64,000 nt of DNA, taken from an uncultured Allomuricauda sp. (GTDB lineage: Bacteria; Bacteroidota; Bacteroidia; Flavobacteriales; Flavobacteriaceae). Where the stretch lies: NCBI RefSeq assembly GCF_947495325.1, contig NZ_CANLYK010000001.1, forward strand, positions 806,001 through 870,000, read 5' to 3'. A model generated the notes under the pieces. That model searched no databases. It was not told the origin of the DNA and saw only the letters and a program-made list of their open reading frames with translations. Position numbers and translations under genes: made by a program. Positions 1 to 64,000 of the stretch are shown here, one piece after another. Every line of letters starts with the position of its first letter. Within the stretch, counting starts at the first letter, position 1.

Positions 1-1063
1 AGGTGTATACAACACCAGGAATTAAATTATAATTGATGTGTGGTTTTTGTCCAGCAATCAATTCAGCGACCATGGTTCCTTCTTCCTCCGCTTTATGTGC
101 TAACATAGCTCCTCGAACCACGTCACCAATTGCATAAATGTTGGAAACATTGGTCTGTAAATGGTCATTGACCTCTACTCTACCCCTGTCATCCAATTTT
201 ACTCCAGCAGCCTCAGCATTCAATCCATCCGTATAGGGTCTTCTCCCCACAGAAACCAGACAATAATCCCCAGTAAAGGTGACCTCTTGTCCTTTTTTAT
301 CATCAGCTTTTACCACAATCTCATTTCCATTTCGCTCAACGGACTTCACCTTATGGGATAAGTTGAACTTGACCTTCTGTTTTTTCATCGCCTTCATCAA
401 TTCTTTGGAAAGCGCTCCATCCATTCCTGGAATTATACGGTCCATGAATTCCACAACGGTAACTTCGGTACCAAGTCTCTTATAAACCTGACCCAATTCC
501 AAACCAATGACACCTCCCCCAATCACAATCATGTGTTTTGGAATCTCTTTGAGCTCTAAAGCTTCTGTTGAAGTAATAATGCGTTCCTTATCAATCTTAA
601 TAAAAGGAAGTGTTGATGGTTTGGAACCTGTTGCTATGATCGTATGTTTAGCTTCTATGGTTTCCTTTTTACCATCCACCTTATCCACGTCAATGTGCTT
701 AGCATCCTTAAAACTACCAACACCTTCATAGACATCAATCTTGTTTTTATCCATCAAAAACTGAATGCCTTTGGTGGTTTGATCAACTACACCTTGCTTT
801 CTGGCAATCATTTGTTTTAAATTCACTTTGACTTCACCGGGAATATCAATTCCATGCTCTTCAAAATGTTTTATGGCATCTTCATAATGATGTGATGAAT
901 CTAAAAGTGCTTTGGAAGGGATACACCCAACATTGAGGCAAGTGCCACCCAAAGTGCTATACTTTTCTATAATTGCAGTTTTCATTCCTAATTGTGCACA
1001 GCGAATTGCCGCCACATAGCCTCCAGGTCCAGAGCCAATAACGGCCACATCATATTGATTCAT
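1..1063 (-). CDS. lpdA: Dihydrolipoyl dehydrogenase (E3), 5' part, runs off the window
   Basis: This is the flavoprotein disulfide reductase that reoxidises dihydrolipoamide in pyruvate and 2-oxoglutarate dehydrogenase complexes, using NAD+. Translated from the ATG at 1063 the protein starts MNQYDVAVIGSGPGGYVAA, a GxGxxG FAD-binding site. The redox-active disulfide motif GGTCLNVGCIPSKALL follows at about residue 39. A second Rossmann site VIGGGVIGLELG for NAD lies near residue 180, and the AIGDV motif that closes the FAD site comes near the window edge. About 354 codons are visible; the C-terminal dimerisation domain with its catalytic His lies beyond base 1. A TATTTTTG box sits 43-50 bases upstream of the start. 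The family call is very safe; which complex it serves cannot be told. Confidence 0.96.
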   Translation of the reverse strand, partial: MNQYDVAVIGSGPGGYVAAIRCAQLGMKTAIIEKYSTLGGTCLNVGCIPSKALLDSSHHYEDAIKHFEEHGIDIPGEVKVNLKQMIARKQGVVDQTTKGIQFLMDKNKIDVYEGVGSFKDAKHIDVDKVDGKKETIEAKHTIIATGSKPSTLPFIKIDKERIITSTEALELKEIPKHMIVIGGGVIGLELGQVYKRLGTEVTVVEFMDRIIPGMDGALSKELMKAMKKQKVKFNLSHKVKSVERNGNEIVVKADDKKGQEVTFTGDYCLVSVGRRPYTDGLNAEAAGVKLDDRGRVEVNDHLQTNVSNIYAIGDVVRGAMLAHKAEEEGTMVAELIAGQKPHINYNLIPGVVYT

Positions 1064-1105
1064 ATCTATTTCTTAGGGATAATGTTTTGATTTCGATAAT
1101 AACTA

Positions 1106-1113
1106 CAAAAATA
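1106..1113 (-). promoter_or_regulatory. Candidate -7 box for lpdA
   Basis: On the minus strand this reads TATTTTTG, a match to the Bacteroidota -7 consensus TAnnTTTG. It is about 45 bases upstream of the lpdA start. No good TTG -33 element is seen at the usual distance, so this is tentative. Confidence 0.35.
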
Positions 1114-1242
1114 ACAATGTTATCTGAAAAGACTCTGTTCTTTTAAGATTTGATTTTACATCAATTTTGTTACAAAAGCCATTTGCTGTTAAGGTTATCT
1201 TATATCCATAAATTTTATGCAAATTCTGTTTATATTTAGTTA

Positions 1243-2292
1243 ATGCGAACTATACGACTAAACAAGGAACTTGAGATTTTCATAGCTGGAATTGGGGCAA
1301 CCCAAAGTTTTTTAATGGCTTTTTATAGTTTCTATGTGCGGAAAAAGGACTTTAGGAACCTTTTGCTTTGTCTGCTTTTTCTATCCGTGGCATTACGATT
1401 GACCAAGTCCATTCTTTGGGTATATCTGGATTTCACTCCTCTGTGGTTAATCAATTTAGGTTTTCTGGCGCATTCCATTTCAGGGCCGGCTTTGTTTCTT
1501 TACAGTTTGTATTTTCTATTTCCAAAGAAATGGTCCTCTTATACTATTTTACATTTTATTCCCAGTGCCCTTCTGCTGCTGCTTGTATCCTCTTTGACCT
1601 TATCAAATTTTTGGTATTCTGGTGGGTATTCCCTTCTTCTTTTTCATCAAGTTGCCTATGGCTTTATGACGTTGGGTCTCTTGGGTATCCGATTTTTATC
1701 TAAAAAACACAAGTCTCCAATGGATAGGACTTCCGTAATCTGGATAACAACCTTGATTCTTGGAACGGTCTTGTTTCAATTTTTATATTTCTCCAACTAT
1801 ATTCTGGGTTTAACTCCGTATTTACTTGGGCCAGTAATCTACCTTCCCTTTATTTACTTCCTTGCTTTTCTATTGTTCAAAAAACCATCGCTCTTAAAAC
1901 ATGACCCAACTAGGAAGCATCAAAACATCCGATTGACTCAAGAAGAGCTTGGTCTTTATGCAAAACAGCTTGAATCCTTAATGCAGGGCAAAAAACTGTA
2001 TTTAGACTCGGATTGCACTTTGAATAGTGTTGCAAGGCAAGCAAAACTCCCCGCCTATTTGGTTTCCCACGTTGTTAATAACACCATTGGAAAAAGCTTT
2101 CCAGATTTTATGAACTGGTATAGAATTGAGGATGCCAAAGGAAAACTTCTCCATCCAGAATATGCCCAAATTAAAATTGCCAATATTGCTTATGATTGTG
2201 GATTCAATACACTTTCCTCTTTTAACAGCGCTTTTAAAAAATTTACGGGAACAACCCCTACAAAGTTTCAAAAGAACAACGCATCCTTTTAG
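1243..2292 (+). CDS. AraC-family regulator with N-terminal membrane domain
   Basis: The 349-residue protein has about seven hydrophobic helices in residues 10-215 and a cytoplasmic C-terminal AraC/XylS DNA-binding domain in about residues 250-345. The DNA-binding part contains the two helix-turn-helix units: DCTLNSVARQAKLP in the first, and IANIAYDCGFNTLSSFNSAF with the typical FKKFTGTTPTKF ending in the second. This layout, a 7TM-like membrane sensor joined directly to an AraC domain, is common in flavobacteria. The signal sensed is unknown. It is followed on the same strand by a transporter and an aldo/keto reductase, which are plausible targets by proximity only. The ATG at 1243 begins just upstream of the first helix. 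Confidence 0.85.
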   Translation: MRTIRLNKELEIFIAGIGATQSFLMAFYSFYVRKKDFRNLLLCLLFLSVALRLTKSILWVYLDFTPLWLINLGFLAHSISGPALFLYSLYFLFPKKWSSYTILHFIPSALLLLLVSSLTLSNFWYSGGYSLLLFHQVAYGFMTLGLLGIRFLSKKHKSPMDRTSVIWITTLILGTVLFQFLYFSNYILGLTPYLLGPVIYLPFIYFLAFLLFKKPSLLKHDPTRKHQNIRLTQEELGLYAKQLESLMQGKKLYLDSDCTLNSVARQAKLPAYLVSHVVNNTIGKSFPDFMNWYRIEDAKGKLLHPEYAQIKIANIAYDCGFNTLSSFNSAFKKFTGTTPTKFQKNNASF

Positions 2293-2388
2293 CCATTTAT
2301 AAATTCATCAGACGTATTCACCAATTAAAAAGGATTGGTAAACATTAATTTCCATATTCGATTTCGAACAGAATGGAATTAGGACTTC

Positions 2389-3702
2389 GTGAAATATTTT
2401 TTCTATACATCAATTTTTAAATCACTAAAAGAAACAGAGGGTCGAGAACTTCGTCTAATCGGTTACTCCTTTCTTTATTTTTTCTGTTTACTATGTTCTT
2501 ATTTTATCCTACGCCCATTGCGAGATGAGATGGGAATTGTAAATGGTGCCATAAATATGCAATGGCTGTTTAGCGGAACTTTTGTTGCCATGCTCTGCAT
2601 TGTTCCAGTATTTAGCCTCTTGGTGTCACGAAATTCAATAAAAAGGATTCTGTTTTTTTCGTATTCCTTCTTTATTGGTAACATTCTTTTGTTTTATCTG
2701 GCATTCCAAATTTTTGGTGTATCCAAATGGTTTGCCATTTCCTTTTTTATTTGGTTGAGTGTTTTCAACTTATTTGTGGTGTCATTGTTCTGGAGTTTTA
2801 TGGCTGATGTATTTTCCAGTAAATCATCCAAGCGATTCTTTGGAGTAATTGCATCTGGCGGAAGTTTAGGAGCTCTTACTGGTCCTATATTGGCAAATCA
2901 TCTAAGCTCTAAATTTTCTATCGCCATGCTATTGTTAGTAGCAGCTTTCTTTTTGGCAACTGCTCTTTTATGCATTCGTGGTATTTTAGACCTGTCAGAA
3001 AAGAAACAGTATTTTAATAAAACCGCTGAGTTAAACCCTGTTAAACTCGCAAGTCTTTTTGAAGGGGTTAAAAATATAGTCAAATCAACATATCTTCTGG
3101 GTATTGTAACCTTTGTGCTACTATACACCACAATTTCAACAGTGCTTTATTTTGAGCAAGCCCATATTGTAGAGGAAATGTTGACGAGCAGTGGTGATAG
3201 GATTCGCTATTTTTCAAGTATTGATTTTAGGGTAAATGCAATTGCTATTATTGGTCAATTGTTTTTTACAGGACATATTATAAAAAAGTCTGGGCTATCT
3301 GTGGTTTTGGCTTCCATTCCATTTATAATGAGTGTTGGATTGATGGTTCTAGGGTTGAATCCATCTTTGAGTAGTATTGCTATGTTGATGGTGGTTCACA
3401 GAGCTGGAAATTTTATGTTGTTGCGACCTGGAAAGGAAATCCTATTTACTGTTTCCTCTTTTAAGGACAAATACAAATCCAAGAACTTCATCGATACGGC
3501 AATCTATCGCGGAGGAGATGCTCTTGTTGGATGGCTTTTTGCAGGGTTCGTAGCTATGGGCTGGGGATTGGGAGCCATTGCTTTTTTGGCTATCCCCCTT
3601 TCTTTCTTATGGAGTTTTATAGGTTATCGACTTGGAAAACAGCAGGTAAAAAAGGAGAAAGTATTAACTTTAAACAGCAAAACTTATGAAAACAGTGTAT
3701 AA
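2389..3702 (+). CDS. NTT/MFS-like integral membrane transporter
   Basis: The 437-residue protein has about 12 hydrophobic segments and the early motif YFILRPLRDEMG near residue 38. That motif resembles the ATP/ADP translocase (NTT/TLC) family and related MFS proteins that Bacteroidota databases call NTP/NDP exchange transporters. A glycine-rich SGGSLGALTGPILANH segment in the fifth helix is MFS-like. A free-living flavobacterium has no obvious need for nucleotide exchange, so the true substrate is unknown. The first codon is GTG at 2389. The stop overlaps the next gene (aldo/keto reductase) by 17 bases, so the two are probably translated from one message. Confidence 0.7.
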   Translation: MKYFFYTSIFKSLKETEGRELRLIGYSFLYFFCLLCSYFILRPLRDEMGIVNGAINMQWLFSGTFVAMLCIVPVFSLLVSRNSIKRILFFSYSFFIGNILLFYLAFQIFGVSKWFAISFFIWLSVFNLFVVSLFWSFMADVFSSKSSKRFFGVIASGGSLGALTGPILANHLSSKFSIAMLLLVAAFFLATALLCIRGILDLSEKKQYFNKTAELNPVKLASLFEGVKNIVKSTYLLGIVTFVLLYTTISTVLYFEQAHIVEEMLTSSGDRIRYFSSIDFRVNAIAIIGQLFFTGHIIKKSGLSVVLASIPFIMSVGLMVLGLNPSLSSIAMLMVVHRAGNFMLLRPGKEILFTVSSFKDKYKSKNFIDTAIYRGGDALVGWLFAGFVAMGWGLGAIAFLAIPLSFLWSFIGYRLGKQQVKKEKVLTLNSKTYENSV

Positions 3703-4615
3703 CAGAAGGGAAGCCGTAAAACTATCGCTATTGGCAGGAATTGGACTTTCATTACAATCTTATGGAAACCCATTGAACGCAAATGATAAAATTCATACCA
3801 GGATTATACCCTCAACCGGGGAGGCAATTCCAATAGTTGGTCTTGGCACCTGGCAGACTTTTGATGTTGGTAATTCTTCTGAAAAACGTAAAATTCTAAA
3901 CCAAGTACTGGTCGAGATGAATAGACTTGGAGGCACCGTTATTGATTCATCACCTATGTATGGTAGTTCCGAAAAAGTGGTCGGGGATTTGACAAGTATG
4001 TTGGACTTTAAAAACAAATTGTTTTACGCCACCAAAGTTTGGACATCGGGCAAGCAAGCAGGAATTCAGCAAATGGAGGCATCCATGAAAAAAATGCAGC
4101 GAACAAAAATGGATTTGATTCAAATTCATAATCTAACGGACTGGAAAACCCATGTTAAAACATTAAAAGACTGGAAAGAACAAGGAAAGATACGCTATTG
4201 GGGCATTACACATTATGTGGATTCATCCCATAGCTCTTTGGAAGAAATTATTAAATCTGAAAGACCCGATTTTGTTCAATTCAACTATTCCATAAGGTCT
4301 AGGCATGCTGAAAAATCGTTATTTGATACAGCCAGAAAGTATAAAACGGCAACACTAATAAATCAGCCGTATGAAAGTGGTTCGTTGTTCAGGTTGATAA
4401 AAGGAAAGGAACTCCCGCAATGGGCCAAAGAACAGGATATCAATAGTTGGGGGCAATACTTTTTAAAATTCATTCTGGCCAATGAAAATGTGAGCTGCGT
4501 AATTCCGGGTACTTCAAAACCACACCATATGATTGACAATATGGGAGCAGGATTGGGCAAAATACCTGATATTAATTTGAGAAACAAAATGGTTGCACAC
4601 CTTAAATCACTCTAA
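3686..4615 (+). CDS. Aldo/keto reductase, probably exported (Tat-like signal)
   Basis: An NADPH-type aldo/keto reductase of 309 residues. The TIM-barrel motifs are visible: VGLGTWQTF near the start, the catalytic Asp/Tyr in VIDSSPMYGSSEKVVG, the Lys in FYATKVW, and the His in DLIQIHNL. The N terminus NRREAVKLSLLAGIGLSLQS carries a twin-arginine followed by a hydrophobic stretch, so export through Tat is likely. Many flavobacteria have such exported AKRs. The start lies inside the end of the transporter gene. Substrate is unknown. Its 3' end faces the small membrane-protein gene on the other strand, and I see no terminator in the 6-base gap. Confidence 0.85.
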   Translation: MKTVYNRREAVKLSLLAGIGLSLQSYGNPLNANDKIHTRIIPSTGEAIPIVGLGTWQTFDVGNSSEKRKILNQVLVEMNRLGGTVIDSSPMYGSSEKVVGDLTSMLDFKNKLFYATKVWTSGKQAGIQQMEASMKKMQRTKMDLIQIHNLTDWKTHVKTLKDWKEQGKIRYWGITHYVDSSHSSLEEIIKSERPDFVQFNYSIRSRHAEKSLFDTARKYKTATLINQPYESGSLFRLIKGKELPQWAKEQDINSWGQYFLKFILANENVSCVIPGTSKPHHMIDNMGAGLGKIPDINLRNKMVAHLKSL

Positions 4616-4621
4616 CCCCAT

Positions 4622-5011
4622 TTAAAAAGGAGCCAAAGGAAATTTAACGGCACCATATCTCCCCAGCCAAATACCTCCAATAAGAGACAGATTCATTCCT
4701 GTTTCAAACCATAGGGGGCCATGCCATTGTCCGCAGGCGGCAGCCACAGACATTTTTCCAATAATAAAAAGGGAAATGAAAAAATGTGGTACAAAATTGT
4801 CTTTAACCACAATCAACGTGGCAATGAATCCAGCTAAAATAGCCGAAGTGAAAAGCGACATACTTCCAAGCACAAGGTCTTGGGATGAGGAGGAACAAAA
4901 ACTTAAATTTTCAAATAAGATATCCTCTGAAATAGTGGTGTAAAGCGTCAAGGACAGTCCGCCAATGATTGTTGCCAGAACCGTGAGAAAGACTCGCGTA
5001 CGGGAATTCAT
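4622..5011 (-). CDS. Small four-helix membrane protein, unknown function
   Basis: The reading frame stays open to a start at 5101. I prefer the ATG at 5011, which gives a 129-residue protein beginning MNSRTRVFLTVLATIIGG; the longer N terminus is polar and unlike a membrane protein. Four hydrophobic segments are seen, with a polar loop ENLSFCSSSSQD between the first two and a GQWHGPLWFETG loop before the last. I do not recognise the family. It is convergent with the aldo/keto reductase gene and lies downstream of the Lrp/AsnC regulator on the same strand with a 109-base gap. Confidence 0.55.
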   Translation of the reverse strand: MNSRTRVFLTVLATIIGGLSLTLYTTISEDILFENLSFCSSSSQDLVLGSMSLFTSAILAGFIATLIVVKDNFVPHFFISLFIIGKMSVAAACGQWHGPLWFETGMNLSLIGGIWLGRYGAVKFPLAPF

Positions 5012-5120
5012 TTGTGAAAAGGTGTTTTTTGATTGTTGTTTGTTTCTTGATTGGAGTAGAAATTTAGGAATATCACCCCAAATCAACTTCTCTTTTAACA
5101 CCTCTTTAGGTTAAAGTTTC

Positions 5121-5579
5121 CTAAATATAAACGGAGGGACTGTACTTTACTTCCTGTATGGAAAACGAGCTCTGTGTACTACCAATATTGCTGATGGCAG
5201 TGAGTTTGGTTACCATAAACTCTCTATATTTTTTCATGTTCTTTACATTCACCTTCAAGATATAATCATAATCCCCGCTCACATGAAAACATTCCGAAAC
5301 TTCTTCTAATTTTAGAATTTCCCGCTCAAATCGAAGTACATTTTCCTTGGTATGCTGTACCAATCGTATATGGCATAACACTGTGAAGTCACGCTGTACT
5401 TTTTCCTTATCCAATAAGGCAACATAACCGGTTATGACCCCCGTCCGCTCCAGACGACGAATCCGTTCGTAAACAGCGGTTTTGGATAATTGCAAACTAT
5501 CCGCATACTCTTTTGTGGTTTTTTTACAGTCTTCTTGAAGTAATTTCACCAATTGCTTATCCTTATCATCAAGTTCCAT
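5121..5579 (-). CDS. Lrp/AsnC-family transcriptional regulator
   Basis: A 152-residue feast/famine regulator. The N-terminal winged helix (residues 1-60) includes DDKDKQLVKLLQEDCKKTTKEYA and SKTAVYERIRRLERTGVITGY. The C-terminal RAM ligand-binding domain (about 65-145) has the typical VSECFHVSGDYDYILKV segment. Such proteins bind amino acids or related metabolites as octamers. It is divergent from the methionine gamma-lyase gene across a 149-base AT-rich gap that holds an inverted repeat, so it is most likely the regulator of that operon, perhaps responding to methionine or another sulfur or branched amino acid. Confidence 0.93.
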   Translation of the reverse strand: MELDDKDKQLVKLLQEDCKKTTKEYADSLQLSKTAVYERIRRLERTGVITGYVALLDKEKVQRDFTVLCHIRLVQHTKENVLRFEREILKLEEVSECFHVSGDYDYILKVNVKNMKKYREFMVTKLTAISNIGSTQSSFSIQEVKYSPSVYI

Positions 5580-5669
5580 ACTGATTATTTTTCGGTTAAA
5601 TCATAAATACTTTCCTAAAATAGAACTAAAATCTAAATATATACAATAAATAAGTTTAAAATCTATATT

Positions 5670-5710
5670 AAAATATTATCATTGACAATAATTCATTATT
5701 CTAATATTTT
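5670..5710. promoter_or_regulatory. Inverted repeat in the AsnC/megL intergenic region, candidate operator
   Basis: Perfect 9-base arms AAAATATTA (5670-5678) and TAATATTTT (5702-5710) are separated by 23 bases. They surround a TTG at 5682-5684, and TATTTTTA at 5705-5712 overlaps the right arm with 20 bases between. This could be a Bacteroidota -33/-7 promoter for the plus-strand gene that starts at 5729. A divergent Lrp/AsnC gene next to it makes it a reasonable operator, but AT-rich DNA forms such repeats easily. Confidence 0.35.
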
Positions 5711-5728
5711 TACTGTTAAAACATTCAA

Positions 5729-6949
5729 ATGGACTATAAAGCATCGGAAAACATTCAGGAATTACAGTATTTTGGTGAATTTGGAGGAGTAAATCCCTCA
5801 ATTTCAGATTCATCGACCTATACATTTCTTTCAGCAAAAACAATGTTCGATACTTTTGAAGGCAATACTGAGGGCTGTTATCTGTACAGTAGACACTCCT
5901 CTCCTTCCAATCTATATTTGGGTGAAGCATTGGCACAATTGGAAGGAACCGAATCCGCAAATGTTTACGCCAGCGGTATGGGAGCCATCAGCGCTGTAAT
6001 CATGCAATTGTGCAATACCAATGAGCATATTGTATGTAGCCGAACCATTTATGGAGGCACCTACGCGTTTCTAAAAAACTTTTTAAAGAAATTCAATCTC
6101 TCTACCTCATTTGTTGATATAACTAACTTGGAGATAGTAGAAAAGTCCATTACATCAAACACAAAAATGATTTATTGCGAAGCGGTTAGCAATCCACTGC
6201 TTGAGGTAGCTGATATTACGTCTCTTTCTAAACTTGCTAAAAAATATGGCATTCCATTGGTTGTGGACAATACCTTTTCGCCGCTAAACATAAACGCGGC
6301 CAAACTTGGAGCTGACATTGTTGTGCATAGCCTTACCAAATTCATAAATGGCAGCAGTGATTGTGTTGCGGGAGCAGTCTGTGCTTCTACAGAGTTTTGT
6401 CTTAATTTAAAGGATGTAAACGATGGCGCTGGAATGCTGTTGGGCAGTACTTTGGATAGTCTTAGAGCGGCATCAATCCTAAAAAACATGCGAACATTGC
6501 ACATCCGTATTAAAAAGCATAGTGAAAATGCACACTATCTAGCTTCAGCATTTAAAAATGATGGACTTAAAGTAGTATACCCAGGGCTAGAAAATCATCC
6601 CGGACATGAAACCATGAAAAATCAAATGAACCCTGAATATGGTTTTGGCGGATTAATGACTTTGGATGTTGGTTCTTTGGAAAATGCCAATGCCTTGATG
6701 GAATTAATGCAAAAAGAGAAATTAGGCTATCTGGCCGTTAGTCTTGGTTTTTATAAAACATTGTTTAGCGCTCCAGGCACATCCACGTCTTCGGAAATTC
6801 CTCTGGAGGAGCAGGAAGAATTGGGCCTATCCCAAGGACTCATTCGCTTTTCAATAGGTTTGGACAATGATATCCATAAAACATATTTAATCATGCGTTC
6901 TTGTATGGAGAAATTGAACATCCTACCTAAAACAATGCTTTTGGCATAA
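5729..6949 (+). CDS. megL: Cys/Met-metabolism PLP enzyme, probable methionine gamma-lyase
   Basis: A 406-residue fold-type I PLP enzyme of the cystathionine gamma-synthase/gamma-lyase family. The PLP lysine is Lys203 in HSLTKFINGSSD. Other family marks are YSRHSSPSN (PLP phosphate-binding Tyr/Arg of the partner subunit), ASGMGAISA, VDNTFSP, and RFSIGLD near the C terminus. The FINGSSDCVAG segment and the neighbouring Lrp regulator and NhaC transporter favour a catabolic lyase making 2-oxobutyrate, ammonia and methanethiol from methionine. Cystathionine gamma-synthase or lyase activity is not excluded from sequence alone. The start at 5729 lies about 17 bases after the proposed -7 box. Confidence 0.8.
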   Translation: MDYKASENIQELQYFGEFGGVNPSISDSSTYTFLSAKTMFDTFEGNTEGCYLYSRHSSPSNLYLGEALAQLEGTESANVYASGMGAISAVIMQLCNTNEHIVCSRTIYGGTYAFLKNFLKKFNLSTSFVDITNLEIVEKSITSNTKMIYCEAVSNPLLEVADITSLSKLAKKYGIPLVVDNTFSPLNINAAKLGADIVVHSLTKFINGSSDCVAGAVCASTEFCLNLKDVNDGAGMLLGSTLDSLRAASILKNMRTLHIRIKKHSENAHYLASAFKNDGLKVVYPGLENHPGHETMKNQMNPEYGFGGLMTLDVGSLENANALMELMQKEKLGYLAVSLGFYKTLFSAPGTSTSSEIPLEEQEELGLSQGLIRFSIGLDNDIHKTYLIMRSCMEKLNILPKTMLLA

Positions 6950-7020
6950 AAAGGGAATATTACCCTGTTTGGAGAACAAGCTTCAAAATCGTAATATTAC
7001 CTTTCACCAAACACCAACTA

Positions 7021-8511
7021 ATGTCAAAAGAAAAGCAAAAAGCCAAGTATAGGGAAGACGAAAACATCATTGAAAATAGAGAACTGAATATTTGGGAAGC
7101 CCTTATTCCAGTTTTTGCTTTAGTAGGTATGTTGGCTTACAACGTTTATGTTTTTGGAGATGATGCCTTAAGTGGTTCCAACCAATTCATTTTACTGTTG
7201 GGAGGAGCAGTTGCTGCTATAGTTGGGTTTTTCAATAAAGTATCCTACAAGCAAATGCTTGCCGAAGTAGCGGAAAACGTGAAATCCACAACTGGTGCCT
7301 TGCTTATTTTATTAATGGTTGGTGCACTTTCCGGAACTTGGTTGGTCAGTGGTATTATTCCTGCTATGATTTATTATGGTTTACAAATATTGAATCCTAC
7401 TATTTTTCTAGCTGCATGCGTAATTATCTGCGCCATTATTTCCATTGCCACGGGCAGTAGCTGGACAACTGCTGCCACGGTTGGTATTGCTCTTATTGGC
7501 ATTGGGGAGGCTTTGGGCATTTCTCTGGGAATGACTGCGGGAGCGGTTCTTTCAGGGGCCTATTTTGGTGATAAAATGTCACCGTTAAGTGATACGACGA
7601 ATTTGGCTCCGGCAATGGCAGGTGGTGATTTGTTTTCCCATATAAGGTATATGACCTGGACGACAATTCCCACCATATCGATTACCCTCATAGTATTTAT
7701 AATTCTTGGATTTACAATTGATACCTCTGGAGTTGCGGATACCGATACTATTCTCAAAAATATCAGCGCAACGTTCAATGTGAATGGATGGCTTTTTATA
7801 GTGCCGTTGGTAGTTATCTTTTTAATCGTTAAAAAAGCTCCGCCGCTTTTGGCTTTATTGATTGGAACTTTATTGGGAGGAGTCTTTGCATTAATTTTTC
7901 AACCTGAGATTGTAACAACTTTAGGTGGTGGTACAAGCTTAAATTTTGAATCTGGATACAAGGGAATCTTAAATGCAATTACTGTTGACACCAATATAGC
8001 AACGGATGATCCTGCACTAAATGATTTATTTTCTTCTGGAGGCATGGCTGGAATGTTAGGTACTATCTGGTTGATTGTTTGTGCCATGGTTTTTGGCGGC
8101 ATTATGGATGGTATTGGCGCTCTGGCACGCATTACCAAATCACTTTTAAGTATGGCTAAAACAACATTCGGGCTCTTTGCAAGTACGGTTGGCAGCTGTC
8201 TAGCCCTGAACGTAACGGCATCCGATCAATATCTCGCCTTGGTTGTTCCAGGAAAAATGTTTTCAAAAGCATATAGGGAAAGAGGACTGGCCCCTGAAAA
8301 TCTAAGTAGAACGTTGGAAGATTCAGGTACGGTTACCTCAGTTCTGGTTCCCTGGAATACCTGCGGGGCATATCACAGCGGGGTTTTAGGTGTTGGTGTG
8401 GGAGAATATTTCATGTATGCCATATTCAACTGGTTAAGTCCTTTTATGACCTTACTATTTGCTGCCCTAAGAATAAAAATAAAACAATTGGCAACACCTG
8501 AAAAAGCATAA
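7021..8511 (+). CDS. nhaC: NhaC-family Na+/H+ antiporter
   Basis: A 496-residue polytopic membrane protein with about 11-12 helices. Family marks are SIATGSSWTTAATVGIALIG, SGAYFGDKMSPLSDTTNLA in the centre, and the later NVTASDQYLALVVPG and LEDSGTVTSVLVPWNTCGAY repeats. The NhaC family includes Na+/H+ antiporters and also antiporters for small organic anions, such as malate/lactate exchangers. It follows megL by 71 bases on the same strand, so it may move a product or substrate of methionine breakdown, or balance sodium or pH during amino-acid use. A weak terminator follows. Confidence 0.88.
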   Translation: MSKEKQKAKYREDENIIENRELNIWEALIPVFALVGMLAYNVYVFGDDALSGSNQFILLLGGAVAAIVGFFNKVSYKQMLAEVAENVKSTTGALLILLMVGALSGTWLVSGIIPAMIYYGLQILNPTIFLAACVIICAIISIATGSSWTTAATVGIALIGIGEALGISLGMTAGAVLSGAYFGDKMSPLSDTTNLAPAMAGGDLFSHIRYMTWTTIPTISITLIVFIILGFTIDTSGVADTDTILKNISATFNVNGWLFIVPLVVIFLIVKKAPPLLALLIGTLLGGVFALIFQPEIVTTLGGGTSLNFESGYKGILNAITVDTNIATDDPALNDLFSSGGMAGMLGTIWLIVCAMVFGGIMDGIGALARITKSLLSMAKTTFGLFASTVGSCLALNVTASDQYLALVVPGKMFSKAYRERGLAPENLSRTLEDSGTVTSVLVPWNTCGAYHSGVLGVGVGEYFMYAIFNWLSPFMTLLFAALRIKIKQLATPEKA

Positions 8512-8541
8512 GGAAACCTTTAAATTTAGATTAAATATTTT

Positions 8542-8575
8542 AAGATAAGCGTGCCTATAAGCGTTTATCTTTTTA
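8542..8575 (+). terminator. Probable terminator after nhaC
   Basis: AAGATAA (8542-8548) pairs with TTATCTT (8565-8571) around a short GC-containing hairpin, and the 3' side runs into a T tract. It lies between nhaC and tpx. Confidence 0.5.
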
Positions 8576-8603
8576 CCTTCACATCAAAATAAATCAATAC
8601 GAT

Positions 8604-9110
8604 ATGGCTTCAATTACCTTAGGAGGAAACCCAGTAAATACAGTTGGTGAACTTCCATCGCTAAATACAAATGCTCCAAGTTTTACACTTACAAAGTCAG
8701 ACCTATCCGAAGTTTCTTTGTCGGATTACAGCGGTCATAAAATTGTGCTGAATATTTTTCCAAGTGTGGATACAGGGACGTGTGCAAAATCAGTTCGCCA
8801 ATTTAATGAGGAAGCTGCTAAGCTTGAAAACACTAAAATTTTGTGCATTTCAAAAGATCTTCCATTTGCACAAGCACGTTTTTGTGGTGCTGAAGGAATT
8901 GAAAATGTAGATATGCTTTCCGATTACAAATCAGGAAACTTTGGTAACGATTATGGAGTTGCCTTTGCTGATAGCGCATTTAAAACCCTCCTTTCAAGAT
9001 GTATTGTTGTAGTGGATGAAAGTGGAAAAATCGTCCATACTGAACAAGTTTCCGAAACAGCGGATGAGCCAAATTACAAAGCTGCTTTAGACGCAATCTT
9101 GAATGCCTAA
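8604..9110 (+). CDS. tpx: Thiol peroxidase (Tpx-type peroxiredoxin)
   Basis: A 168-residue atypical two-Cys peroxiredoxin that reduces hydrogen peroxide and alkyl hydroperoxides with electrons from thioredoxin. The peroxidatic Cys sits in PSVDTGTCAKSVRQFN (about residue 61). The resolving Cys is in ARFCGAEGI about 35 residues on, the spacing typical of Tpx. The Arg of the active site is in LLSRCIVVVD. The gene starts a co-directional run; its stop overlaps the start of dgkA by 8 bases. Confidence 0.95.
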   Translation: MASITLGGNPVNTVGELPSLNTNAPSFTLTKSDLSEVSLSDYSGHKIVLNIFPSVDTGTCAKSVRQFNEEAAKLENTKILCISKDLPFAQARFCGAEGIENVDMLSDYKSGNFGNDYGVAFADSAFKTLLSRCIVVVDESGKIVHTEQVSETADEPNYKAALDAILNA

Positions 9111-9468
9111 AGAATCTTTTTTAAAAAATAGAATCAAAAGTGTGGGATATGCCCTAAAGGGCATGTTCCTTCTTTTACGGACCGAAGCAAGTATTAAAAT
9201 TCAGTTTGTAATTGCTTTGGTGGTCACCGGAGCTGGCTTCTATTTTAATATTTCCTATACTGAGTGGATGATTCAACTGATTGCCATTGGTTCAGTCATG
9301 GGAATTGAAGGACTAAATACTGCAGTTGAAAAATTATCGGATTATATTCAACCAAAAAATGACCCCAAAATTGGTTTTATAAAAGATATATCGGCAGGAG
9401 CCGTAATGATTGTATCTATTTTGGCCGGCATTGTTGGATTGCTAATCTATTTGCCAAAATTGGTATAA
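9103..9468 (+). CDS. dgkA: Diacylglycerol kinase, DgkA family
   Basis: A small (121 aa) integral membrane kinase with three hydrophobic helices. It phosphorylates diacylglycerol or undecaprenol to recycle lipid carriers. The active-site region MGIEGLNTAVEKLSDYI matches the family motif ExxNTAxE, and the N-terminal amphipathic segment has RTEASIKIQF. The start overlaps the tpx stop (ATG inside GAATGCCTAA), so the two genes are translationally coupled. Confidence 0.93.
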   Translation: MPKESFLKNRIKSVGYALKGMFLLLRTEASIKIQFVIALVVTGAGFYFNISYTEWMIQLIAIGSVMGIEGLNTAVEKLSDYIQPKNDPKIGFIKDISAGAVMIVSILAGIVGLLIYLPKLV

Positions 9469-9532
9469 GTTACATCTAAGAACATCTTTAGCAACGTAAA
9501 TTTGTAAATTAGCCCCCATATTATAAAGATTA

Positions 9533-11902
9533 ATGGCAAAAAAGAGGACAAAATCCAAACCTACATCCGCCAAAAAAGGTTTTTCATTAAAACTCTCAAA
9601 GCAAAACAAAATTATTCTGGGCAGTCTTTTGATTGTCCTTAGTATAGCTTTGTTCTTCTCCTTTATGTCATATTATTTTACATGGCAGGAAGACCAGAGC
9701 ATGCTTTCTGAGTTTAGCGATAGAAATGCCGAAGCAAGCAATTTGCTGAATAAATTTGGTGCAGGCATAAGCCACTTTTTCATGTACCAAGGTTTTGGGC
9801 TTGCCTCATTTACGTTCCCGTTATTATTGGCTATTACCGGACTATATCTTTTTCTTGGTTTAAACAGCAAAGGACTTGTAAGTAAGTGGATTTGGGGACT
9901 GACAGGTGTTATTTGGATTTCAGTGGCGCTAGGTTTTTTTGCATATGAACAACCGCTCTTGGGTGGCCTTATCGGTTACGAAATGAATGATTTTCTTCAG
10001 GACTACACTGGAAAAATAGGTGTTTTTCTGTTATTGATATTTGTTCTGATTATAATCTTGGTGCAACTCTTCAACTTTTCACCAGAAGGTATTGCCAACT
10101 TCTTTCGTTCTCAAAGGCAAAACCTTAAATCCGACCTTAAAAAAGAAAAGTCAAAAGCTAAAATTTTGACAACGGATGAAGGTAGTATTGAATTAAACAT
10201 GGACACTGTTGCTCCCATTGTTGTAGATACTTATACACACAAAAAAGACATTCCTCCACTTGAAAATGAAGCTGGCTTGGACGTTAACCTTCCGCAGGAA
10301 GAAGAAATAGATATTGATTTAAAGGTTGAAAAAATAACCGAAGAAAAAGAAGAAAAAGATATAAAGGCTGACAAATTGGTTAAGGATTTTGGGGAATTTG
10401 ACCCAAAATTGGAGCTTGGAAATTATAAATTCCCCCCATTGGAATTATTGGAACCTCATGGAGCCTCCGGTGGTATCACCATCAACCAAGAAGAGCTTGA
10501 AGAAAATAAGAACAGAATTGTAAGCACCCTCAAGAATTACAAAATTGGGATTGCACAAATAAAGGCCACTATTGGTCCTACGGTTACGCTTTATGAAATT
10601 GTCCCCGAAGCTGGTGTTCGCATATCCAAAATTAAAAACCTTGAAGACGACATTGCACTTTCATTAGCAGCATTGGGTATACGAATCATTGCTCCTATTC
10701 CTGGAAAAGGAACTATTGGTATTGAGGTTCCCAACAAGAATGCTACCATAGTATCCATGAGATCGGTAATTGCGTCGAATAAATTTCAAAAGGCAGAAAT
10801 GGAGCTTCCCATTGCCTTTGGAAAAACCATTAGTAACGAAACTTTTGTAGTTGATCTGGCCAAAATGCCGCACATGCTTATGGCGGGTGCCACGGGTCAA
10901 GGGAAATCGGTTGGGTTAAATGCTGTTATCACTTCATTGCTTTACAAAAAACATCCGGCCGAGGTCAAATTCATTTTGGTTGATCCTAAAAAAGTAGAGT
11001 TGACACTTTACAACAAGATTGAACGCCATTTCTTGGCAAAGCTTCCAGATTCGGATGAAGCAATCATTACAGATAATACCAAAGTAATCAATACCTTGAA
11101 TTCGCTTTGTATTGAAATGGACAACAGGTATGAATTGCTCAAATTGGCAATGGTCCGAAATATTAAAGAATACAATGTCAAGTTCAAGTCAAGAAAATTA
11201 AATCCTAACGATGGGCATAAGTTCCTCCCGTATATTGTTTTGGTGATTGATGAGTTTGCAGACTTGATCATGACCGCTGGGAAAGAAGTAGAGACCCCTA
11301 TTGCCAGATTGGCACAATTGGCAAGGGCAATTGGCATCCACTTAATTATTGCCACACAGAGACCTTCGGTAAATGTAATTACAGGGATCATTAAGGCCAA
11401 CTTCCCTGCAAGGATTGCATTTAGGGTTACCTCAAAAATAGATTCCCGAACAATTTTGGATACTCAAGGCGCAGATCAACTCATAGGTCGGGGAGATATG
11501 TTGTTCACCCAAGGCAATGATGTTACACGATTGCAATGTGCTTTTGTAGACACTCCTGAAGTTGGCAAGATTACAGAATATATTGGCTCCCAACGTGCCT
11601 ATCCAGATGCACATTTGCTTCCGGAATATGTTGGCGAAGAATCTGGCACGGGGATTGATTATGATATTTCGGAAAGGGATGCTATGTTCCGAGATGCTGC
11701 TGAGGTTATCGTAACCGCACAACAAGGTTCTGCCTCTCTTATCCAACGAAAATTAAAATTGGGATATAATAGGGCCGGAAGAATCATTGATCAATTGGAA
11801 GCGGCAGGAATAGTCGGTCCTTTTGAAGGCAGCAAGGCCCGTCAGGTTTTAGTACCGGACATCCTTTCCCTGGAACAACTATTACAAAATGAAACAAAAT
11901 AA
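9533..11902 (+). CDS. ftsK: DNA translocase FtsK
   Basis: The 789-residue septal DNA pump coordinates chromosome dimer resolution with division. Four N-terminal helices (about residues 25-190) anchor it. A charged linker rich in E and K follows (about 195-290), shorter than in Escherichia coli. The RecA-like motor then starts, with Walker A GATGQGKSVG near residue 455 and Walker B IVLVIDEFADLI near 570. The IATQRPSVNVITG segment and the C-terminal gamma winged helix (QRKLKLGYNRAGRIIDQLE), which reads the KOPS polarity sequence, are present. The order FtsK-LolA-LptG-RibBA is the usual one in flavobacteria. Confidence 0.97.
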   Translation: MAKKRTKSKPTSAKKGFSLKLSKQNKIILGSLLIVLSIALFFSFMSYYFTWQEDQSMLSEFSDRNAEASNLLNKFGAGISHFFMYQGFGLASFTFPLLLAITGLYLFLGLNSKGLVSKWIWGLTGVIWISVALGFFAYEQPLLGGLIGYEMNDFLQDYTGKIGVFLLLIFVLIIILVQLFNFSPEGIANFFRSQRQNLKSDLKKEKSKAKILTTDEGSIELNMDTVAPIVVDTYTHKKDIPPLENEAGLDVNLPQEEEIDIDLKVEKITEEKEEKDIKADKLVKDFGEFDPKLELGNYKFPPLELLEPHGASGGITINQEELEENKNRIVSTLKNYKIGIAQIKATIGPTVTLYEIVPEAGVRISKIKNLEDDIALSLAALGIRIIAPIPGKGTIGIEVPNKNATIVSMRSVIASNKFQKAEMELPIAFGKTISNETFVVDLAKMPHMLMAGATGQGKSVGLNAVITSLLYKKHPAEVKFILVDPKKVELTLYNKIERHFLAKLPDSDEAIITDNTKVINTLNSLCIEMDNRYELLKLAMVRNIKEYNVKFKSRKLNPNDGHKFLPYIVLVIDEFADLIMTAGKEVETPIARLAQLARAIGIHLIIATQRPSVNVITGIIKANFPARIAFRVTSKIDSRTILDTQGADQLIGRGDMLFTQGNDVTRLQCAFVDTPEVGKITEYIGSQRAYPDAHLLPEYVGEESGTGIDYDISERDAMFRDAAEVIVTAQQGSASLIQRKLKLGYNRAGRIIDQLEAAGIVGPFEGSKARQVLVPDILSLEQLLQNETK

Positions 11903-11906
11903 AATC

Positions 11907-12554
11907 ATGCTTAAAAAACAACTTCTTTTTATTGGACTTTTTACCTTGGGGGTTTTCTCTTATGGGCAAAGCGATGCTAAAGCAAAATCATTGCTTGATG
12001 AGGTCTATACTAAAGTGATGGATTACACTAATATATATGTTGATTTTAAATATTCTTTAGAGAACACTGAGGCCAATACCAAGAGTGAAACCCGGGGAAC
12101 TGCAACATTGGAAGGAAATAAATATCTGGTTGACCTTTTTGGATCTCAACAGTTATTTGATGGCTCCAAAGTCTACACTATTGTTCCTGATAACGAAGAA
12201 GTAACGATTGAAGACCAAGGCGAGGATGAAAATACCATTACTCCATCAAAAATGTTGACTTTTTACAAGGATGGACACAATTACAAATGGGATATCGCAC
12301 AAAATATACAAGGTAGAAAAATTCAATACATTAAGTTGATTCCCATTGATACCAATACAGAGATAAAATCTATTTTATTGGGCGTGGATGCACAAACCAA
12401 ACATATCTACAAATTAATAGAAACGGGCAAAAATGGTACTAAAACAACCATTACCGTTAATTCTTTCAAAACCGATCAGCCCTTGTCAAATACCTTGTTT
12501 ACCTTTAACGCGAAAAAATACGAAGACCAAGGGTATTACATCATAAGAAACTAG
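11907..12554 (+). CDS. lolA: LolA-like outer-membrane lipoprotein carrier
   Basis: A periplasmic chaperone of the LolA fold that carries lipoproteins from the LolCDE complex to the outer membrane. From the ATG at 11907 it has 215 residues and a signal peptide MLKKQLLFIGLFTLGVFSYG. An ATG at 11889 is also in frame but overlaps ftsK and puts polar residues before the signal. The mature part shows the conserved start AKSLLDEVYTKVMDYTNIYVDF and a PSKMLTFY segment. It sits 4 bases after ftsK and is followed within 5 bases by lptG, so the three share a message. Bacteroidota lack a clear LolB, so its acceptor is unknown. Confidence 0.85.
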   Translation: MLKKQLLFIGLFTLGVFSYGQSDAKAKSLLDEVYTKVMDYTNIYVDFKYSLENTEANTKSETRGTATLEGNKYLVDLFGSQQLFDGSKVYTIVPDNEEVTIEDQGEDENTITPSKMLTFYKDGHNYKWDIAQNIQGRKIQYIKLIPIDTNTEIKSILLGVDAQTKHIYKLIETGKNGTKTTITVNSFKTDQPLSNTLFTFNAKKYEDQGYYIIRN

Positions 12555-12558
12555 TGTA

Positions 12559-14091
12559 TTGAAAATTCTTGACCGATATATTTTATCGAGATTTCTCTAT
12601 AACTTTTTCAGCTCTTTCTTCATCTTAATGGTCATATTCATCTTTCAAGGTATATGGCTTTTTATAGATGATTTAGCTGGAAAAGGTCTTGGTATCGTTA
12701 TTATTGGCAAGTTTCTTTTTTACTATATGCCCAGTCTGGTAGATAAGGTGTTACCGCTTACCGTGCTGCTTTCCTCCATTCTTACCTTTGGTACTTTTGC
12801 AGAAAATTATGAGTTTGCGGCAATGAAGGCTTCAGGTATTTCTTTACAGAGAGGTATGCGAAGTCTTATTGTATATGTGATTTTCTTGGGAGGTGTCACC
12901 TTTTTTTTCGCAAACAATGTTATTCCAAAATCAGAACAAAAAACCTTTAACCTAAGAAGAAATATTGCCAAGGTGAAACCTGCAGCCGCAATTACAGAGG
13001 GTGTTTTTAGTGATTTTGAAGGTACAGGCGAAGGAATGAATATCAAAGTGGATAAGAAGTATGGAGAACAAGATCGTTTCTTGGACAATGTTATTATTCA
13101 CAAGAAAACCAAACAAAGTATAAATAATACGGTAATCAAAGCCGAGGCTGGTGAATTGATCAGTAGTGAGGATTCAGATATTATTCAATTGGTATTAAAA
13201 GATGGCAACTATTACGAAGAGTTAATATCAAAATCCACTAAGGAAAAAAGAAAGCATCCATTTGCCAAATCCAAATTTGAGACTTATACAATTAATATAG
13301 ATGTTTCGGAACTGAACAATCAAGATTTTGACGAAGACCGTAATGTTACCACGGACAAGATGAAAAATGTAGGGCGTTTGATCAAGGATATTGATTCTTT
13401 AAAAAAGAACAACTTAGAAAAAGTTGAAGCTTTCTCTAAAAATATCGTTACCAGAATGGGAGCTTTTTACAATCCTGCAAAAATAGATTCCACTAAACGA
13501 AAACAATCCAAGACGAATCTTATCAAAGATGTTGTAGAAAATGATGTGGATGATTTGGTCAAGCAAAACAGGACCAAAACGGATAGCATTGAGACAATAG
13601 ATCAGCTTTTATCAAAACTAAAGGAATATCAGCACACCCAAACGATTAACAGAGCCAAGAACTCCGTTTCCAGTATTTTAACAACGGTCGTTGCCAAAAA
13701 GGATGAATTGCAGAAAAGGTTTAAGTTCTATAACAGTCATATTTTGTCCTTGCATAAAAAATATGCCCTCGCATTTTCGTGTATTATTCTATTTTTTGTG
13801 GGAGCGCCATTAGGTGCAATTATTAGAAAAGGAGGACTTGGACTACCCATGGTCGTTGCTATTGTTTTATTTTTGACTTACTATTTTATTGGTGTTTTTG
13901 CAGGGAATTATGCTAAAGAAGGAAACATTCACCCAGCGCTTGGCGCATGGCTTTCAACTTTGATTATGCTCCCACTTGGCATCTTTTTAACCAAAAGGGC
14001 AACTGCAGACCGGGGGCTTACCGGTTTTGGACATATTATAGATATAGTAAAAGGTTTTTTTAAAAAGAAAGAAAAAGTTTCTGAAAAATAA
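12559..14091 (+). CDS. lptG: LptF/LptG-family LPS export permease (YjgP/YjgQ)
   Basis: A membrane subunit of the ABC transporter that extracts LPS from the inner membrane. It starts with TTG at 12559, giving MKILDRYILSRFL, the typical family N terminus. Three helices lie in the N-terminal 115 residues and three in the C-terminal 90. The large periplasmic beta-jellyroll between them is extended here to about 510 total residues, compared with about 360 in Escherichia coli, by a charged insert at about residues 270-390. Such insertions are normal in Bacteroidota. The stop overlaps the ribBA start by one base. Confidence 0.88.
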   Translation: MKILDRYILSRFLYNFFSSFFILMVIFIFQGIWLFIDDLAGKGLGIVIIGKFLFYYMPSLVDKVLPLTVLLSSILTFGTFAENYEFAAMKASGISLQRGMRSLIVYVIFLGGVTFFFANNVIPKSEQKTFNLRRNIAKVKPAAAITEGVFSDFEGTGEGMNIKVDKKYGEQDRFLDNVIIHKKTKQSINNTVIKAEAGELISSEDSDIIQLVLKDGNYYEELISKSTKEKRKHPFAKSKFETYTINIDVSELNNQDFDEDRNVTTDKMKNVGRLIKDIDSLKKNNLEKVEAFSKNIVTRMGAFYNPAKIDSTKRKQSKTNLIKDVVENDVDDLVKQNRTKTDSIETIDQLLSKLKEYQHTQTINRAKNSVSSILTTVVAKKDELQKRFKFYNSHILSLHKKYALAFSCIILFFVGAPLGAIIRKGGLGLPMVVAIVLFLTYYFIGVFAGNYAKEGNIHPALGAWLSTLIMLPLGIFLTKRATADRGLTGFGHIIDIVKGFFKKKEKVSEK

Positions 14092-15233
14092 TGGTGACTA
14101 AGGAAAAGAAGATAAAATTGCACGCAATAGAAGATGCTATTGAGGACATTAGGCAAGGAAAGGTCATAATCGTCGTGGATGATGAAAACCGTGAGAATGA
14201 AGGCGATTTTTTAGCTGCTGCCGAATTGATTACCCCCGAGACCATAAACTTTATGGCCAAGCATGGACGCGGTCTTATTTGCGCACCACTTACCGAAGGT
14301 AGGTGTGAAGAATTAGGGCTGCATATGATGGTCACACACAACTCCGACCCTCTAGAAACCGCTTTTACAGTTTCCGTAGACCTTAGAGGTAATGGGGTCA
14401 CCACCGGTATTTCGGCATCCGATCGGGCCAAAACAGTTATTGCACTTACAGAAAAGAATACCAAACCGCATGAATTGGCTAGACCTGGACATATTTTCCC
14501 ATTGATTGCAAAGGAAGGTGGTGTTTTAAGAAGAACGGGGCATACAGAAGCTGCCATTGATTTTGCCAGATTGGCAGATCTTAAACCTGCTGGAGTGATT
14601 GTTGAAATCATGAATGAAGATGGCAGTATGGCACGCTTACCAGAACTTATTAAGGTAGCCGAAAAGTTTGATCTAAAGATTGTTTCCATTGAGGATTTGA
14701 TTGCCTATCGCATGGAACATGACAGCCTTATTGAGCGAAAGGAGGCTTTTGATATTAAAACCAGGTTTGGAGACTTTCGCTTACGCGCCTACAAGCAAAC
14801 AACCAACGACCAAGTACATATAGCTTTGGTTCGTGGTACATGGAAAAGCGGGGATCCTATATTAACGCGAATAAATTCCACTCTGGTGAACAATGATATG
14901 TTGGGTACTTTGACCAATAATCCTGATGAAACATTGCATAAAATGTTTAACGCACTCAATGCGGAGGAAAAATGCGCTATGATATTCATTAACCAAGGGA
15001 ATCAAAATGTGAATCTGCTGAGTCGTTTGGCCGAATTCAAAAAATTACAGTCCCCAGAAGGAATTACCAAGGCTCCAAAAATTGAAATGGACAATAAGGA
15101 TTTTGGTATTGGAGCACAAATTCTTCACGATCTCAACATTTCCAAAATTAGATTACTTACCAATTCTGGAAAAACACGCCGTGTAGGTATGGTAGGCTAT
15201 GGCTTGGAGATTGTAGAGTATGTGAATTATTAA
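14091..15233 (+). CDS. ribB: 3,4-dihydroxy-2-butanone-4-phosphate synthase with degenerate GTP cyclohydrolase II domain
   Basis: The N-terminal domain (residues 1-215) is a complete RibB that converts ribulose 5-phosphate to the four-carbon riboflavin precursor. It has DDENRENEGDFL, HGRGLICAPL, DLRGNGVTTGISASDRA and RTGHTEAAIDFARLA. The C-terminal domain (215-380) has the RibA fold ending GAQILHDLNISKIRLLTNSG. However, the zinc site and GTP-binding loop normally written SECLTGD...CDCG are replaced by RGTWKSGDPILTRINST without the cysteines. Cyclohydrolase activity is therefore unlikely from this copy, and a separate RibA would be needed. It closes the ftsK-lolA-lptG run. Confidence 0.92.
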   Translation: MVTKEKKIKLHAIEDAIEDIRQGKVIIVVDDENRENEGDFLAAAELITPETINFMAKHGRGLICAPLTEGRCEELGLHMMVTHNSDPLETAFTVSVDLRGNGVTTGISASDRAKTVIALTEKNTKPHELARPGHIFPLIAKEGGVLRRTGHTEAAIDFARLADLKPAGVIVEIMNEDGSMARLPELIKVAEKFDLKIVSIEDLIAYRMEHDSLIERKEAFDIKTRFGDFRLRAYKQTTNDQVHIALVRGTWKSGDPILTRINSTLVNNDMLGTLTNNPDETLHKMFNALNAEEKCAMIFINQGNQNVNLLSRLAEFKKLQSPEGITKAPKIEMDNKDFGIGAQILHDLNISKIRLLTNSGKTRRVGMVGYGLEIVEYVNY

Positions 15234-15255
15234 GTGTTGCTTTAGTATCGCAAAA

Positions 15256-15867
15256 TCAATCTTCTTCCATTAAACGGATTAGTTTATCCACTTTTTTCAG
15301 TCTAGATAGAAATTCTTTTTTTACAACCCATTTATTGAGTTGATTGGCGAATACACCAATCAAAATAAAAACCGAAACGCTGATCCAAACCATCTTGGTA
15401 TTTGCTATCTGCGACCAAGATTTTGCCAATAAGTCTAATTTTCCAATCATAATCATAACTACCCCAATCAAACAAGGAAGAACATAATAATATAATAAGG
15501 TATTTGACAAACTTATATGGTTTTGAATGTACTTTCTACCTTGCTTTAAGTATTCGAGATAAGAATTAGCTTCACGAGGTTTTGTTTTTTTAAGTTTTAA
15601 AACGTTATAAATTACGCATAGGCACCAAATTGCAATTAAAATCGCTCCAGACTTAGCCAGCGTATTTGGCAATCGGTATGCTTGGTATGCAAAAAAGGGA
15701 ACCATCATTGCTGCTAAACCGATTTCTGTAAAGTCCCAAAATCTTGTCGTCTTGTCAAATCTGTCCAAACTTGATTGTACGTCTAGCATCAATTTGGATT
15801 TTTCAAATTTTATACGTTCATGTTTTGGGGAAGATTGCCAAAGCGCAATCAATTCGTTCTCTATCAT
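15256..15867 (-). CDS. Membrane protein co-encoded with ECF sigma factor, putative anti-sigma
   Basis: A 203-residue protein with about four hydrophobic helices (about residues 48-65, 73-92, 120-142, 155-175) and a charged cytoplasmic N terminus of about 45 residues. The start overlaps the ECF sigma gene by 4 bases (ATGA-type). Anti-sigma factors are usually encoded in exactly this position, but I see no HxxxCxxC zinc motif or FecR domain, so the anti-sigma role is inferred from context only. Confidence 0.6.
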   Translation of the reverse strand: MIENELIALWQSSPKHERIKFEKSKLMLDVQSSLDRFDKTTRFWDFTEIGLAAMMVPFFAYQAYRLPNTLAKSGAILIAIWCLCVIYNVLKLKKTKPREANSYLEYLKQGRKYIQNHISLSNTLLYYYVLPCLIGVVMIMIGKLDLLAKSWSQIANTKMVWISVSVFILIGVFANQLNKWVVKKEFLSRLKKVDKLIRLMEED

Positions 15868-16370
15868 AACTTTTCATTTATACAGTTCAACAACTTTTTT
15901 TTGATTCGTTTTATTCTGACAGCTACGGTATTCTCCTTTAAACCTGTAATTGTAGAAATTTCCCTATATGACAATTCTTCAAGAAAAAGGGTGGTAATTG
16001 CTTTGTCCACCTCATTTAGGCTTCTAACGCAAGCCCTTAACAACAACAATTTTTCTTCGTCTGGACGTTCTTCTTCCCTAGTCTCAACACGCTCAATTTC
16101 AATGCTATTTGCATGAGAAAACTTGATTCTGTCTTTTATCAAGTTGGTTTTAAATCTTAAGCTGACATTGATTGTAATCCGATAGACCCATGTAGAAAGT
16201 GATGAATCACCTTTAAAGTTTGGTAGTGACTTCCAAATATTGACTAATACTTCTTGAAAAAGATCTTTAGCATCTTCCGTATCTTTTGCGTATGAAATAC
16301 AGATGCGAAATATCCTTTCTTGCAAGGAATCCAGCATGTTCAGGTAGGTGTTCTCTAAATCTTTATCCAT
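15864..16370 (-). CDS. RNA polymerase ECF sigma factor
   Basis: A 168-residue group IV sigma factor. The sigma-2 region (about 10-75) carries SYAKDTEDAKDLFQEVLVNIWKSL and FKGDSSLSTWVYRITINV. The sigma-4 region (about 110-165) carries LSYREISTITGLKENTVAVRIKRIKKKL. Upstream on its own strand is GGTTGGTTGTAACTAAAAGA at about 16390-16409; GTAAC-type -35 elements are common before self-regulated ECF genes, so autoregulation is possible. It is translationally coupled to the downstream membrane protein. Confidence 0.92.
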   Translation of the reverse strand: MDKDLENTYLNMLDSLQERIFRICISYAKDTEDAKDLFQEVLVNIWKSLPNFKGDSSLSTWVYRITINVSLRFKTNLIKDRIKFSHANSIEIERVETREEERPDEEKLLLLRACVRSLNEVDKAITTLFLEELSYREISTITGLKENTVAVRIKRIKKKLLNCINEKL

Positions 16371-16480
16371 AAAGATGGTTGTCTTTATCTTTTAGTTACA
16401 ACCAACCATAATTTATGACATAAAAACTTAAAAAGAGAGCAACTTTTCTGGTTGAAAAGTATTCGAAAACAAAAAGCTAT

Positions 16481-17680
16481 TTATGATCGAATTACTTTTT
16501 GAATAATCTCAACCATTTTCTTTGCCCGTTGTTGAACTTCTTCTTCTGTCCAACTTAGTTTAATCAAACACGAAATATTCCGCCCTACCCAATGGTCAGA
16601 ACCTGAAAAATCTGCACTTGAATAATCTGGTAAACTATCTTTAACCTCATTGGGTAGTTTTCCCAAAGATTCCAAATTGGTCAGATGTTCCCATTTTCGG
16701 TAGTAGTGCCAATTATTATCATACCAATAAAAACAGGCATCAATTCCATTCGTACCCAAGGATTTATGCACTTTTTGAGTGATTTCCATGGTGGGTAGAT
16801 AAAAGCTTAAAAATGAATAGTTTTCTATGCCTCCTTCAGGTACACGCCTAAAAGTTACTTCAGGAATGGTGGATAACGCTTCTCTTACAATAGTATAGTT
16901 ACGTTCTTGAAGCTTCAAAAATTCATCCAACCGTGAAACTTGAGCCAAACCCACCGCTGCATGCAACTCGGAAATTCTAAAGTTATAACCTAAAAATGGA
17001 TGTTGCTCAGCTCCCCTGTCATTGCCGATATGGTCATGCCCATGATCAGAATACTTTTGGGCATTCTCGTAATATATCTCACTATTGGTTATCAATGCCC
17101 CACCTTCCCCACAGGTTATCGTTTTTACATAATCAAAAGAGAAACAGCCTAAATGACCGATGCTCCCCAAGGGTTTACCCTGATAGCTCCCTCCTATTGC
17201 CTGACAAGCGTCTTCCAACAATAATAGATTATGTTTTTCACAGATTGATTTTAATGCTCCCAAGTCTGCCATGGAACCGCACATGTGTACGGGCATGATC
17301 ACTTTCGTTTTTTTGGTTACTGCTTTTTCCACTGCTGCTGGATCAAGGGTAAGGGTATCATCAACATTAACTAAAATAGGGATAGCCCCTAAGGCCAATA
17401 TAGATTCAAAACTTGCAACGAAAGTAAACGTGGGCATAATTACCTCATCACCAGCACCCACTCCAGCACTGGCCAAAGCTATAGTCAACGCAGCCGTTCC
17501 ACTGCTGACCAAATGTGTATACTTCGCTTGCATTCGATTTGAAAGTGCTGCTTCAAATTCTTTCGCTTTCCAATGCGCATTGCGCATTCCATCAAAACCA
17601 TATCGCATCAAAACTCCAGAATCAAGCACGTCCTGTACCTGAGTGCGTTCTTTATCTCCAAAAAGTTCAAATCCCGGCAT
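16481..17680 (-). CDS. DegT/DnrJ/EryC1/StrS-family aminotransferase
   Basis: A 399-residue fold-type I PLP enzyme. The internal aldimine lysine is Lys186 in FSFDYVKTITCGEGG. Other family signatures are VSSGTAALTIAL (phosphate cup), MPTFTFVAS, LLLEDACQAIGG and GYNFRISELHAAVGLAQ. These enzymes usually aminate nucleotide-linked keto-sugars for LPS, O-antigen or glycan synthesis. No other sugar-nucleotide gene is nearby, so it is an orphan and its substrate is unknown. Confidence 0.88.
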   Translation of the reverse strand: MPGFELFGDKERTQVQDVLDSGVLMRYGFDGMRNAHWKAKEFEAALSNRMQAKYTHLVSSGTAALTIALASAGVGAGDEVIMPTFTFVASFESILALGAIPILVNVDDTLTLDPAAVEKAVTKKTKVIMPVHMCGSMADLGALKSICEKHNLLLLEDACQAIGGSYQGKPLGSIGHLGCFSFDYVKTITCGEGGALITNSEIYYENAQKYSDHGHDHIGNDRGAEQHPFLGYNFRISELHAAVGLAQVSRLDEFLKLQERNYTIVREALSTIPEVTFRRVPEGGIENYSFLSFYLPTMEITQKVHKSLGTNGIDACFYWYDNNWHYYRKWEHLTNLESLGKLPNEVKDSLPDYSSADFSGSDHWVGRNISCLIKLSWTEEEVQQRAKKMVEIIQKVIRS

Positions 17681-17744
17681 TCTTGTTTTAGATTATTTCG
17701 GTTAACAAATATTTTGTTTTACGGTTTTCAAGTATGCTGATGCG

Positions 17745-18500
17745 TTACGTAAAAAACCATAATTTGATGGCCATGACAACCACCATTATTACTAAAAAGG
17801 TTTTTATAAACCCGTCTCCTTTTTTTACGGAAAATCGACTAGCAACCCATGCCCCCGTTCCATTTCCAATGGCTAAAATAAAGCCAAGTTTCCAATTTAC
17901 CTTGTCATTAAACGCAAAAACAGCTAGGGCCGATAACATGTAAATCAGGACCACCACCACTTTTGTGGCGTTTACCCTAACTAGGTTCATACGATTTACA
18001 AAATGCATGAACAAAATCATTAAAAAACCTAATCCAGCATTTATGAAACCCCCATAAATCCCAAAAAAGAAGAATACAATGATACTAAGCCACAAGTATT
18101 TACCTGTTAGCCGTTCCTGCATTTCAATCAATTTCATTTTAGGCTTAAAAATAATAATCAGTACCACGGCTATCATCACAATAGCCAAAATCTGATTAAA
18201 TGTTTCACCTTTGATATCAACTGCAATCCTTGCTCCAATTATTGATCCCAAAAAAGCCGAAATCCCCAAATACACATTAAAGGGATATGTAGATATCCCC
18301 TTGCTCTTGAACCCGGCGGTGGCCATAGCGGTCTGGATTACAATAGCGACCCTATTGGTACCATTGGCTACACTGGGAGGCAAGCCTAAAAAGATTAGAG
18401 TAGGCAATGAAAGCAAGGACCCTCCTCCTGCAATGGTATTTATAAAGCCGACAGCAAAACCAACAACTATTAAAAGTGCATAATGGTACCACTCGTTCAT
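17745..18500 (-). CDS. TauE/SafE-family sulfite/organosulfonate exporter
   Basis: A membrane protein with about eight helices in two repeats. The first repeat has GFAVGFINTIAGGGSLLSLPTL, shown here as separate helix and loop, and the second has FGIYGGFINAGLGFLMILF. The family moves small anions such as sulfite, sulfoacetate or sulfonates, but most members are uncharacterised. I place the start at the ATG at 18500 (MNEWYHYALL, 251 aa), which begins just before helix 1. An in-frame ATG at 18539 would add 13 residues. Confidence 0.85.
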   Translation of the reverse strand: MNEWYHYALLIVVGFAVGFINTIAGGGSLLSLPTLIFLGLPPSVANGTNRVAIVIQTAMATAGFKSKGISTYPFNVYLGISAFLGSIIGARIAVDIKGETFNQILAIVMIAVVLIIIFKPKMKLIEMQERLTGKYLWLSIIVFFFFGIYGGFINAGLGFLMILFMHFVNRMNLVRVNATKVVVVLIYMLSALAVFAFNDKVNWKLGFILAIGNGTGAWVASRFSVKKGDGFIKTFLVIMVVVMAIKLWFFT

Positions 18501-18604
18501 GGGCGCAAAAGTAGTAGGTAATATTGGAATCTTTTCCATTATAAAAATAAAGTGTCGGGGCTTTTAAAGAAATAAAAAAGGTTAGTATATTTGCACCCGC
18601 ATTA

Positions 18605-18689
18605 GGAGAAATGGCAGAGTGGTCGAATGCGGCAGTCTTGAAAACTGTTGAGGGTCACACCTCCGGGGGTTCGAATCCCTCTTTCTCCG
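18605..18689 (+). tRNA. tRNA-Ser (anticodon TGA)
   Basis: The 85-base gene has a GGAGAAA acceptor arm pairing with TTTCTCC, discriminator G, a long variable arm typical of class II tRNAs, and a GGTTCGAAT T-loop. The anticodon loop CTTGAAA gives anticodon TGA. The 3' CCA is not encoded. It decodes UCA and related serine codons. Confidence 0.96.
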
Positions 18690-18694
18690 CTCAT

Positions 18695-18727
18695 CCCTTG
18701 TAAGTCATTGATTTGCAAGGGTTTTTT
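18695..18727 (+). terminator. Rho-independent terminator after tRNA-Ser
   Basis: CCCTTG (18695-18700) pairs with CAAGGG (18716-18721), followed by TTTTTT. It begins six bases after the tRNA 3' end. Confidence 0.85.
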
Positions 18728-18936
18728 ATTTTTAAAGGAATTTAAAAGGATAACCATTACTACTAATTATTGATTTTCTTTGTCTGGATATTCTTAATCC
18801 AACAGAAATGATACAGAACAATTAGATAAAAAACTACAACAAACAACCCTAACGGACTTCATCACAACTTGTGACGAAGAAATAGAACAGCACTAACCAC
18901 AGATTTTTGTTAAATAGTAATTTTCTTAATCTACTT
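18728..18936. other. Intergenic stretch downstream of tRNA-Ser with a short relic-like reading frame
   Basis: There is no full gene. A plus-strand frame of about 30 codons that ends at a TAA near 18897 reads like the tail of a normal protein (NDTEQLDKKLQQTT, then LTDFITTCDEEIEQH) but has no start or upstream body. It could be the remains of a gene from an element once inserted at the tRNA, or chance. Confidence 0.3.
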
Positions 18937-19518
18937 CTAATCGGGATTTGGAGCTGTACCCTTAATTACCCATTTTTTTAAGCGTACGTCCGTGGTGGCA
19001 ATTGGTTCCAACGATAGTGTACGAGACATATAAGGACCGGCACTAGCACTAGTAGCGCCAACAGCAAGACAAAGGGTATCATCTCCTTCAGGTATAAATT
19101 CCCCACTTTCACTATTGTAATTAAACTTTTGATTTGATGAACTAGAATGACTTTGAACGAGATTCAAAGTCATTCCTTGTACAGCCCCCCCAGTCATTTC
19201 TATACAAAAACCATCATATTCAGCTGAGAAAATTTGACGTGTTTCTTCGTTATAATAAAATTGTACATCACCTCCTGTTGGCTTGCAGGAATGCGCATGT
19301 ACTATATCACTGAATCCATTTCCTTGGGTGTCTATGCACCATCCCAAGTTATCCTGCTCATCAAGATTATCTGCAAGATAAATAACCGGTTCTGGTGTTT
19401 GAATACTAGGGGAATTCAATTCATTCTCCGTAGTCTCCTGTTCTTCTATATCATCATTCTTGTCCTTATTACAACTAAAGATTAATAAAGTAGAAAAAAG
19501 AATACATAGGTTTTTCAT
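18937..19518 (-). CDS. Secreted lipoprotein with ricin-B-lectin-like domain
   Basis: A 193-residue protein with a lipobox (LLIFSCNKDKND, Cys16), then an acidic spacer, then about 150 residues resembling one to two beta-trefoil subdomains of ricin-type lectins. The marks are NLGWCIDTQGNG, SNQKFNYNSESGEFI (the QxF/QxW-like motif) and DDTLCLAVG. Such domains bind sugars. The neighbour on the same strand is an FG-GAP lipoprotein, and both are probably displayed at the outer membrane. The fold assignment is moderate because the trefoil repeats are weak. Confidence 0.6.
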   Translation of the reverse strand: MKNLCILFSTLLIFSCNKDKNDDIEEQETTENELNSPSIQTPEPVIYLADNLDEQDNLGWCIDTQGNGFSDIVHAHSCKPTGGDVQFYYNEETRQIFSAEYDGFCIEMTGGAVQGMTLNLVQSHSSSSNQKFNYNSESGEFIPEGDDTLCLAVGATSASAGPYMSRTLSLEPIATTDVRLKKWVIKGTAPNPD

Positions 19519-19570
19519 TTTCTTATTTTAAAGGATTAAAAAATCTTTGCTGCCAACCATTAATTTTGAA

Positions 19571-20905
19571 CTATAAAGGTCTAAAAAACAGAGTGTACAG
19601 TGACCCCGTACCTCCCAATCCTACTCCCCCACCAAAGTTTATTGCGATGGATCCATCTCCTTTTAAATCACCAACATAGGAAATAGAGCGTGCAAAACGA
19701 TCTCCAGTATCAAGAACCAAATCAAAGTCACCTTCTGTTGCACTAATTTTATCATACGATTTTACTGTTTTATCGGCATTTAAATACAATACATAACCGT
19801 TACCTTCATTTTGTTGATTTGCTCCCGTAACCAAATCCGTAATTCCGTCTCCATCAATGTCTCCAGCAGCGCACATGGCATGGCCAAACTGTGCACCAAA
19901 AGTACCATTAGGATTCTCTTCCAAATCGAGTGTTTCTGTAAAACCGTTTAAACCTTCAGTAATTTTAATTTTGGAAACCACATTGTACATTGTTGCATCC
20001 AATGAAAGTATCCATATGGCACCTTTACCACCACCAGACAAAAATGCACCCACAGCCATCTCTATGGTCCCATTATTATCCAAATCTCCAAGCATAGCAG
20101 CTTCCCTTCCTCCGAATTGATCTCCATCCTCCAATCCTGTGCCAAAACCACCTTGTGTAGAACTAATGGTTACGGTATTGGCATACATAACTTGTGATGC
20201 TTCATTTAAAAACAAGATATCTATAGCACCGCGATCTGTTCCACCATCATTTGATCCTGGGTTACAAGCAACTAAATCTATTCTATTATCGTTATTGATA
20301 TCTCCAATAGCTGTTAACCCTTGAGCTATTATATTTTCATTCTTGACAAAATCTTTTACGGTTCCATCTTCGTTGAGATGAATAATGTACAAGGAGTTAT
20401 TTGGGGGGACAGGAGATGATACTGCAATATCAGGAATACCATCACCATCATAATCGCCAATACCGGCCACGCCATAACCAAAGAAATTTCCAGCGTTTAA
20501 CGTTTCATTGAATCCACCTTCCAAGGTTGATATTTTTTGATTGGACAAAACGGAACCGTCAGTATTCATAAATAAGATATAAACGGCTCCTGCATCAGTT
20601 CCACCATCATCATCAGATCTTGCACCAATAACAAAATCTATGACTCCATCTCCATTAACATCACCTATAGCATCATGATCTCTAGCGAACCTATCTCCGG
20701 AGTCTAAATCAGCAACAAGTCCACCTGAGCCATTCTCTATTTTAACATACCCTTCAGCTTGATACTTTAATTCTGTAGTTTCATCATCGTCATCATTTGT
20801 CTCTTCAATACTAGTTTCCTCGTCATCAACCGCTACTTCCGAATCACTGGTACAGTTTAAAAAAAGGAAAAGAAAACACAAGGAAAAGAGTTTTTTGTCA
20901 ATCAT
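19571..20905 (-). CDS. FG-GAP repeat (beta-propeller) lipoprotein
   Basis: A 444-residue lipoprotein (lipobox LFLNCTSDSE, Cys18) with an acidic linker and then seven blades of the integrin-alpha FG-GAP type. Each blade has a calcium-loop-like D-x-[DN]-G-D-G/N motif: GDVNGDGVIDFVIGA, GDYDGDGIPDIAVSS, GDINNDNRIDLVA, GDLDNNGTIEMAVGA and GDIDGDGITDLVTGA. The repeated phrase DSGDRFARDH/DTGDRFARSI opens and closes the propeller. It is a surface or periplasmic protein, perhaps calcium-binding and adhesive. The partner is unknown. Confidence 0.85.
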   Translation of the reverse strand: MIDKKLFSLCFLFLFLNCTSDSEVAVDDEETSIEETNDDDDETTELKYQAEGYVKIENGSGGLVADLDSGDRFARDHDAIGDVNGDGVIDFVIGARSDDDGGTDAGAVYILFMNTDGSVLSNQKISTLEGGFNETLNAGNFFGYGVAGIGDYDGDGIPDIAVSSPVPPNNSLYIIHLNEDGTVKDFVKNENIIAQGLTAIGDINNDNRIDLVACNPGSNDGGTDRGAIDILFLNEASQVMYANTVTISSTQGGFGTGLEDGDQFGGREAAMLGDLDNNGTIEMAVGAFLSGGGKGAIWILSLDATMYNVVSKIKITEGLNGFTETLDLEENPNGTFGAQFGHAMCAAGDIDGDGITDLVTGANQQNEGNGYVLYLNADKTVKSYDKISATEGDFDLVLDTGDRFARSISYVGDLKGDGSIAINFGGGVGLGGTGSLYTLFFRPL

Positions 20906-21227
20906 AATTTTTAGAAAAAAATTAACATTTATAGTATGACTAAAATTTATGCTGATGGTTTAATTGGATTATCTTTTTTATTTAGACTTGTCCTGCTGAA
21001 TGTTACAAAAGTCAGATAAGGGTCATCTGATTAGCCTTAGTAAAGTTCAAGTACAATCAAAAATCCATCCCTCTTTCAATACTGAATACCAATTCTGAGC
21101 ATAATCACTTAAGTATTAACTAAAAATCATATCACTTTGTTTAATCTAAATATTAAATAGTTGAACATTTTGTATTTTTACAAAAAATGGAAGTTCATCT
21201 CTAGAATTTTCGAATCAAAAAAAAGTA
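20906..21227. other. Divergent intergenic region between FG-GAP lipoprotein and photolyase island
   Basis: No gene is seen. It contains a short hairpin TCAGAT/ATCTGA at 21012-21029 without a T tract. TTTGTTTAAT at 21136-21145 is followed by ATTAAATAG, resembling the left arm of the palindrome upstream of the island's far end (26219-26254). Promoters for both flanking genes must lie here. Confidence 0.5.
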
Positions 21228-21392
21228 ATGTTCGGACTATTTAAAAAGAAATCAGAAAAAGAAAAATTGCAAGAGCAATACAAAAAGTTATTGAAGGAAG
21301 CTCATACATTATCTACTACCAATAGAAAATTGAGTGACGAAAAAACGTTTGAGGCTGAAGAAGTGATGAAACAGCTTGAAAAACTTAGTTAA
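21228..21392 (+). CDS. Lacal_2735-family small protein
   Basis: A 54-residue protein, MFGLFKKKSEKEKLQEQ then a lysine-rich helix ending MKQLEKLS. It matches my memory of the Lacal_2735 family, tiny charged helical proteins widespread in Bacteroidota and of unknown function. The N terminus is amphipathic (FGLF then KKK). It begins a tight same-strand run with DUF2452, TIGR03643, photolyase-like and DUF2256 genes. Confidence 0.82.
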   Translation: MFGLFKKKSEKEKLQEQYKKLLKEAHTLSTTNRKLSDEKTFEAEEVMKQLEKLS

Positions 21393-21407
21393 TGCTGTTT
21401 GATAAAA

Positions 21408-21815
21408 ATGAAAGAAGTAAAAAAACCTGACAACGTAGTTTTCGATTCAGAAACCCAGAAATATGATGCAGCTATCAAGCCGTATGCTACTTCTGTTGGA
21501 GCCCCTGTAATAACTGCTACAGATACTATTGCATGGAAAAATAGAAGCATCAACAAAGTAAACCATAAGATTGAAGCACGATATTTAGAATTAAAAGCAG
21601 AATACGATAAAATGTTACTTGAGTTTGAATTGAACAAGCTCATTTTTAATGCGAAATTTAATTTTGAACCCATTGTAGGCCAAGTATATCATCTCTATAA
21701 AAAAGAGAATGATGAAACTTTTCTCTCCATCATAGCACCAGAACAATGCCGCTTCAACGCTATGGGCAGTTTTTATTTGAATGCAGACCAAATCTGGGAA
21801 AAAATAATGGAATGA
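21408..21815 (+). CDS. DUF2452-domain protein
   Basis: A protein of 135 residues from the ATG at 21408; a TTG three codons earlier is also in frame. It has the DUF2452 arrangement. It begins KKPDNVVFDSETQKYDAAIK and then SVGAPVITATDTIAWKN, with a central charged helix and a conserved C-terminal region GQVYHLYKKENDETFLSIIA. The function is unknown. The gene often occurs beside photolyases in flavobacteria, as here. It starts 15 bases after the Lacal_2735 gene and ends one base before TIGR03643. Confidence 0.8.
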   Translation: MKEVKKPDNVVFDSETQKYDAAIKPYATSVGAPVITATDTIAWKNRSINKVNHKIEARYLELKAEYDKMLLEFELNKLIFNAKFNFEPIVGQVYHLYKKENDETFLSIIAPEQCRFNAMGSFYLNADQIWEKIME

Positions 21816-21816
21816 G

Positions 21817-22104
21817 ATGGCAGAAACAAAACAGTTTACCGAAAGAGAATTGGACCGTATTATAGAAATGGCTTGGGAAGACCGTACTCCTTTTGAAGCT
21901 ATTTTGTTTCAGTTTAGCGTACCAGAAAAAGATGTTATTAAGATAATGCGTGGAAATCTTAAATCTTCCAGTTTTAAACGATGGCGAAAACGTGTAAATA
22001 GTGGTGTAAGCCAAAAGCATCTAAAAAAACGTAATCCAGATATTACCCGTTTTAAATGCTCGCGACAAAAGGCAATCTCAGGAAATAGAATAAGTAAACG
22101 CTAA
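21817..22104 (+). CDS. TIGR03643-family protein
   Basis: A 95-residue basic protein. The typical TIGR03643 core is present: RELDRIIEMAWEDRTPFEAI, FSVPEKDVIKIMRGNLK, SSFKRWRKRVNSG and the KHLKKRNP ending. The helix pattern with FEAI...VPEKDV looks like a small helix-turn-helix, so nucleic-acid binding is plausible, but no function is established to my knowledge. It lies directly between DUF2452 and the photolyase-like gene; its stop is adjacent to the next ATG. Confidence 0.85.
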   Translation: MAETKQFTERELDRIIEMAWEDRTPFEAILFQFSVPEKDVIKIMRGNLKSSSFKRWRKRVNSGVSQKHLKKRNPDITRFKCSRQKAISGNRISKR

Positions 22105-23223
22105 ATGGGGTTATTTGAAAATCCAGGTTCCATATTTCCTCTTTCTTATACCGAAATCCTTCAACGCGTTAGAAATGTAAATCCTGTTAAGTATGGTTCA
22201 ACACGAAACTACGTAAATGGCTCGGTCACCTATCTTTCGCCTTATATTTCAAGAGGCATTATTTCGACTAAACTTATTCTTTCAGAAATTTTAAAACAAG
22301 GCCATAAACCTGCCCAAATTGAAAAATTTATACAAGAATTGGCTTGGCGCGATTACTGGCAACAGGTATGGATAGCAAAAGGCGATGCCATCAACAAAGA
22401 CATAAAACACAAACAAAATCCTGTTTCCAATACAGCTATTCCAAAAGCAATTGTAGATGCCAATACTGGTATTAGAGCTATAGACAAAGCCATTAAAGAA
22501 TTTTACGAAACAGGCTATCTCCATAATCACATACGGATGTATATTGCAGCATTGACTTGTAATTTAGGACAAAGTCATTGGAAAGTGCCTGCACAATGGA
22601 TGTACTACCATTTATTGGATGCAGACTGGGCAAGTAATGCGCTAAGTTGGCAATGGGTCGCTGGAGCAAATTCGAACAAAAAATATGTTGCCAATCAAGA
22701 AAACATTAATAAGTACTGTTTTACAGACCAAAAAAACACCTTTTTAGATGTGCCCTATGAAGCTTTTGCTTCTATGCCAATTCCTGAAATTCTGGAAGAT
22801 ACATGTACACTAGCATTGAAAACGCACCTGCCAAAGCAAAAAACGATTAGTATAGATGAAGTCCTTCCTACTTGCATTTATAATTTTTACAATTTAGACC
22901 CTCTTTGGAAAAGGGATATTGCTGCAAATAGAATTCTATTGTTAGAACCCTCCCATTTTGCGCACTATCCTATATCCCAAAATACAATCGATTTTATACT
23001 AAACATTTCTGAAGAAAATATAACCAGTATACAAATCTATATAGGAGAATTTAATGAACTTATGATGGCATATAACCTAAGAGATATCTATTACAAGGAA
23101 CATCCTTTGAACAAAAACTATGAAGGTGTTGAAGAACCCAGGGAATGGATGTTTGATGTGCAAGGTTATTATCCCTCTTTCTTTGCCTATTGGAAAAAAT
23201 GTAAAAAACAACTTCCCTATTGA
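22105..23223 (+). CDS. Photolyase/cryptochrome-like FAD-binding protein, apparently domain-permuted
   Basis: A 372-residue protein. The FAD-binding helical domain of photolyases comes first (about residues 30-215), with NYVNGSVTYLSPYISRGIIS, IQELAWRDYWQQVW, GYLHNHIRMYIAALTCN and NALSWQWVAGANSNKKYVAN. The usual N-terminal alpha/beta antenna domain is missing in front. An alpha/beta-looking segment comes instead at the C terminus (about 250-372), with NRILLLEPSHFAHYPIS, IQIYIGEFNELM and EPREWMFDVQGYYPSFFAY. I infer a circularly permuted layout. Whether it repairs DNA or senses light is unknown. It sits between TIGR03643 and DUF2256. Confidence 0.75.
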   Translation: MGLFENPGSIFPLSYTEILQRVRNVNPVKYGSTRNYVNGSVTYLSPYISRGIISTKLILSEILKQGHKPAQIEKFIQELAWRDYWQQVWIAKGDAINKDIKHKQNPVSNTAIPKAIVDANTGIRAIDKAIKEFYETGYLHNHIRMYIAALTCNLGQSHWKVPAQWMYYHLLDADWASNALSWQWVAGANSNKKYVANQENINKYCFTDQKNTFLDVPYEAFASMPIPEILEDTCTLALKTHLPKQKTISIDEVLPTCIYNFYNLDPLWKRDIAANRILLLEPSHFAHYPISQNTIDFILNISEENITSIQIYIGEFNELMMAYNLRDIYYKEHPLNKNYEGVEEPREWMFDVQGYYPSFFAYWKKCKKQLPY

Positions 23224-23250
23224 AATCCAATGCCATATAATTTCCAGAGA

Positions 23251-23379
23251 ATGAAAAAACAACACCTTCCCCAAAAAATATGTATTGTTTGCGAGCGTGC
23301 GTTTACATGGCGCAAAAAATGGGAGAAAAGTTGGGAAGAAGTAAAATATTGTAGTGAACGCTGTAGAAAGAATAAATGA
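23251..23379 (+). CDS. DUF2256-domain small zinc-ribbon-like protein
   Basis: A 42-residue protein [20 protein letters not shown]...[21 protein letters not shown]. It contains CxxC and CxxxC pairs (C11, C14, C34, C38), so one zinc ion is likely. DUF2256 genes are commonly beside photolyase/cryptochrome genes in many phyla. An in-frame ATG at 23230 would add seven residues. The last codons overlap the photolyase start (ATGA), so translation is coupled to it. Confidence 0.85.
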
Positions 23380-24869
23380 AACAGATTAATATCATATTTC
23401 CGCATCAACTATTTGAAAAATCGCCACTTTTTAATGTAGCTGCACCATTTTACATCGTCGAAGAATATCTGTTCTTCAAGCAATACCCTTTTCATAAGCA
23501 AAAAATAGCTTTTCACAGAGCAACAATGAAACGCTATGCAGATTTCCTTTCCAAGGATAAACACCTCGATGTATACTATATTGATGCTACGAAGGATATT
23601 TCAGATATCAGATTGCTGATTCCCGAACTGAAACGTCAAGGTGTTGAGCATATCAATTATATAGACCCAACGGATGATTGGCTTCAAAAAAGGTTGGACA
23701 AAGGTTTTCGCGAAAACAAAATAACAGCTACCCGCAATGATTCACCTTTATTTTTAAATACGAAGGATGAACTGGGTGATTTCTTCAGAAACAATAAAAA
23801 GAAGTACCATCAAACCACATTTTACACGGAACAACGTAAAAGGCAAAACATTCTCATAGAACCAGATGGAAAGCCTACGGGTGGAAAGTGGACTTTTGAT
23901 ACTGAAAACAGGAAAAAATATCCGGCCACTAAAACACCTCCAGCTATTCAATTCCCGGATGTAGATGTATATTATGAAGAAGCCAAAGCCTACGTTGCAA
24001 AACATTTCCCAAACAATTTAGGACACCTTACGGAGTATCAATTATACCCGACAAATTTTAAGGCTACAAAGTCTTGGCTCAATCAATTTTTTGAGCGACG
24101 CTTTATGGAATTCGGGGTATATGAAGATGCGATTGTTGCAGAAAATTCAATACTAAATCACAGTGTATTGACACCAATGCTGAATGTAGGTTTGATTACT
24201 CCCAAAGAAATCATAGATGCTTGTCTGCTCTATGCTGAAGAAAACAATGTTCCCATCAATTCTACCGAAGGTTTTGTACGCCAAATCATAGGTTGGCGAG
24301 AGTTTATACGAGGTGTTTATGAATCTAGGGGAAGTGAAGAACGTACAACCAATTTTTGGAAATTTAAAAAGAAAATACCAGTTTCATTTTATGATGGAAC
24401 TACTGGCATTCCGCCTATAGACCAAACCATTAAAAAAGTGCTGCAAACTGGTTATTGCCATCATATAGAACGCTTAATGGTGCTGGGTAATTTTATGATG
24501 CTATGCGAGTTTGACCCAGATGAAGTATATAGATGGTTTATGGAACTTTTTATTGATGCATATGATTGGGTTATGGTAACCAATATTTATGGTATGAGCC
24601 AATTTGCAGATGGCGGGCTAATGGCCACCAAACCCTATATAAGTGGTAGTAATTATTTAATGAAAATGAGTAATTATAAAAAAGGTGAATGGCAAGCCAC
24701 CTGGGATGGGCTTTTTTGGCGATTTATGCATACCCACCGTGATTTCTTTTTATCAAACCCTAGATTGGGGATGCTTGTAAAAATGTTTGATAAAATGCCA
24801 GCTGAGAAGCAACAAAAACATCTTGAAGCAGGAGAGCAATACTTATTTTCCTTAGAAGATCAACAATAA
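23376..24869 (+). CDS. Cryptochrome/photolyase, FeS-BCP/PhrB-type (6-4) subfamily without visible cluster ligands
   Basis: A 497-residue protein. The alpha/beta domain is N-terminal ([27 protein letters not shown]). The helical FAD domain (about 260-480) has [53 protein letters not shown] and [17 protein letters not shown]. This matches the PhrB-like bacterial (6-4) photolyase/CryB family. In PhrB the segment after MSxY contains CxxC and a further Cys binding a 4Fe-4S cluster; here it is [16 protein letters not shown] with no cysteines. The protein probably lacks the cluster. Likely function: light-driven repair of (6-4) photoproducts. Confidence 0.88.
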
Positions 24870-24971
24870 TAGTTAATACGAACTTTATAAATATTGAATC
24901 AATTAAAGCCTAAAGACTTTAGTATATATTTTACCAATAGACTTTTTTAATACAACATATACTGATGCTAA

Positions 24972-25388
24972 TTAAGCAATGGAATGGTTAACCATGCTAT
25001 ATAGAAACAAAGTGGTCCATAGGAACGTTCTAATCCAGTTTTTCTTAACCAATGACCTGAGCATTTTCTCGCTCACTTTTCCTTTTGAAATATTGGAATG
25101 AATAGGAACAAACTGCAAGAAGGTAGATATCCAAATAACTAAAACAATACCCAAACTTATAATAGTATATGTATTAACAGATATAACTACCTGATAGATA
25201 TAAATACCAAGTTGCCCAAACATTAAGGGTATGACTATGGGGTTTAATTTGCGGATATATTCTTTATGCCAACCGACCAGGTTTTCAGTTCTATAATGAA
25301 TGAAGCTCGGATATACTATTCGCTGTATGATCCAAATCAGTACCATTAGCCCAAAATCCAGTAAAAGACGAATGATTTGGAAAGACAT
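24972..25388 (-). CDS. Four-helix membrane protein of unknown function
   Basis: A 138-residue protein with about four hydrophobic helices and the features RIVYPSFIHYRTENLVGWHKEYIRKLNPIV (given here as loop description: a tyrosine/histidine-rich loop after helix 1) and FLQFVPIHSNIS later. The recurrent His residues in loops (FIHY, GWH, PIH) suggest a small DUF-type membrane protein, but I do not recognise it. The gene begins at the last base of the glutathione peroxidase gene, so the two form an operon that converges on the photolyase gene. Confidence 0.6.
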   Translation of the reverse strand: MSFQIIRLLLDFGLMVLIWIIQRIVYPSFIHYRTENLVGWHKEYIRKLNPIVIPLMFGQLGIYIYQVVISVNTYTIISLGIVLVIWISTFLQFVPIHSNISKGKVSEKMLRSLVKKNWIRTFLWTTLFLYSMVNHSIA

Positions 25389-25912
25389 TAAAGGTGCCTC
25401 GTTATTTTTGGACTCATTGGTTTGGTGGTTGAAAAGTAGTAATCAATAAGATTGCCTTTTTCATCAACTAAATACTTTTGAAAATTCCATTTTACATTAG
25501 AACTCTTTTTGCCATTGAGGTCTTTAGAAGTTAGCCACTTATACAAAGGGTGTTGTTTACTTCCTTTCACATGTATCTTTTCAGTAAGCAAAAAAGTAAC
25601 ACCAAAATTCAGCTCACAAAATTCTTGAATTTCCGAGGCATCACCAGGTTCTTGCTTACCAAACTGGTTGCACGGCAAACCAATAACAACAAGTTCTTCC
25701 TTGTACCTATCACTCAAAGCTTGTAGCTCTTTGTATTGTTTGGTAAAACCACATTCAGAGGCTACATTGACAAAAAGAATGTGCTTTCCTTTATATTGGG
25801 AAAGACGGATAGGGATGCCACCCAAAGTATTAATGTTGATATCATAAAGCGAATTGGTTTTTACATCCTTGGAAGCGCTTGGTGCCAATTTTGCTTTTTC
25901 AACTATTCTCAT
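25388..25912 (-). CDS. Glutathione peroxidase family protein
   Basis: A thiol peroxidase of the GPx fold, 174 residues. The peroxidatic Cys is in VNVASECGFTKQY (Cys in place of selenocysteine), with Gln/Asn and Trp partners in GLPCNQFGKQEPG and VKWNFQKYLVD. Non-seleno bacterial GPx proteins usually take electrons from thioredoxin. Its position beside a photolyase island and a small unknown gene on the same strand suggests a common response to light or singlet oxygen and peroxides. Confidence 0.93.
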   Translation of the reverse strand: MRIVEKAKLAPSASKDVKTNSLYDININTLGGIPIRLSQYKGKHILFVNVASECGFTKQYKELQALSDRYKEELVVIGLPCNQFGKQEPGDASEIQEFCELNFGVTFLLTEKIHVKGSKQHPLYKWLTSKDLNGKKSSNVKWNFQKYLVDEKGNLIDYYFSTTKPMSPKITRHL

Positions 25913-25983
25913 AAGTAATGCTTTAAAAAGATAATATTTCTAGAACTGTTTCTCCCAAATACGATTCCTGTTGCACAGGACTG

Positions 25984-26211
25984 CTATATTCCGAGGTTAG
26001 GCCTTCCTTTCAAACGAATATCAATTCTTTTTTTCTTTGCGGTTATACGCTTCATCACATCCATCAAGCTTGTATCTTTAGTCTTCTTATAAATCTCGTT
26101 AATAGCTAAAACCAGTCGTTTTGCTTCTCTTGAAGCTACCACTCTATCGCTAGTGGACATATGACTCATTTTTGTTTTTTCGAATGCTGCTGCCTCTTGC
26201 AAAATATCCAT
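25984..26211 (-). CDS. Small conserved basic/helical protein, unknown
   Basis: A 75-residue protein MDILQEAAAFEKTKMSHMST..., mostly helical and charged with a basic C terminus ITAKKKRIDIRLKGRPNLGI. I do not recognise a domain. It is the first gene of the minus-strand run with glutathione peroxidase and the membrane protein. A perfect 10-base inverted repeat lies directly in front of its start and covers a likely promoter. A role in oxidative or light stress is inferred from location only. Confidence 0.6.
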   Translation of the reverse strand: MDILQEAAAFEKTKMSHMSTSDRVVASREAKRLVLAINEIYKKTKDTSLMDVMKRITAKKKRIDIRLKGRPNLGI

Positions 26212-26218
26212 AATATAG

Positions 26219-26254
26219 TTTTGTTTAAACTTATATAAATATAATTAAACAAAA
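26219..26254 (-). promoter_or_regulatory. Palindromic operator candidate TTTTGTTTAA-N16-TTAAACAAAA
   Basis: Perfect 10-base arms at 26219-26228 and 26245-26254. On the minus strand a TTG lies 20 bases before TATATTTA, and the -7-like box falls inside the palindrome. It is 8 bases upstream of the 75-residue gene's start. A repressor or MerR-type activator site is plausible; a similar half site lies at 21136 in front of the other end of the island. Confidence 0.5.
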
Positions 26255-26360
26255 TAATATTGACAAAAGTTAAGTTTTCATTATGACTACTTTAACAGTC
26301 TCTTAGAGACCAAATATCAATCTTAAAACTCAAAAAAAATAGTGAAACAGGGTTTATCGG

Positions 26361-26431
26361 GTGCGGTTAAAATTCCAAAAACCTTTTAGACCTATAAAAC
26401 AGAAAACAGAATTTTAGATAGTTCCTATTTC
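26361..26431. repeat. Direct repeat copy A flanking the redox module
   Basis: Block 1 (26361-26392) and block 2 (26408-26431) match the copy at 33643-33701 at 48 of 56 positions, with a 12-base difference in the spacer. It sits just downstream of the LytTR regulator gene's stop codon. Confidence 0.75.
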
Positions 26432-26490
26432 CCCGCGGAAATACTACTAATCATAAAATTATTATCAAAGATTATTTGCTTCACCTCCTT

Positions 26491-27600
26491 TTACAAATTC
26501 AACCACTGTTTAAACTCCGCAGCCTTGTTCTTGCTTATAATAATATCAATTTCAGAATTTGGATTGACCAATATTTTTAATTGGTTGTTACCGTATTTTA
26601 CAATTTTGTCAATTGCGGAAATGGCAATTATAGCCTGTCTGTTGGCCCTAAAGAAATAACTGCTGTCCAAATTGGAGAACAATTCGTCCAGACTTAAATT
26701 GGAAACAGACCTCCTCCCCTCAATGGAAACCACATAGGTGATGGAGTTTTCGGTATAAATATGGGCAATTTCTTCTGTGGGAACAGGTAGCAGCTCGTTT
26801 CTTATGTAAGTCAATATTCTTTTTTTGGATGAACTCTCCCTAGAGGGTCCCTCAACCTGTTTATCGCTCACCTTTTGCTGATAGTCGCCCACGGCCCGGT
26901 TAAGCTTGGATAGATTGATTACTTCATCTTCCAGTTTTCTGTTTTTGAGTTCCAGTCGCTTCTCATAACTGCTCCCAATCAAGCGAACCACAATTACGAA
27001 AGACAACACAACCACAAAACCCATAATCAACAGTATGGTGTAGAAATTATTTCGGAGCTTGTTTATCCGCTGGGAAATTTTATCCGTATTGGCGTGTGCG
27101 GCCAAAATCCAGTCGGAGTTCTTAATTGGGAATAGATAAATCACCTCAGATTCCTTTTCCGAACCTTCAAAATTCCGTACACCGCCTACCTCTTTCCGGG
27201 TTTGGAGCAAGTTGTAAAAATCATCGGAGCTTAAATCATCGGTAACAGAAGAAACAAAAGACTGATTGGGACTCACCTTTTGCCCAACTTGCTTAATATC
27301 TGGGTGACAAACCTGATTACCGGACCAATCAAAAATACTCACAAAACCTGTTTCCAGATCAGAGCTTTCCAAGCTGTTTTGAATATTGTCTATGAGTTGT
27401 TCCTTGTCAATTCCATTTTCTAGTTGATAACTTATAAAGGTTCCGAGTTCCTTTGCTTCCCTTTTTCCGAATTCCAATTGGGTATCCAATATTTGATTGG
27501 CACTCACTTTTACAAAATAGTGGATGGCAATACTTCCCATCAAAATAAAAATGATGGTAAGTGAAAGAAAGGTGTAGAGGTAAAGCCTGTCTTTGCGCAT
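26491..27600 (-). CDS. Membrane-anchored one-component regulator: Cache-like sensor plus LytTR DNA-binding domain
   Basis: A 369-residue protein. Helix 1 is at about residues 8-30, a periplasmic Cache-like domain follows (about 31-180, with SIFDWSGNQVCHP and WILAAHANTDKI), helix 2 is at about 190-212, a coiled coil runs over 213-245, and a LytTR domain fills about 260-365 (VPTEEIAHIYTENSITYVVS, NLDSSYFFRANRQAIIAI). No kinase or receiver domain is present, so an extracellular ligand would control DNA binding directly from the membrane. It is divergent from the cytochrome/YceI module, its likely target. A copy of the 70-base repeat is downstream. Confidence 0.85.
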   Translation of the reverse strand: MRKDRLYLYTFLSLTIIFILMGSIAIHYFVKVSANQILDTQLEFGKREAKELGTFISYQLENGIDKEQLIDNIQNSLESSDLETGFVSIFDWSGNQVCHPDIKQVGQKVSPNQSFVSSVTDDLSSDDFYNLLQTRKEVGGVRNFEGSEKESEVIYLFPIKNSDWILAAHANTDKISQRINKLRNNFYTILLIMGFVVVLSFVIVVRLIGSSYEKRLELKNRKLEDEVINLSKLNRAVGDYQQKVSDKQVEGPSRESSSKKRILTYIRNELLPVPTEEIAHIYTENSITYVVSIEGRRSVSNLSLDELFSNLDSSYFFRANRQAIIAISAIDKIVKYGNNQLKILVNPNSEIDIIISKNKAAEFKQWLNL

Positions 27601-27706
27601 TTATATAGCAGTTCTTTTGCGCCCTAAGATACTAATTTGAAAAATTGGAAAAACAAAAAGTGTAATTCCAATTCAATTCACATTTTAACGAATCCGTTCA
27701 ACCCTG

Positions 27707-27735
27707 TTTTTTCCCAATCAAAGCCAATTTTTCCC
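27707..27735 (+). promoter_or_regulatory. Paired direct repeats, candidate LytTR binding site
   Basis: TTTTTTCCC (27707-27715) and ATTTTTCCC (27727-27735) are spaced 20 bases apart, the two-helical-turn spacing known for LytTR regulators. They lie about 90 bases upstream of the cytochrome lipoprotein gene, in the gap shared with the LytTR gene. Confidence 0.4.
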
Positions 27736-27824
27736 TTTCACACAGAATATATAGGTAGAACTACTTGGTTTTCAATTGCTTTGAACTCGAAACAATTTTA
27801 ATTAGTAACCTAAAAAGAACACCT

Positions 27825-28190
27825 ATGAAACATGTACTCAAACTTATGTCCTTCATTCTTATCATGCTGATTGCAGCTTGCTCATCAGAAAGTACAGAAG
27901 ATTTAATCCCACCCGATGAAACCGGAGATGGCGATGATGGGGACAACACAACAGAAGTAACCTACACTGCAGACATAGCCCCGCTTCTATCCAGTAATTG
28001 CCTGGGTTGTCATTCCAATCCACCACAAAATGGTGCTCCAATGGCATTGACCACCTTTAGCGCAGTACAAAGCCGGGCCAGTGGAATATTTAATAGAACT
28101 AATAATGGTACGATGCCACCAAGCGGTAAACTGCCCCAGGCAAACATTGATTTAATACAGGCTTGGATCAATGCCGGTACTCCAGAATAA
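27825..28190 (+). CDS. c-type cytochrome lipoprotein
   Basis: A protein of 121 residues from the ATG at 27825; a longer frame back to 27765 adds residues before the signal. The signal peptide ends in a lipobox (LMLIAACSSES). An acidic Asp/Gly-rich linker follows, then a single CLGCH haem-attachment site and a distal methionine in NNGTMPPSGKLP. The C-terminal helix is NIDLIQAWINAGTP. It is a monohaem cytochrome anchored on the periplasmic or outer membrane. It is first in the operon with YceI, OB-fold, DUF5777, CxxC and cupredoxin genes. Confidence 0.88.
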   Translation: MKHVLKLMSFILIMLIAACSSESTEDLIPPDETGDGDDGDNTTEVTYTADIAPLLSSNCLGCHSNPPQNGAPMALTTFSAVQSRASGIFNRTNNGTMPPSGKLPQANIDLIQAWINAGTPE

Positions 28191-28208
28191 AATTTTAAAA
28201 GAATAACT

Positions 28209-28775
28209 ATGAAAAGTATACTCAAGAGTGCCATCATCTTGGCCACTTTTTTAGGAAGCCTAGGCTCGCAACACGTTTTTGCACAAAATAGATACGTGGA
28301 ACGCAATGGTAAAATTCAGTTTGAAGCTTCAGAAAAATTGTTTGAAGAAGTCAAGGCTACCCATGAATCTGTAACTGGAATCTTGGATGTTGCAACTGGA
28401 GAAATTGCCGTCTTGGCATTGGTAAAAGGATTCCGCTTTAAAAATTCATTAATGGAGGAACATTTCAATGAAAATTATATAGAATCCGAAAAATATCCAA
28501 AAGCCTCCTTTAAAGGCAAATTGAATGGATTTGATTTTGAAAGTCTAACCGACAATTGGACAAACATCTCAGTGGATGGGAAATTAACATTGCATGGAAA
28601 AGAAAAGCTGATAACCCCCGCATTGATGTTTAGAAAATTGGACGGTTCTGTGGTCATGAAGGGGTCGTTTATTGCGGCCCCATCTGACTTTGACATTAAA
28701 ATTCCCAAAATAGTTGAAAACAAGATTGCCAAAGAGGTAACCATTAATGTTGAATTTAATTTCTCTAAAAAATGA
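28209..28775 (+). CDS. YceI-family periplasmic lipid/quinone-binding protein (copy 1)
   Basis: A 188-residue secreted protein (signal ending about residue 25, HVFAQ) with the YceI beta-barrel. Marks are RNGKIQFEAS, EIAVLALVKGFRFKNSLMEEHF, SEKYPKASFKGKLNGF and IPKIVENKIAKEVTINVEF. YceI proteins bind long isoprenoid or amphiphilic molecules such as ubiquinone or carotenoids in a lipocalin-like pocket. Its C terminus overlaps the next gene by 4 bases. A second YceI paralogue sits at 32194. Confidence 0.9.
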   Translation: MKSILKSAIILATFLGSLGSQHVFAQNRYVERNGKIQFEASEKLFEEVKATHESVTGILDVATGEIAVLALVKGFRFKNSLMEEHFNENYIESEKYPKASFKGKLNGFDFESLTDNWTNISVDGKLTLHGKEKLITPALMFRKLDGSVVMKGSFIAAPSDFDIKIPKIVENKIAKEVTINVEFNFSKK

Positions 28776-29188
28776 ACTGGAAAAAAATAATTTCCATAGG
28801 CGCCATTTGCCTAACAGCCTTTGCAGGGCTAGGCTATTATCTAATTTTTGGGGCTGGTCCAAGAAACATCCTTGATGAGAAAGCCAGTTTCGTCCTCAAC
28901 GCCAACGAACTTCAACATCCCTTTAAAAATGGGGAGCATAGAACGGCTGTTTCCTATATAGATGAGGTTGCACAGGTAAACGGTAGTGTAACTGCCTATG
29001 AGGGAAATACCCTAGAGTTGGACTACAAAGTCCAAGTAAACTTGGTCCATAATCCAGATTCCACTGTTCAAATAGGTAGTGTAGTTTCTGTTAAGGGCAG
29101 ATGTGTGGGATATGATGACCTGCTGGAAGTTGTAAAAATGGATCAAGCCATGCTACTCGACAATAATACTAACGACTTTAACCTTTAA
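28772..29188 (+). CDS. OB-fold (tRNA_anti-like) membrane-anchored protein (copy 1)
   Basis: A 138-residue protein with one N-terminal helix (about residues 4-25) and a periplasmic OB-fold of the tRNA_anti-like type. The marks are VLNANELQHPFKNGEHR, YIDEVAQVNGSVTAYEGNT and GSVVSVKGRCVGYDDL. Such single-helix OB proteins are found with YceI genes in Bacteroidota. The binding partner is unknown. It overlaps the YceI stop and is followed by DUF5777 three bases later. The related OB protein at 31764 precedes its YceI instead. Confidence 0.72.
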   Translation: MNWKKIISIGAICLTAFAGLGYYLIFGAGPRNILDEKASFVLNANELQHPFKNGEHRTAVSYIDEVAQVNGSVTAYEGNTLELDYKVQVNLVHNPDSTVQIGSVVSVKGRCVGYDDLLEVVKMDQAMLLDNNTNDFNL

Positions 29189-29191
29189 TAC

Positions 29192-30040
29192 ATGAAATTT
29201 TTATTAATCGCTATCCTATTAATTCCGTTTATGGTGCTATCGCAGGAAAATGACCTTCTTGCGGAAATCGATACCATGAGTCTTAACGATCCCGTTAAAT
29301 CCGCATTCAAGGGTTTGAAGATTGTCAACTTTGAATCCACAAAAATGGTATCACAGGGCGAACTTTATTTTGTGGTATCCCATAGATTTGGATCTGTAAA
29401 AACTGGATTTGAAGACTTTTTTGGACTAGATCAGGCCGTTACCCGACTGAATTTTATCTACGGTATATCGGATGGTATCAATGTTGGAGTATCGCGCAGT
29501 TCGTTTCAAAAGATATATGAATCCTCTTTAAAGTTGCGCCTACTCAGTCAAAGAGATCAAGGTTCACCATTTTCCATAGTCAGTTTCAACACATTTCTGA
29601 TAAACACCCAATTGGATGAAGTGAATCTCCCCCTCCTTGAATTCGTTGATAGACTGGGGTATACTTTTCAAGTGCTGGTTTCAAGAAAGTTCAACGAAAA
29701 CTTTTCATTGGAGCTTATCCCCACCTTCTTCCATGAAAATTTTGTGGCCATAGATGAGCAGGACAATTCCCAAATGGCAATCGGCATTGGGGGGAGGCAT
29801 AAACTTTCCAAAAGATGGTCTTTAAATCTTGACTACGGAATTCATTTAAATAGAGCGGAGAATTCTCCCTTTAAAAATCCTTTTTCCGTTGGTTTTGATT
29901 TAGAAACGGGAGGGCATGTTTTTCAATTACACTTTACCAATGCCCAACCTATGAACACCAACGGTTTTCTGGGTCAAACAACGGGTGATTGGGGAAGTGG
30001 TGATTTCTTCTTTGGTTTTAATCTTTCAAGAGTCTTTTAA
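29192..30040 (+). CDS. DUF5777-family outer-membrane beta-barrel protein (copy 1)
   Basis: A 282-residue protein with signal peptide MKFLLIAILLIPFMVLSQ. It has the DUF5777 layout: a conserved VSHRFGSVKTGFEDFFGLD opening, then amphipathic strands including NFIYGISDGINVGVSRSSF and FSVGFDLETGGHVFQLHFTNAQPM, and a C-terminal WGSGDFFFGFNLSRVF that ends in Phe as barrels do. The transported or bound compound is unknown. Its neighbours (haem, YceI, cupredoxin) suggest redox cargo. Confidence 0.8.
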   Translation: MKFLLIAILLIPFMVLSQENDLLAEIDTMSLNDPVKSAFKGLKIVNFESTKMVSQGELYFVVSHRFGSVKTGFEDFFGLDQAVTRLNFIYGISDGINVGVSRSSFQKIYESSLKLRLLSQRDQGSPFSIVSFNTFLINTQLDEVNLPLLEFVDRLGYTFQVLVSRKFNENFSLELIPTFFHENFVAIDEQDNSQMAIGIGGRHKLSKRWSLNLDYGIHLNRAENSPFKNPFSVGFDLETGGHVFQLHFTNAQPMNTNGFLGQTTGDWGSGDFFFGFNLSRVF

Positions 30041-30050
30041 AAACAACGAT

Positions 30051-30356
30051 ATGAAAACAGGTTTAGCAAAAATTCCAGTGCAGAATTCGTTCTGTGCATC
30101 ATGCTCCCATCAGATTAGGAAGGAGCTTCTAAAAATAGAGGATATAAGCAACGTCCATCTCTTCCCTACAGAATCTTTGGTCGTCTTTAATTTCGTGAGG
30201 GCCAATGAGCTTTCAACAGCGCTGAATGTATTGACAGATTTAGGATATCCCCAGATAGGCGATCGTATCAATGGCAAAAATTACCATCCTCCCTATTGCA
30301 GTTGTACTAGAATCAAACAAAAAAGTACATGTCTACATAACCTCATTGCGGTTTGA
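30051..30356 (+). CDS. HMA-like CxxC protein with cysteine-rich tail
   Basis: A protein of 101 residues from the ATG at 30051. It begins MKTGLAKIPVQNSFCASCSH, a heavy-metal-associated-type CxxC (Cys15, Cys18). The helix-strand pattern IRKELLKIEDISNVHLFPT and NVLTDLGYPQIGDRI follows, as in copper-chaperone folds. The end PPYCSCTRIKQKSTCLHN adds CxC and Cys-x-His. No signal peptide is evident. It probably binds a soft metal (Cu or Zn) and may load the cupredoxin lipoprotein encoded next. Confidence 0.65.
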   Translation: MKTGLAKIPVQNSFCASCSHQIRKELLKIEDISNVHLFPTESLVVFNFVRANELSTALNVLTDLGYPQIGDRINGKNYHPPYCSCTRIKQKSTCLHNLIAV

Positions 30357-30458
30357 TGGTAGCCAAGTTCCTTTTGGAATTGATTGTTTAATAAGCGAAA
30401 AATACCCAGTAACAAATTACCGAACAAGAATTAATTAACTATTTAAATATCAAAAAAA

Positions 30459-31646
30459 ATGAAAAAGTTCTTTTTATCAATATATACCCTTTTACTTTTA
30501 GTTGGCTGCACAAGTGATGGCAGTTATGGTGATGACCCGGTAGATGACAATCCCGCTCCTGAAGAAAACGCTGTGAGACTTTCCAGTGATGCCACCTTTG
30601 GCAATATCTTGACCAATTCCGAAGGTTTTACCCTTTATTTCTTTGCCCCGGACAGCAATGGGGAATCCAATTGTTCAGGTGGATGTATCGATGCCTGGCC
30701 AGTATTTAATGCTAGCGAACTTACCTTGGACAATGGCTTGGATGAAGGAGATTTTGGTTCTATTACAAGAGGTGATGGCGCAGTACAAACCACCTACAAA
30801 GGATGGCCGTTGTACTTATTTGGAAATGATGCAAATGCCGGAGATGTGAATGGTGACGGTTCCGGTGGTGTATGGTTTGTTGCAAAACCCGATTACTCAG
30901 TTATGGTAACAAGAGCCCAATTGGTGGGAAGGGATTCCAATGGCGATGAGACCAATTTAACTGGCAATTACGAGCCAGGAGATGAGCAGACCTTCTATAT
31001 TACCGATGCCGATGGCAATACGTTGTACAGTTTTAGCAACGACAACAACAACAAGAACAACTTTACGGCAGAAGACTTTTCCAATGACCCTGTTTGGCCC
31101 ATTTTTGAGGAAACTTTAGAGAACATACCTAGCACCTTGGATGAAGCCGATTTTGGTTCCATCGATGTTTTTGGAAGACAGCAATTAACTTATAAGGGTT
31201 GGCCTTTGTACTACTTTGGACAAGATACACAACGGGGGGACAATTTTGGCGTTGGGTTTCCTGTGGCAGGTATTTGGCCGATACTCAATACTGATACGGA
31301 AGCCGCTCCAGAAGAGGAAACGGATAAAAAAGTATATAACGTAACAAATCAGGCTGCCTCGGCCTATCTTTTTACGGGCGAAGGCTTAACCGATGCTGTT
31401 AACCCAAACTTAACCTTGAAAAGAGGTGAAACTTACGAATTTGTTGTGGATGCGCCAGGGCATCCGTTCCTAATTAAATCAGTGCAAAGCACGGGAACGG
31501 GTGACGCATACAATGATGGCGTTACCAATAATGGCGCATCCTCAGGTACCATTTCGTTTACTGTGCCAAATGATGCTCCAGACACCTTATTTTATGTTTG
31601 TGAGTTTCATGGACCTATGACTGGAACCCTTACGATTACAGATTGA
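30459..31646 (+). CDS. Lipoprotein with two Lipoprotein_15 repeats and a cupredoxin domain
   Basis: A 395-residue lipoprotein (lipobox LLVGCTSDGS, Cys17). It has two secreted-repeat (COG4315) units (about residues 45-150 and 165-285), marked by FTLYFFAPDSNGESN with a CSGGC pair in the first and YKGWPLY(L/Y)FG in both. A C-terminal plastocyanin-like domain (about 295-395) has the type 1 copper ligands HPFLIKS and YVCEFHGPM (Cys, His, Met). It is likely an outer-membrane or periplasmic copper electron carrier. A terminator follows 29 bases after the stop. It closes the first module. Confidence 0.85.
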   Translation: MKKFFLSIYTLLLLVGCTSDGSYGDDPVDDNPAPEENAVRLSSDATFGNILTNSEGFTLYFFAPDSNGESNCSGGCIDAWPVFNASELTLDNGLDEGDFGSITRGDGAVQTTYKGWPLYLFGNDANAGDVNGDGSGGVWFVAKPDYSVMVTRAQLVGRDSNGDETNLTGNYEPGDEQTFYITDADGNTLYSFSNDNNNKNNFTAEDFSNDPVWPIFEETLENIPSTLDEADFGSIDVFGRQQLTYKGWPLYYFGQDTQRGDNFGVGFPVAGIWPILNTDTEAAPEEETDKKVYNVTNQAASAYLFTGEGLTDAVNPNLTLKRGETYEFVVDAPGHPFLIKSVQSTGTGDAYNDGVTNNGASSGTISFTVPNDAPDTLFYVCEFHGPMTGTLTITD

Positions 31647-31674
31647 AAATAAGAGTAGTGTTTATTAGTTTTGG

Positions 31675-31706
31675 ACCTGGGGCTGGTTTTGGCTCCAGGT
31701 TTTTAT
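31675..31706 (+). terminator. Rho-independent terminator after cupredoxin lipoprotein
   Basis: ACCTGG (31675-31680) pairs with CCAGGT (31695-31700) with a further GC pair inside, followed by a T run. It separates the first module from the second OB/YceI/DUF5777 set. Confidence 0.75.
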
Positions 31707-31763
31707 TGAAGATTTAAGGTCTGGTATCTACTAAGAAAATAGAAAACGGTAATTTTGGATGGT

Positions 31764-32201
31764 ATGTTTGGAAAAACAAATAAGTTCTTGGTTGGGGCTT
31801 TAGTGCTAATTTTAAGTTTTGCCATGGTAGCTCTATACTTTTTCAATAAGCCTGACTATGTAGATCTGGTGGAAGCTGAGCCTGAGTTTTTTCTAAACGC
31901 AGAAACATTGCTCCTTCATTTCAACGCTGGAGATGAAACTTTTTTAAAAGCTGAAAGCATTATTGAATTTGAGGGACTTATAAAAGAAATTAACACCAAA
32001 AATAACCGTTTCACCATTTTAATTGAAGGTGGCGACCCAAAAATGTCAAACATAATTTGCGACATGCAACCCAATCAGAAAGAAGGTCTTACAGACCTTG
32101 AACCAACCGATACAATTCGGATAAAAGGAGTTTTCAAGGGGTTCTTGAAAGATGCCATTTTTTTGAATTGTGTTATTTCAGAAAGAAAAACCAATGAATA
32201 G
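31764..32201 (+). CDS. OB-fold (tRNA_anti-like) membrane-anchored protein (copy 2)
   Basis: A protein of 145 residues from the ATG at 31764. It has one N-terminal helix, then the same OB-like pattern as the 28772 protein: FFLNAETLLLHFNAGDETF, EFEGLIKEINTKNNRF and DTIRIKGVFKGFLKD. Sequence identity to copy 1 is low, so duplication is old. Its last bases overlap the start of the second YceI gene. Confidence 0.7.
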   Translation: MFGKTNKFLVGALVLILSFAMVALYFFNKPDYVDLVEAEPEFFLNAETLLLHFNAGDETFLKAESIIEFEGLIKEINTKNNRFTILIEGGDPKMSNIICDMQPNQKEGLTDLEPTDTIRIKGVFKGFLKDAIFLNCVISERKTNE

Positions 32202-32739
32202 ATTACTACTGCTTTTCTTTATTCTGTTATTTTATGGGATAAACAATGCGCAAGAAAAAGTAATTGCCCGGCAAGGACAGGTTTCCTTTTTTTCATACAC
32301 GTCTGTTGAGCATATAAAGGCAGAGAACAATCAGGTGCTGAGTATTATAGATTTGGGCACATCGGAGATAGCAGTAAGTATGCTTATGAACGCCTTTGTT
32401 TTTGAAAAAGCCTTGATGCGAGAACATTTCAACGAAAGTTATGTTGAGTCGGATATTTATCCCAAAGCCACTTTCGAAGGAACTATTGCTGATTTTGACC
32501 CTAATTTGAGTGATGGTCAAACCAAAATTGTAAAGGGTGTATTTGCTATGCATGGTGTAACCAAAAAATTGGAAATCAAAACCAAAATAGAAAAGCAGCA
32601 GGGCAACTATGTGGTGTCTGGCACCTTTGAAGCTTTGGTAAAGGATTATGAAATAAAAATACCTCCGCTTTTGGCCGGAAACATTGCCGAAAGGATTTCA
32701 GTTAATTTTAGATTTGAATATGAGCCTTATGAAAACTAA
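32194..32739 (+). CDS. YceI-family protein (copy 2)
   Basis: A protein of 181 residues from the ATG at 32194, which starts the signal peptide MNRLLLLFFILLFYGINNAQ; the open frame extends back to 32170. Conserved positions shared with the 28209 YceI are RQGQVSFFS, SEIAVSMLMNAFVFEKALMR, EHFNESYVESDIYPKATFEG, HGVTKKLE and IPPLLAGNIAERISVNFRF. It should bind an isoprenoid or fatty molecule in the periplasm. The gene overlaps OB upstream and the DUF5777 start downstream. Confidence 0.88.
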   Translation: MNRLLLLFFILLFYGINNAQEKVIARQGQVSFFSYTSVEHIKAENNQVLSIIDLGTSEIAVSMLMNAFVFEKALMREHFNESYVESDIYPKATFEGTIADFDPNLSDGQTKIVKGVFAMHGVTKKLEIKTKIEKQQGNYVVSGTFEALVKDYEIKIPPLLAGNIAERISVNFRFEYEPYEN

Positions 32740-33622
32740 ACGAATTTTACTTCCGGTTTTTATGATTATTGGCTGTATCCAATTTTCATACACCCAGGAT
32801 CTTCTCGGTATTCTTGACAATGAACAAAAGGAGATACCAAAATATACTTCTGCCACATTTAAAATGACCAGAATCGCCATTGGTCATTCCATAGAAACCC
32901 GAAAAAAGGGTATATTGGAAATTTTTGTTGCCAACCGGTTCTGGAACACCCCGGAAACAAGGACACAAAGCTTTTTTGTGGATAGGTTAAGTTCCCGTAT
33001 TGCCCTGGAGTACGGAATCTCAGATAGGCTTTCCATTGGTTTCGGTGGCACCTCTTTTGATGGATTATTTGATGGGTATCTAAAATATAAATTGGTACAG
33101 CAGCGGGACAATGGCAAAGGTTCTCCTTTTAGCATCACCCTATTACAAAATTCAAGTTACAATAGCAATGCTTTTCCGAGTGTTACAGAAAGTTTTTCAC
33201 ACAGGTTGGGGTTCACCTCCCAAGTACTGATTGCTAAAAAGTTTTCAAAAGATTTTTCGCTCCAAATTGCACCAACGTTTGTACATAGGGCAAGTTTGGC
33301 TACCGTTGACGACTCTGAGAGTCATTTTGCCATTGGTTTTGGCGGAAGGTATAAACTGGGCAGCCATTTATCATTGGTCTCTGAATACTATTACACAGCA
33401 AACCCAATTGAATCTTTTGATGTTTACGGACCTTTCGCTTTAGGAGTGAATTGGGAGATTGGGGATATAATGCTTCAATTTATGCTGACAAACGCCCAAA
33501 GGATTGAAGACGGGGCATTTATAACCCAAACACGTAACAACTTCAACTTTAAGAATCCAAACTTAAACTTTGGTTTCAATGCTACTTATGTCATCCATTT
33601 TAAACGAAACTTAAAAAAATAA
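32729..33622 (+). CDS. DUF5777-family outer-membrane beta-barrel protein (copy 2)
   Basis: A protein of about 297 residues from ATG 32729 (a nearby ATG at 32720 is equally possible), with a signal peptide ending YTQ. It shows the same landmarks as the 29192 barrel: VANRFWNTPETRTQSFFVD, EYGISDRLSIGFGGTSFDG, NGKGSPFSITLLQ, HFAIGFGGRYKLG and MLQFMLTNAQ. The end NLNFGFNATYVIHF again has alternating hydrophobic strands. The start lies inside the preceding YceI gene. A repeat element is downstream. Confidence 0.78.
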   Translation: MKTKRILLPVFMIIGCIQFSYTQDLLGILDNEQKEIPKYTSATFKMTRIAIGHSIETRKKGILEIFVANRFWNTPETRTQSFFVDRLSSRIALEYGISDRLSIGFGGTSFDGLFDGYLKYKLVQQRDNGKGSPFSITLLQNSSYNSNAFPSVTESFSHRLGFTSQVLIAKKFSKDFSLQIAPTFVHRASLATVDDSESHFAIGFGGRYKLGSHLSLVSEYYYTANPIESFDVYGPFALGVNWEIGDIMLQFMLTNAQRIEDGAFITQTRNNFNFKNPNLNFGFNATYVIHFKRNLKK

Positions 33623-33642
33623 TAAAAAGTAGTTTGGTATGT

Positions 33643-33701
33643 GTGCAGTTAAAATTTCAGAAGCCTTTTAGACCAATGGAATTTTGGGTAGTTCCTCTTT
33701 C
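33643..33701. repeat. Direct repeat copy B flanking the redox module
   Basis: It is a second copy of the element at 26361-26431 (blocks 33643-33674 and 33678-33701), same orientation, 48 of 56 aligned bases identical. It lies between the DUF5777 copy 2 stop and the stop of the minus-strand outer-membrane receptor gene. Confidence 0.75.
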
Positions 33702-33709
33702 AGCAACCA

Positions 33710-36463
33710 TTAATTAATAATTCGGTACCCACTATCCCTAACTTCCCCTGCCTTCCCTAGGGTATTGAATTTCCAACTAAAACCCAGCATAAAATATCGT
33801 TGTAAAACATTACTTTGTCTATCTTCAATAAAATATTCATTCGTAATTCTTCGAACATTCGTGTTTTGATTGAGTAGATCATAGGCCTTTAGGGTCAGCG
33901 TTGCTCTATCTTTCATAAAAGAATAGGCCAATGTAGAGTTCCAAAACCAAGCGCTTTTTTCAAAGCCATCTGCTACATCTGGGTTATAGTTATATGTTAT
34001 CTCATTGCGCCACTCAACATTTTTAGGAACAAAAGTAGCTGTCCTTAAAAACAGTAAGTGATTTGAAAAATTCTGATCATCAAAATCATCAATGTCAAAA
34101 TTACTTTGAGTTAGGGATATCCTATAATTTATCCCCAGTTCAGTAATGTCTTTCCATACAAATCTGGTACCCAAACTTGGTGACAATGTTTTTGACAAAC
34201 TAGCATATTGTATATCGCCATTAAAATTTATAACTCTTCTAAGTTCAGGGTTGAAACCAAAATTAAACTGGATTGTTTTCAAGGTATCCATTTTTATTTT
34301 TTTGTTATAACCCATATACATGTTTACTCTATAACCACCATTTACATTGGCATAAGTAGTTTCCCGGGTTAGGTTTTCGTTTATTGTACGTTTCACCGTA
34401 ATACCGTTGTTCTGTATCTGTGCATTAACATATGTGTACAAGTCTCTACCTTTTTGAAAATTATTTGCATTATAATACATGTGAAAATCATGGTAGTTGG
34501 AAGGTTTTAAACTTGGGTTACCAACAACAATCTCCAGTGGATTTGTAATGTCTATAAAGGTTTGCAATTGGTTTAATTGGGGAGGATTGTTTCTTAAATT
34601 ATAACCAGCTCCCAAAGATGATTTAGGACTTCTATAATTTAATCTATAGGCCACTGTAACTGCATTAAAATTGCGGCTTAGGTTAAAACTAGGTCTTAGA
34701 AAATCATTGTTCTCCAATGTTCTAAAAATCAAATCCATACCTAAAGAGGATGACCATTTATCTTTTTTATATTGTAAGCTTACGCCTGGTGTACTGGTTA
34801 TGTTTTTATACTCAAAATCCGAACTTAGGTCTACATTGATGTCCGTATCGTATTCTTGCGTTACTTCATTAAAATCAAATGAGTTTTTTAAATTTTCCTG
34901 TATATTGTTCCTGTAGCCGTATTTGAGATCCATTGACAGTTCTTTTCCTTTGATTGGCAACCTGTACGACATTCCAGCAATAAATGTATCATCATTCTTC
35001 TCTTCCATCCCTAATTGATTTCTTGTAATATTTTCTGGGTCGTCCCCGTACACATCAACTTGAGAATTAAATATATCTTCAATATCTGTTTTAGTGTTTC
35101 TGTTAAAAATATCAAGTTTTAAAAAAGAGCCTTTATTTCCAAAGCGCTTTGTAAAATTCACATTGTTTGAAAAGAACTTTTCTCTCCTTTCGGTGAACGC
35201 ACCGCTAATGGATTCATTGATCAATAATTGATCCTCATCAAAAGATTCTTCAGCATTGTTGGAAGTGTTTGTGCTCATTGCGTATCTAAACTTAGGCTCT
35301 ACGATGATTTGTAAGGTAGAGTCTACTTTTATTTGCAATTTGGTTTCTGTACTATGCTCTTCAATATTTGAATTGGTATTGGAACTGGAATTGGTGAAAA
35401 ATCTGTTATCTGGCAGTATATTTTCACGTTCTGATATTCTAATGTTATCTAAATCCACATTGGAAGCAAAATAGTTTGTGGAAATAACTACTTTTTCTCC
35501 TAAATCATCAGCATAATTTAGCCCGGTATTTCTTGAAGTCGATACGCCATCACCTTTGTCGTAGAATAGTTGTCTATTAATATTGTAGGATCCCCCAAAC
35601 ATTTTTCTGATCTCCCCAAAACTAAAACCTGGTGAATTAATGTTATTGCCCCCGCCTAAAACACTAAACTGCAAATCATCATTGAACGTATTGAACATCC
35701 CTGCAAATTCATAGCGCTTGTCGGTCCCAACACCAGCTGCAAAACGTCCAAAAATACCTTTGTTATTTTCTTTTTTTATAACCAGATTCACGGTTTTATT
35801 TGTTCTATCACCTTCCTCTCCCGTAAAGGCCTCCGAATCTGTTTTGGTATCGGACACTTGTATTTTCTCTACAATTTCTTTGCTTAAATTTCTTGTGGCA
35901 ATAGTGGGGTCATCTCCAAAAAACGGTTTTCCATTCACCAGTATTTTATTCATTTCTTTACCGTTTACTTTTATTTTTCCATCTGCATCCACTTCAAAAC
36001 CGGGGAGTTCTTTTAATAAATCCTCAATATTTGCATCTTTTTTTGCCTTAAAAGATTTTACGTTAAACTCAATAGTATCTTTTTTTATGGTTATGGGTGC
36101 ACTGGACTTTACAACTACCTCATCCAATACATTTGTATTGATCATAAGCGAAATTTCGCCTGCATTTATTATAGATTGATTTATTTGTATTCGCCTATAA
36201 TACGTTTGATACCCTATATGCGATACATAGAGGTCGGCCTCTGCAACATTACCATTGTTTTCCAGCAGAAACTTTCCCTGCTGATCAGAAACGGTGTACG
36301 TAATCAATGAACTGTCTTTTACTTGCTGAAGATATACGGTTGCAGATTCTATGGGTTGTTTATCAACCTCTGAGATCAAGGTTCCGGAAATTTCAAAAGA
36401 TTTGGATTGGGAAAAAGAAAAATTAATAAAGCATACTACTACTATTGTAAAAAATACACGCAT
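33710..36463 (-). CDS. Outer-membrane TonB-dependent-type beta-barrel with carboxypeptidase-regulatory domain
   Basis: A 917-residue protein. After a signal peptide (MRVFFTIVVVCFINFSFSQ) comes a carboxypeptidase D regulatory-like beta-sandwich (about 22-110). A plug domain follows (about 115-220, with VVKSSAPITIKKDTIEFNV, ELPGFEVDADGKIKVNGK and NKILVNGKPFFGDDP). A long 22-strand-type barrel of the outer-membrane beta-barrel family runs to about 917. No SusD partner is nearby, so this is an orphan transporter or receptor; the substrate is unknown. It lies 3' of an RHH gene and the LytTR/LytS pair, which may control it. Confidence 0.88.
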   Translation of the reverse strand: MRVFFTIVVVCFINFSFSQSKSFEISGTLISEVDKQPIESATVYLQQVKDSSLITYTVSDQQGKFLLENNGNVAEADLYVSHIGYQTYYRRIQINQSIINAGEISLMINTNVLDEVVVKSSAPITIKKDTIEFNVKSFKAKKDANIEDLLKELPGFEVDADGKIKVNGKEMNKILVNGKPFFGDDPTIATRNLSKEIVEKIQVSDTKTDSEAFTGEEGDRTNKTVNLVIKKENNKGIFGRFAAGVGTDKRYEFAGMFNTFNDDLQFSVLGGGNNINSPGFSFGEIRKMFGGSYNINRQLFYDKGDGVSTSRNTGLNYADDLGEKVVISTNYFASNVDLDNIRISERENILPDNRFFTNSSSNTNSNIEEHSTETKLQIKVDSTLQIIVEPKFRYAMSTNTSNNAEESFDEDQLLINESISGAFTERREKFFSNNVNFTKRFGNKGSFLKLDIFNRNTKTDIEDIFNSQVDVYGDDPENITRNQLGMEEKNDDTFIAGMSYRLPIKGKELSMDLKYGYRNNIQENLKNSFDFNEVTQEYDTDINVDLSSDFEYKNITSTPGVSLQYKKDKWSSSLGMDLIFRTLENNDFLRPSFNLSRNFNAVTVAYRLNYRSPKSSLGAGYNLRNNPPQLNQLQTFIDITNPLEIVVGNPSLKPSNYHDFHMYYNANNFQKGRDLYTYVNAQIQNNGITVKRTINENLTRETTYANVNGGYRVNMYMGYNKKIKMDTLKTIQFNFGFNPELRRVINFNGDIQYASLSKTLSPSLGTRFVWKDITELGINYRISLTQSNFDIDDFDDQNFSNHLLFLRTATFVPKNVEWRNEITYNYNPDVADGFEKSAWFWNSTLAYSFMKDRATLTLKAYDLLNQNTNVRRITNEYFIEDRQSNVLQRYFMLGFSWKFNTLGKAGEVRDSGYRIIN

Positions 36464-36659
36464 GATTGATGGTTCGTCTTTTGGTTAATTTATGCCGGAC
36501 AAACCTAATATTTGAGATGAACTTAGTAAGTCAGCAATTAGCTATCAATACGATTTACTTAGCAATCTATCTTATTCGATTAGAATTCATTTTGGGGTGA
36601 TTTGTACAATGATCTTGGTTTTGTGCTCAATTCAATCCTAAACCCAACACATTAAACAT
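36464..36659. other. Promoter region of the TonB-type receptor gene
   Basis: Intergenic 196 bases. Imperfect direct repeats AGCAAT (36533-36538, 36561-36566) each followed by CGATT (36551-36555, 36576-36580) are spaced about 28 bases and could be a regulator site. No other feature is evident. Confidence 0.3.
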
Positions 36660-36812
36660 TTATATTTGAAGCTTTGATTTTTTTAAGCCTATGAGCATAA
36701 GTGTTTCAGCCATGTTACTAAATGTTCTGTTCTCTTTTTCCGATAGTGTTTCAATATCCTTGACCAATTGTTTTTTAAGGGAAATAGTTTTTGCGATTGT
36801 TGTTTTTTCCAT
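36660..36812 (-). CDS. Ribbon-helix-helix (CopG/Arc-like) small protein
   Basis: A 50-residue protein MEKTTIAKTISLKKQLVKDI..., with a short beta-strand (TIAKTISL) followed by two helices joined by a turn (EKENRTFSNMAETLMLIGLKK). This is the ribbon-helix-helix pattern of CopG, MetJ and Arc repressors, which bind DNA as dimers. It stands alone, without a toxin gene adjoining. A TGTATACA palindrome lies at 36870-36877, about 58 bases upstream of its start. It may regulate the receptor gene downstream or itself. Confidence 0.75.
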   Translation of the reverse strand: MEKTTIAKTISLKKQLVKDIETLSEKENRTFSNMAETLMLIGLKKSKLQI

Positions 36813-36869
36813 GATGTAAGATTTTTTGTTTAACTACTGCATTCTGTTCAATATTTAACCTACATATAG

Positions 36870-36877
36870 TGTATACA
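36870..36877. promoter_or_regulatory. TGTATACA palindrome upstream of the RHH gene
   Basis: Eight-base perfect palindrome in AT-rich DNA, followed by AAAG. The same core occurs at 55050-55057 upstream of the secreted protein gene. Confidence 0.25.
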
Positions 36878-37068
36878 AAGTTTTGATCCAAACAGAGTGC
36901 AAGAGTTTAGTGAGTAGGCCTCGATTTTGCAAAAAAGAATCTTTGTATTACTAGATTATTGATTGATGAAATAACTGAGTACTAAATATATTGGATGTCA
37001 ATTACATTTAAGAACACGTATTAGTCTTGAACTACATTTATTTAGTATTCCGCCTATTTGGTCTAGAA

Positions 37069-37821
37069 TTATTTTATGGAGGAGAGCATATTCAAGGTCT
37101 GTTCCTTTTTTAGTTTAGAAACACTTATGGTGCTACCATCTTTCATTAAGATATAACCACCATCTTTTTTAACAAATGACTTAACATGAATGCTATTGAT
37201 TAAATGGGATTGATGTGTTCTAATAAATTGATACGGGGAAAGTAAATCGTCCCACTCCTTTAATGTTCGGGACACTAAAACAGAACTACCGTTGGTAAGA
37301 TAAAACATGGTGTAATTGTTTTCACTTTTACATCTAATAATATCCACTATAGAAACAAAAAAAAGTTCCTCTGCGGTTGGAAGGGCTATTTTTTTAGGTT
37401 GATTAGAATTTTTCAGATTTTGCACCAAAACTTTTAATTTTTGGTTTTCCTTTTTTTCTGAAACTACTTGGGACACCCTAGATACTGCTTCCTGTAGCTC
37501 TGTTATTGCCACAGGCTTCATTAAATAATCCAAAGCACAAGACTTTATAGCTTGTAGTACATACTGATTGTATGCGGTTACAAAAATGACTTCAAAATTT
37601 ACATCTTCCACGGATTCCAACATTTCAAAACCATTCATTTTAGGCATTTCAATGTCCAGAAAAACCAAATCCGGTTGTTGTTTTGCTATAAGGCTTATTG
37701 CCTGTTGGGCCGAAGTGGCTACTCCGACAACTTCCACACATGAGCAGTTTTTTTCCAATAACCTATTTAGGTTTTCTAAATTATGCTCTTCATCGTCCAC
37801 TAAAATGCTTCTAATTGTCAT
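37069..37821 (-). CDS. LytTR response regulator
   Basis: A protein of 250 residues from ATG 37821 (MTIRSILVDDEEHN); an ATG at 37851 overlapping the kinase stop (TGATG) adds ten residues. The receiver (about 1-120) has VDDEE, LVFLDIEMPKMNGFEM with the phosphoacceptor Asp, VTAYN and the Lys of LMKPV. The LytTR DNA-binding domain (about 150-248) has SENNYTMFYLTNGSSVLVSRTLKEWDDL (a typical region, abbreviated) and PYQFIRTHQSHLINSIHV. It pairs with the LytS-type kinase encoded just upstream. Likely targets are the divergent and downstream receptor genes. Confidence 0.93.
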   Translation of the reverse strand: MTIRSILVDDEEHNLENLNRLLEKNCSCVEVVGVATSAQQAISLIAKQQPDLVFLDIEMPKMNGFEMLESVEDVNFEVIFVTAYNQYVLQAIKSCALDYLMKPVAITELQEAVSRVSQVVSEKKENQKLKVLVQNLKNSNQPKKIALPTAEELFFVSIVDIIRCKSENNYTMFYLTNGSSVLVSRTLKEWDDLLSPYQFIRTHQSHLINSIHVKSFVKKDGGYILMKDGSTISVSKLKKEQTLNMLSSIK

Positions 37822-37850
37822 TTTTCTTTTCAAACTAAAAAATTGGTCCA

Positions 37851-39200
37851 TCAATACCGTAAGGGCATTAAAATTTCAACAAGAGTTCCTGTATCTTCTT
37901 TATTTTGCCTAGATATGTTGGTTATATTGATTTTTGCATCGGTTTTATAGCTCTCATTGATTAAATCAATTCGGTCTTGGGCTAGTTTTAATCCATACTT
38001 CTTTCTTTTTACGCCCATATTGGTTTTGGGTTGCGAAGTATCAATGCCTACTCCATTGTCCTTAATGAGACAAGTTAATTTTTCGTCCACAATTTTGAAT
38101 TCAACACTCAGTTTTTTATCGCCTTCTTTTTCCTTAAGACCATGAATAATGGCATTTTCCACAAAAGGTTGAATCAACATTGCTGGAATTTCAATTTGAT
38201 GTATATCCAAATCTGGGGATATTTCGATTTCGTAGTCAAAGGATAGGCGTAATTTTTCCAGCTCCAAATACTTCCTGATAGAATCAATTTCTTCATGCAA
38301 AAGAACAAGACCTTTTTCCGATTTATCCAATGTTAAACGCATTAGTTGGGAAAACTCAGTCAAATAATGATTTGCCTTATCACTATCCCCTCTGTTTATA
38401 AGGTTTTGAATTGCGCTTAACGCATTGAACAAAAAATGAGGGTTCATTTGGGAACGGATACTTTTAAGCTGCATTTCCATAAATTTTCGCTTAGCAGCTT
38501 CCTTCTTTGCAGTAATTGCCATTTTCCATCTAAAAAGAAAATAACTTACTATAAGGAAGAGGACTATACCAAGAGAAATAAGACTGGTACTGTGTTTCTT
38601 AAAAAAGGATTCTTTCTTTAAGGCGTCGATCATTAAAAAACCCATACTCAAAAAATGACCCTCATCATTAATAAAGTTATGTGAATAATAGTATTCTCCT
38701 TCCTTATATAAAATAAGGGAATAGTTTATTCCATTGGCTGAAATACCATAAACCAACCTGTACGGTTCGCCCAAATAAACCACTGAATCATCCAATACAC
38801 TTATTCTGTCCTCAGAGCCATACCAATTTCCCTGAAGTATTTCAGGTATTTTTTTAAGACCGTTGGCCTTTACTTTAGTTAGGCCACTTATCGCATAGCC
38901 CTCATCCAAATTAATTTTGGCTGTATCAATTATTGAAAGACTAAAATATTTTATGTTGTCATTATTTACTCCTATAACATTTAAAACTTCTTTTTCTTTT
39001 ACAATATCATTGTAATAGAACAGCTCATTTTTGACAACGATATAGTCTCTTGCTATGATTAGTACAACTTCCTTTTGAGCATCTACCCAACTTCCTAAAA
39101 TTGATTCATCAAGCTCGGATGGTAGTATACTCACTCCCTGTCCGGATGATAGTATTGGAACCAGCAATACCAATATTAGGAATGTCTTTTTCAGTTTCAA
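37851..39200 (-). CDS. LytS/YehU-type sensor histidine kinase with a duplicated extracytoplasmic domain
   Basis: A 449-residue kinase. A signal peptide (to about 21) is followed by a periplasmic sensor (about 25-200) made of two similar beta units. The first is GSWVDAQKEVVLIIARDYIV and on; the second is GNWYGSEDRISVLDDSVVYL with SLILYKEGEYYY. One helix (about 205-226) and a His_kinase catalytic region follow: H-box QMNPHFLFNALSAIQ, N-box PFVENAIIHGL and DNGVGI. The neighbour upstream encodes a secreted protein with the same two-unit domain. The gene overlaps the response regulator start. Confidence 0.9.
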   Translation of the reverse strand: MKLKKTFLILVLLVPILSSGQGVSILPSELDESILGSWVDAQKEVVLIIARDYIVVKNELFYYNDIVKEKEVLNVIGVNNDNIKYFSLSIIDTAKINLDEGYAISGLTKVKANGLKKIPEILQGNWYGSEDRISVLDDSVVYLGEPYRLVYGISANGINYSLILYKEGEYYYSHNFINDEGHFLSMGFLMIDALKKESFFKKHSTSLISLGIVLFLIVSYFLFRWKMAITAKKEAAKRKFMEMQLKSIRSQMNPHFLFNALSAIQNLINRGDSDKANHYLTEFSQLMRLTLDKSEKGLVLLHEEIDSIRKYLELEKLRLSFDYEIEISPDLDIHQIEIPAMLIQPFVENAIIHGLKEKEGDKKLSVEFKIVDEKLTCLIKDNGVGIDTSQPKTNMGVKRKKYGLKLAQDRIDLINESYKTDAKINITNISRQNKEDTGTLVEILMPLRY

Positions 39201-39224
39201 ATAAAAATAATCTAGGATTAATTT

Positions 39225-40292
39225 TTAATTTTTTGTGTATCTAGCCCCTGGATAACCTCTAGGAGTCAATATATATTTACCGTTTGTTTTGCGTGCCGTA
39301 TAGAGCTGATAGTTTCCCTCTCTATATAGAACAAACCAGATTACATCTCCAGAATGTGATATTGCAACATGGTCTATGCGGCTTTTTATAACATCATAGA
39401 CGCCCATCGACCCCCTATCATCATTATAAAAGTAGTCGTCCGTAATGGTAATTCTCTTCACTCTTTGCCAATGCAACCATTCACCTTTCATAAACCCCAG
39501 AATAGTATTATTACTGGGTTTTCTTTTTAGGGTACTTAATTTATCTTGCCTTATGGTCATAATATCTCCTTCTATATTCAAGACTTCCAAACTGCCCCTA
39601 TTAGTTTTTATGGTGAAATTGATGTTCCCTGTCCGTTTAATGTTTTGATAGTATTGAACCCTTGAATTTGAGACTACATAATCTGGTGTGGTGATTAAAA
39701 TTAATGTGCCATGTTTATCATACCAATTACCAAAAAAAGCTTTTGGTAAATCTTTTGGAAGCATAGTACGCTCTCCCGTAGAGGCATAGTCGTCATTTTC
39801 AATGTGCTTATTGCCAAAAAACACTCTTTCGCCATTCGCATACATCGGTTCACTGGAGTTTTTAATGAAACCCCTTCCATTTTTGATCAGATCAAGTTTA
39901 TAAATGAACCAATTGCCTTTGGGGTTGGATTCGCCATAGTTTATTTTTTTAACATCCCTCCCTAAAGCGGGGAAATATAATTTATACCTGACTTCACCAG
40001 AATGTGATATTTGGAACCATTCGGATATGTTAACACCTTCAGATTTTTTTATATACAACCTTTCAGTATCCTCCCCTGAATTCTCTATATACGTACGGGC
40101 AGCTATCAAAAATCTACTCCCAATAGGGGCTTTCATGCTAAAGTGCAGAATTGTTTCTGTACCTGTTTGCTCTACCTTGGTAACTTTTCCAGGAAAATTA
40201 GTGCTTATATAGTCAGGGTTATAAGTGACTTTTTGAGCAATACTCGTTTTCCAGCAGAGTATAATACATAAAATTAAAAAAGCTCTTTTCAT
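39225..40292 (-). CDS. Secreted protein sharing the kinase's sensor domain
   Basis: A 355-residue protein with a signal peptide ending about residue 20 (WKTSIAQ). The N-terminal half (about 20-170) is a beta-rich unit (TGTETILHFSMKAPIGSRFL, EWFQISHSGEVRYKLYFP). The C-terminal half carries two units that match the sensor of the adjacent kinase. The first is AFFGNWYDKHGTLILITTPDYVV; the second is FMKGEWLHW with ITDDYFYNDD and WFVLYREGNYQLY. It lies 24 bases upstream of the kinase gene on the same strand. I infer a ligand-binding or signalling partner, but the function is unknown. Confidence 0.65.
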   Translation of the reverse strand: MKRAFLILCIILCWKTSIAQKVTYNPDYISTNFPGKVTKVEQTGTETILHFSMKAPIGSRFLIAARTYIENSGEDTERLYIKKSEGVNISEWFQISHSGEVRYKLYFPALGRDVKKINYGESNPKGNWFIYKLDLIKNGRGFIKNSSEPMYANGERVFFGNKHIENDDYASTGERTMLPKDLPKAFFGNWYDKHGTLILITTPDYVVSNSRVQYYQNIKRTGNINFTIKTNRGSLEVLNIEGDIMTIRQDKLSTLKRKPSNNTILGFMKGEWLHWQRVKRITITDDYFYNDDRGSMGVYDVIKSRIDHVAISHSGDVIWFVLYREGNYQLYTARKTNGKYILTPRGYPGARYTKN

Positions 40293-40478
40293 AATTGAGG
40301 AAACTCGTGTCCAAATATACCTTACTCAAAATCCCTTTCAATTACTAAATTAGAATTTGGTATAATATAATGAGTGATTAGGTTTAATTGAGTTATATTC
40401 CTTAAAAATCATAAAAAAAATGATTTTTTTAGAGCAACACAGCTACAGGATATATTTAATGGTATTAAGAACAGATTC

Positions 40479-41366
40479 ATGGTAAAATGTGTACTTAAAA
40501 TAGTTTTGTTTGTTTTTCTAGTTAATCCAATCAAAACATTCTCCCAAACAAAATTGGTAAATGAAAGGTGCTTAACAGATAACTCCTTTGATGATCGATA
40601 TGCTTCCTATTCCCCTTCTGGTGAGAAAATTGTATTTGAATCCAACAGAGATGGAAATTGGGAAATTTATCTAATGGATTCCACCGGAAACAATGTTACC
40701 AGATTAACTTTTAATGAAGCCGATGATAGAAGGCCCACTTGGCATCCGAGTGGAAAAAAGGTATTGTTTGAATCAACCCGAAATGGCGAAAATGAACTCT
40801 ACACGCTGAATTTGAAGAATTTGAAGACCAAACAGATCACAAACTTTGTGAAAGGAGAGCCTCTATTTGGAAATTTTTCTCCAGACGGGAAATTAATTGC
40901 CGTGGGTCTCAAAGAATCAGAAGATATCACCAATATTATTTTACTTGACCGTAAGGGAATAAAGGTAAGCGAATTAACAAATTCCAATAAAAGGAGCAAC
41001 TATCCAAAATGGTCCGAAGATGGAAGTAAGATTGTTTATTTTTCGCGAAAGGAGACAAATAATCAAGATGATGAAATATATAGTTATACTATTACGAATG
41101 GGGCCGGAAAGAGATTGACCCATTGGCCAAAACATAATTTTTGCCCATCATGGTCCAGTGATGGTTCAAAAATTGCTTACGTAACTTCCATGGAGGGTAC
41201 AAGGCCAGAAATTTATGTGATGGATTCCGATGGTAAAAATCAAGTGAGAATTACCACAAATGAAGATGGTGACACATTGCCCAATTGGGCTCCAAATGGC
41301 AATAAATTAATTATCACCGGATATAGAAATGGTAATTTTCAAATTTGTGAATTGGAATTAAAATAA
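40479..41366 (+). CDS. TolB-like secreted beta-propeller (PD40/WD40-like repeats)
   Basis: A 295-residue secreted protein with a signal peptide (MVKCVLKIVLFVFLV...). At least six PD40/DPP-like repeats are visible: FDDRYASYSPSGEKIVFES, DRRPTWHPSGKKVLFES, LFGNFSPDGKLIAVGL, NYPKWSEDGSKIVYFS, NFCPSWSSDGSKIAYVT and LPNWAPNGNKLIITG. The fold is a six-bladed propeller like TolB, but the TolB N-terminal domain is absent. It may be a sensor or a secreted protein-binding scaffold. It is divergent from the secreted kinase partner gene across about 190 bases. Confidence 0.8.
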   Translation: MVKCVLKIVLFVFLVNPIKTFSQTKLVNERCLTDNSFDDRYASYSPSGEKIVFESNRDGNWEIYLMDSTGNNVTRLTFNEADDRRPTWHPSGKKVLFESTRNGENELYTLNLKNLKTKQITNFVKGEPLFGNFSPDGKLIAVGLKESEDITNIILLDRKGIKVSELTNSNKRSNYPKWSEDGSKIVYFSRKETNNQDDEIYSYTITNGAGKRLTHWPKHNFCPSWSSDGSKIAYVTSMEGTRPEIYVMDSDGKNQVRITTNEDGDTLPNWAPNGNKLIITGYRNGNFQICELELK

Positions 41367-41467
41367 GAATGGTCTTCAAAATAACTTTGCAAAGAAACCT
41401 GAAGAGAATACAATAAATCATTCTTTTGTTTCTTTAAGATTGCGATATTAGCAATGCTTTTTACCCT

Positions 41468-42190
41468 ATGAAAGAAACCCGAATCAATAAATATTTAAGC
41501 GAAGTAGGTTATTGCTCGAGACGTGCTGCCGATAAACTTATAGACCAGGGCCGCGTGACCATTAATGGAAAAGTACCGGAGATGGGGACCAAAATAAGTT
41601 CTTTAGATGAGGTTCGCGTTGATGGCGAGCTCATCTCCGAACCCAAGGAAAAACCAGTCTATTTAGCTTTTAACAAACCCATTGGGATTGTTTGTACCAC
41701 GGATACCAGGGTTGAAAAGGACAATATCGTTGATTTTATCAATTACCCCAAGCGCATTTTTCCCATTGGCCGTTTGGACAAGCCCAGCGAAGGGCTCATT
41801 TTTATGACCAATGACGGGGATATCGTAAACAAAATTCTACGAGCCAGAAATCACCATGAAAAGGAATATGTGGTAACCGTAAACAAACCCATTACCCCAA
41901 ATTTCCTAAAGCGAATGCGAAATGGGATTCCAATTCTGGATACCGTGACCCGAAAATGTGAAGTGGAGCAACTGGGACAAAACCAATTTCGAATAGTTTT
42001 AACCCAAGGCCTTAACCGTCAAATCCGTAGAATGTGCGAACATCTTGATTATCGGGTACGGAAATTAAAACGTGTACGGATCATGAATGTCAATCTCGAT
42101 GTTCCCATAGGCAAATGGCGACATCTAACAGAAACCGAATTAAAAGAAATCAATAGGCTGGTTTCCAGTTCTGCCAAAACCCATGACTAG
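41468..42190 (+). CDS. rluF: 23S rRNA pseudouridine synthase, RluF/RsuA family
   Basis: A 240-residue enzyme that isomerises uridine to pseudouridine in rRNA. It has an N-terminal S4 RNA-binding domain (about 5-50, [20 protein letters not shown]) and the catalytic domain. In the catalytic domain [18 protein letters not shown] carries the Asp nucleophile, and [20 protein letters not shown] is the motif III region. The size and the [15 protein letters not shown] segment fit RluF best; RluE is an alternative. It stands alone on the plus strand. Confidence 0.88.
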
Positions 42191-42197
42191 ACTTCCC

Positions 42198-45100
42198 TTA
42201 TAAACGAACTATTTTAAAGGCTTCTTGCACCGTTTCACCTTCTATCGATATCATATAGGTTCCAGCACTTAGCAACCCTAAATCCAATTCCAACATTCTA
42301 TTTGCGGTGACTTCATAGTCAGACAGTAAAACCATATTTCCTGAAAAATTATGTACCGCTATTTTGACCTCAATATCCGTTCCGGGAATATAAATATTTA
42401 GAATACCATCCGTTGGGTTTGGCCCATATAGCATTTCTTCCGAAACTATTAGCTCTTCCTCATAAATTCCCTGGCAGTCAAAGCCTGTGCTTACCCTGAG
42501 GTTCGTCAAAGTATCTGAAAGTACTGTGGAGAAACTATTGCCCGTTACGTCAAAATCTTCATCATTTAGGGTTATCGTGTATGCATTACTTCCTGATAAG
42601 CTAAGCTCTAGAGCTCCAGATTCAGTATTGAACGTGTTTGTTACCAAAAGTGGCTCAGGTTCCATAATTACTGCTGTGGTACACACCTCCGTTTGTGGAA
42701 ATCCGACTATGGCAAAACAAATGTTATAGGAACCAGCCGATAAATTCTCAATAATTGTTGAAAAGCCTTCGGTAACATTCAAACCAAAAGTGTCCAAGCC
42801 TTCAAAGCTCACCTCATATCCAAAATCCGTATTGGTGGCACTGACTGTCAATGCCCCATCTGTACGTTCTGTACAGGAAGCAATCAACATCTCAACCACA
42901 AAATCATTAATTTCCAACTCCGGAATTGTACAACCTGTTCCATCCACAGCCGTTCCATTGGGTGTATCTGGACAATCATCCTCAAAGTTTGGTACCCCAT
43001 CCCCATCATCATCCAAAACCGAAACAGTGACGGTTGCAGTACCTGAAGTACTGTTCCCACTACTATCAATTGCAGTTAACGTCACTATATTTTCTCCAAA
43101 ATCGTCTGCGGTAAAGCTGTCTATATCCAACTGCAATGTTGAAATACCACAATTATCTGACGAACCATTGTCGATATCTTCTGCAGTAATCTGGGCAGTT
43201 GCAATTGCATCAAGTACTATGGCCATATCCGTGGTCAAAACTACAGGCAGTACATTGTCAACAACGGTCACCACCGAAGAACAACTACTGGAATTTCCGG
43301 CCACATCGGTCACAGTTAGGTTCACTACATCTTCCCCTAAATCTTCGCAGGTAAATGCTGTAACATCAATGGACCTACTTACTATGACGTTGGCATCAAA
43401 CGAATCGTTATCAATGGCTTCTGCCGAAATAGTGGCATTCCCCGAGTCATCCAAAGTAATGATCATAGGCTGGCAGACTGTTGTTGGCGCTGTAACATCA
43501 ACGGTAACTGCACTGCCATCCAAGGTATTCTCTACAAACAAACCATTATCGTACAAATCGGTCACGAACAGTTCAAACGTAACGTTTCCTTCCAACGCGC
43601 TTTCTGTAATGGGTAATATGCCCCTCCACAGATTATCCTCAACATTAAAAAATGTAACCACCGTACTATGAATGTTTCCTATGGCATTCAATAAGGGTTC
43701 ATTCGATTCAAAATCCAGATAAACCTCATCCCCTGCTCTAGCAAAACTTGCTGAGCCTGCATTATTGGAACTTAAGGTAATGGATTGCAACTCTGGAGCA
43801 GAAATATCATATATGACGGTGACCTCCTCTAAAGGGTTACTATTGTTCCCCGCCAAATCTCGGGCCATCCCAACATTTTCATTAAAAAAGCGAAGTTCAC
43901 CCTCTATAGTTGGGGTCACTTCTATGGTATAGGAAAAGCCCTCAATGACCGTGACCAAATCTCCCAAAGTAGCCATACTTAGACCATTTGCATCTGGAGC
44001 TACAGTTATAGGGTTTGGAGATAAATCCCTTACCTCCTCATCAAATACCAGTTCCAATGTAAAAGGCCCATCCACAACAGCGGGTACGTTCTGAAGACTT
44101 GGCGTAGGAGCTGTTATATCTGTCAATGTGGTAAATTCAACGGTATCGCCGTAGTGAATTACATCAAAAGCGTCTTTTACAAAAGCGCGTACATAATAGG
44201 TGGTATTTTGATCTAGTTCGGTAAAACCTGCGGTAAAATTGCCTGTGTCCAAAGGTGCACCCAACACAATTGTTCCTTTAGTTATAAAATCGACATCTTC
44301 TCCCAACTGTAAGCCATGTTCCGGAACTTGTGGATTCCCTAAATTCTCCATAGCACCATTTACGGTAACGGAAGTAGCTGTTAGATCAGAAACTGCAAGC
44401 GTGGTAACCTCGGGATCAAACTGCTGCCATTGCAGGTACGGATATCCGTTATTGTTTATCCCGTCTATTTTCCAGATTGTACCAAAATCCCAATTGGTAA
44501 AGGTGGCCTGTTGTTGCATTTCTGCTGTTGTCTTTCCATTTCCAGCAGCACTGGTGCCCTGCATTGAAGATTCCGTATTCCAGAAAGAATCTGTTGTCCC
44601 CCCAGTCAAAAAAGTAAACCCTCCAAGGTCAATCGAAGTCAATTCCTTTCCTATAAGACCCCCTACGTCGGTTGTTCCGTCAACAGTACCGACGGAAAAA
44701 GTGTTCTCAATGTCACCCAATTCATTTGTACCTATCAAACCCCCTACGGTGGTATCTCCATCCACATTACCGATACTATAGCTATTGGTAATGTTCCCTG
44801 TATTATAGCCAATAAGTCCTCCTGTTTGGCTTGTTCCCGAAACATCTGCTGAGCTATAGCTGGTGCTTATGCTAGATTTTGTATGGGTAACATCTCCTCC
44901 ATTTATCTCGACCTCATAGGCCGAATAACCAACAACCCCACCAACATTCATGCCCCCAGATACGTGACCGGATACATGAGCATTAGTAATTTGTGCTGCA
45001 TTGAAACCCACGAGCCCACCAACGATATCCGCACCTGTAATAGCAACATTCAACATCTGGATATTGGCCAAGGTACTTTCAAAACTGATAATTTGACCAA

Positions 45101-47891
45101 ATAAACCAACGATATCCTGTGTTGTTCGATTAATATGAAAATTGTTTAAGGCATATCCAAAGCCATCGTAATGACCCGCAAAAGGAATAGTATTATTTCC
45201 AATAGGAGAAAAACCTTCATTGTTCCCGTCACTGGTTAGGTCGTTGGGGTCATTGTATGGATCACCATCGTTGTTGTCATCGTTATCATCCAAAAATTGG
45301 GTCGCCGTAGCATCTATATCCGCGGTCTGTGCAAAATACATGTCCCAAGAGTCCGCGGTCTGGCTTATCCACAGCAGTTCCTGCAGGTTGGAAATCTGAT
45401 AGGGGTCCGATTGCGTGCCCGTGCCAGAAGGTGTTGTATAACTGGTGGGCACAATATGCGTGGTAAAGCTTACAGTTTCACCATAGATGGTTCCTGAATC
45501 CGAACTTACCCAACTGCGTATAAAGTTTTCCGTATTTGGTTGTAAATTGGTTATTGCCAAGGAAAAATTGCCAGTACTGGAAGGGGCACCCAATGAATAG
45601 GTTGCCTTAAAATCAAAATTGGCGTCTAAGCCTATATCAAACCCATGATCGGTTGCACTTGGATTTCCAAGGTTGTCCAAACTGCCATTTGCCGTTACGG
45701 TGGTCTGTGAGATGTCCGAGACCGCTGCAGTGGTTACCCCAGGATCAAACTGCTGCCATTGCAGGTACGGGTATCCGTCATTGTTTATCCCGTCTATTTT
45801 CCAGACCGTGCTAAAATCCCAATTGGTAAAGGTGGTCTGTTGTTGCATTTCCGAAGTCGTTTTTCCAACTTCAGAACCGTGACTGCTGCTTTGCCCTGAA
45901 GTCTGTGTATCCCAGAAACAATCTGTTGAAACATTTGTTTGAAGCCCCACTAAACCGCCTACGAAAGATGAACCCGATACCACTCCCGTTGAAAAAGAAT
46001 TTTCAATATCCCGAGTAGATTGGCCAACTAAACCCCCAACTTCATCTGGACAGGATACAGATGCCCTTGAAAAAGAATTTTCAATACTACGATGGGATTG
46101 ACCAATTAAACCGCCTACATACCTATCTCCCTCAACCGTTCCGGTTGCATAACAACGGATTATGTTATGTGAGCTTGAACCAACTAAAGTCCCTACCTCT
46201 TCCTTTCCTATGACGTTGCAGTTGGTTATACCCAAGTCTAAAATGCTAGAATCAGATCCATTAGACTTACCTATAAAGCCGACATTATCTATAGTGGGGC
46301 GGTCAATAAACAGGCCATCAACAATATGGCCCTGACCATTATAGTCCCCTTCAAAGTGGGTACTGCTATTTCCTATAGGAGAAAAACCTTCGTTGTTCCC
46401 GTTACTGGTGAGGTCGTTGGGGTCATTGTACGGATCACCATCGTTGTTGTCATCGCTATCATCCAAAAATTGGGTAGCCGTGGCATCTATATCCGCGGTC
46501 TGTTCATAATACGTGTCCCAAGAATCCGGGGTCTGGCTTATCCACAACAGTTCCTGCAGGTTGGAAATCTGATAGGGATCCGCTTCCGTTCCCGAACCGG
46601 AGGGTGCCGTATAACTAGTGGGCACAATATGTGTGGTAAAACTTTCCACGGTTCCGTAAACGGTGCCAGCGCTATTGGTGGCATAGGCACGTACATAATA
46701 GGTAGTGCCAGCGGACAAACCGCTAAATGCCTGTGTATAGTTGCCCGTGGCACTGGGAGCACCGGGGCCAAAAATGGTGGTGCCTGAGGAAAAATCCGAT
46801 GTTGTCGACAACTCAAACCCATGATCCGTGGCACCTGGGTTTCCAAGGTTGTCCAAACTGCCATTTGCCGTTACGGTGGTCTGTGATATATCCGAAACCG
46901 GAGCAGTGGTGACCTCAGGGTCAAACTGCTGCCATTGCAGGTATGGATAGCCCCCGTTGTTTAACCCATCAATTTTCCAGATTGTACTAAAATCCCAATT
47001 GGTAAAAGTTTCTTCGAGTTGCATTTCTGCTGTTGTCTTACCCACAGCATCACCACCACTGGTACTCTGTCCTGAAGTATCTGTATCCCAGAATATATCA
47101 TTTTCCCCAAAAAATGAGTTGCCAATCAACCCGCCCACATAGAATGGTCCAGATACCGCTCCAGTTGCATATGAATTTTCGATTGATTCATTGGAAAAAC
47201 CCACCAAACCACCCACCATAAACGAACCTGATACCGCAACCATTGTGTATGATTTTTCAATATTCTGATTGGATTCGCCTAGTAAACCACCCACAATCTG
47301 ATCGCCAAAAACCATACCAGTCGCATAACAACCGATTATGTTATGTTTGCTTAGTCCAACTAAGGCTCCTACCTGATCTTCTCCGGTAATATTACAGTTG
47401 GTTATTCCCAACTCTAAAATAGAGCTGGAATCCAATCCTATTGTAATATAATTTGATCTACCAATAAAACCCACATAATCCGTAACGGGGCGGTCAATGA
47501 ACAAACCATCTATAACATGGCCCTGGCCATTGTATATCCCTTCAAAATAGGTACTGCTATTTCCTATTGGAGAAAAACCTTCGTTGTTCCCGTCACTGGT
47601 AAGGTCATTGGGGTCATTGTACAGATCACCATCGTTGTTGTCATCCGCATCATCCCAATATTGGGCTTCTGAGGCATCTATATTGGCTGTTTGCTCAAAA
47701 TAGCTGCTCCAAGCAGCGCTTGTTTGTGTAAGCCATGATAAATGGGCCAGTGAAGAAATTTGATAGGGATCTCCTGAAGTACCTGAACCAGAGGGTTGCG
47801 ATACATTGGTTTGCGCTGTTGTTAGCACAGGCAGTACAAACAAGAACAGTACAATTCCCTTTTGATATAGTTTTATTGGGTTGGATTTCAT
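42198..47891 (-). CDS. Giant type IX-secreted surface protein with GLUG and fibronectin/HYR-like repeats
   Basis: A 1,897-residue protein with signal peptide. Three large units at about residues 30-430, 430-830 and 830-1210 each start SGTGTxxDPYQISxLxxLxW. Each contains the landmarks DDNDDNNDGDPYNDPNDLTS, several GLUG motifs (VGGLVG...SYATGxVSG) and a WDFxTxWKIDGxNNxGYPYLQ end with a fibronectin-like ATDHG domain. Then come Ig-like big domains, HYR-like units, a thrombospondin-type DDDGDGVPNFEDDCPDTPNG, and a C-terminal T9SS sorting domain (LYGPNPTDGILNIYI, ending FKIVRL). It is likely an adhesin or calcium-binding surface protein. Confidence 0.85.
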   Translation of the reverse strand: MKSNPIKLYQKGIVLFLFVLPVLTTAQTNVSQPSGSGTSGDPYQISSLAHLSWLTQTSAAWSSYFEQTANIDASEAQYWDDADDNNDGDLYNDPNDLTSDGNNEGFSPIGNSSTYFEGIYNGQGHVIDGLFIDRPVTDYVGFIGRSNYITIGLDSSSILELGITNCNITGEDQVGALVGLSKHNIIGCYATGMVFGDQIVGGLLGESNQNIEKSYTMVAVSGSFMVGGLVGFSNESIENSYATGAVSGPFYVGGLIGNSFFGENDIFWDTDTSGQSTSGGDAVGKTTAEMQLEETFTNWDFSTIWKIDGLNNGGYPYLQWQQFDPEVTTAPVSDISQTTVTANGSLDNLGNPGATDHGFELSTTSDFSSGTTIFGPGAPSATGNYTQAFSGLSAGTTYYVRAYATNSAGTVYGTVESFTTHIVPTSYTAPSGSGTEADPYQISNLQELLWISQTPDSWDTYYEQTADIDATATQFLDDSDDNNDGDPYNDPNDLTSNGNNEGFSPIGNSSTHFEGDYNGQGHIVDGLFIDRPTIDNVGFIGKSNGSDSSILDLGITNCNVIGKEEVGTLVGSSSHNIIRCYATGTVEGDRYVGGLIGQSHRSIENSFSRASVSCPDEVGGLVGQSTRDIENSFSTGVVSGSSFVGGLVGLQTNVSTDCFWDTQTSGQSSSHGSEVGKTTSEMQQQTTFTNWDFSTVWKIDGINNDGYPYLQWQQFDPGVTTAAVSDISQTTVTANGSLDNLGNPSATDHGFDIGLDANFDFKATYSLGAPSSTGNFSLAITNLQPNTENFIRSWVSSDSGTIYGETVSFTTHIVPTSYTTPSGTGTQSDPYQISNLQELLWISQTADSWDMYFAQTADIDATATQFLDDNDDNNDGDPYNDPNDLTSDGNNEGFSPIGNNTIPFAGHYDGFGYALNNFHINRTTQDIVGLFGQIISFESTLANIQMLNVAITGADIVGGLVGFNAAQITNAHVSGHVSGGMNVGGVVGYSAYEVEINGGDVTHTKSSISTSYSSADVSGTSQTGGLIGYNTGNITNSYSIGNVDGDTTVGGLIGTNELGDIENTFSVGTVDGTTDVGGLIGKELTSIDLGGFTFLTGGTTDSFWNTESSMQGTSAAGNGKTTAEMQQQATFTNWDFGTIWKIDGINNNGYPYLQWQQFDPEVTTLAVSDLTATSVTVNGAMENLGNPQVPEHGLQLGEDVDFITKGTIVLGAPLDTGNFTAGFTELDQNTTYYVRAFVKDAFDVIHYGDTVEFTTLTDITAPTPSLQNVPAVVDGPFTLELVFDEEVRDLSPNPITVAPDANGLSMATLGDLVTVIEGFSYTIEVTPTIEGELRFFNENVGMARDLAGNNSNPLEEVTVIYDISAPELQSITLSSNNAGSASFARAGDEVYLDFESNEPLLNAIGNIHSTVVTFFNVEDNLWRGILPITESALEGNVTFELFVTDLYDNGLFVENTLDGSAVTVDVTAPTTVCQPMIITLDDSGNATISAEAIDNDSFDANVIVSRSIDVTAFTCEDLGEDVVNLTVTDVAGNSSSCSSVVTVVDNVLPVVLTTDMAIVLDAIATAQITAEDIDNGSSDNCGISTLQLDIDSFTADDFGENIVTLTAIDSSGNSTSGTATVTVSVLDDDGDGVPNFEDDCPDTPNGTAVDGTGCTIPELEINDFVVEMLIASCTERTDGALTVSATNTDFGYEVSFEGLDTFGLNVTEGFSTIIENLSAGSYNICFAIVGFPQTEVCTTAVIMEPEPLLVTNTFNTESGALELSLSGSNAYTITLNDEDFDVTGNSFSTVLSDTLTNLRVSTGFDCQGIYEEELIVSEEMLYGPNPTDGILNIYIPGTDIEVKIAVHNFSGNMVLLSDYEVTANRMLELDLGLLSAGTYMISIEGETVQEAFKIVRL

Positions 47892-48040
47892 GGCTTTTTG
47901 ACTTTGGATTTGATAAATGGTTATCTGGGTGTCAAAAAACTATAATTTGTAAGTTTTAACCTACTTTTTGTTGTGTCATGTTGCAGCTTTTGTAGTCAAT
48001 GTCTAAAAAGCTGATGTTGAGTTTTTTATATAGTAGGATA

Positions 48041-48082
48041 AAAAAGAAAAGAAAACCCCAATGACCTGGGCCAGTTGGGGTT
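48041..48082 (-). terminator. Terminator of the TolC efflux operon
   Basis: On the minus strand AACCCCAA (48075-48082) pairs with TTGGGGTT (48054-48061), followed by a T-rich run. It is 22 bases past the stop of the TolC gene. Confidence 0.8.
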
Positions 48083-48103
48083 GGTTACTTCAATTAAAGG
48101 ATT

Positions 48104-49561
48104 TCAATCAAACACCAAATCCTCAACTTTTATTTTTTGATCCTTCAAAAAATCAAAAAGTGTGAGTCTTCTTAACAGATAATAGTCCGTCCAAAAACTT
48201 TCAAGGGAATTCAAATAATCCAAAACGGCTTTGTCCCGTTCTTCCTGTGCCAAATTCAAATTGGTGATATCAACTTTGCCCAGCACATATCTTTTTTGGG
48301 ATATGTCGTATCGTTTGAGCGCAATTTCCTGGGCTTTATCCGAGGTTTCTAAAAAATTCCGCTGATTTGACCAGTTGAGCGTGTGTAGAAATATTTCTTG
48401 CTCAAACTCCTGTTGATCTCTTTTAATATTGGTTTCTTCCAAATCAAGATCAGCTTCTGCCATTTTACGTCTAGATTTTGAAACGCCCCAATCAAATAAC
48501 GGAATCCCTAAATTTAGGCTTACGTTTTGCTGCTGACTGTAATCTTGGAAAAGTGTGCTATATTCATCAGACTGGCCGTTCAACCCAAAATTTGCGTTCA
48601 CACTCAACCTTAACCTGTTATTGCCTTTTGCTTCGGCCAAATCCCTTTCGGCCTGTATTCTTCGTCTTCTATATTCAATTACGGCTTTTCTGTTGTTCTG
48701 TGCCTCTTCCATTGCCTTGTCAACACTTATCTCAAATTGCTCCAGCTCCTCTGGAATTTCCAATTCAATATTTTCATTTTCCAGTACCAGATATCTGGCT
48801 AAATTCTGTGAGGCCCTTTTAAGCTCAATAGTAAATTGGGTCACTCTATTCTGCGAATTCAAATGCCTCAATTCCATTTGTAGTAGCTCGTTCTCCGCTA
48901 TATTCCCTATTCTAAACCTTCCTTTGGCAATCTGTAAAAGTGTATCTTGATTCTTAAGGTTTCGCTCGGCTATTTCAAGTTGCATTTGGGCTTTTAACAG
49001 CGAAAAATAACGGTTGCAGGTGGTCATTGAAATATCTTCCATTTGTTCTATAAAGTCTCGTTTGGATTCTTCATAAAGCAACGGTTCAATCTTTTTATCC
49101 CATCGGAATTGATTGTAAAACAATGAATTTTGGGAGTAATTAATGGAAAAAGGAACCACAGAGTAGCTTGTTCCCGAAATATCTCCAAATCTATCTATAC
49201 GCTGCAATTGGGAGTTTATTGAAAAAATACCTCCAGTATAGGGAACTTGCTGTGTAAGCCCCAATTGAGCATCAATAATGGACTGATTCTGGTCAACAAA
49301 TATGTCTTGTCCCTCGTCATTGGTAATTCTTGTTAAGGAGTTAGCGTATCTGGGAGATAGATTCAATGCCAATTCTGGTAAAAAAGATGCCTTATAATTC
49401 CGGAACCTCCAATATCTGGCCTGGGTTGTGTTTAAAAGTGCTTGGTACTCCGGCGACTTTTTTTGGGCAAGGTGAATCGCCTCATCCAAAGTGATGTGTT
49501 TCATCTGGGAAAAACCCATGAGCGGTATTAGAAAAACAAATAGAAGATATACTCTTTTCAT
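48104..49561 (-). CDS. TolC-family outer-membrane efflux protein
   Basis: A 485-residue outer-membrane trimeric efflux duct. A signal peptide (to QMKHITLDEAIH) is followed by two OEP repeats of paired long helices (about 25-225 and 230-480). Features include LDEAIHLAQKKSPEY, NLKNQDTLLQIAKGRFRIGN and ISQKRYVLGKVDITNLNLAQEE. It is the last gene of an operon with a MacB-type permease and a HlyD/MacA-like adaptor. Substrate could be peptide, antibiotic or lipid. Confidence 0.9.
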   Translation of the reverse strand: MKRVYLLFVFLIPLMGFSQMKHITLDEAIHLAQKKSPEYQALLNTTQARYWRFRNYKASFLPELALNLSPRYANSLTRITNDEGQDIFVDQNQSIIDAQLGLTQQVPYTGGIFSINSQLQRIDRFGDISGTSYSVVPFSINYSQNSLFYNQFRWDKKIEPLLYEESKRDFIEQMEDISMTTCNRYFSLLKAQMQLEIAERNLKNQDTLLQIAKGRFRIGNIAENELLQMELRHLNSQNRVTQFTIELKRASQNLARYLVLENENIELEIPEELEQFEISVDKAMEEAQNNRKAVIEYRRRRIQAERDLAEAKGNNRLRLSVNANFGLNGQSDEYSTLFQDYSQQQNVSLNLGIPLFDWGVSKSRRKMAEADLDLEETNIKRDQQEFEQEIFLHTLNWSNQRNFLETSDKAQEIALKRYDISQKRYVLGKVDITNLNLAQEERDKAVLDYLNSLESFWTDYYLLRRLTLFDFLKDQKIKVEDLVFD

Positions 49562-49591
49562 TTTTTTGATTGGTTTTGTAAAAGTTTTTTT

Positions 49592-50968
49592 TTAATCGTG
49601 TCGTATTGCTTCAATAGGTCTTTTGTTGGCAGCAGCCTTAGCAGGATAAACCCCAAAAACAAGGCCTGTTATGGTTGCCACTACAAATGACAATATAATG
49701 GAACCCAGGGTCAAGATGGTTTCGATACCGGTGACCAGTTGTAATGTGTAAGAGGCTATAATCCCCAAAACAATTCCAGCTATTCCACCTCCAATGCTTA
49801 TTAGCATGGATTCGGATAAAAATTGTAAAATAACATCTTGTTGTGTGGCTCCCAATGCCCTTATGATACCTATTTCCTTTGTACGCTCAAGAACGGAAGC
49901 CAGCATAATGTTCATAATGCCTATACCACCAATCAATAATGAAATTCCGGCAATGATGCTCAATACAACATTGAACACTTGCTTTGTCTTTTGCTGCTGT
50001 TTCAATAGGTTAATGGGTATGGTAATTTCAAAGTCGAGCATACCATTGTGCTTTCTTTTGAGTAGTTTGCTAACAACCTCTGCCGTAGCCTTAAGTTCGT
50101 TGGAATTGTTTACCTGAATGGTTAGTTTATCCAGTTGATGGTAATTTCCTCTTGGAATTCTCTTTTTTGGACCATTCTGATTTCCCATGATGATGACTCC
50201 CCCACTAAAATCCAAAGGCTCGTCGCTAATAATTTTTCGGTCCTGGTACCGCACCAAAAATGTCTTTATGGGTATGTAGACATCTTGGTTTAAATCTCGG
50301 ATTCCCAAATTTTCCTGGGCCTTGTCCGAAATCAACTTCTCTTCTATGATTCCAACAACCTTTAACCAAACATCCTTTACTTTAATATGATTGCCCAATG
50401 CACTTTTTCCAGGGAATATTTTCTTTTCGACCTTCTCCCCTATTATACAAACGGGCATTGCATGAAGCATTTGTTCTTTTGAAAATTTAGCGCCCCTACC
50501 TAAACTAATGTTGGAAGTCTCAAAAAAATCGTTGGTAATTCCGATTAACTTGACCGAGTTTTGTTTGCCTTTGTTAATGACATAACTGTCCATAACAATC
50601 TCAGGACTTGTTCTTTTAACCGTTGGAATATTTTTTTGAATACTCTCAACATCTAAGAGGTCAAGTCCTTTAGAGAACTTTTTAGTTTGGTTAGGTCCAG
50701 CGTCTTCTGCGTTTTCTTCATCTACTTCAGAGTCATCTTCTTCATCTGGTATGGGAGTGACAACAATATTATTCACCCCTACAAGTTCCAATTGTGATAA
50801 AATCTCTTTTTCGGCGCCATTTCCTATGGCCAGCATTGTAATTACCGCTGCAACGCCAAAAATAATTCCCAAAGCGGTGAGAAAGGTTCTTATTTTGTTG
50901 ACTGTAATAACACGAACGGCCTCAACAAAAACTGATTTGACCTGTTCAAGAAGTATTTTGTCTATCAT
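49592..50968 (-). CDS. MacB-type ABC transporter permease (FtsX family)
   Basis: A 458-residue permease with the N-terminal RTFLTALGIIFGVAAVITMLAIGNG (helix 1), a large periplasmic MacB_PCD domain (about 55-310, with an acidic low-complexity insert DEEDDSEVDEENAEDAGP) and three C-terminal helices (about 335-440) of the FtsX type (IVLGIIASYTLQL, TITGLVFGVYPA). No ATPase domain is fused, and no ABC ATPase is encoded in the operon. It overlaps the adaptor gene by 4 bases. Confidence 0.9.
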   Translation of the reverse strand: MIDKILLEQVKSVFVEAVRVITVNKIRTFLTALGIIFGVAAVITMLAIGNGAEKEILSQLELVGVNNIVVTPIPDEEDDSEVDEENAEDAGPNQTKKFSKGLDLLDVESIQKNIPTVKRTSPEIVMDSYVINKGKQNSVKLIGITNDFFETSNISLGRGAKFSKEQMLHAMPVCIIGEKVEKKIFPGKSALGNHIKVKDVWLKVVGIIEEKLISDKAQENLGIRDLNQDVYIPIKTFLVRYQDRKIISDEPLDFSGGVIIMGNQNGPKKRIPRGNYHQLDKLTIQVNNSNELKATAEVVSKLLKRKHNGMLDFEITIPINLLKQQQKTKQVFNVVLSIIAGISLLIGGIGIMNIMLASVLERTKEIGIIRALGATQQDVILQFLSESMLISIGGGIAGIVLGIIASYTLQLVTGIETILTLGSIILSFVVATITGLVFGVYPAKAAANKRPIEAIRHD

Positions 50969-52209
50969 TGCAATAGATTGATACTTTTTTCTTCCATGCC
51001 TTCTGGTTCGGTCATATACACCACTTCACCTTCCTTTAAGCCTGCTTTTATAATAACCTCATCAATATTGGCATCTCCAAGTTCAATTTCTTTTTTTGTG
51101 ATGGAGAAACCGGATTTAACGTAAGCATAGCTTGTAGAATCTTTAGAAAACACCGCTTCCAGTGGTATCATCAACACATCTTTTTGTTCTTGGATTAAAA
51201 TCCTATTGGAAGTCGTCATCCCAGGTCTTAAATTTTCATTGGTGTTGTTCAATTTGATGAGCACCTGGAAAAGATTTATGTCCGACCCTCTTTTCTTCTC
51301 TCCAACATTGGCCACGCTGGTAACCAATCCGTCAATTTCGATATCTGGAAAAGCATCGAAGCCAATTATAACGGTTTGGTCTTTTTTTAGTTTTCTAATA
51401 TCCACTTCATTGGAATATGTCTTGGATTCCATCTTGGTCAAATCTGGTAAAGTGGCAACAGATGGATCCCATGGACTTATACTTGATCCCACTTTTTTCT
51501 TGCTGCCATCCCAATTTTTAGCATAGGTTACCATTCCACTGGCATCAGAAAAAATTGTAAATGATTTTTGTAGTTTTTCAAGATCGCTTAGTTCCTTTCT
51601 AATTTTTGAAACTTCCGTACTGACCTCGCTCATTTTGGCAATCGCTTTCTGTTTCTTTATACTATAATCCTCTTTTTTCTCTTTTAAATCCCTCTCCGTA
51701 CGCTCAATTTTTATTTCAAGTTGTCTAACGGTTGAAGGGGGCTCATAGGTAGATCTTTTCAGCTCCAACAGGTCTTCTTGCATATTGAATTCCAAATCCT
51801 TGATTGCGGTCCTTTCTTGTTTTAAGGTCAAGGTAGTATCCAATTGTTCCTGGGTAAATTTTGATTCAGCTGTTTCTAAGTTCAATTGGGCATCAATGAT
51901 TTTACCCCTAACCTCCGAAGGGTCTAACCTCCCCACATAATCACCTTTTTTTACAATGGTACCCTCAGGGATTAAATCCTGAATTTTGACACTGTTCAAC
52001 TTGTACTTTCGAATGTTGGTGGGGCCGTTGATTTTTTTTAGGCTTGTAGATTGAAGTTCCCCGGAAATGATTACTTCATCAAAAAAATCACCTTTTTTTA
52101 CTTTTGCCGTTATGGCGATGTCCTCATTGGAACTGCCCGAAAAAAGAGTATACCCTACAAGAATTAAGACAATAGGGATACCTACTAATAGTAACCGTTT
52201 TTTGTTCAT
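50965..52209 (-). CDS. HlyD/MacA-like periplasmic adaptor
   Basis: A protein of 414 residues from the ATG at 52209, which starts MNKKRLLLVGIPIVLILVGYT; the open frame extends back to 52392. The adaptor order is an N-terminal helix, a lipoyl/barrel-like segment (ISGELQSTSLKKINGPT), a long alpha-hairpin (about 105-235, heptad-like KxxE repeats) and the closing beta-barrel (MVTYAKNWDGSKKKVGS; LRPGMTTSNRILIQEQ). It links the inner-membrane permease to TolC. Confidence 0.9.
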   Translation of the reverse strand: MNKKRLLLVGIPIVLILVGYTLFSGSSNEDIAITAKVKKGDFFDEVIISGELQSTSLKKINGPTNIRKYKLNSVKIQDLIPEGTIVKKGDYVGRLDPSEVRGKIIDAQLNLETAESKFTQEQLDTTLTLKQERTAIKDLEFNMQEDLLELKRSTYEPPSTVRQLEIKIERTERDLKEKKEDYSIKKQKAIAKMSEVSTEVSKIRKELSDLEKLQKSFTIFSDASGMVTYAKNWDGSKKKVGSSISPWDPSVATLPDLTKMESKTYSNEVDIRKLKKDQTVIIGFDAFPDIEIDGLVTSVANVGEKKRGSDINLFQVLIKLNNTNENLRPGMTTSNRILIQEQKDVLMIPLEAVFSKDSTSYAYVKSGFSITKKEIELGDANIDEVIIKAGLKEGEVVYMTEPEGMEEKSINLLQ

Positions 52210-52657
52210 GATTGGTTGTCTTGGTTTGATTTTAGTTGCGTATAAAACTAACCAAAAGCTTACCTCAAAAAACGTGCCCACTGTTATTATTTTCCTAACA
52301 TATTTAAGATTTTTCTTATTTTTTTCATAAATTTTTCTACATACAAGTAAAAAGTGCTGAATGGATTTAACAAAAACATAAACAATTGACAAGAGTCATT
52401 AGAAATATTCTTTCATCAGTTCTATACTAATTTCCGTCCTTGGTGATTCCCGCACATCTCAAATCAAAATATCAGACAAAGTGCAAAAAACATCGTCAAT
52501 CGACATAACTCATTTTTACATATGTTAAATGATTAAAATATATTCGATGAAAAACCACTTTTAATCGTTAAAATTCAAAACCTATGAAAAATTCATAAGT
52601 AATTCTCAAAAATGTTTCCCCAACTTTGTGATGTATTAATCCCCAAATCCCTATATC
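52210..52657. other. Divergent intergenic region between efflux operon and PD40 gene
   Basis: About 450 bases, AT-rich, with no gene that I can support. It must hold the promoters of the adaptor (minus) and the PD40 gene (plus); a CAACTTTG about 25 bases before the PD40 ATG is a partial match to TAnnTTTG. Confidence 0.4.
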
Positions 52658-53479
52658 ATGAAAAGTTTACTAGCCTACAACTTCGCTCTAATTATCGGAC
52701 TGTTTTGCATGAATCAAGTTACTGCGCAAAATCCAATGAAACTTGAAAATAGTAACGGTCACTTATCAACACTTGAAGGTTATATCCCGTCGAAATCAAT
52801 AACCGATGACGGCAACATCGCTTATTTTAGTCAGGTTGGTGAACAAAAACCATTATATGGTGTCTTCTCCAAAAAAGAAGTGGTACACAAAATTTATCGC
52901 GCCGAAAAGGTAAATGGTAAATGGACTAACATTACTGAATTAAAGGTGTGTCCAAAATATGCTTCCGCCAAACACCCAACTATAACAGCAGATGGTAAGC
53001 GTCTTTTCTTTGCTTCCAACATGAGAGGTAGCTTTGGAAAATATGACATCTACGTTGCCGATATCAATGCGGATGGAAGTTTAGGAGTGTCAAAAAATCT
53101 TGGCCCCAAGGTAAATACCAAAGAGGATGAATTGTACCCCAATATCTACAACGGTACGCTTCTTTTCTTTGCTTCTGCCGGGCGTGATGGGTTTGGTGGT
53201 CTAGACCTTTATGCTTCCCAAGTGGCATACAATAGCCTTACCCCTTCCGTAAACCTTGGTAGTCACATTAACAGTAGCAGGGATGATTATGCCATACAGC
53301 TTGATATTGAAAAAGGAGAAAGCTATGTGGTATCCAACAGAGGAGAAAATCATACCATTGAACAAGTTACCATCGCTTATAGAAGTCAATCCACAGATGA
53401 TACCATGGTGGCCTACAGTGATGAAAACTTGAGAACAACGCTAATGCACCAGTACACAAGTACTTCTTTTCAAGACTAA
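52658..53479 (+). CDS. PD40-repeat secreted protein
   Basis: A 273-residue secreted protein (signal MKSLLAYNFALIIGLFCMNQ...TAQ). It has PD40/WD40-like repeats: SAKHPTITADGKRLFFASN, KYDIYVADINADGSLGV, ELYPNIYNGTLLFFASAGRDG and GGLDLYASQ. This resembles the beta-propeller half of the OmpA-linked PD40 proteins of Bacteroidota, but there is no OmpA domain here. It may bind peptidoglycan-proximal or secretion proteins. The sequence right after its stop folds into a likely RNA structure with a terminator. Confidence 0.78.
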   Translation: MKSLLAYNFALIIGLFCMNQVTAQNPMKLENSNGHLSTLEGYIPSKSITDDGNIAYFSQVGEQKPLYGVFSKKEVVHKIYRAEKVNGKWTNITELKVCPKYASAKHPTITADGKRLFFASNMRGSFGKYDIYVADINADGSLGVSKNLGPKVNTKEDELYPNIYNGTLLFFASAGRDGFGGLDLYASQVAYNSLTPSVNLGSHINSSRDDYAIQLDIEKGESYVVSNRGENHTIEQVTIAYRSQSTDDTMVAYSDENLRTTLMHQYTSTSFQD

Positions 53480-53490
53480 AAATAATACAT

Positions 53491-53670
53491 AGATCGGTTC
53501 ATTACCTGAGGGTTAATCTGATTTTGTCAAATATCGAGATACTAATGATTGTTAACCTATGATATACTAGACGTAGGGAAAACTAAACTTTATCATAGAA
53601 ACGGGTTGTATTATTTCAACTGAACCGATTTACTAGAATAGGATGCTCCAAAAGAGCATCCTATTTTGTT
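53491..53670 (+). ncRNA. Candidate structured RNA or 3' UTR element with terminator
   Basis: Starting 12 bases after the PD40 stop, five helices are nested or adjacent. P1: ATCGGTTCA (53493-53501) with TGAACCGAT (53621-53629), plus one A-U and one G-U pair outside. P2: GGTTAA (53511-53516) with TTAACC (53552-53557). P3: TATGATA (53558-53564) with TATCATA (53591-53597). P4: GTTG (53605-53608) with CAAC (53617-53620). A terminator hairpin AGGATGCTC/GAGCATCCT follows at 53640-53662 with T-rich DNA after. This is a multi-branch junction. I do not recognise a known family (not tmRNA, RNase P or SRP). Confidence 0.5.
53640..53670 (+). terminator. Strong terminator downstream of PD40 gene
   Basis: AGGATGCTC (53640-53648), loop CAAAA, GAGCATCCT (53654-53662), then TATTTTGTT. 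It is about 160 bases after the PD40 stop. Confidence 0.85.
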
Positions 53671-54159
53671 GGTTATAAATACTCTTATTATTTGATTATT
53701 AGCTATTTGAAGTTCTTTGGTTTGCATGGATATCCTATTTTTCTTGAAAACAGAAAAGTGCATTTGAACGAAAAAAGCCACAAAAATTGCTTCTGAAAGA
53801 AAAAATATCCTAATTTAAATTTTGAAATAATACAAGATCCCAAATCTTATAACTATGAAAAAAGCTACAATTCTCAGTGCTACATTACGCCCCCCTGACC
53901 AAATAAGGGTGTTTTTTTAGCATATCAAAAACCTTTTCTAGACTTCTATTGATTTAATCCTTTAATAGGATTGTTATCAGCATATCCGATTAAGACATCG
54001 GTTAAGCTTACCATTGTTTTCAAATTAATCCTTTGAAACATCAGAAGCTTTTCCTTGGTGTAACCTTATCAGGATATGACGGACAGAATGCATATTGCCT
54101 TAAATCAAGGTAAAATGAAGGTAGACAATGACAAAATCAGATAATCCAAATTTCGAAAC
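53671..54159. other. Intergenic region upstream of the LuxR-type regulator
   Basis: No gene is supported. A 21-codon frame at 53854 (MKKATILSATLRPPDQIRVFF) is too short to call. A weak hairpin around 53890-53918 precedes a T run. The promoter of the response regulator gene should be near the 3' end. Confidence 0.4.
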
Positions 54160-54804
54160 ATGAAAACTAACCCATTAAAAATTGTAATCATTGATAATGA
54201 CGAAAAATTACACCCCCTTTATCGATTCTATTTTAGCGAAGAGCTATCCTATAAATTGGTAGAAATACATACATCGGTAAATAAATTTATGTCTCATCCG
54301 GGAAGAACCAATCCAGATATTATTGTGTCTGAAATAAACTTGACCGGAATCTCGGGAATAGAAGGAATCCAATATTTTACTAAACAAAACACTCCTCCCA
54401 AAGTCTTGATGATAAGTGAGAAATGTGATTTTGAAATTATTAGGGAAGCCTTTAAAAAGGGTGCCCATGGCTTTTTGACCAAACCTTTGACCAAAAGTCG
54501 ATTCTTTAATGCCCTGGAAGAGTTACACCAACATGGTGTGGTCTTGGAACACGATATTGCCAAGAAAATCATCCACTCTTTCCAAATCAAAACTTTTGAG
54601 AGATTTTCAAAAAAGGAAAATCAAATTATAGAGCTTCTTACTCAAGGATACACCTATAAAATGATTGCAGACAGGTTTTGCGTAACTCCAAGTGCTGTAA
54701 ACTTTCACATTCAAAATATTTATGTGAAATTAAATGTGAATTCAAAAGCCGAGGCTTTGAAAAAACTTCAGGAGTTGGAAATACGCCAATTGAATGCAGC
54801 TTAG
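54160..54804 (+). CDS. Atypical LuxR-type response regulator (Glu at phosphoacceptor position)
   Basis: A 214-residue protein. The receiver (about 5-125) has IIDNDEK at the acidic pocket and the Lys in FLTKPL. The usual phosphoacceptor Asp is replaced by Glu58 (DIIVSEINLTGISG). Glu can mimic phosphorylation, so the protein may be constitutively active. The LuxR/GerE helix-turn-helix (about 150-210) has FSKKENQIIELLTQGYTYKM and VTPSAVNFHIQNIYVKLNV. No kinase gene is next to it. A terminator follows. Confidence 0.88.
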   Translation: MKTNPLKIVIIDNDEKLHPLYRFYFSEELSYKLVEIHTSVNKFMSHPGRTNPDIIVSEINLTGISGIEGIQYFTKQNTPPKVLMISEKCDFEIIREAFKKGAHGFLTKPLTKSRFFNALEELHQHGVVLEHDIAKKIIHSFQIKTFERFSKKENQIIELLTQGYTYKMIADRFCVTPSAVNFHIQNIYVKLNVNSKAEALKKLQELEIRQLNAA

Positions 54805-54820
54805 ATTACTCTTTTAAACA

Positions 54821-54854
54821 AAAAAACCGCAATATTCATTGCGGTTTTTTTTAT
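54821..54854 (+). terminator. Terminator after response regulator
   Basis: AAAAAACCGCAAT pairs with ATTGCGGTTTTTT around a short TATTC loop; it can act in both directions. Confidence 0.85.
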
Positions 54855-55047
54855 GCCTTTTGATGCTAACCAAATATAAAGAAGTTGGGTGAAATCAAAT
54901 TTCTTTCTCAAAACTCATATCAATTCGAAATCCCCTTTCACAAATCTACACGCTTCAGTTATCAACCGGAACTGATAAATTCATAATATCTAGTATAAGT
55001 TAGGTTTTTGAAAAGTTTCTTCCAAAAAAAACCTTGGATGTCACTTC

Positions 55048-55059
55048 CTTGTATACAAG
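55048..55059. promoter_or_regulatory. CTTGTATACAAG palindrome upstream of secreted protein
   Basis: A perfect 12-base palindrome about 30 bases before the ATG at 55090. A related TGTATACA occurs at 36870 in front of the RHH gene. Confidence 0.3.
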
Positions 55060-55089
55060 TTAAAAAATGATAAACCCAACCTAAGCGTT

Positions 55090-56193
55090 ATGAAAAAAAT
55101 AGTTCTATTATTTGCACTTATTTTTTGCTTCCATACTCAAGCCCAGAGATCTAGTAGCAAAAAAATTGAGTTCAACTACATTCAATATCCAACTGTTAGA
55201 ATGGACCTCACTTGGACATTCACTCCCAAAGTGGTGCAGCAAAACAAAACAGCAATTTTGGAAGAGCAAGAAGCATATCTGGCAAACCTCGAAAGTATTA
55301 GTGAACAGTATTTAGCCGAGGTGGAAACCTACAAAAATTATTCAGCCGCTGAAAAGCTTATTGCCGGCAAGCCCATTAAACCAAAACTCCCTGAGATGAT
55401 TTATGAAAGGTTAATTCTTGATGAGCAGGTTATTGCAAATGAACATATCAAAATTGATGGGTTCAATAAGAAATCGGACAATGCAGATTTTACTGCAGAA
55501 ATTGTACTTAGCGGATTTGAAATAGAAACAAAGTTTGAAAAAAATAAGGATAATGCAGCGTTCTTTTATGATGTGATGTACAAATGCCCCGTATCTGTTA
55601 GTATCTACGATAAAGAAGGCAAGATGTACTTGGATGAGGTTGTCGAAAACACAACACTGCACAAAACAACCCCAAAAAGAGATTCTTCCGATGAGCTAAA
55701 AAAGTATTGGATAGACAACGAATTGGCTTTTACTCAAGAATTGGAAAAAACATCCTATAATTCTGCGCTCTCCAAAGGAGCAAATTTTATAAATGATGCG
55801 CTCGGTTATCGAGAAAAATCGGAGTCCATAAAAATCAATACAGCAAAAGGAAAAAAAATCACTTATCCAGAATTGGACAGAGCAATTGAAATCGTTCAAC
55901 GTGCATTAATTAGTTTTGGAGATGGCACTGACCAAGATTCAATGGACAAATTGAAAGAAGTTACCCAGATATGGGAAAATGAATTACTAGAAAAGAATGT
56001 AAAAGACAAAAAAGCAAGAATCAATAAAAAAGTAGCCACTGGAATCCATTGGAACTGTATTCTGATATATTCTATACTAAATGATTTTGAAAAGGCTAAA
56101 AATCATCTTAATGAGTTGAAATTGATTGGACGTGGACCGTCAGGAACCAGCGCAGAAGAGTTTATGAAAAATTTTAAAGCAAGGAAAAGATGA
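55090..56193 (+). CDS. Secreted helical protein, unknown family
   Basis: A 367-residue protein with a signal peptide (MKKIVLLFALIFCFHTQAQ). The mature part is mainly charged, with a helical C-terminal half (about 240-340: ELDRAIEIVQRALISFGDG, IWENELLEKNVKDKKARINK and LNDFEKAKNHLNELKLIGRG, the last TPR-like). The N-terminal half is beta-like, with DITAEIV-type strands. I recognise no domain. A bidirectional terminator lies after it, shared with the end of dnaK. Confidence 0.5.
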   Translation: MKKIVLLFALIFCFHTQAQRSSSKKIEFNYIQYPTVRMDLTWTFTPKVVQQNKTAILEEQEAYLANLESISEQYLAEVETYKNYSAAEKLIAGKPIKPKLPEMIYERLILDEQVIANEHIKIDGFNKKSDNADFTAEIVLSGFEIETKFEKNKDNAAFFYDVMYKCPVSVSIYDKEGKMYLDEVVENTTLHKTTPKRDSSDELKKYWIDNELAFTQELEKTSYNSALSKGANFINDALGYREKSESIKINTAKGKKITYPELDRAIEIVQRALISFGDGTDQDSMDKLKEVTQIWENELLEKNVKDKKARINKKVATGIHWNCILIYSILNDFEKAKNHLNELKLIGRGPSGTSAEEFMKNFKARKR

Positions 56194-56210
56194 CGTGGGC
56201 CTATTATATA

Positions 56211-56241
56211 AAAAAAAGCCCGCAAATTGCGGACTTTTTTT
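56211..56241. terminator. Bidirectional terminator between secreted protein and dnaK
   Basis: AAAAAAAG (56211-56218) pairs with CTTTTTTT (56234-56241), with an inner CCGCAAATTGCGG stem. T/A tracts on both sides serve both strands. Confidence 0.85.
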
Positions 56242-56255
56242 ATGAGTCCCAGTGA

Positions 56256-56276
56256 TTATTTCACTTCTTCAAAGTC
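56256..56276 (-). pseudogene. Second, displaced dnaK C-terminal codons (DFEEVK-stop)
   Basis: On the minus strand these 21 bases read Asp-Phe-Glu-Glu-Val-Lys-TAA, the same tail as the real dnaK end at 56303-56323 (Lys-TAG). The four differences are all synonymous, so this is a relic of a dnaK 3' end, not chance. Confidence 0.75.
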
Positions 56277-56302
56277 TATCCTTCGACCCTGCTCAGGACG
56301 GG
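56277..56302. repeat. REP-like short element inserted between the two dnaK tails
   Basis: The plus strand reads CCTTCGACCCTGCTCAGG with ACGGG; it has a CCTGctCAGG palindrome. Short elements starting CCTTCGAC and ending CTCAGG are common intergenic palindromes in Bacteroidota, from memory. Confidence 0.5.
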
Positions 56303-58219
56303 CTACTTGACTTCTTCGAAGTCTACGTCCTCAACGTTATCTCCTTCTGAAGCACCATTGGATGATGCCTCCGCTCCTGCTCCAGCAGTTGGGTCACCTC
56401 CTGCTTGCGCAGATTCTGCTTGGGCTTTGTACATTTCCTCAGAAGCAACTTTCCACGCTTCGTTGATTTTCTCCAAAGCTGGCTCAATAACTACCAAATC
56501 CTTGGTTTCAAAAGCTTTCTTCAACTCTTCCAGAGCATCTTCAATTGGTTTTTTCTTATCCTCAGATAATTTATCCCCAAACTCTTTCAGTTGTTTTTCC
56601 GTTTGGAAAATCATCCCATCAGCTTCATTCAACTTATCCGCAGTTTCCTTTGCTTTTTTATCAGATTCAGCATTAGCTTCAGCCTCAGCTTTCATTTTCT
56701 GAATTTCCTCCTCTGTTAATCCAGAAGAAGCTTCAATACGGATATCCTGTGTTTTGTTTGTTGCCTTATCTGTTGCTGAAACTTTGATGATACCATTTGC
56801 GTCAATATCAAAAGTTACTTCAATCTGAGGTGTTCCTCTTGGCGCAGGTGGAATTCCATCTAAATGGAATCTACCAATAGTTTTGTTGTCCGCAGCCATA
56901 GGACGCTCTCCTTGCAATACGTGAATCTCAACCGAAGGCTGGTTATCAGCTGCAGTAGAAAATACCTGTGATTTCTTTGTAGGAATCGTAGTGTTTGCTT
57001 CAATCAACTTGGTAAAGACGCTTCCCATAGTTTCAATTCCCAAAGAAAGTGGGGTAACATCCAATAGCAGAACATCTTTTACATCTCCAGTTAACACCCC
57101 TCCTTGAATCGCTGCTCCAACCGCAACAACCTCATCAGGGTTTACTCCTTTTGAAGGTTTCTTTCCAAAGAATTTCTCTACAGCTTCTTGTACAGCTGGG
57201 ATACGTGTTGAACCACCTACCAAGATAATTTCATCTATATCACTTTTTGAAAGTCCTGCAGATTTCAATGCCGTTTCACAAGGCTCAATAGTTCTTTTTA
57301 CCAAATCTTCTATCAATTGCTCGAATTTTGCACGTGACAAAGTTCTTACCAAGTGCTTTGGTCCGGAAGCCGTAGCTGTAACATAAGGCAAATTGATTTC
57401 AGTCTGCGCGGAAGATGATAATTCAATCTTTGCTTTTTCAGCTGCCTCTCTCAGTCTTTGCAATGCCATAGCATCTTCACGCAAATCCATTGATTCGTCT
57501 TTTTTAAACTCTTCGGCCAACCAGTCAATAATTTTTTGATCTACATCATCCCCACCTAAGTGTGTATCTCCATCCGTAGCCAAAACTTCAAAAACACCGT
57601 CACCCAATTCTAGAATGGAAACATCATGTGTACCACCACCAAAATCAAACACTACTATTTTTTGGTCTGTGTCTTTTTTGTCCATACCATAGGCCAAAGA
57701 AGCCGCAGTAGGTTCGTTTATGATTCGTTCTACAGTTAAACCAGCTATTTCACCAGCTTCCTTTGTAGCTTGTCTTTGCGAATCGTTAAAGTAAGCAGGT
57801 ACTGTAATAACGGCTCTTGTAACATCTTGACCTAAATAATCCTCAGCAGTTTTCTTCATTTTCTGAAGTATCATTGCTGACAATTCTTGAGGAGAGTACA
57901 TGCGCCCATCAATATCTACTCTTGGAGTGTCATTATCTCCTTTAACCACTTTATAAGGAACTCTTTTTGCTTCTTTAGAAGATTCTGAGAATTTGTTTCC
58001 CATAAATCTTTTGATGGAATAAATCGTGTTGTGAGGATTTGTTACTGCTTGTCTTTTTGCAGGGTCACCCACTTTTATCTCTCCGCCTTCCACAAATGCA
58101 ATTACAGAGGGAGTTGTACGCTTACCCTCAGCATTTGGGATTACTACGGGCTCGTTTCCTTCCATCACAGAGACGCAGGAGTTTGTTGTACCCAAGTCTA
58201 TACCTATAATTTTGCTCAT
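56303..58219 (-). CDS. dnaK: Chaperone DnaK (Hsp70)
   Basis: A protein of 638 residues from the ATG at 58219 ([15 protein letters not shown]); an upstream in-frame ATG at 58276 is less likely. The ATPase domain (about 1-380) has [31 protein letters not shown] and [20 protein letters not shown]. The substrate domain (about 390-540) and alpha-lid (about 540-600) follow. The C-terminal DVDFEEVK is the usual EEVD-like end of bacterial DnaK. It refolds proteins with DnaJ and GrpE, which are not adjacent here. A TGACA-type palindrome lies upstream. Confidence 0.98.
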
Positions 58220-58295
58220 TGTATCTAAAGTTATATATATTGAAAATTCATTTTTGTCTCGCTCTAAAAATGTCAATGATTATGCCATGTCAAAG

Positions 58296-58316
58296 AATAT
58301 GACAAGGTGTCATATT
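58296..58316. promoter_or_regulatory. Perfect palindrome in the dnaK-sdaA gap, candidate operator
   Basis: AATATGACA (58296-58304), AGG, TGTCATATT (58308-58316). Another TGTCA is at 58289-58293 and one at 58271-58275. It is not the CIRCE element. It lies about 77 bases upstream of dnaK and about 71 upstream of sdaA. Confidence 0.45.
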
Positions 58317-58358
58317 ATAAAGATATGTAAGGATAGTATTAATTTCAAAATGCCTGTC

Positions 58359-58366
58359 TATCTTTG
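58359..58366 (+). promoter_or_regulatory. -7 box for sdaA
   Basis: TATCTTTG matches the TAnnTTTG consensus of Bacteroidota promoters. It is 20 bases before the sdaA ATG. The -33 TTG is not clear. Confidence 0.45.
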
Positions 58367-58386
58367 ACTCTACACAATGTTATACT

Positions 58387-59811
58387 ATGGAATGTATAAG
58401 TGTTTTTGACATGTTGAAAATTGGCGTAGGCCCTTCAAGCTCCCATACATTAGGGCCTTGGAGAGCTGCGGAGCGTTGGATTAAAGAGTTGAAGGAACAA
58501 GAAATTTTTGAAGCTGTTCTTAATGTCAAAGTTTACTTGTATGGGTCTTTGTCCCTTACCGGAAAAGGACATGCCACAGATATTGCCGTTGTCATGGGTT
58601 TATTAGGCAGCGATCCTGAAACGGTTCCTACAGAAAATATAGACACTGTAATTTCAAAGTTAAAGACTGAAAAACAACTTCATCTTGACGGTACGCAAAA
58701 GGTATCATTCAATATTGATGAAGATATTATTTTTAAAAAAGAATTTCTTCCCTTTCATTCCAATGCAATACAATTCGAAGCGGTTTTGGTCAATGGAGAT
58801 ATTACATTAGAGACATTTTATTCCATTGGTGGTGGTTTTGTTGTGAAAGAGGAGTTACTTCATTCAAAAGAAAACGATGAAGTATTCAAAACTTTTCCAT
58901 ATCCCATAAAAACTGGTGACGAACTACTTCGTTATTGTGAAGAGAAAAGCAAATCCATTTCTTCAATTGTTCTGGAGAATGAACTTTCCTTGAGAACGGA
59001 TTCTCAAATTGATATAGAATTACAGCGAATCTGGGATACCATGTTGGAATGTATGTATTTGGGTTGTCATACTGAAGGTATATTACCCGGTGGACTGAAT
59101 GTCCGAAGGCGAGCTTTTGAAATGCATGAAAAACTGAAAGGCGAATTCCCCTACTCCAATCCTCAGGAATGGTTGCAAACTATTCGGAAAACAGAGGTTA
59201 AGTTTAGAGAAATTCTTAAATGGGTAAGTTGCTTTGCCCTTAGTGTTAATGAGGTAAATGCTGCTTTAGGCAGAGTGGTTACTGCACCCACCAATGGAAG
59301 CGCAGGGGTCATTCCTGCAGTTTTAATGTATTATATGGTCATTGAAAATCATAAAGCAGATTTTGAGCACATCAAAAAATTCTTGTTAGTAGCGGGCGAA
59401 ATAGGAAGTATCTTTAAAAAAGGTGCCACAATATCAGCCGCAATGGGTGGTTGCCAAGCAGAAATCGGAGTTTCGTCCGCAATGGCGGCAGGTGCTTTGA
59501 CAGAACTTCTAGGAGGAACCACAGAACAGGTGTTAGTGGCAGCGGAAATTGCCATGGAGCACCACTTAGGGCTAACCTGTGATCCCATTGGCGGATTGGT
59601 ACAAGTTCCTTGTATTGAACGAAACTCCATGGGAGCCATTAAGGCAATCAACGCTGCAGAACTGGCATTGGATACAAATCCAAAGGAAACCAAAGTACCA
59701 TTGGACAAAGTAGTCAATACCATGTGGGAAACCGCTAAGGATATGAATTCCAAATACAAGGAAACTTCGGAGGGCGGTCTTGCCGTTGGCGTGTTCTTAA
59801 GTGATTGTTAA
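58387..59811 (+). CDS. sdaA: L-serine ammonia-lyase (iron-sulfur type)
   Basis: A 474-residue enzyme that converts L-serine to pyruvate and ammonia through a 4Fe-4S cluster. The N-terminal beta domain ([20 protein letters not shown]) is followed by the alpha domain with the conserved cysteines in [29 protein letters not shown] and [20 protein letters not shown]. Single-chain SdaA/SdaB form, full length. It starts just after a TATCTTTG box and is followed 13 bases later by a small VF530 gene. Confidence 0.95.
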
Positions 59812-59824
59812 TCTAAATCTCTGC

Positions 59825-60064
59825 ATGGAAAATCAAAATAATTTCAATCGACAACCAAACAACCCATTGCATGGTGTAAAATTAGTAGATATATTGGAGC
59901 TGTTAGAGGAACATTATGGATGGGAAGAGTTGGCAAATAGAATTAATATCAATTGTTTCAAAAAAGACCCTTCAATAAAGTCCAGTCTTAAATTTTTGAG
60001 AAGAACTCCATGGGCTAGAGATAAGGTAGAGCAGCTCTATCTTAAATTGATTACTGGTAAGTAA
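59825..60064 (+). CDS. VF530-family (DUF2132) DNA-binding protein
   Basis: A protein of 79 residues from the ATG at 59825; the frame is open to 59801. The family core [41 protein letters not shown] and ARDKVEQLY is complete. VF530 proteins are small helical proteins known to bind DNA in structural work on the Vibrio member; their cellular role is unclear. It may be translated with sdaA. Confidence 0.9.
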
Positions 60065-60307
60065 TACAGCAAAACACACCAAAATATATTAAGAACAAGC
60101 ATATAGAACATCTTTATTGCTAACATCCCATAACTTTTGTTACCTTACGCCCTGATTTGCAACCAACTATTGGTTACAATTATCCATTCAGACCTACGGC
60201 GCCGTGATTTCCATCTCCCGAGACAGCACCGTAATATTGACACATTAAGCACTATTTGATTCCCCCGCTAGAACAAAAAGGAACATTTTATTTATTCTAT
60301 TCAATTC

Positions 60308-61990
60308 ATGAGACATTCAAAAAAGGTATGGTTGGCAGTAAGCACAATTCTGACCGTCTGCTTATTTTCCTGTAAAAACAAAAAACAAAACCCTGCATTG
60401 GCCTCCATCGACCTTAAAAGAGGAGAGCTCTTATTGTGTAGTACAGAAAGTTTTGGGGAGGTAAATTTTTCGTTATCCTGTAGTTATGAGACCAGAGCCA
60501 CTTTTGATTTGGCATTATCACTTCTGCACTCTTTTGAATATGCCGAAGCTGAAAAAGCATTTGTGAAAGTAATTGATATGGACCCAAATTGTGTAATGGC
60601 TTATTGGGGAGTTTCAATGAGTATCTTTCAATCACTTTGGATGCAATCTGATCTTAGTTATTTAGAAAAAGGTGAGAAACTTATAAAATTGGCAAACAAA
60701 CTACCAAAATCCGATTTGGAAAAAGATTATTTGGATGCGATTAGCGTCTTCTATACAGATTGGCAAAATATTGACAAACTGACTAGACAGAGAATGTATG
60801 AAAAGAAAATGGAAGAGCTATATAATAAACATGAAGGCGATACTGAAGCTGCAGTTTTCTATGCATTGGCCATCCGAGCCGCTGCAGACCCCAATGATAA
60901 AACCTATTCCAGACAAAAAAAATCAGGAAAAATTTTAGAAGACCTCTTTGTGGAACAACCCAACCATCCAGGTATTGCACATTATATTATTCATAATTAC
61001 GATTATCCAGAACTTGCAGCAAAGGCGTTGGTTACAGCAAGGCGTTATGCCGAAATTGCTCCTGCATCTGCGCATGCGCAGCATATGCCTTCACACATAT
61101 TCACACGTTTAGGCCTTTGGGATGAGTCTATCAATACCAACATAAATTCTGCATCTTCTGCAACATGCTATGCAGAAAGTGTTAATCCAACTGCAAGTTG
61201 GGCACAGGAAATTCATGCTGTGGATTATTTGGTCTATGGCTATTTGCAGATGGGAGATAATCAAAAAGCAGCTGAACAATTAAAGGAAATGCAAGTTGTT
61301 AAAAATGTCTTCCCTAAAGACCATTTTGCAGCTACTTATGCTTTAGCTGCCATGCCCGTTAGAATGGCTTTAGAGAACAAAAACTGGGATCAGGCCTCTA
61401 AACTTGAACTCCCATCCATTAACTTTCCTTGGGAGGATTTGCATTGGGAAAAAGCAATGTTACATTTTGGTAAAGCATTGGGTTATTCACATACTGCGGA
61501 TGTAAAATCAGCAGAAAATGAACTAGTATCCTTAGAGACATTGCATCAAAGTCTTCTAGATTCAAAAGAGGTTTACAAAGCCGGCCAAGTAAATGTACAA
61601 ATACATTCCGCCAAAGCTTGGATTGAATTGGCAAAAGGCAATAACGATGATGCACTTAATTTAATGAAAACAGCTGCTAAATTAGAAAGTGAAACCTCAA
61701 AACATGCCGTAACTCCTGGCGAAGTGCTACCTGCTGATGAACTTTTGGGTGATATGCTCTTAGCCCTAAATAAACCTGTTGAAGCACTAGAAGCTTATGA
61801 GATAAATTTAAAAGGACACCCTAATAGATTCAATGGTGTCTATGGTGCTGCAATTGCCGCAAAAGAATCAGATAATAATGAAAAAGCAGTACAGTACTTC
61901 AATCAACTTATTGAACTGACCAAGAATTCTAATAGTGAACGACCTGAAATAAAAGAAGCAAAGGCATTTGTTCAACAATATGCAAGCTGA
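60308..61990 (+). CDS. TPR lipoprotein with conserved His motifs (copy 1)
   Basis: A 560-residue lipoprotein (LTVCLFSCKNKKQN, Cys22) made of TPR-like helical repeats. Conserved marks shared with the next protein are HSFEYAEAEKAFVKVIDMDPNCVMAYWG, HPGIAHYIIHNYDYPE and AHAQHMPSHIFTRLGLWDES (shown in pieces of under 20 residues elsewhere). A His/Tyr-rich motif HYIIHN and HMPSHIFTR recurs in the paralogue. It may bind metal or another protein in the envelope. It lies 5' of a paralogue and of a SCO copper-chaperone gene. Confidence 0.7.
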   Translation: MRHSKKVWLAVSTILTVCLFSCKNKKQNPALASIDLKRGELLLCSTESFGEVNFSLSCSYETRATFDLALSLLHSFEYAEAEKAFVKVIDMDPNCVMAYWGVSMSIFQSLWMQSDLSYLEKGEKLIKLANKLPKSDLEKDYLDAISVFYTDWQNIDKLTRQRMYEKKMEELYNKHEGDTEAAVFYALAIRAAADPNDKTYSRQKKSGKILEDLFVEQPNHPGIAHYIIHNYDYPELAAKALVTARRYAEIAPASAHAQHMPSHIFTRLGLWDESINTNINSASSATCYAESVNPTASWAQEIHAVDYLVYGYLQMGDNQKAAEQLKEMQVVKNVFPKDHFAATYALAAMPVRMALENKNWDQASKLELPSINFPWEDLHWEKAMLHFGKALGYSHTADVKSAENELVSLETLHQSLLDSKEVYKAGQVNVQIHSAKAWIELAKGNNDDALNLMKTAAKLESETSKHAVTPGEVLPADELLGDMLLALNKPVEALEAYEINLKGHPNRFNGVYGAAIAAKESDNNEKAVQYFNQLIELTKNSNSERPEIKEAKAFVQQYAS

Positions 61991-62033
61991 TTTAACTTAA
62001 AGTATCAAAAACAAAACTTATAACAAGAACATT

Positions 62034-63764
62034 ATGAAAACAAAATTAGGCCTGGCCGTAATAGTGTTAGGATTATTAACTGCGGTTCATTTTTTGACCA
62101 AGAACAATTCTACGGGAACACCCAAAAACTATCAGAAAGCGTCTTTTAGCTTTATTAAATGTACACCCACCAAGTATTTATTAGAGGTAGTGGATTCTAC
62201 ACAACAGATTTCTCCTCTTTTTGAAAATTTGGGAGATTTGAGTTTTACAATCACTACCAAAAATGAGCGTGCGCAAACATTTTTTAATCAAGGATTAAAA
62301 CTCACCTATGCTTTTAACCATGCCGAAGCCCATAGGTCATTTATGGAAGCTTCTCGTTTAGATCCAACATCCGCGATGACCTTTTGGGGGCAAGCTTACG
62401 CATTGGGTCCAAATATCAATGACCCATTGCCTCCAGATGATCGTAAAATAAAAACGAATGAGGCTATGGCCAAGGCCAAAAGTTTGATTACTAGTGCCAC
62501 ACCCAAAGAAAAGGCTTTAATAAATGCTTTGACCTCAAGATACAGTGAAGATCTGACCAAAGATGTGGCTGAACTTAACATGGCATACATGAACGCTATG
62601 GCCAAGGTGCTGAAAGAATTTCCAGAGGACGCAGATGTACAAATTCTTTATGCAGCTTCAGTTATGAATACTGTACCATGGAATTATTGGGATGCTGATG
62701 GGAATCCTTCTCCAAATATTGCTGAAGCCAAAGCAGCCCTTGAAAAAGCCATGGAAATAAATCCCAACAACCCTGGAGCCCACCACTATTATATTCATAT
62801 GGTAGAGCTACCTAAACCAGATCTCGCGGTTGCAAGTGCGGATAAGTTGGGAGGGTTAATGCCAGCCGCGGGACACATTGTGCATATGCCATCACATATT
62901 TACATTCGGGTAGGTCGTTATTTAGATGCAGTAACTGCTAATCAAGCAGCAATTCTGGCGGATGAGGACTATATCTCGCAATGCTATTCGCAAGGATTAT
63001 ATCCACTAGGGTACTACCCACATAATATTCATTTTCTATGGTCTGCAGCCAGTTTATTAGGTGATAGCAACATAGCAATAGATGCTGCTAAGAAAACTGC
63101 CGAAAAAGTACCTGTGGGTGAATTTGTAACCATGCCTTTTCTACAGGATTTTGCCGCGACCCCAATGTTAGCATACACTCGGTTTGGCAAATGGAATGAA
63201 ATTTTGACCATACCCGCACCTAACCCAGAAATTAAACATTTGAATTTGATAAGGCATTACGCTAGAGGAATTGCCTTTATCCGTAAAGGAAACAGTAAAG
63301 AAGCCCAAGAAGAATTGGATGCGATTGAAACATTGAAAAATGATCCAGAATTGGCAGATTTGGTAGCTACCGCCAACAATGCATCAATTCATTCCGCCAA
63401 TATAGCGTATGAAGTTGTAGCTGGGGAATTGGCTGCATTGAACGGTGACACTTCCAAAGCAATAAAACACCTTGAAAATGCTGTAGAATTTGAAGATGGT
63501 CTTACCTACACGGAACCAGCGGCATGGCATATACCAACAAGGCAAAACTTAGGAGCTATATTAATGAACGCCAAAAAGTATGAGGAGGCAGAAAAAATAT
63601 ACAAAGAAGATCTGGATGTGCTTAGACAAAATGGATGGTCATTAATGGGTTTGCACAACAGTTTGAAAGCTCAAGGAAAAGTGGATGAAGCAGAGGCCAT
63701 AAAACAAGAATTTGATAAGGCCTGGGAGCATTCGGATATTGAAATTGAAACGTCAATCCTATAA
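62034..63764 (+). CDS. TPR protein with conserved His motifs (copy 2)
   Basis: A 576-residue secreted or membrane-anchored TPR protein, paralogous to the 60308 product. It starts with a hydrophobic anchor (LGLAVIVLGLLTAVHFL) and no lipobox Cys. Shared landmarks are HAEAHRSFMEASRLDP, TFWGQAYAL, GAHHYYIHMVELPKP, GHIVHMPSHIYIRVGRY and AAWHIPTRQNLGAIL. Repeated His in HHYYIH and HMPSH suggests metal or haem contact. The SCO gene begins four bases after its stop. Confidence 0.7.
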   Translation: MKTKLGLAVIVLGLLTAVHFLTKNNSTGTPKNYQKASFSFIKCTPTKYLLEVVDSTQQISPLFENLGDLSFTITTKNERAQTFFNQGLKLTYAFNHAEAHRSFMEASRLDPTSAMTFWGQAYALGPNINDPLPPDDRKIKTNEAMAKAKSLITSATPKEKALINALTSRYSEDLTKDVAELNMAYMNAMAKVLKEFPEDADVQILYAASVMNTVPWNYWDADGNPSPNIAEAKAALEKAMEINPNNPGAHHYYIHMVELPKPDLAVASADKLGGLMPAAGHIVHMPSHIYIRVGRYLDAVTANQAAILADEDYISQCYSQGLYPLGYYPHNIHFLWSAASLLGDSNIAIDAAKKTAEKVPVGEFVTMPFLQDFAATPMLAYTRFGKWNEILTIPAPNPEIKHLNLIRHYARGIAFIRKGNSKEAQEELDAIETLKNDPELADLVATANNASIHSANIAYEVVAGELAALNGDTSKAIKHLENAVEFEDGLTYTEPAAWHIPTRQNLGAILMNAKKYEEAEKIYKEDLDVLRQNGWSLMGLHNSLKAQGKVDEAEAIKQEFDKAWEHSDIEIETSIL

Positions 63765-63767
63765 TAA

Positions 63768-64000
63768 GTGACATTGCTTAAAAAATTTGGACAATCAAAA
63801 CTACCAATGGCCTTTATTGCTATTGGTGTTTTGGTTGTTGCTTATTTAATTTTTCAAGGAAATTCAGAATTGCCAGTTTTTGGCCCTAAAGATTTCAACC
63901 CAGAATTAGTGGATGTTAGTCTGCAGAATGTTGAAAACCATCATACAGTTGCGGATTTTAAATTGACAAACCAGAATGGAGAGCTTATTACGCAGCAGGA
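63768..64000 (+). CDS. SCO-family copper chaperone/thioredoxin-like protein, 5' part
   Basis: The reading frame opens with GTG at 63768 and runs off the window. The 77 visible residues are a membrane anchor (MAFIAIGVLVVAYLIF), then LPVFGPKDFNPELVDVS and TVADFKLTNQNGELITQQ, the lead-in to a SCO1/SenC thioredoxin-like domain. The CxxxC copper site would lie beyond the window. It follows the TPR pair by three bases and fits a periplasmic copper or cytochrome oxidase assembly role. Confidence 0.75.
   Translation, partial: MTLLKKFGQSKLPMAFIAIGVLVVAYLIFQGNSELPVFGPKDFNPELVDVSLQNVENHHTVADFKLTNQNGELITQQ

Follow-up and report, generated by a model that had tools for sequence, protein, structure and literature searches.

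Background

In the CpxP/CpxA and QseG/QseE systems, a periplasmic or lipoprotein accessory protein is encoded with the sensor kinase, as the secreted protein S is with the kinase K here; unlike S, that accessory protein is not known to be homologous to the domain by which its kinase senses. For most LytS-type kinases in this bacterial group, the signal that is sensed is not known. CpxP/CpxA and QseG/QseE are treated as accessory-protein systems in PMC4160245 and PMC12691602, and PMC6193735 gives known LytTR operons the same 21 bp direct repeat period that is seen at this locus. No description of the S/K pair was found in the open-licence PMC literature, as judged by titles and the openings of abstracts.

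Locus layout and gene order

The window is the whole 64,000-nucleotide stretch of DNA that was analysed, from an uncultured Allomuricauda sp. All of the features described are on its minus strand. The secreted protein S (355 aa; 39225..40292) has a hydrophobic N-terminus at residues 4–22 by hydropathy, resembling an export signal, and a C-terminal two-unit domain. It is followed by K, a LytS-type histidine kinase (449 aa, TTG start; 37851..39200), and by RR, a response regulator with a receiver and a LytTR domain (37069..37854), for which by-eye alignment with the RR of other loci points to the ATG at 37821 as the probable start codon. Beyond RR are a 50 aa ribbon-helix-helix-like ORF (36660..36812; RHH_5 E 0.004, below the cut-off) and the OMP gene (33710..36463), encoding an outer-membrane barrel protein with CarbopepD_reg_2 and OMP_b-brl_3 domains. 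OMP homologues are also located 3' of RR in L047 and L048.

The gene order S, K, RR is present in all eight of the genomes found, with S directly upstream of K, and no S without K was found at the thresholds applied. The kinase input domain with a secreted neighbour as its twin, reported in the first-pass annotation, is supported as a recurrent arrangement (8/8), and the coordinates, motifs and 24-base gap between S and K given there are correct. One genome (G024) is a near-copy and was left out of the alignments, tree and operator tests, so that seven of the eight pairs were used.

K matches PF06580 (E 1e-23; 83.6 bits, cut-off 25.2), with a HATPase_c match that is under its cut-off (E 4e-5; 24.4 bits, cut-off 26.4). 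RR matches Response_reg (E 4e-24, 85.4 bits) and LytTR (E 3e-15, 56.7 bits), both over the cut-off. A LytTR regulatory system, in which there is a membrane inhibitor and no kinase, can be ruled out, since this locus has both a kinase and a receiver domain. Hydropathy places the K ectodomain between hydrophobic stretches at residues 1–27 and 203–231; the multi-pass LytS membrane domain was not found in K by Pfam or hydropathy.

A two-unit domain shared by S and K

BLASTP aligns K with S over 159 columns at 25% identity (E 5e-9), co-linear across both units: unit 1 (38865..39131) and unit 2 (38625..38858) of K, placed by profile comparison and predicted model, and unit 1 (39513..39767) and unit 2 (39237..39512) of S. 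In shuffle tests on the window pair, the whole two-unit domain and K1-S1 each gave z 13, with 0 of 2000 shuffles as good, while K2-S2 alone was not significant (109/2000). Profiles of the seven orthologous pairs support both matches, with E 5e-15 for K1-S1 and E 4e-9 for K2-S2 (0/20 column shuffles as good in each case), which confirms the earlier proposal that the same two units occur in the same order in both proteins.

That the units are duplicated, as also proposed, is supported by sequence for K (K1-K2 profiles, E 4e-6 over 64 columns, 0/20 column shuffles as good) and by barrel type in the predicted models. Neither K1-K2 nor S1-S2 was significant within the proteins of the window pair (153/2000 and 215/2000 shuffles), and S1-S2 showed no likeness in the seven-pair profiles, where 15 of 20 column shuffles were as good. 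A sequence repeat within S, unsupported by either comparison, was rejected.

The domain of S and K, searched with the proteins and the profiles, has no match over the cut-off in Pfam, NCBIfam or the PDB sequences. Weak single matches to CBM_X2 (E 0.07) and Lipocalin_4 (E 0.08) were under the cut-off and were set aside. No viral relatives were found by sequence, and the best match in a viral fold library had E 0.035 and a TM-score of 0.26. The shared residues are not common low-complexity beta sequence, given the lack of any family match over the cut-off and profile matches that are few and specific in hundreds of genomes.

The two-unit domain is rare and patchy. Its occurrence counts are lower bounds, as the best 10 or best 13 candidates per genome were scored, and G352, with E 1e-5 in one profile search, is absent from the 13-candidate scan. 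In one profile search, 28 of 30 genomes had matches of E 0.002 or worse in short or broken stretches, which were dropped as chance uninspected; in another, four of 12 genomes (G480, G437, G467 and G473; E 0.001 to 0.007) were dropped in the same way.

Unit 1 is better conserved in S (mean identity 55%) than in K (41%). The rows of K, S and TlpA each fall on one side of a branch in the tree, with support of 65/70, 94/94 and 100/99, the K group being weak. K-ectodomain and S-domain distances correlate beyond those of RR (partial r 0.60, 29/5040) and of the kinase core (partial r 0.79, 7/5040), over seven taxa, which are few for a judgement on co-evolution. These correlations, together with the homology of the domains and the adjacency and strict order of the genes in 8/8 genomes, would fit a heterodimeric co-receptor in which the S and K ectodomains pair as homologous subunits and the signal is bound by the complex alone, as with VtrC and VtrA. 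There is precedent for a lipocalin-like partner in PMC9214523. The ectodomains of VtrA and VtrC have different folds, however, whereas those of S and K are homologous, and this reading is considered unlikely.

Fold of the units

Each unit of K and S is a small beta-barrel in the predicted models, which were built from shallow alignments mixing K and S rows. Unit 1 appears lipocalin-like in these models: the best structural match of K unit 1 is Tp0751 (5jk2; Z 10.8, 84 residues, rmsd 2.3), which is published as having a lipocalin fold. Unit 2 has a structural match with Z 8.7. Foldseek gave no match at E 0.001 or better for the K or S models, the best being E 0.04. A GxW motif is present in unit 1 of 17/17 alignment rows, with G11 and W13 invariant; in unit 2 only the W is invariant.

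Relationship to TlpA/redoxin-type proteins

The same tandem, in the same order, is found at the N-terminus of TlpA/redoxin-type proteins (E 2e-13 to 6e-11; G371, G550 and G575). The first-pass annotation could not name the units from known families; they can now be placed as those that open TlpA/redoxin-type proteins, with a lipocalin fold as the best match of unit 1. Unit-to-unit pairing is imperfect, as the third TlpA unit type is a closer match for S1 (E 2.5e-7) than the first type is (E 7e-6), and K1 likewise has a match to the third (E 3e-6).

The N-domain of S (39867..40235) matches the TlpA-type N-domain (hhalign E 1e-38, 118 columns) and is present in 7/8 S proteins. The eighth, that of G736, has the two units only, its N-domain being gone, and by eye has a lipobox-like start; S is probably lipid-anchored in this one genome. 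S thus resembles the front part of a TlpA-type protein from which the thioredoxin is missing. Family searches found no thioredoxin family in S or K. No cysteine is conserved in S and K, and the mature window S and K ectodomain contain none; the lack of a conserved cysteine led to the rejection of thiol sensing by either protein itself. No fold is claimed for the N-domain, for which the best structural matches (Z 7.6 or less) are in the tool's 'common' range; a match to 1r0u (E 0.15) was not used.

In the window's genome, a search with the N-domain profile found S as the only protein of this kind, with no TlpA-type protein carrying the N-domain, and the third-unit profile gave no match in a search run without a positive genome alongside.

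Direct repeats upstream of S, OMP and TlpA-type genes

Direct repeats 21 bp apart are present in 7/7 of the S promoters analysed (leave-one-out 0/200 each), at -84 to -87 of S in all seven loci, with a TAnnTTTG box at -24 to -27 of S in six of these. In the window the tandem repeats are at 40348..40379, the pattern having one match there against 0.04 expected. They are a probable RR operator, and their position suggests that S may be induced by its own two-component system, in the manner of CpxP. The tandem matrix trained on S promoters did not single out the OMP sites, which were equalled by 72, 16 and 40 of 200 simulated sequences, nor did it single out T_L049a, T3_L069 and T3_L071 (16, 84 and 70 of 200). 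T_L047 carries a pair of the S type with a spacing of 23.

A triple form of the repeat precedes the OMP gene in the window and TlpA-type genes in other loci. Exact copies begin at the RR stop, upstream of the 50 aa ORF (37020..37069), and lie upstream of the OMP gene (36537..36586; leave-one-out 0/300); these are the only two exact matches in the window's genome. The OMP gene, on this sequence evidence a probable RR target, would be the local target in the window, F. aquimarina and Flaviramulus; the triple repeat of Flaviramulus is weak (3/300). In F. jejuensis, F. aquimarina and G595 the repeats are found at genes of TlpA type. Since the triple form was noticed by eye before five sites were put to a leave-one-out test, its description is post hoc. 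The score of T2_L047 comes from the full matrix, in which its likely copy OMP_L047 is included. Scores of the S promoters under the triple matrix range from 0 to 26 of 300.

A genome scan allowing up to one mismatch found 12 triple matches in six genomes, against three for the reversed pattern. Five of the 12 are exact and all are in these loci; of the seven inexact matches, one is the F. jejuensis S promoter and six are elsewhere. Sites in four of the scanned genomes had served to define the pattern, so that the scan is informative solely in showing no exact matches beyond these. The F. jejuensis and F. aquimarina genomes were scanned as G1038 and G1039. Even with one mismatch allowed, no triple match lies in the clusters of G728 and G736. 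It may also be observed that S could be one more RR target without touching K.

An S that is solely an effector of the regulon, a catalysis-free envelope protein of TlpA type with the same module and no action on K, would fit its N-domain, its repeat-bearing promoter and the repeats at TlpA-type genes in the three genomes named above. Against it stand the absence of any S without K at the thresholds applied and the S of G736, which is reduced to just the two shared units; this explanation appears quite improbable.

A proposed autoregulated envelope circuit

With about even confidence, S, K and RR are read as an autoregulated envelope-sensing operon, S serving K as an accessory co-sensor or as a feedback titrator. 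Homology, co-occurrence, gene order, and the conserved repeats and their positions were computed directly, and the retention of the two units in the G736 S despite loss of the N-domain is counted as support. The periplasmic sensor of K would be a tandem of two small lipocalin-like barrels, as modelled, and S a periplasmic accessory that shares the ligand or partner of K, or pairs with its ectodomain, thereby setting K activity. This contact or common ligand, the binding of RR to the repeats, the sign of the feedback and the nature of the signal are inferences. Once K is triggered, RR would bind the 21 bp direct repeats, raising expression of S-K-RR itself and turning on the local target, the OMP gene and/or TlpA-type genes. 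By analogy with CpxP and QseG, feedback of S on K as titrator or co-sensor is the most likely outcome, because S would be made in answer to the signal. In the window's genome the link to an effector fails, as the search found no TlpA-type protein with the N-domain there.

The first-pass annotation had offered a ligand-receptor, decoy or co-sensor pair. Secretion of S as a ligand or decoy between cells, with K as its receptor, would agree with the export signal-like N-terminus and with an apparently autoregulated promoter, yet the lipobox-like start in G736 would hold S in the membrane, and a ligand with the fold and unit order of its own receptor would be unusual. This is highly improbable, and a secreted ligand seems the least likely of the three options because S is under an apparent RR operator and has the receptor's own fold.

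The accessory reading of S has a more speculative extension, possible but rather unlikely, in which the input domain of K derives from the part of an envelope protein that binds ligand or client, namely the front end of a TlpA redoxin, a type of protein made by the K regulon in several genomes. S would be a copy of that front end without catalysis, competing with K for one ligand. If so, sensor, buffer and effector would share one homologous tandem-barrel module, and the circuit would be a titration thermostat in which free ligand or client is set against the binding capacity still unoccupied.

At this locus, homology connects a sensor domain outside the named families with the N-terminal portion of TlpA-type proteins. 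This sensor domain has a soluble partner in S and a probable operator that, as an exact pattern, is unique to this locus in the window's genome. The system is small enough for its ligand, partner and regulon to be tested directly, and it suggests a design principle whereby the binding domain of an effector is reused in the sensor that controls it.

Comparison with known systems

LytS/LytTR two-component systems share with this locus the His_kinase core, a regulator with receiver and LytTR domains, and direct repeats of 21 bp period upstream of a promoter. LytS proper has a multi-pass membrane sensor, whereas that of K is a periplasmic domain of two units, flanked by two hydrophobic stretches and with a soluble twin in S. 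VtrA/VtrC and ToxR/ToxS resemble S and K in having neighbouring genes and a lipocalin-like periplasmic partner, but are described in PMC9214523 as having a membrane-bound transcription factor, no phosphorelay and partners of different fold; a co-component system of this type is ruled out here, as K is itself a kinase and its regulator is a distinct protein. The likeness to Tp0751 is a structural match only, with K known from a model, and Tp0751 is a single barrel in an unrelated context. TlpA/ResA-type redoxins of the same bacterial family (L046 10320–12455 and L069 6940–9783 are examples) share the two-unit tandem, seen in G371, G550 and G575, and the N-domain of S, but their CxxC thioredoxin-like domain is absent from S and K, and in K the tandem is fused to a kinase.

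Two-unit domain in a kinase and its secreted neighbour

A secreted protein, S (39225–40292, minus strand, 355 aa), is encoded ahead of a LytS-type sensor kinase, K (37851–39200, minus, 449 aa), and a receiver-LytTR regulator, RR (37069–37854, minus). The first-pass annotation had S and the K sensor sharing a duplicated two-unit extracytoplasmic domain; the 24-base spacing between the genes and the motifs that it quoted are both present. BLASTP of the two proteins gives E 5e-9, spanning both units. By shuffling, the unit 1 match is well above chance (0 of 2000), and unit 2 alone is not significant in this pair (109 of 2000 as good). Both units are clearly common to K and S once seven orthologous pairs are used, with hhalign E-values, each for a single comparison, of 5e-15 for unit 1 of K (K1) against unit 1 of S (S1) and 4e-9 for K2 against S2; no column shuffle out of 20 was as good in either case. 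Duplication is supported by sequence in K, in which K1 matches K2 (E 4e-6, 64 columns), but not in S, profile comparison from the seven pairs giving no match between S1 and S2.

Distribution and genomic context

The order S-K-RR, on one strand, is kept in all eight genomes found to have S or K, so that S and K stay neighbours. The carriers are the window genome, G024 (a near-copy of the locus, with S 99% identical), Flavivirga jejuensis (L046), F. aquimarina (L047), an uncultured Flaviramulus (L048), and genomes G595 (L049), G728 (L067) and G736 (L068); the named carriers point to the Flavobacteriaceae as the carrier family. The system is rare. S was found in 2 of 59 relatives and, at class level, 1 of 295 genomes had the K ectodomain. 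Within the family, a profile of K and S at E 0.01 matched 12 of 397 genomes, four with the pair. A 17-row profile matched at least 1 of 345 genomes across the phylum and at least 2 of 276 among relatives of G736, one with the pair.

A gene for an outer-membrane barrel protein, OMP (33710–36463, minus), follows RR after a 605-base gap. The rluB-like gene that flanks the locus has a close homologue (72% or more) in 9 of 40 genomes of the genus. In the seven congeners besides the window genome and G024, no ORF within about 20 kb around this gene matches S, K, RR or OMP (E 1e-8), and the genes beside it form different sets in all seven (window 40479–42190; loci L100–L106). Within the genus the locus therefore occupies a variable site, as would be expected after either acquisition by transfer or repeated loss. 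The window also encodes a secreted 1897-aa protein (42198–47891, minus) with fibronectin-like stretches and several near-identical repeat blocks, presumably GLUG-like from their motif; a homologue in G024 (L015) is 95% identical.

Units in TlpA-type proteins

The first-pass annotation could not name the pair from known families. The two units of the domain also occur in TlpA/redoxin-type (TlpA-type) proteins. The K and S profile matches four large proteins, in genomes G371 (E 2e-13), G550 (7e-13), G575 (6e-11) and G352 (1e-5). At the start of the first three, units 1 and 2 are followed by a third, related unit, and a thioredoxin domain (by Pfam for G371) forms the C-terminal end in G371 and G550. 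In G575 the frame breaks inside the third unit, with the thioredoxin domain in a second open frame, the pieces having been scanned apart, not joined; this split gene (L071, 8430–9242 and 6387–8384, minus), a pseudogene or a sequencing error, is adjoined by two LytTR regulator-kinase pairs. The G352 protein combines the N-domain, which in S precedes the two units, with the third-unit type and thioredoxin.

The first TlpA unit is matched by K1 (E 1.5e-8) and S1 (E 7e-6) and the second by K2 (E 2.5e-9) and S2 (E 3e-7), with first-to-second crossings at E 0.004 or worse. The third type is also matched by S1 (E 2.5e-7) and K1 (E 3e-6), so that the units resemble repeats of a single kind. Over 118 columns, the N-domain of S aligns at E 1e-38 with the N-domain of TlpA-type proteins of L046, L047 and L049, whose genes flank S-K-RR. 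Together with the unit matches, this makes S similar to the front end of a TlpA-type protein that lacks the enzyme; K has the two-unit part of that front end as its sensor. A tree of 17 rows puts the K rows to one side of a branch (65/70), and likewise the S rows (94/94) and the TlpA rows (100/99), which fits a single split of K from S, the K group being weakly supported.

Of 249 genomes in the family, 13 have the N-domain. Besides the window genome and G595 these are 11 genomes in which it is in the same frame as a thioredoxin domain (nine), in broken pieces (one) or without thioredoxin (one). None of these 11 has a LytTR regulator or LytS-type kinase within about 10 kb on each side. The two-unit TlpA gene comes immediately after a different LytTR regulator and LytS-type kinase in G371 and G575; in G550 it is alone on its contig. 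The adjoining G371 kinase (L069, 10624–12369, minus) has another ectodomain, weakly like DUF2927 (E 0.002, below the cut-off), and the same output type may therefore be wired to other sensors.

Predicted structures

The AlphaFold model of the K ectodomain (pLDDT 89.3, pTM 0.85), from an eight-row alignment of four K and four S, has two strand-rich units. Foldseek found no PDB chain matching it at E 0.001 or better, the best being 5jk2 (E 0.04). With VIA, modelled unit 1 again has 5jk2 as its match, with Z 10.8 over 84 residues and an rmsd of 2.3, the firmest of the structural matches of these models; 5jk2 is Tp0751, for which a lipocalin fold has been published. Modelled unit 2 matches SurE residues 364–451 (Z 8.7, rmsd 2.6). 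Both K units together match D-aminopeptidase 1ei5 residues 336–520 (Z 7.2, 149 residues, rmsd 4.5), and both units of the S model (pLDDT 76.9, pTM 0.60; nine rows: four S, two TlpA N-domains and three K ectodomains) match this stretch at 336–519 (Z 7.7, 160 residues, rmsd 5.0). According to the tool, a Z below 8 may reflect just a common arrangement, so these matches are only suggestive of a common tandem layout. The alignments for both models mixed K and S rows, and the models are therefore not independent.

Putative operator

In all seven loci analysed, two direct repeats close to AAAT(T/A)CT(C/A)ATTT, 21 bp apart, start at −84 to −87 relative to the S start; in leave-one-out scoring 0 of 200 simulated sequences were as high for each locus. 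Six of the seven have a TAnnTTTG element at −24 to −27, which we take to be the −7 promoter box that this phylum uses. A triple arrangement (ATTCTAR, RCTAA, CTMAT, spaced 21 + 21 bp) is found upstream of OMP in the window (leave-one-out 0/300), F. aquimarina (0/300) and Flaviramulus (3/300), and upstream of TlpA-type genes in F. jejuensis and G595 (0/300 each). In F. aquimarina another TlpA-type gene is likewise preceded by it (0/300, not independent), and it is absent before the TlpA genes of G371 and G575. The exact triple pattern occurs twice in the 4.1-Mb window genome and once each in G595, F. jejuensis and F. aquimarina, always within these loci, and not in the genomes of G728 and G736. 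RR thus probably activates the S-K-RR operon itself, together with the neighbouring gene, be it OMP or a TlpA-type one. The second exact site of the window (37020–37069, minus) starts at the stop codon of RR and precedes a 50-aa ribbon-helix-helix-like ORF (36660–36812, minus) that lies between RR and OMP.

Role of S

Distances between K ectodomains and between S domains correlate (r 0.85), at 0.60 with RR distances removed (29 of 5040 permutations) and 0.79 with kinase-core distances removed (7 of 5040); with seven taxa this is only a hint of joint action. Unit 1 is more conserved in S than in K (mean identity 55% vs 41%; invariant positions 21/83 vs 9/87), as would be expected of a binding surface on S. 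S of G736 keeps the two units without the N-domain, and the two units are therefore the part that stays with K. No cysteine is conserved, so direct thiol sensing is disfavoured.

The level of S seemingly rises with the system's own output, and S, having the sensor's domain, would compete for the ligand or present it. For these reasons an accessory co-sensor or feedback titrator of K is ranked first. Second comes a receptor in which S and K would form a heterodimer, as VtrA and VtrC do (PMC9214523), and third S as a mere target of the system.

S-K-RR is a real, rare and well-delimited system. It is best seen as an accessory-protein two-component system of a new type, whose sensor and accessory protein are homologous in a domain found also on TlpA-type envelope proteins. 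Its S-upstream repeats are like those of Streptococcus LytTR-regulator operons (PMC6193735), where direct repeats of 9 bp, mostly separated by 12 bp, lie immediately before the promoter and serve positive feedback; the period is 21 bp in both.
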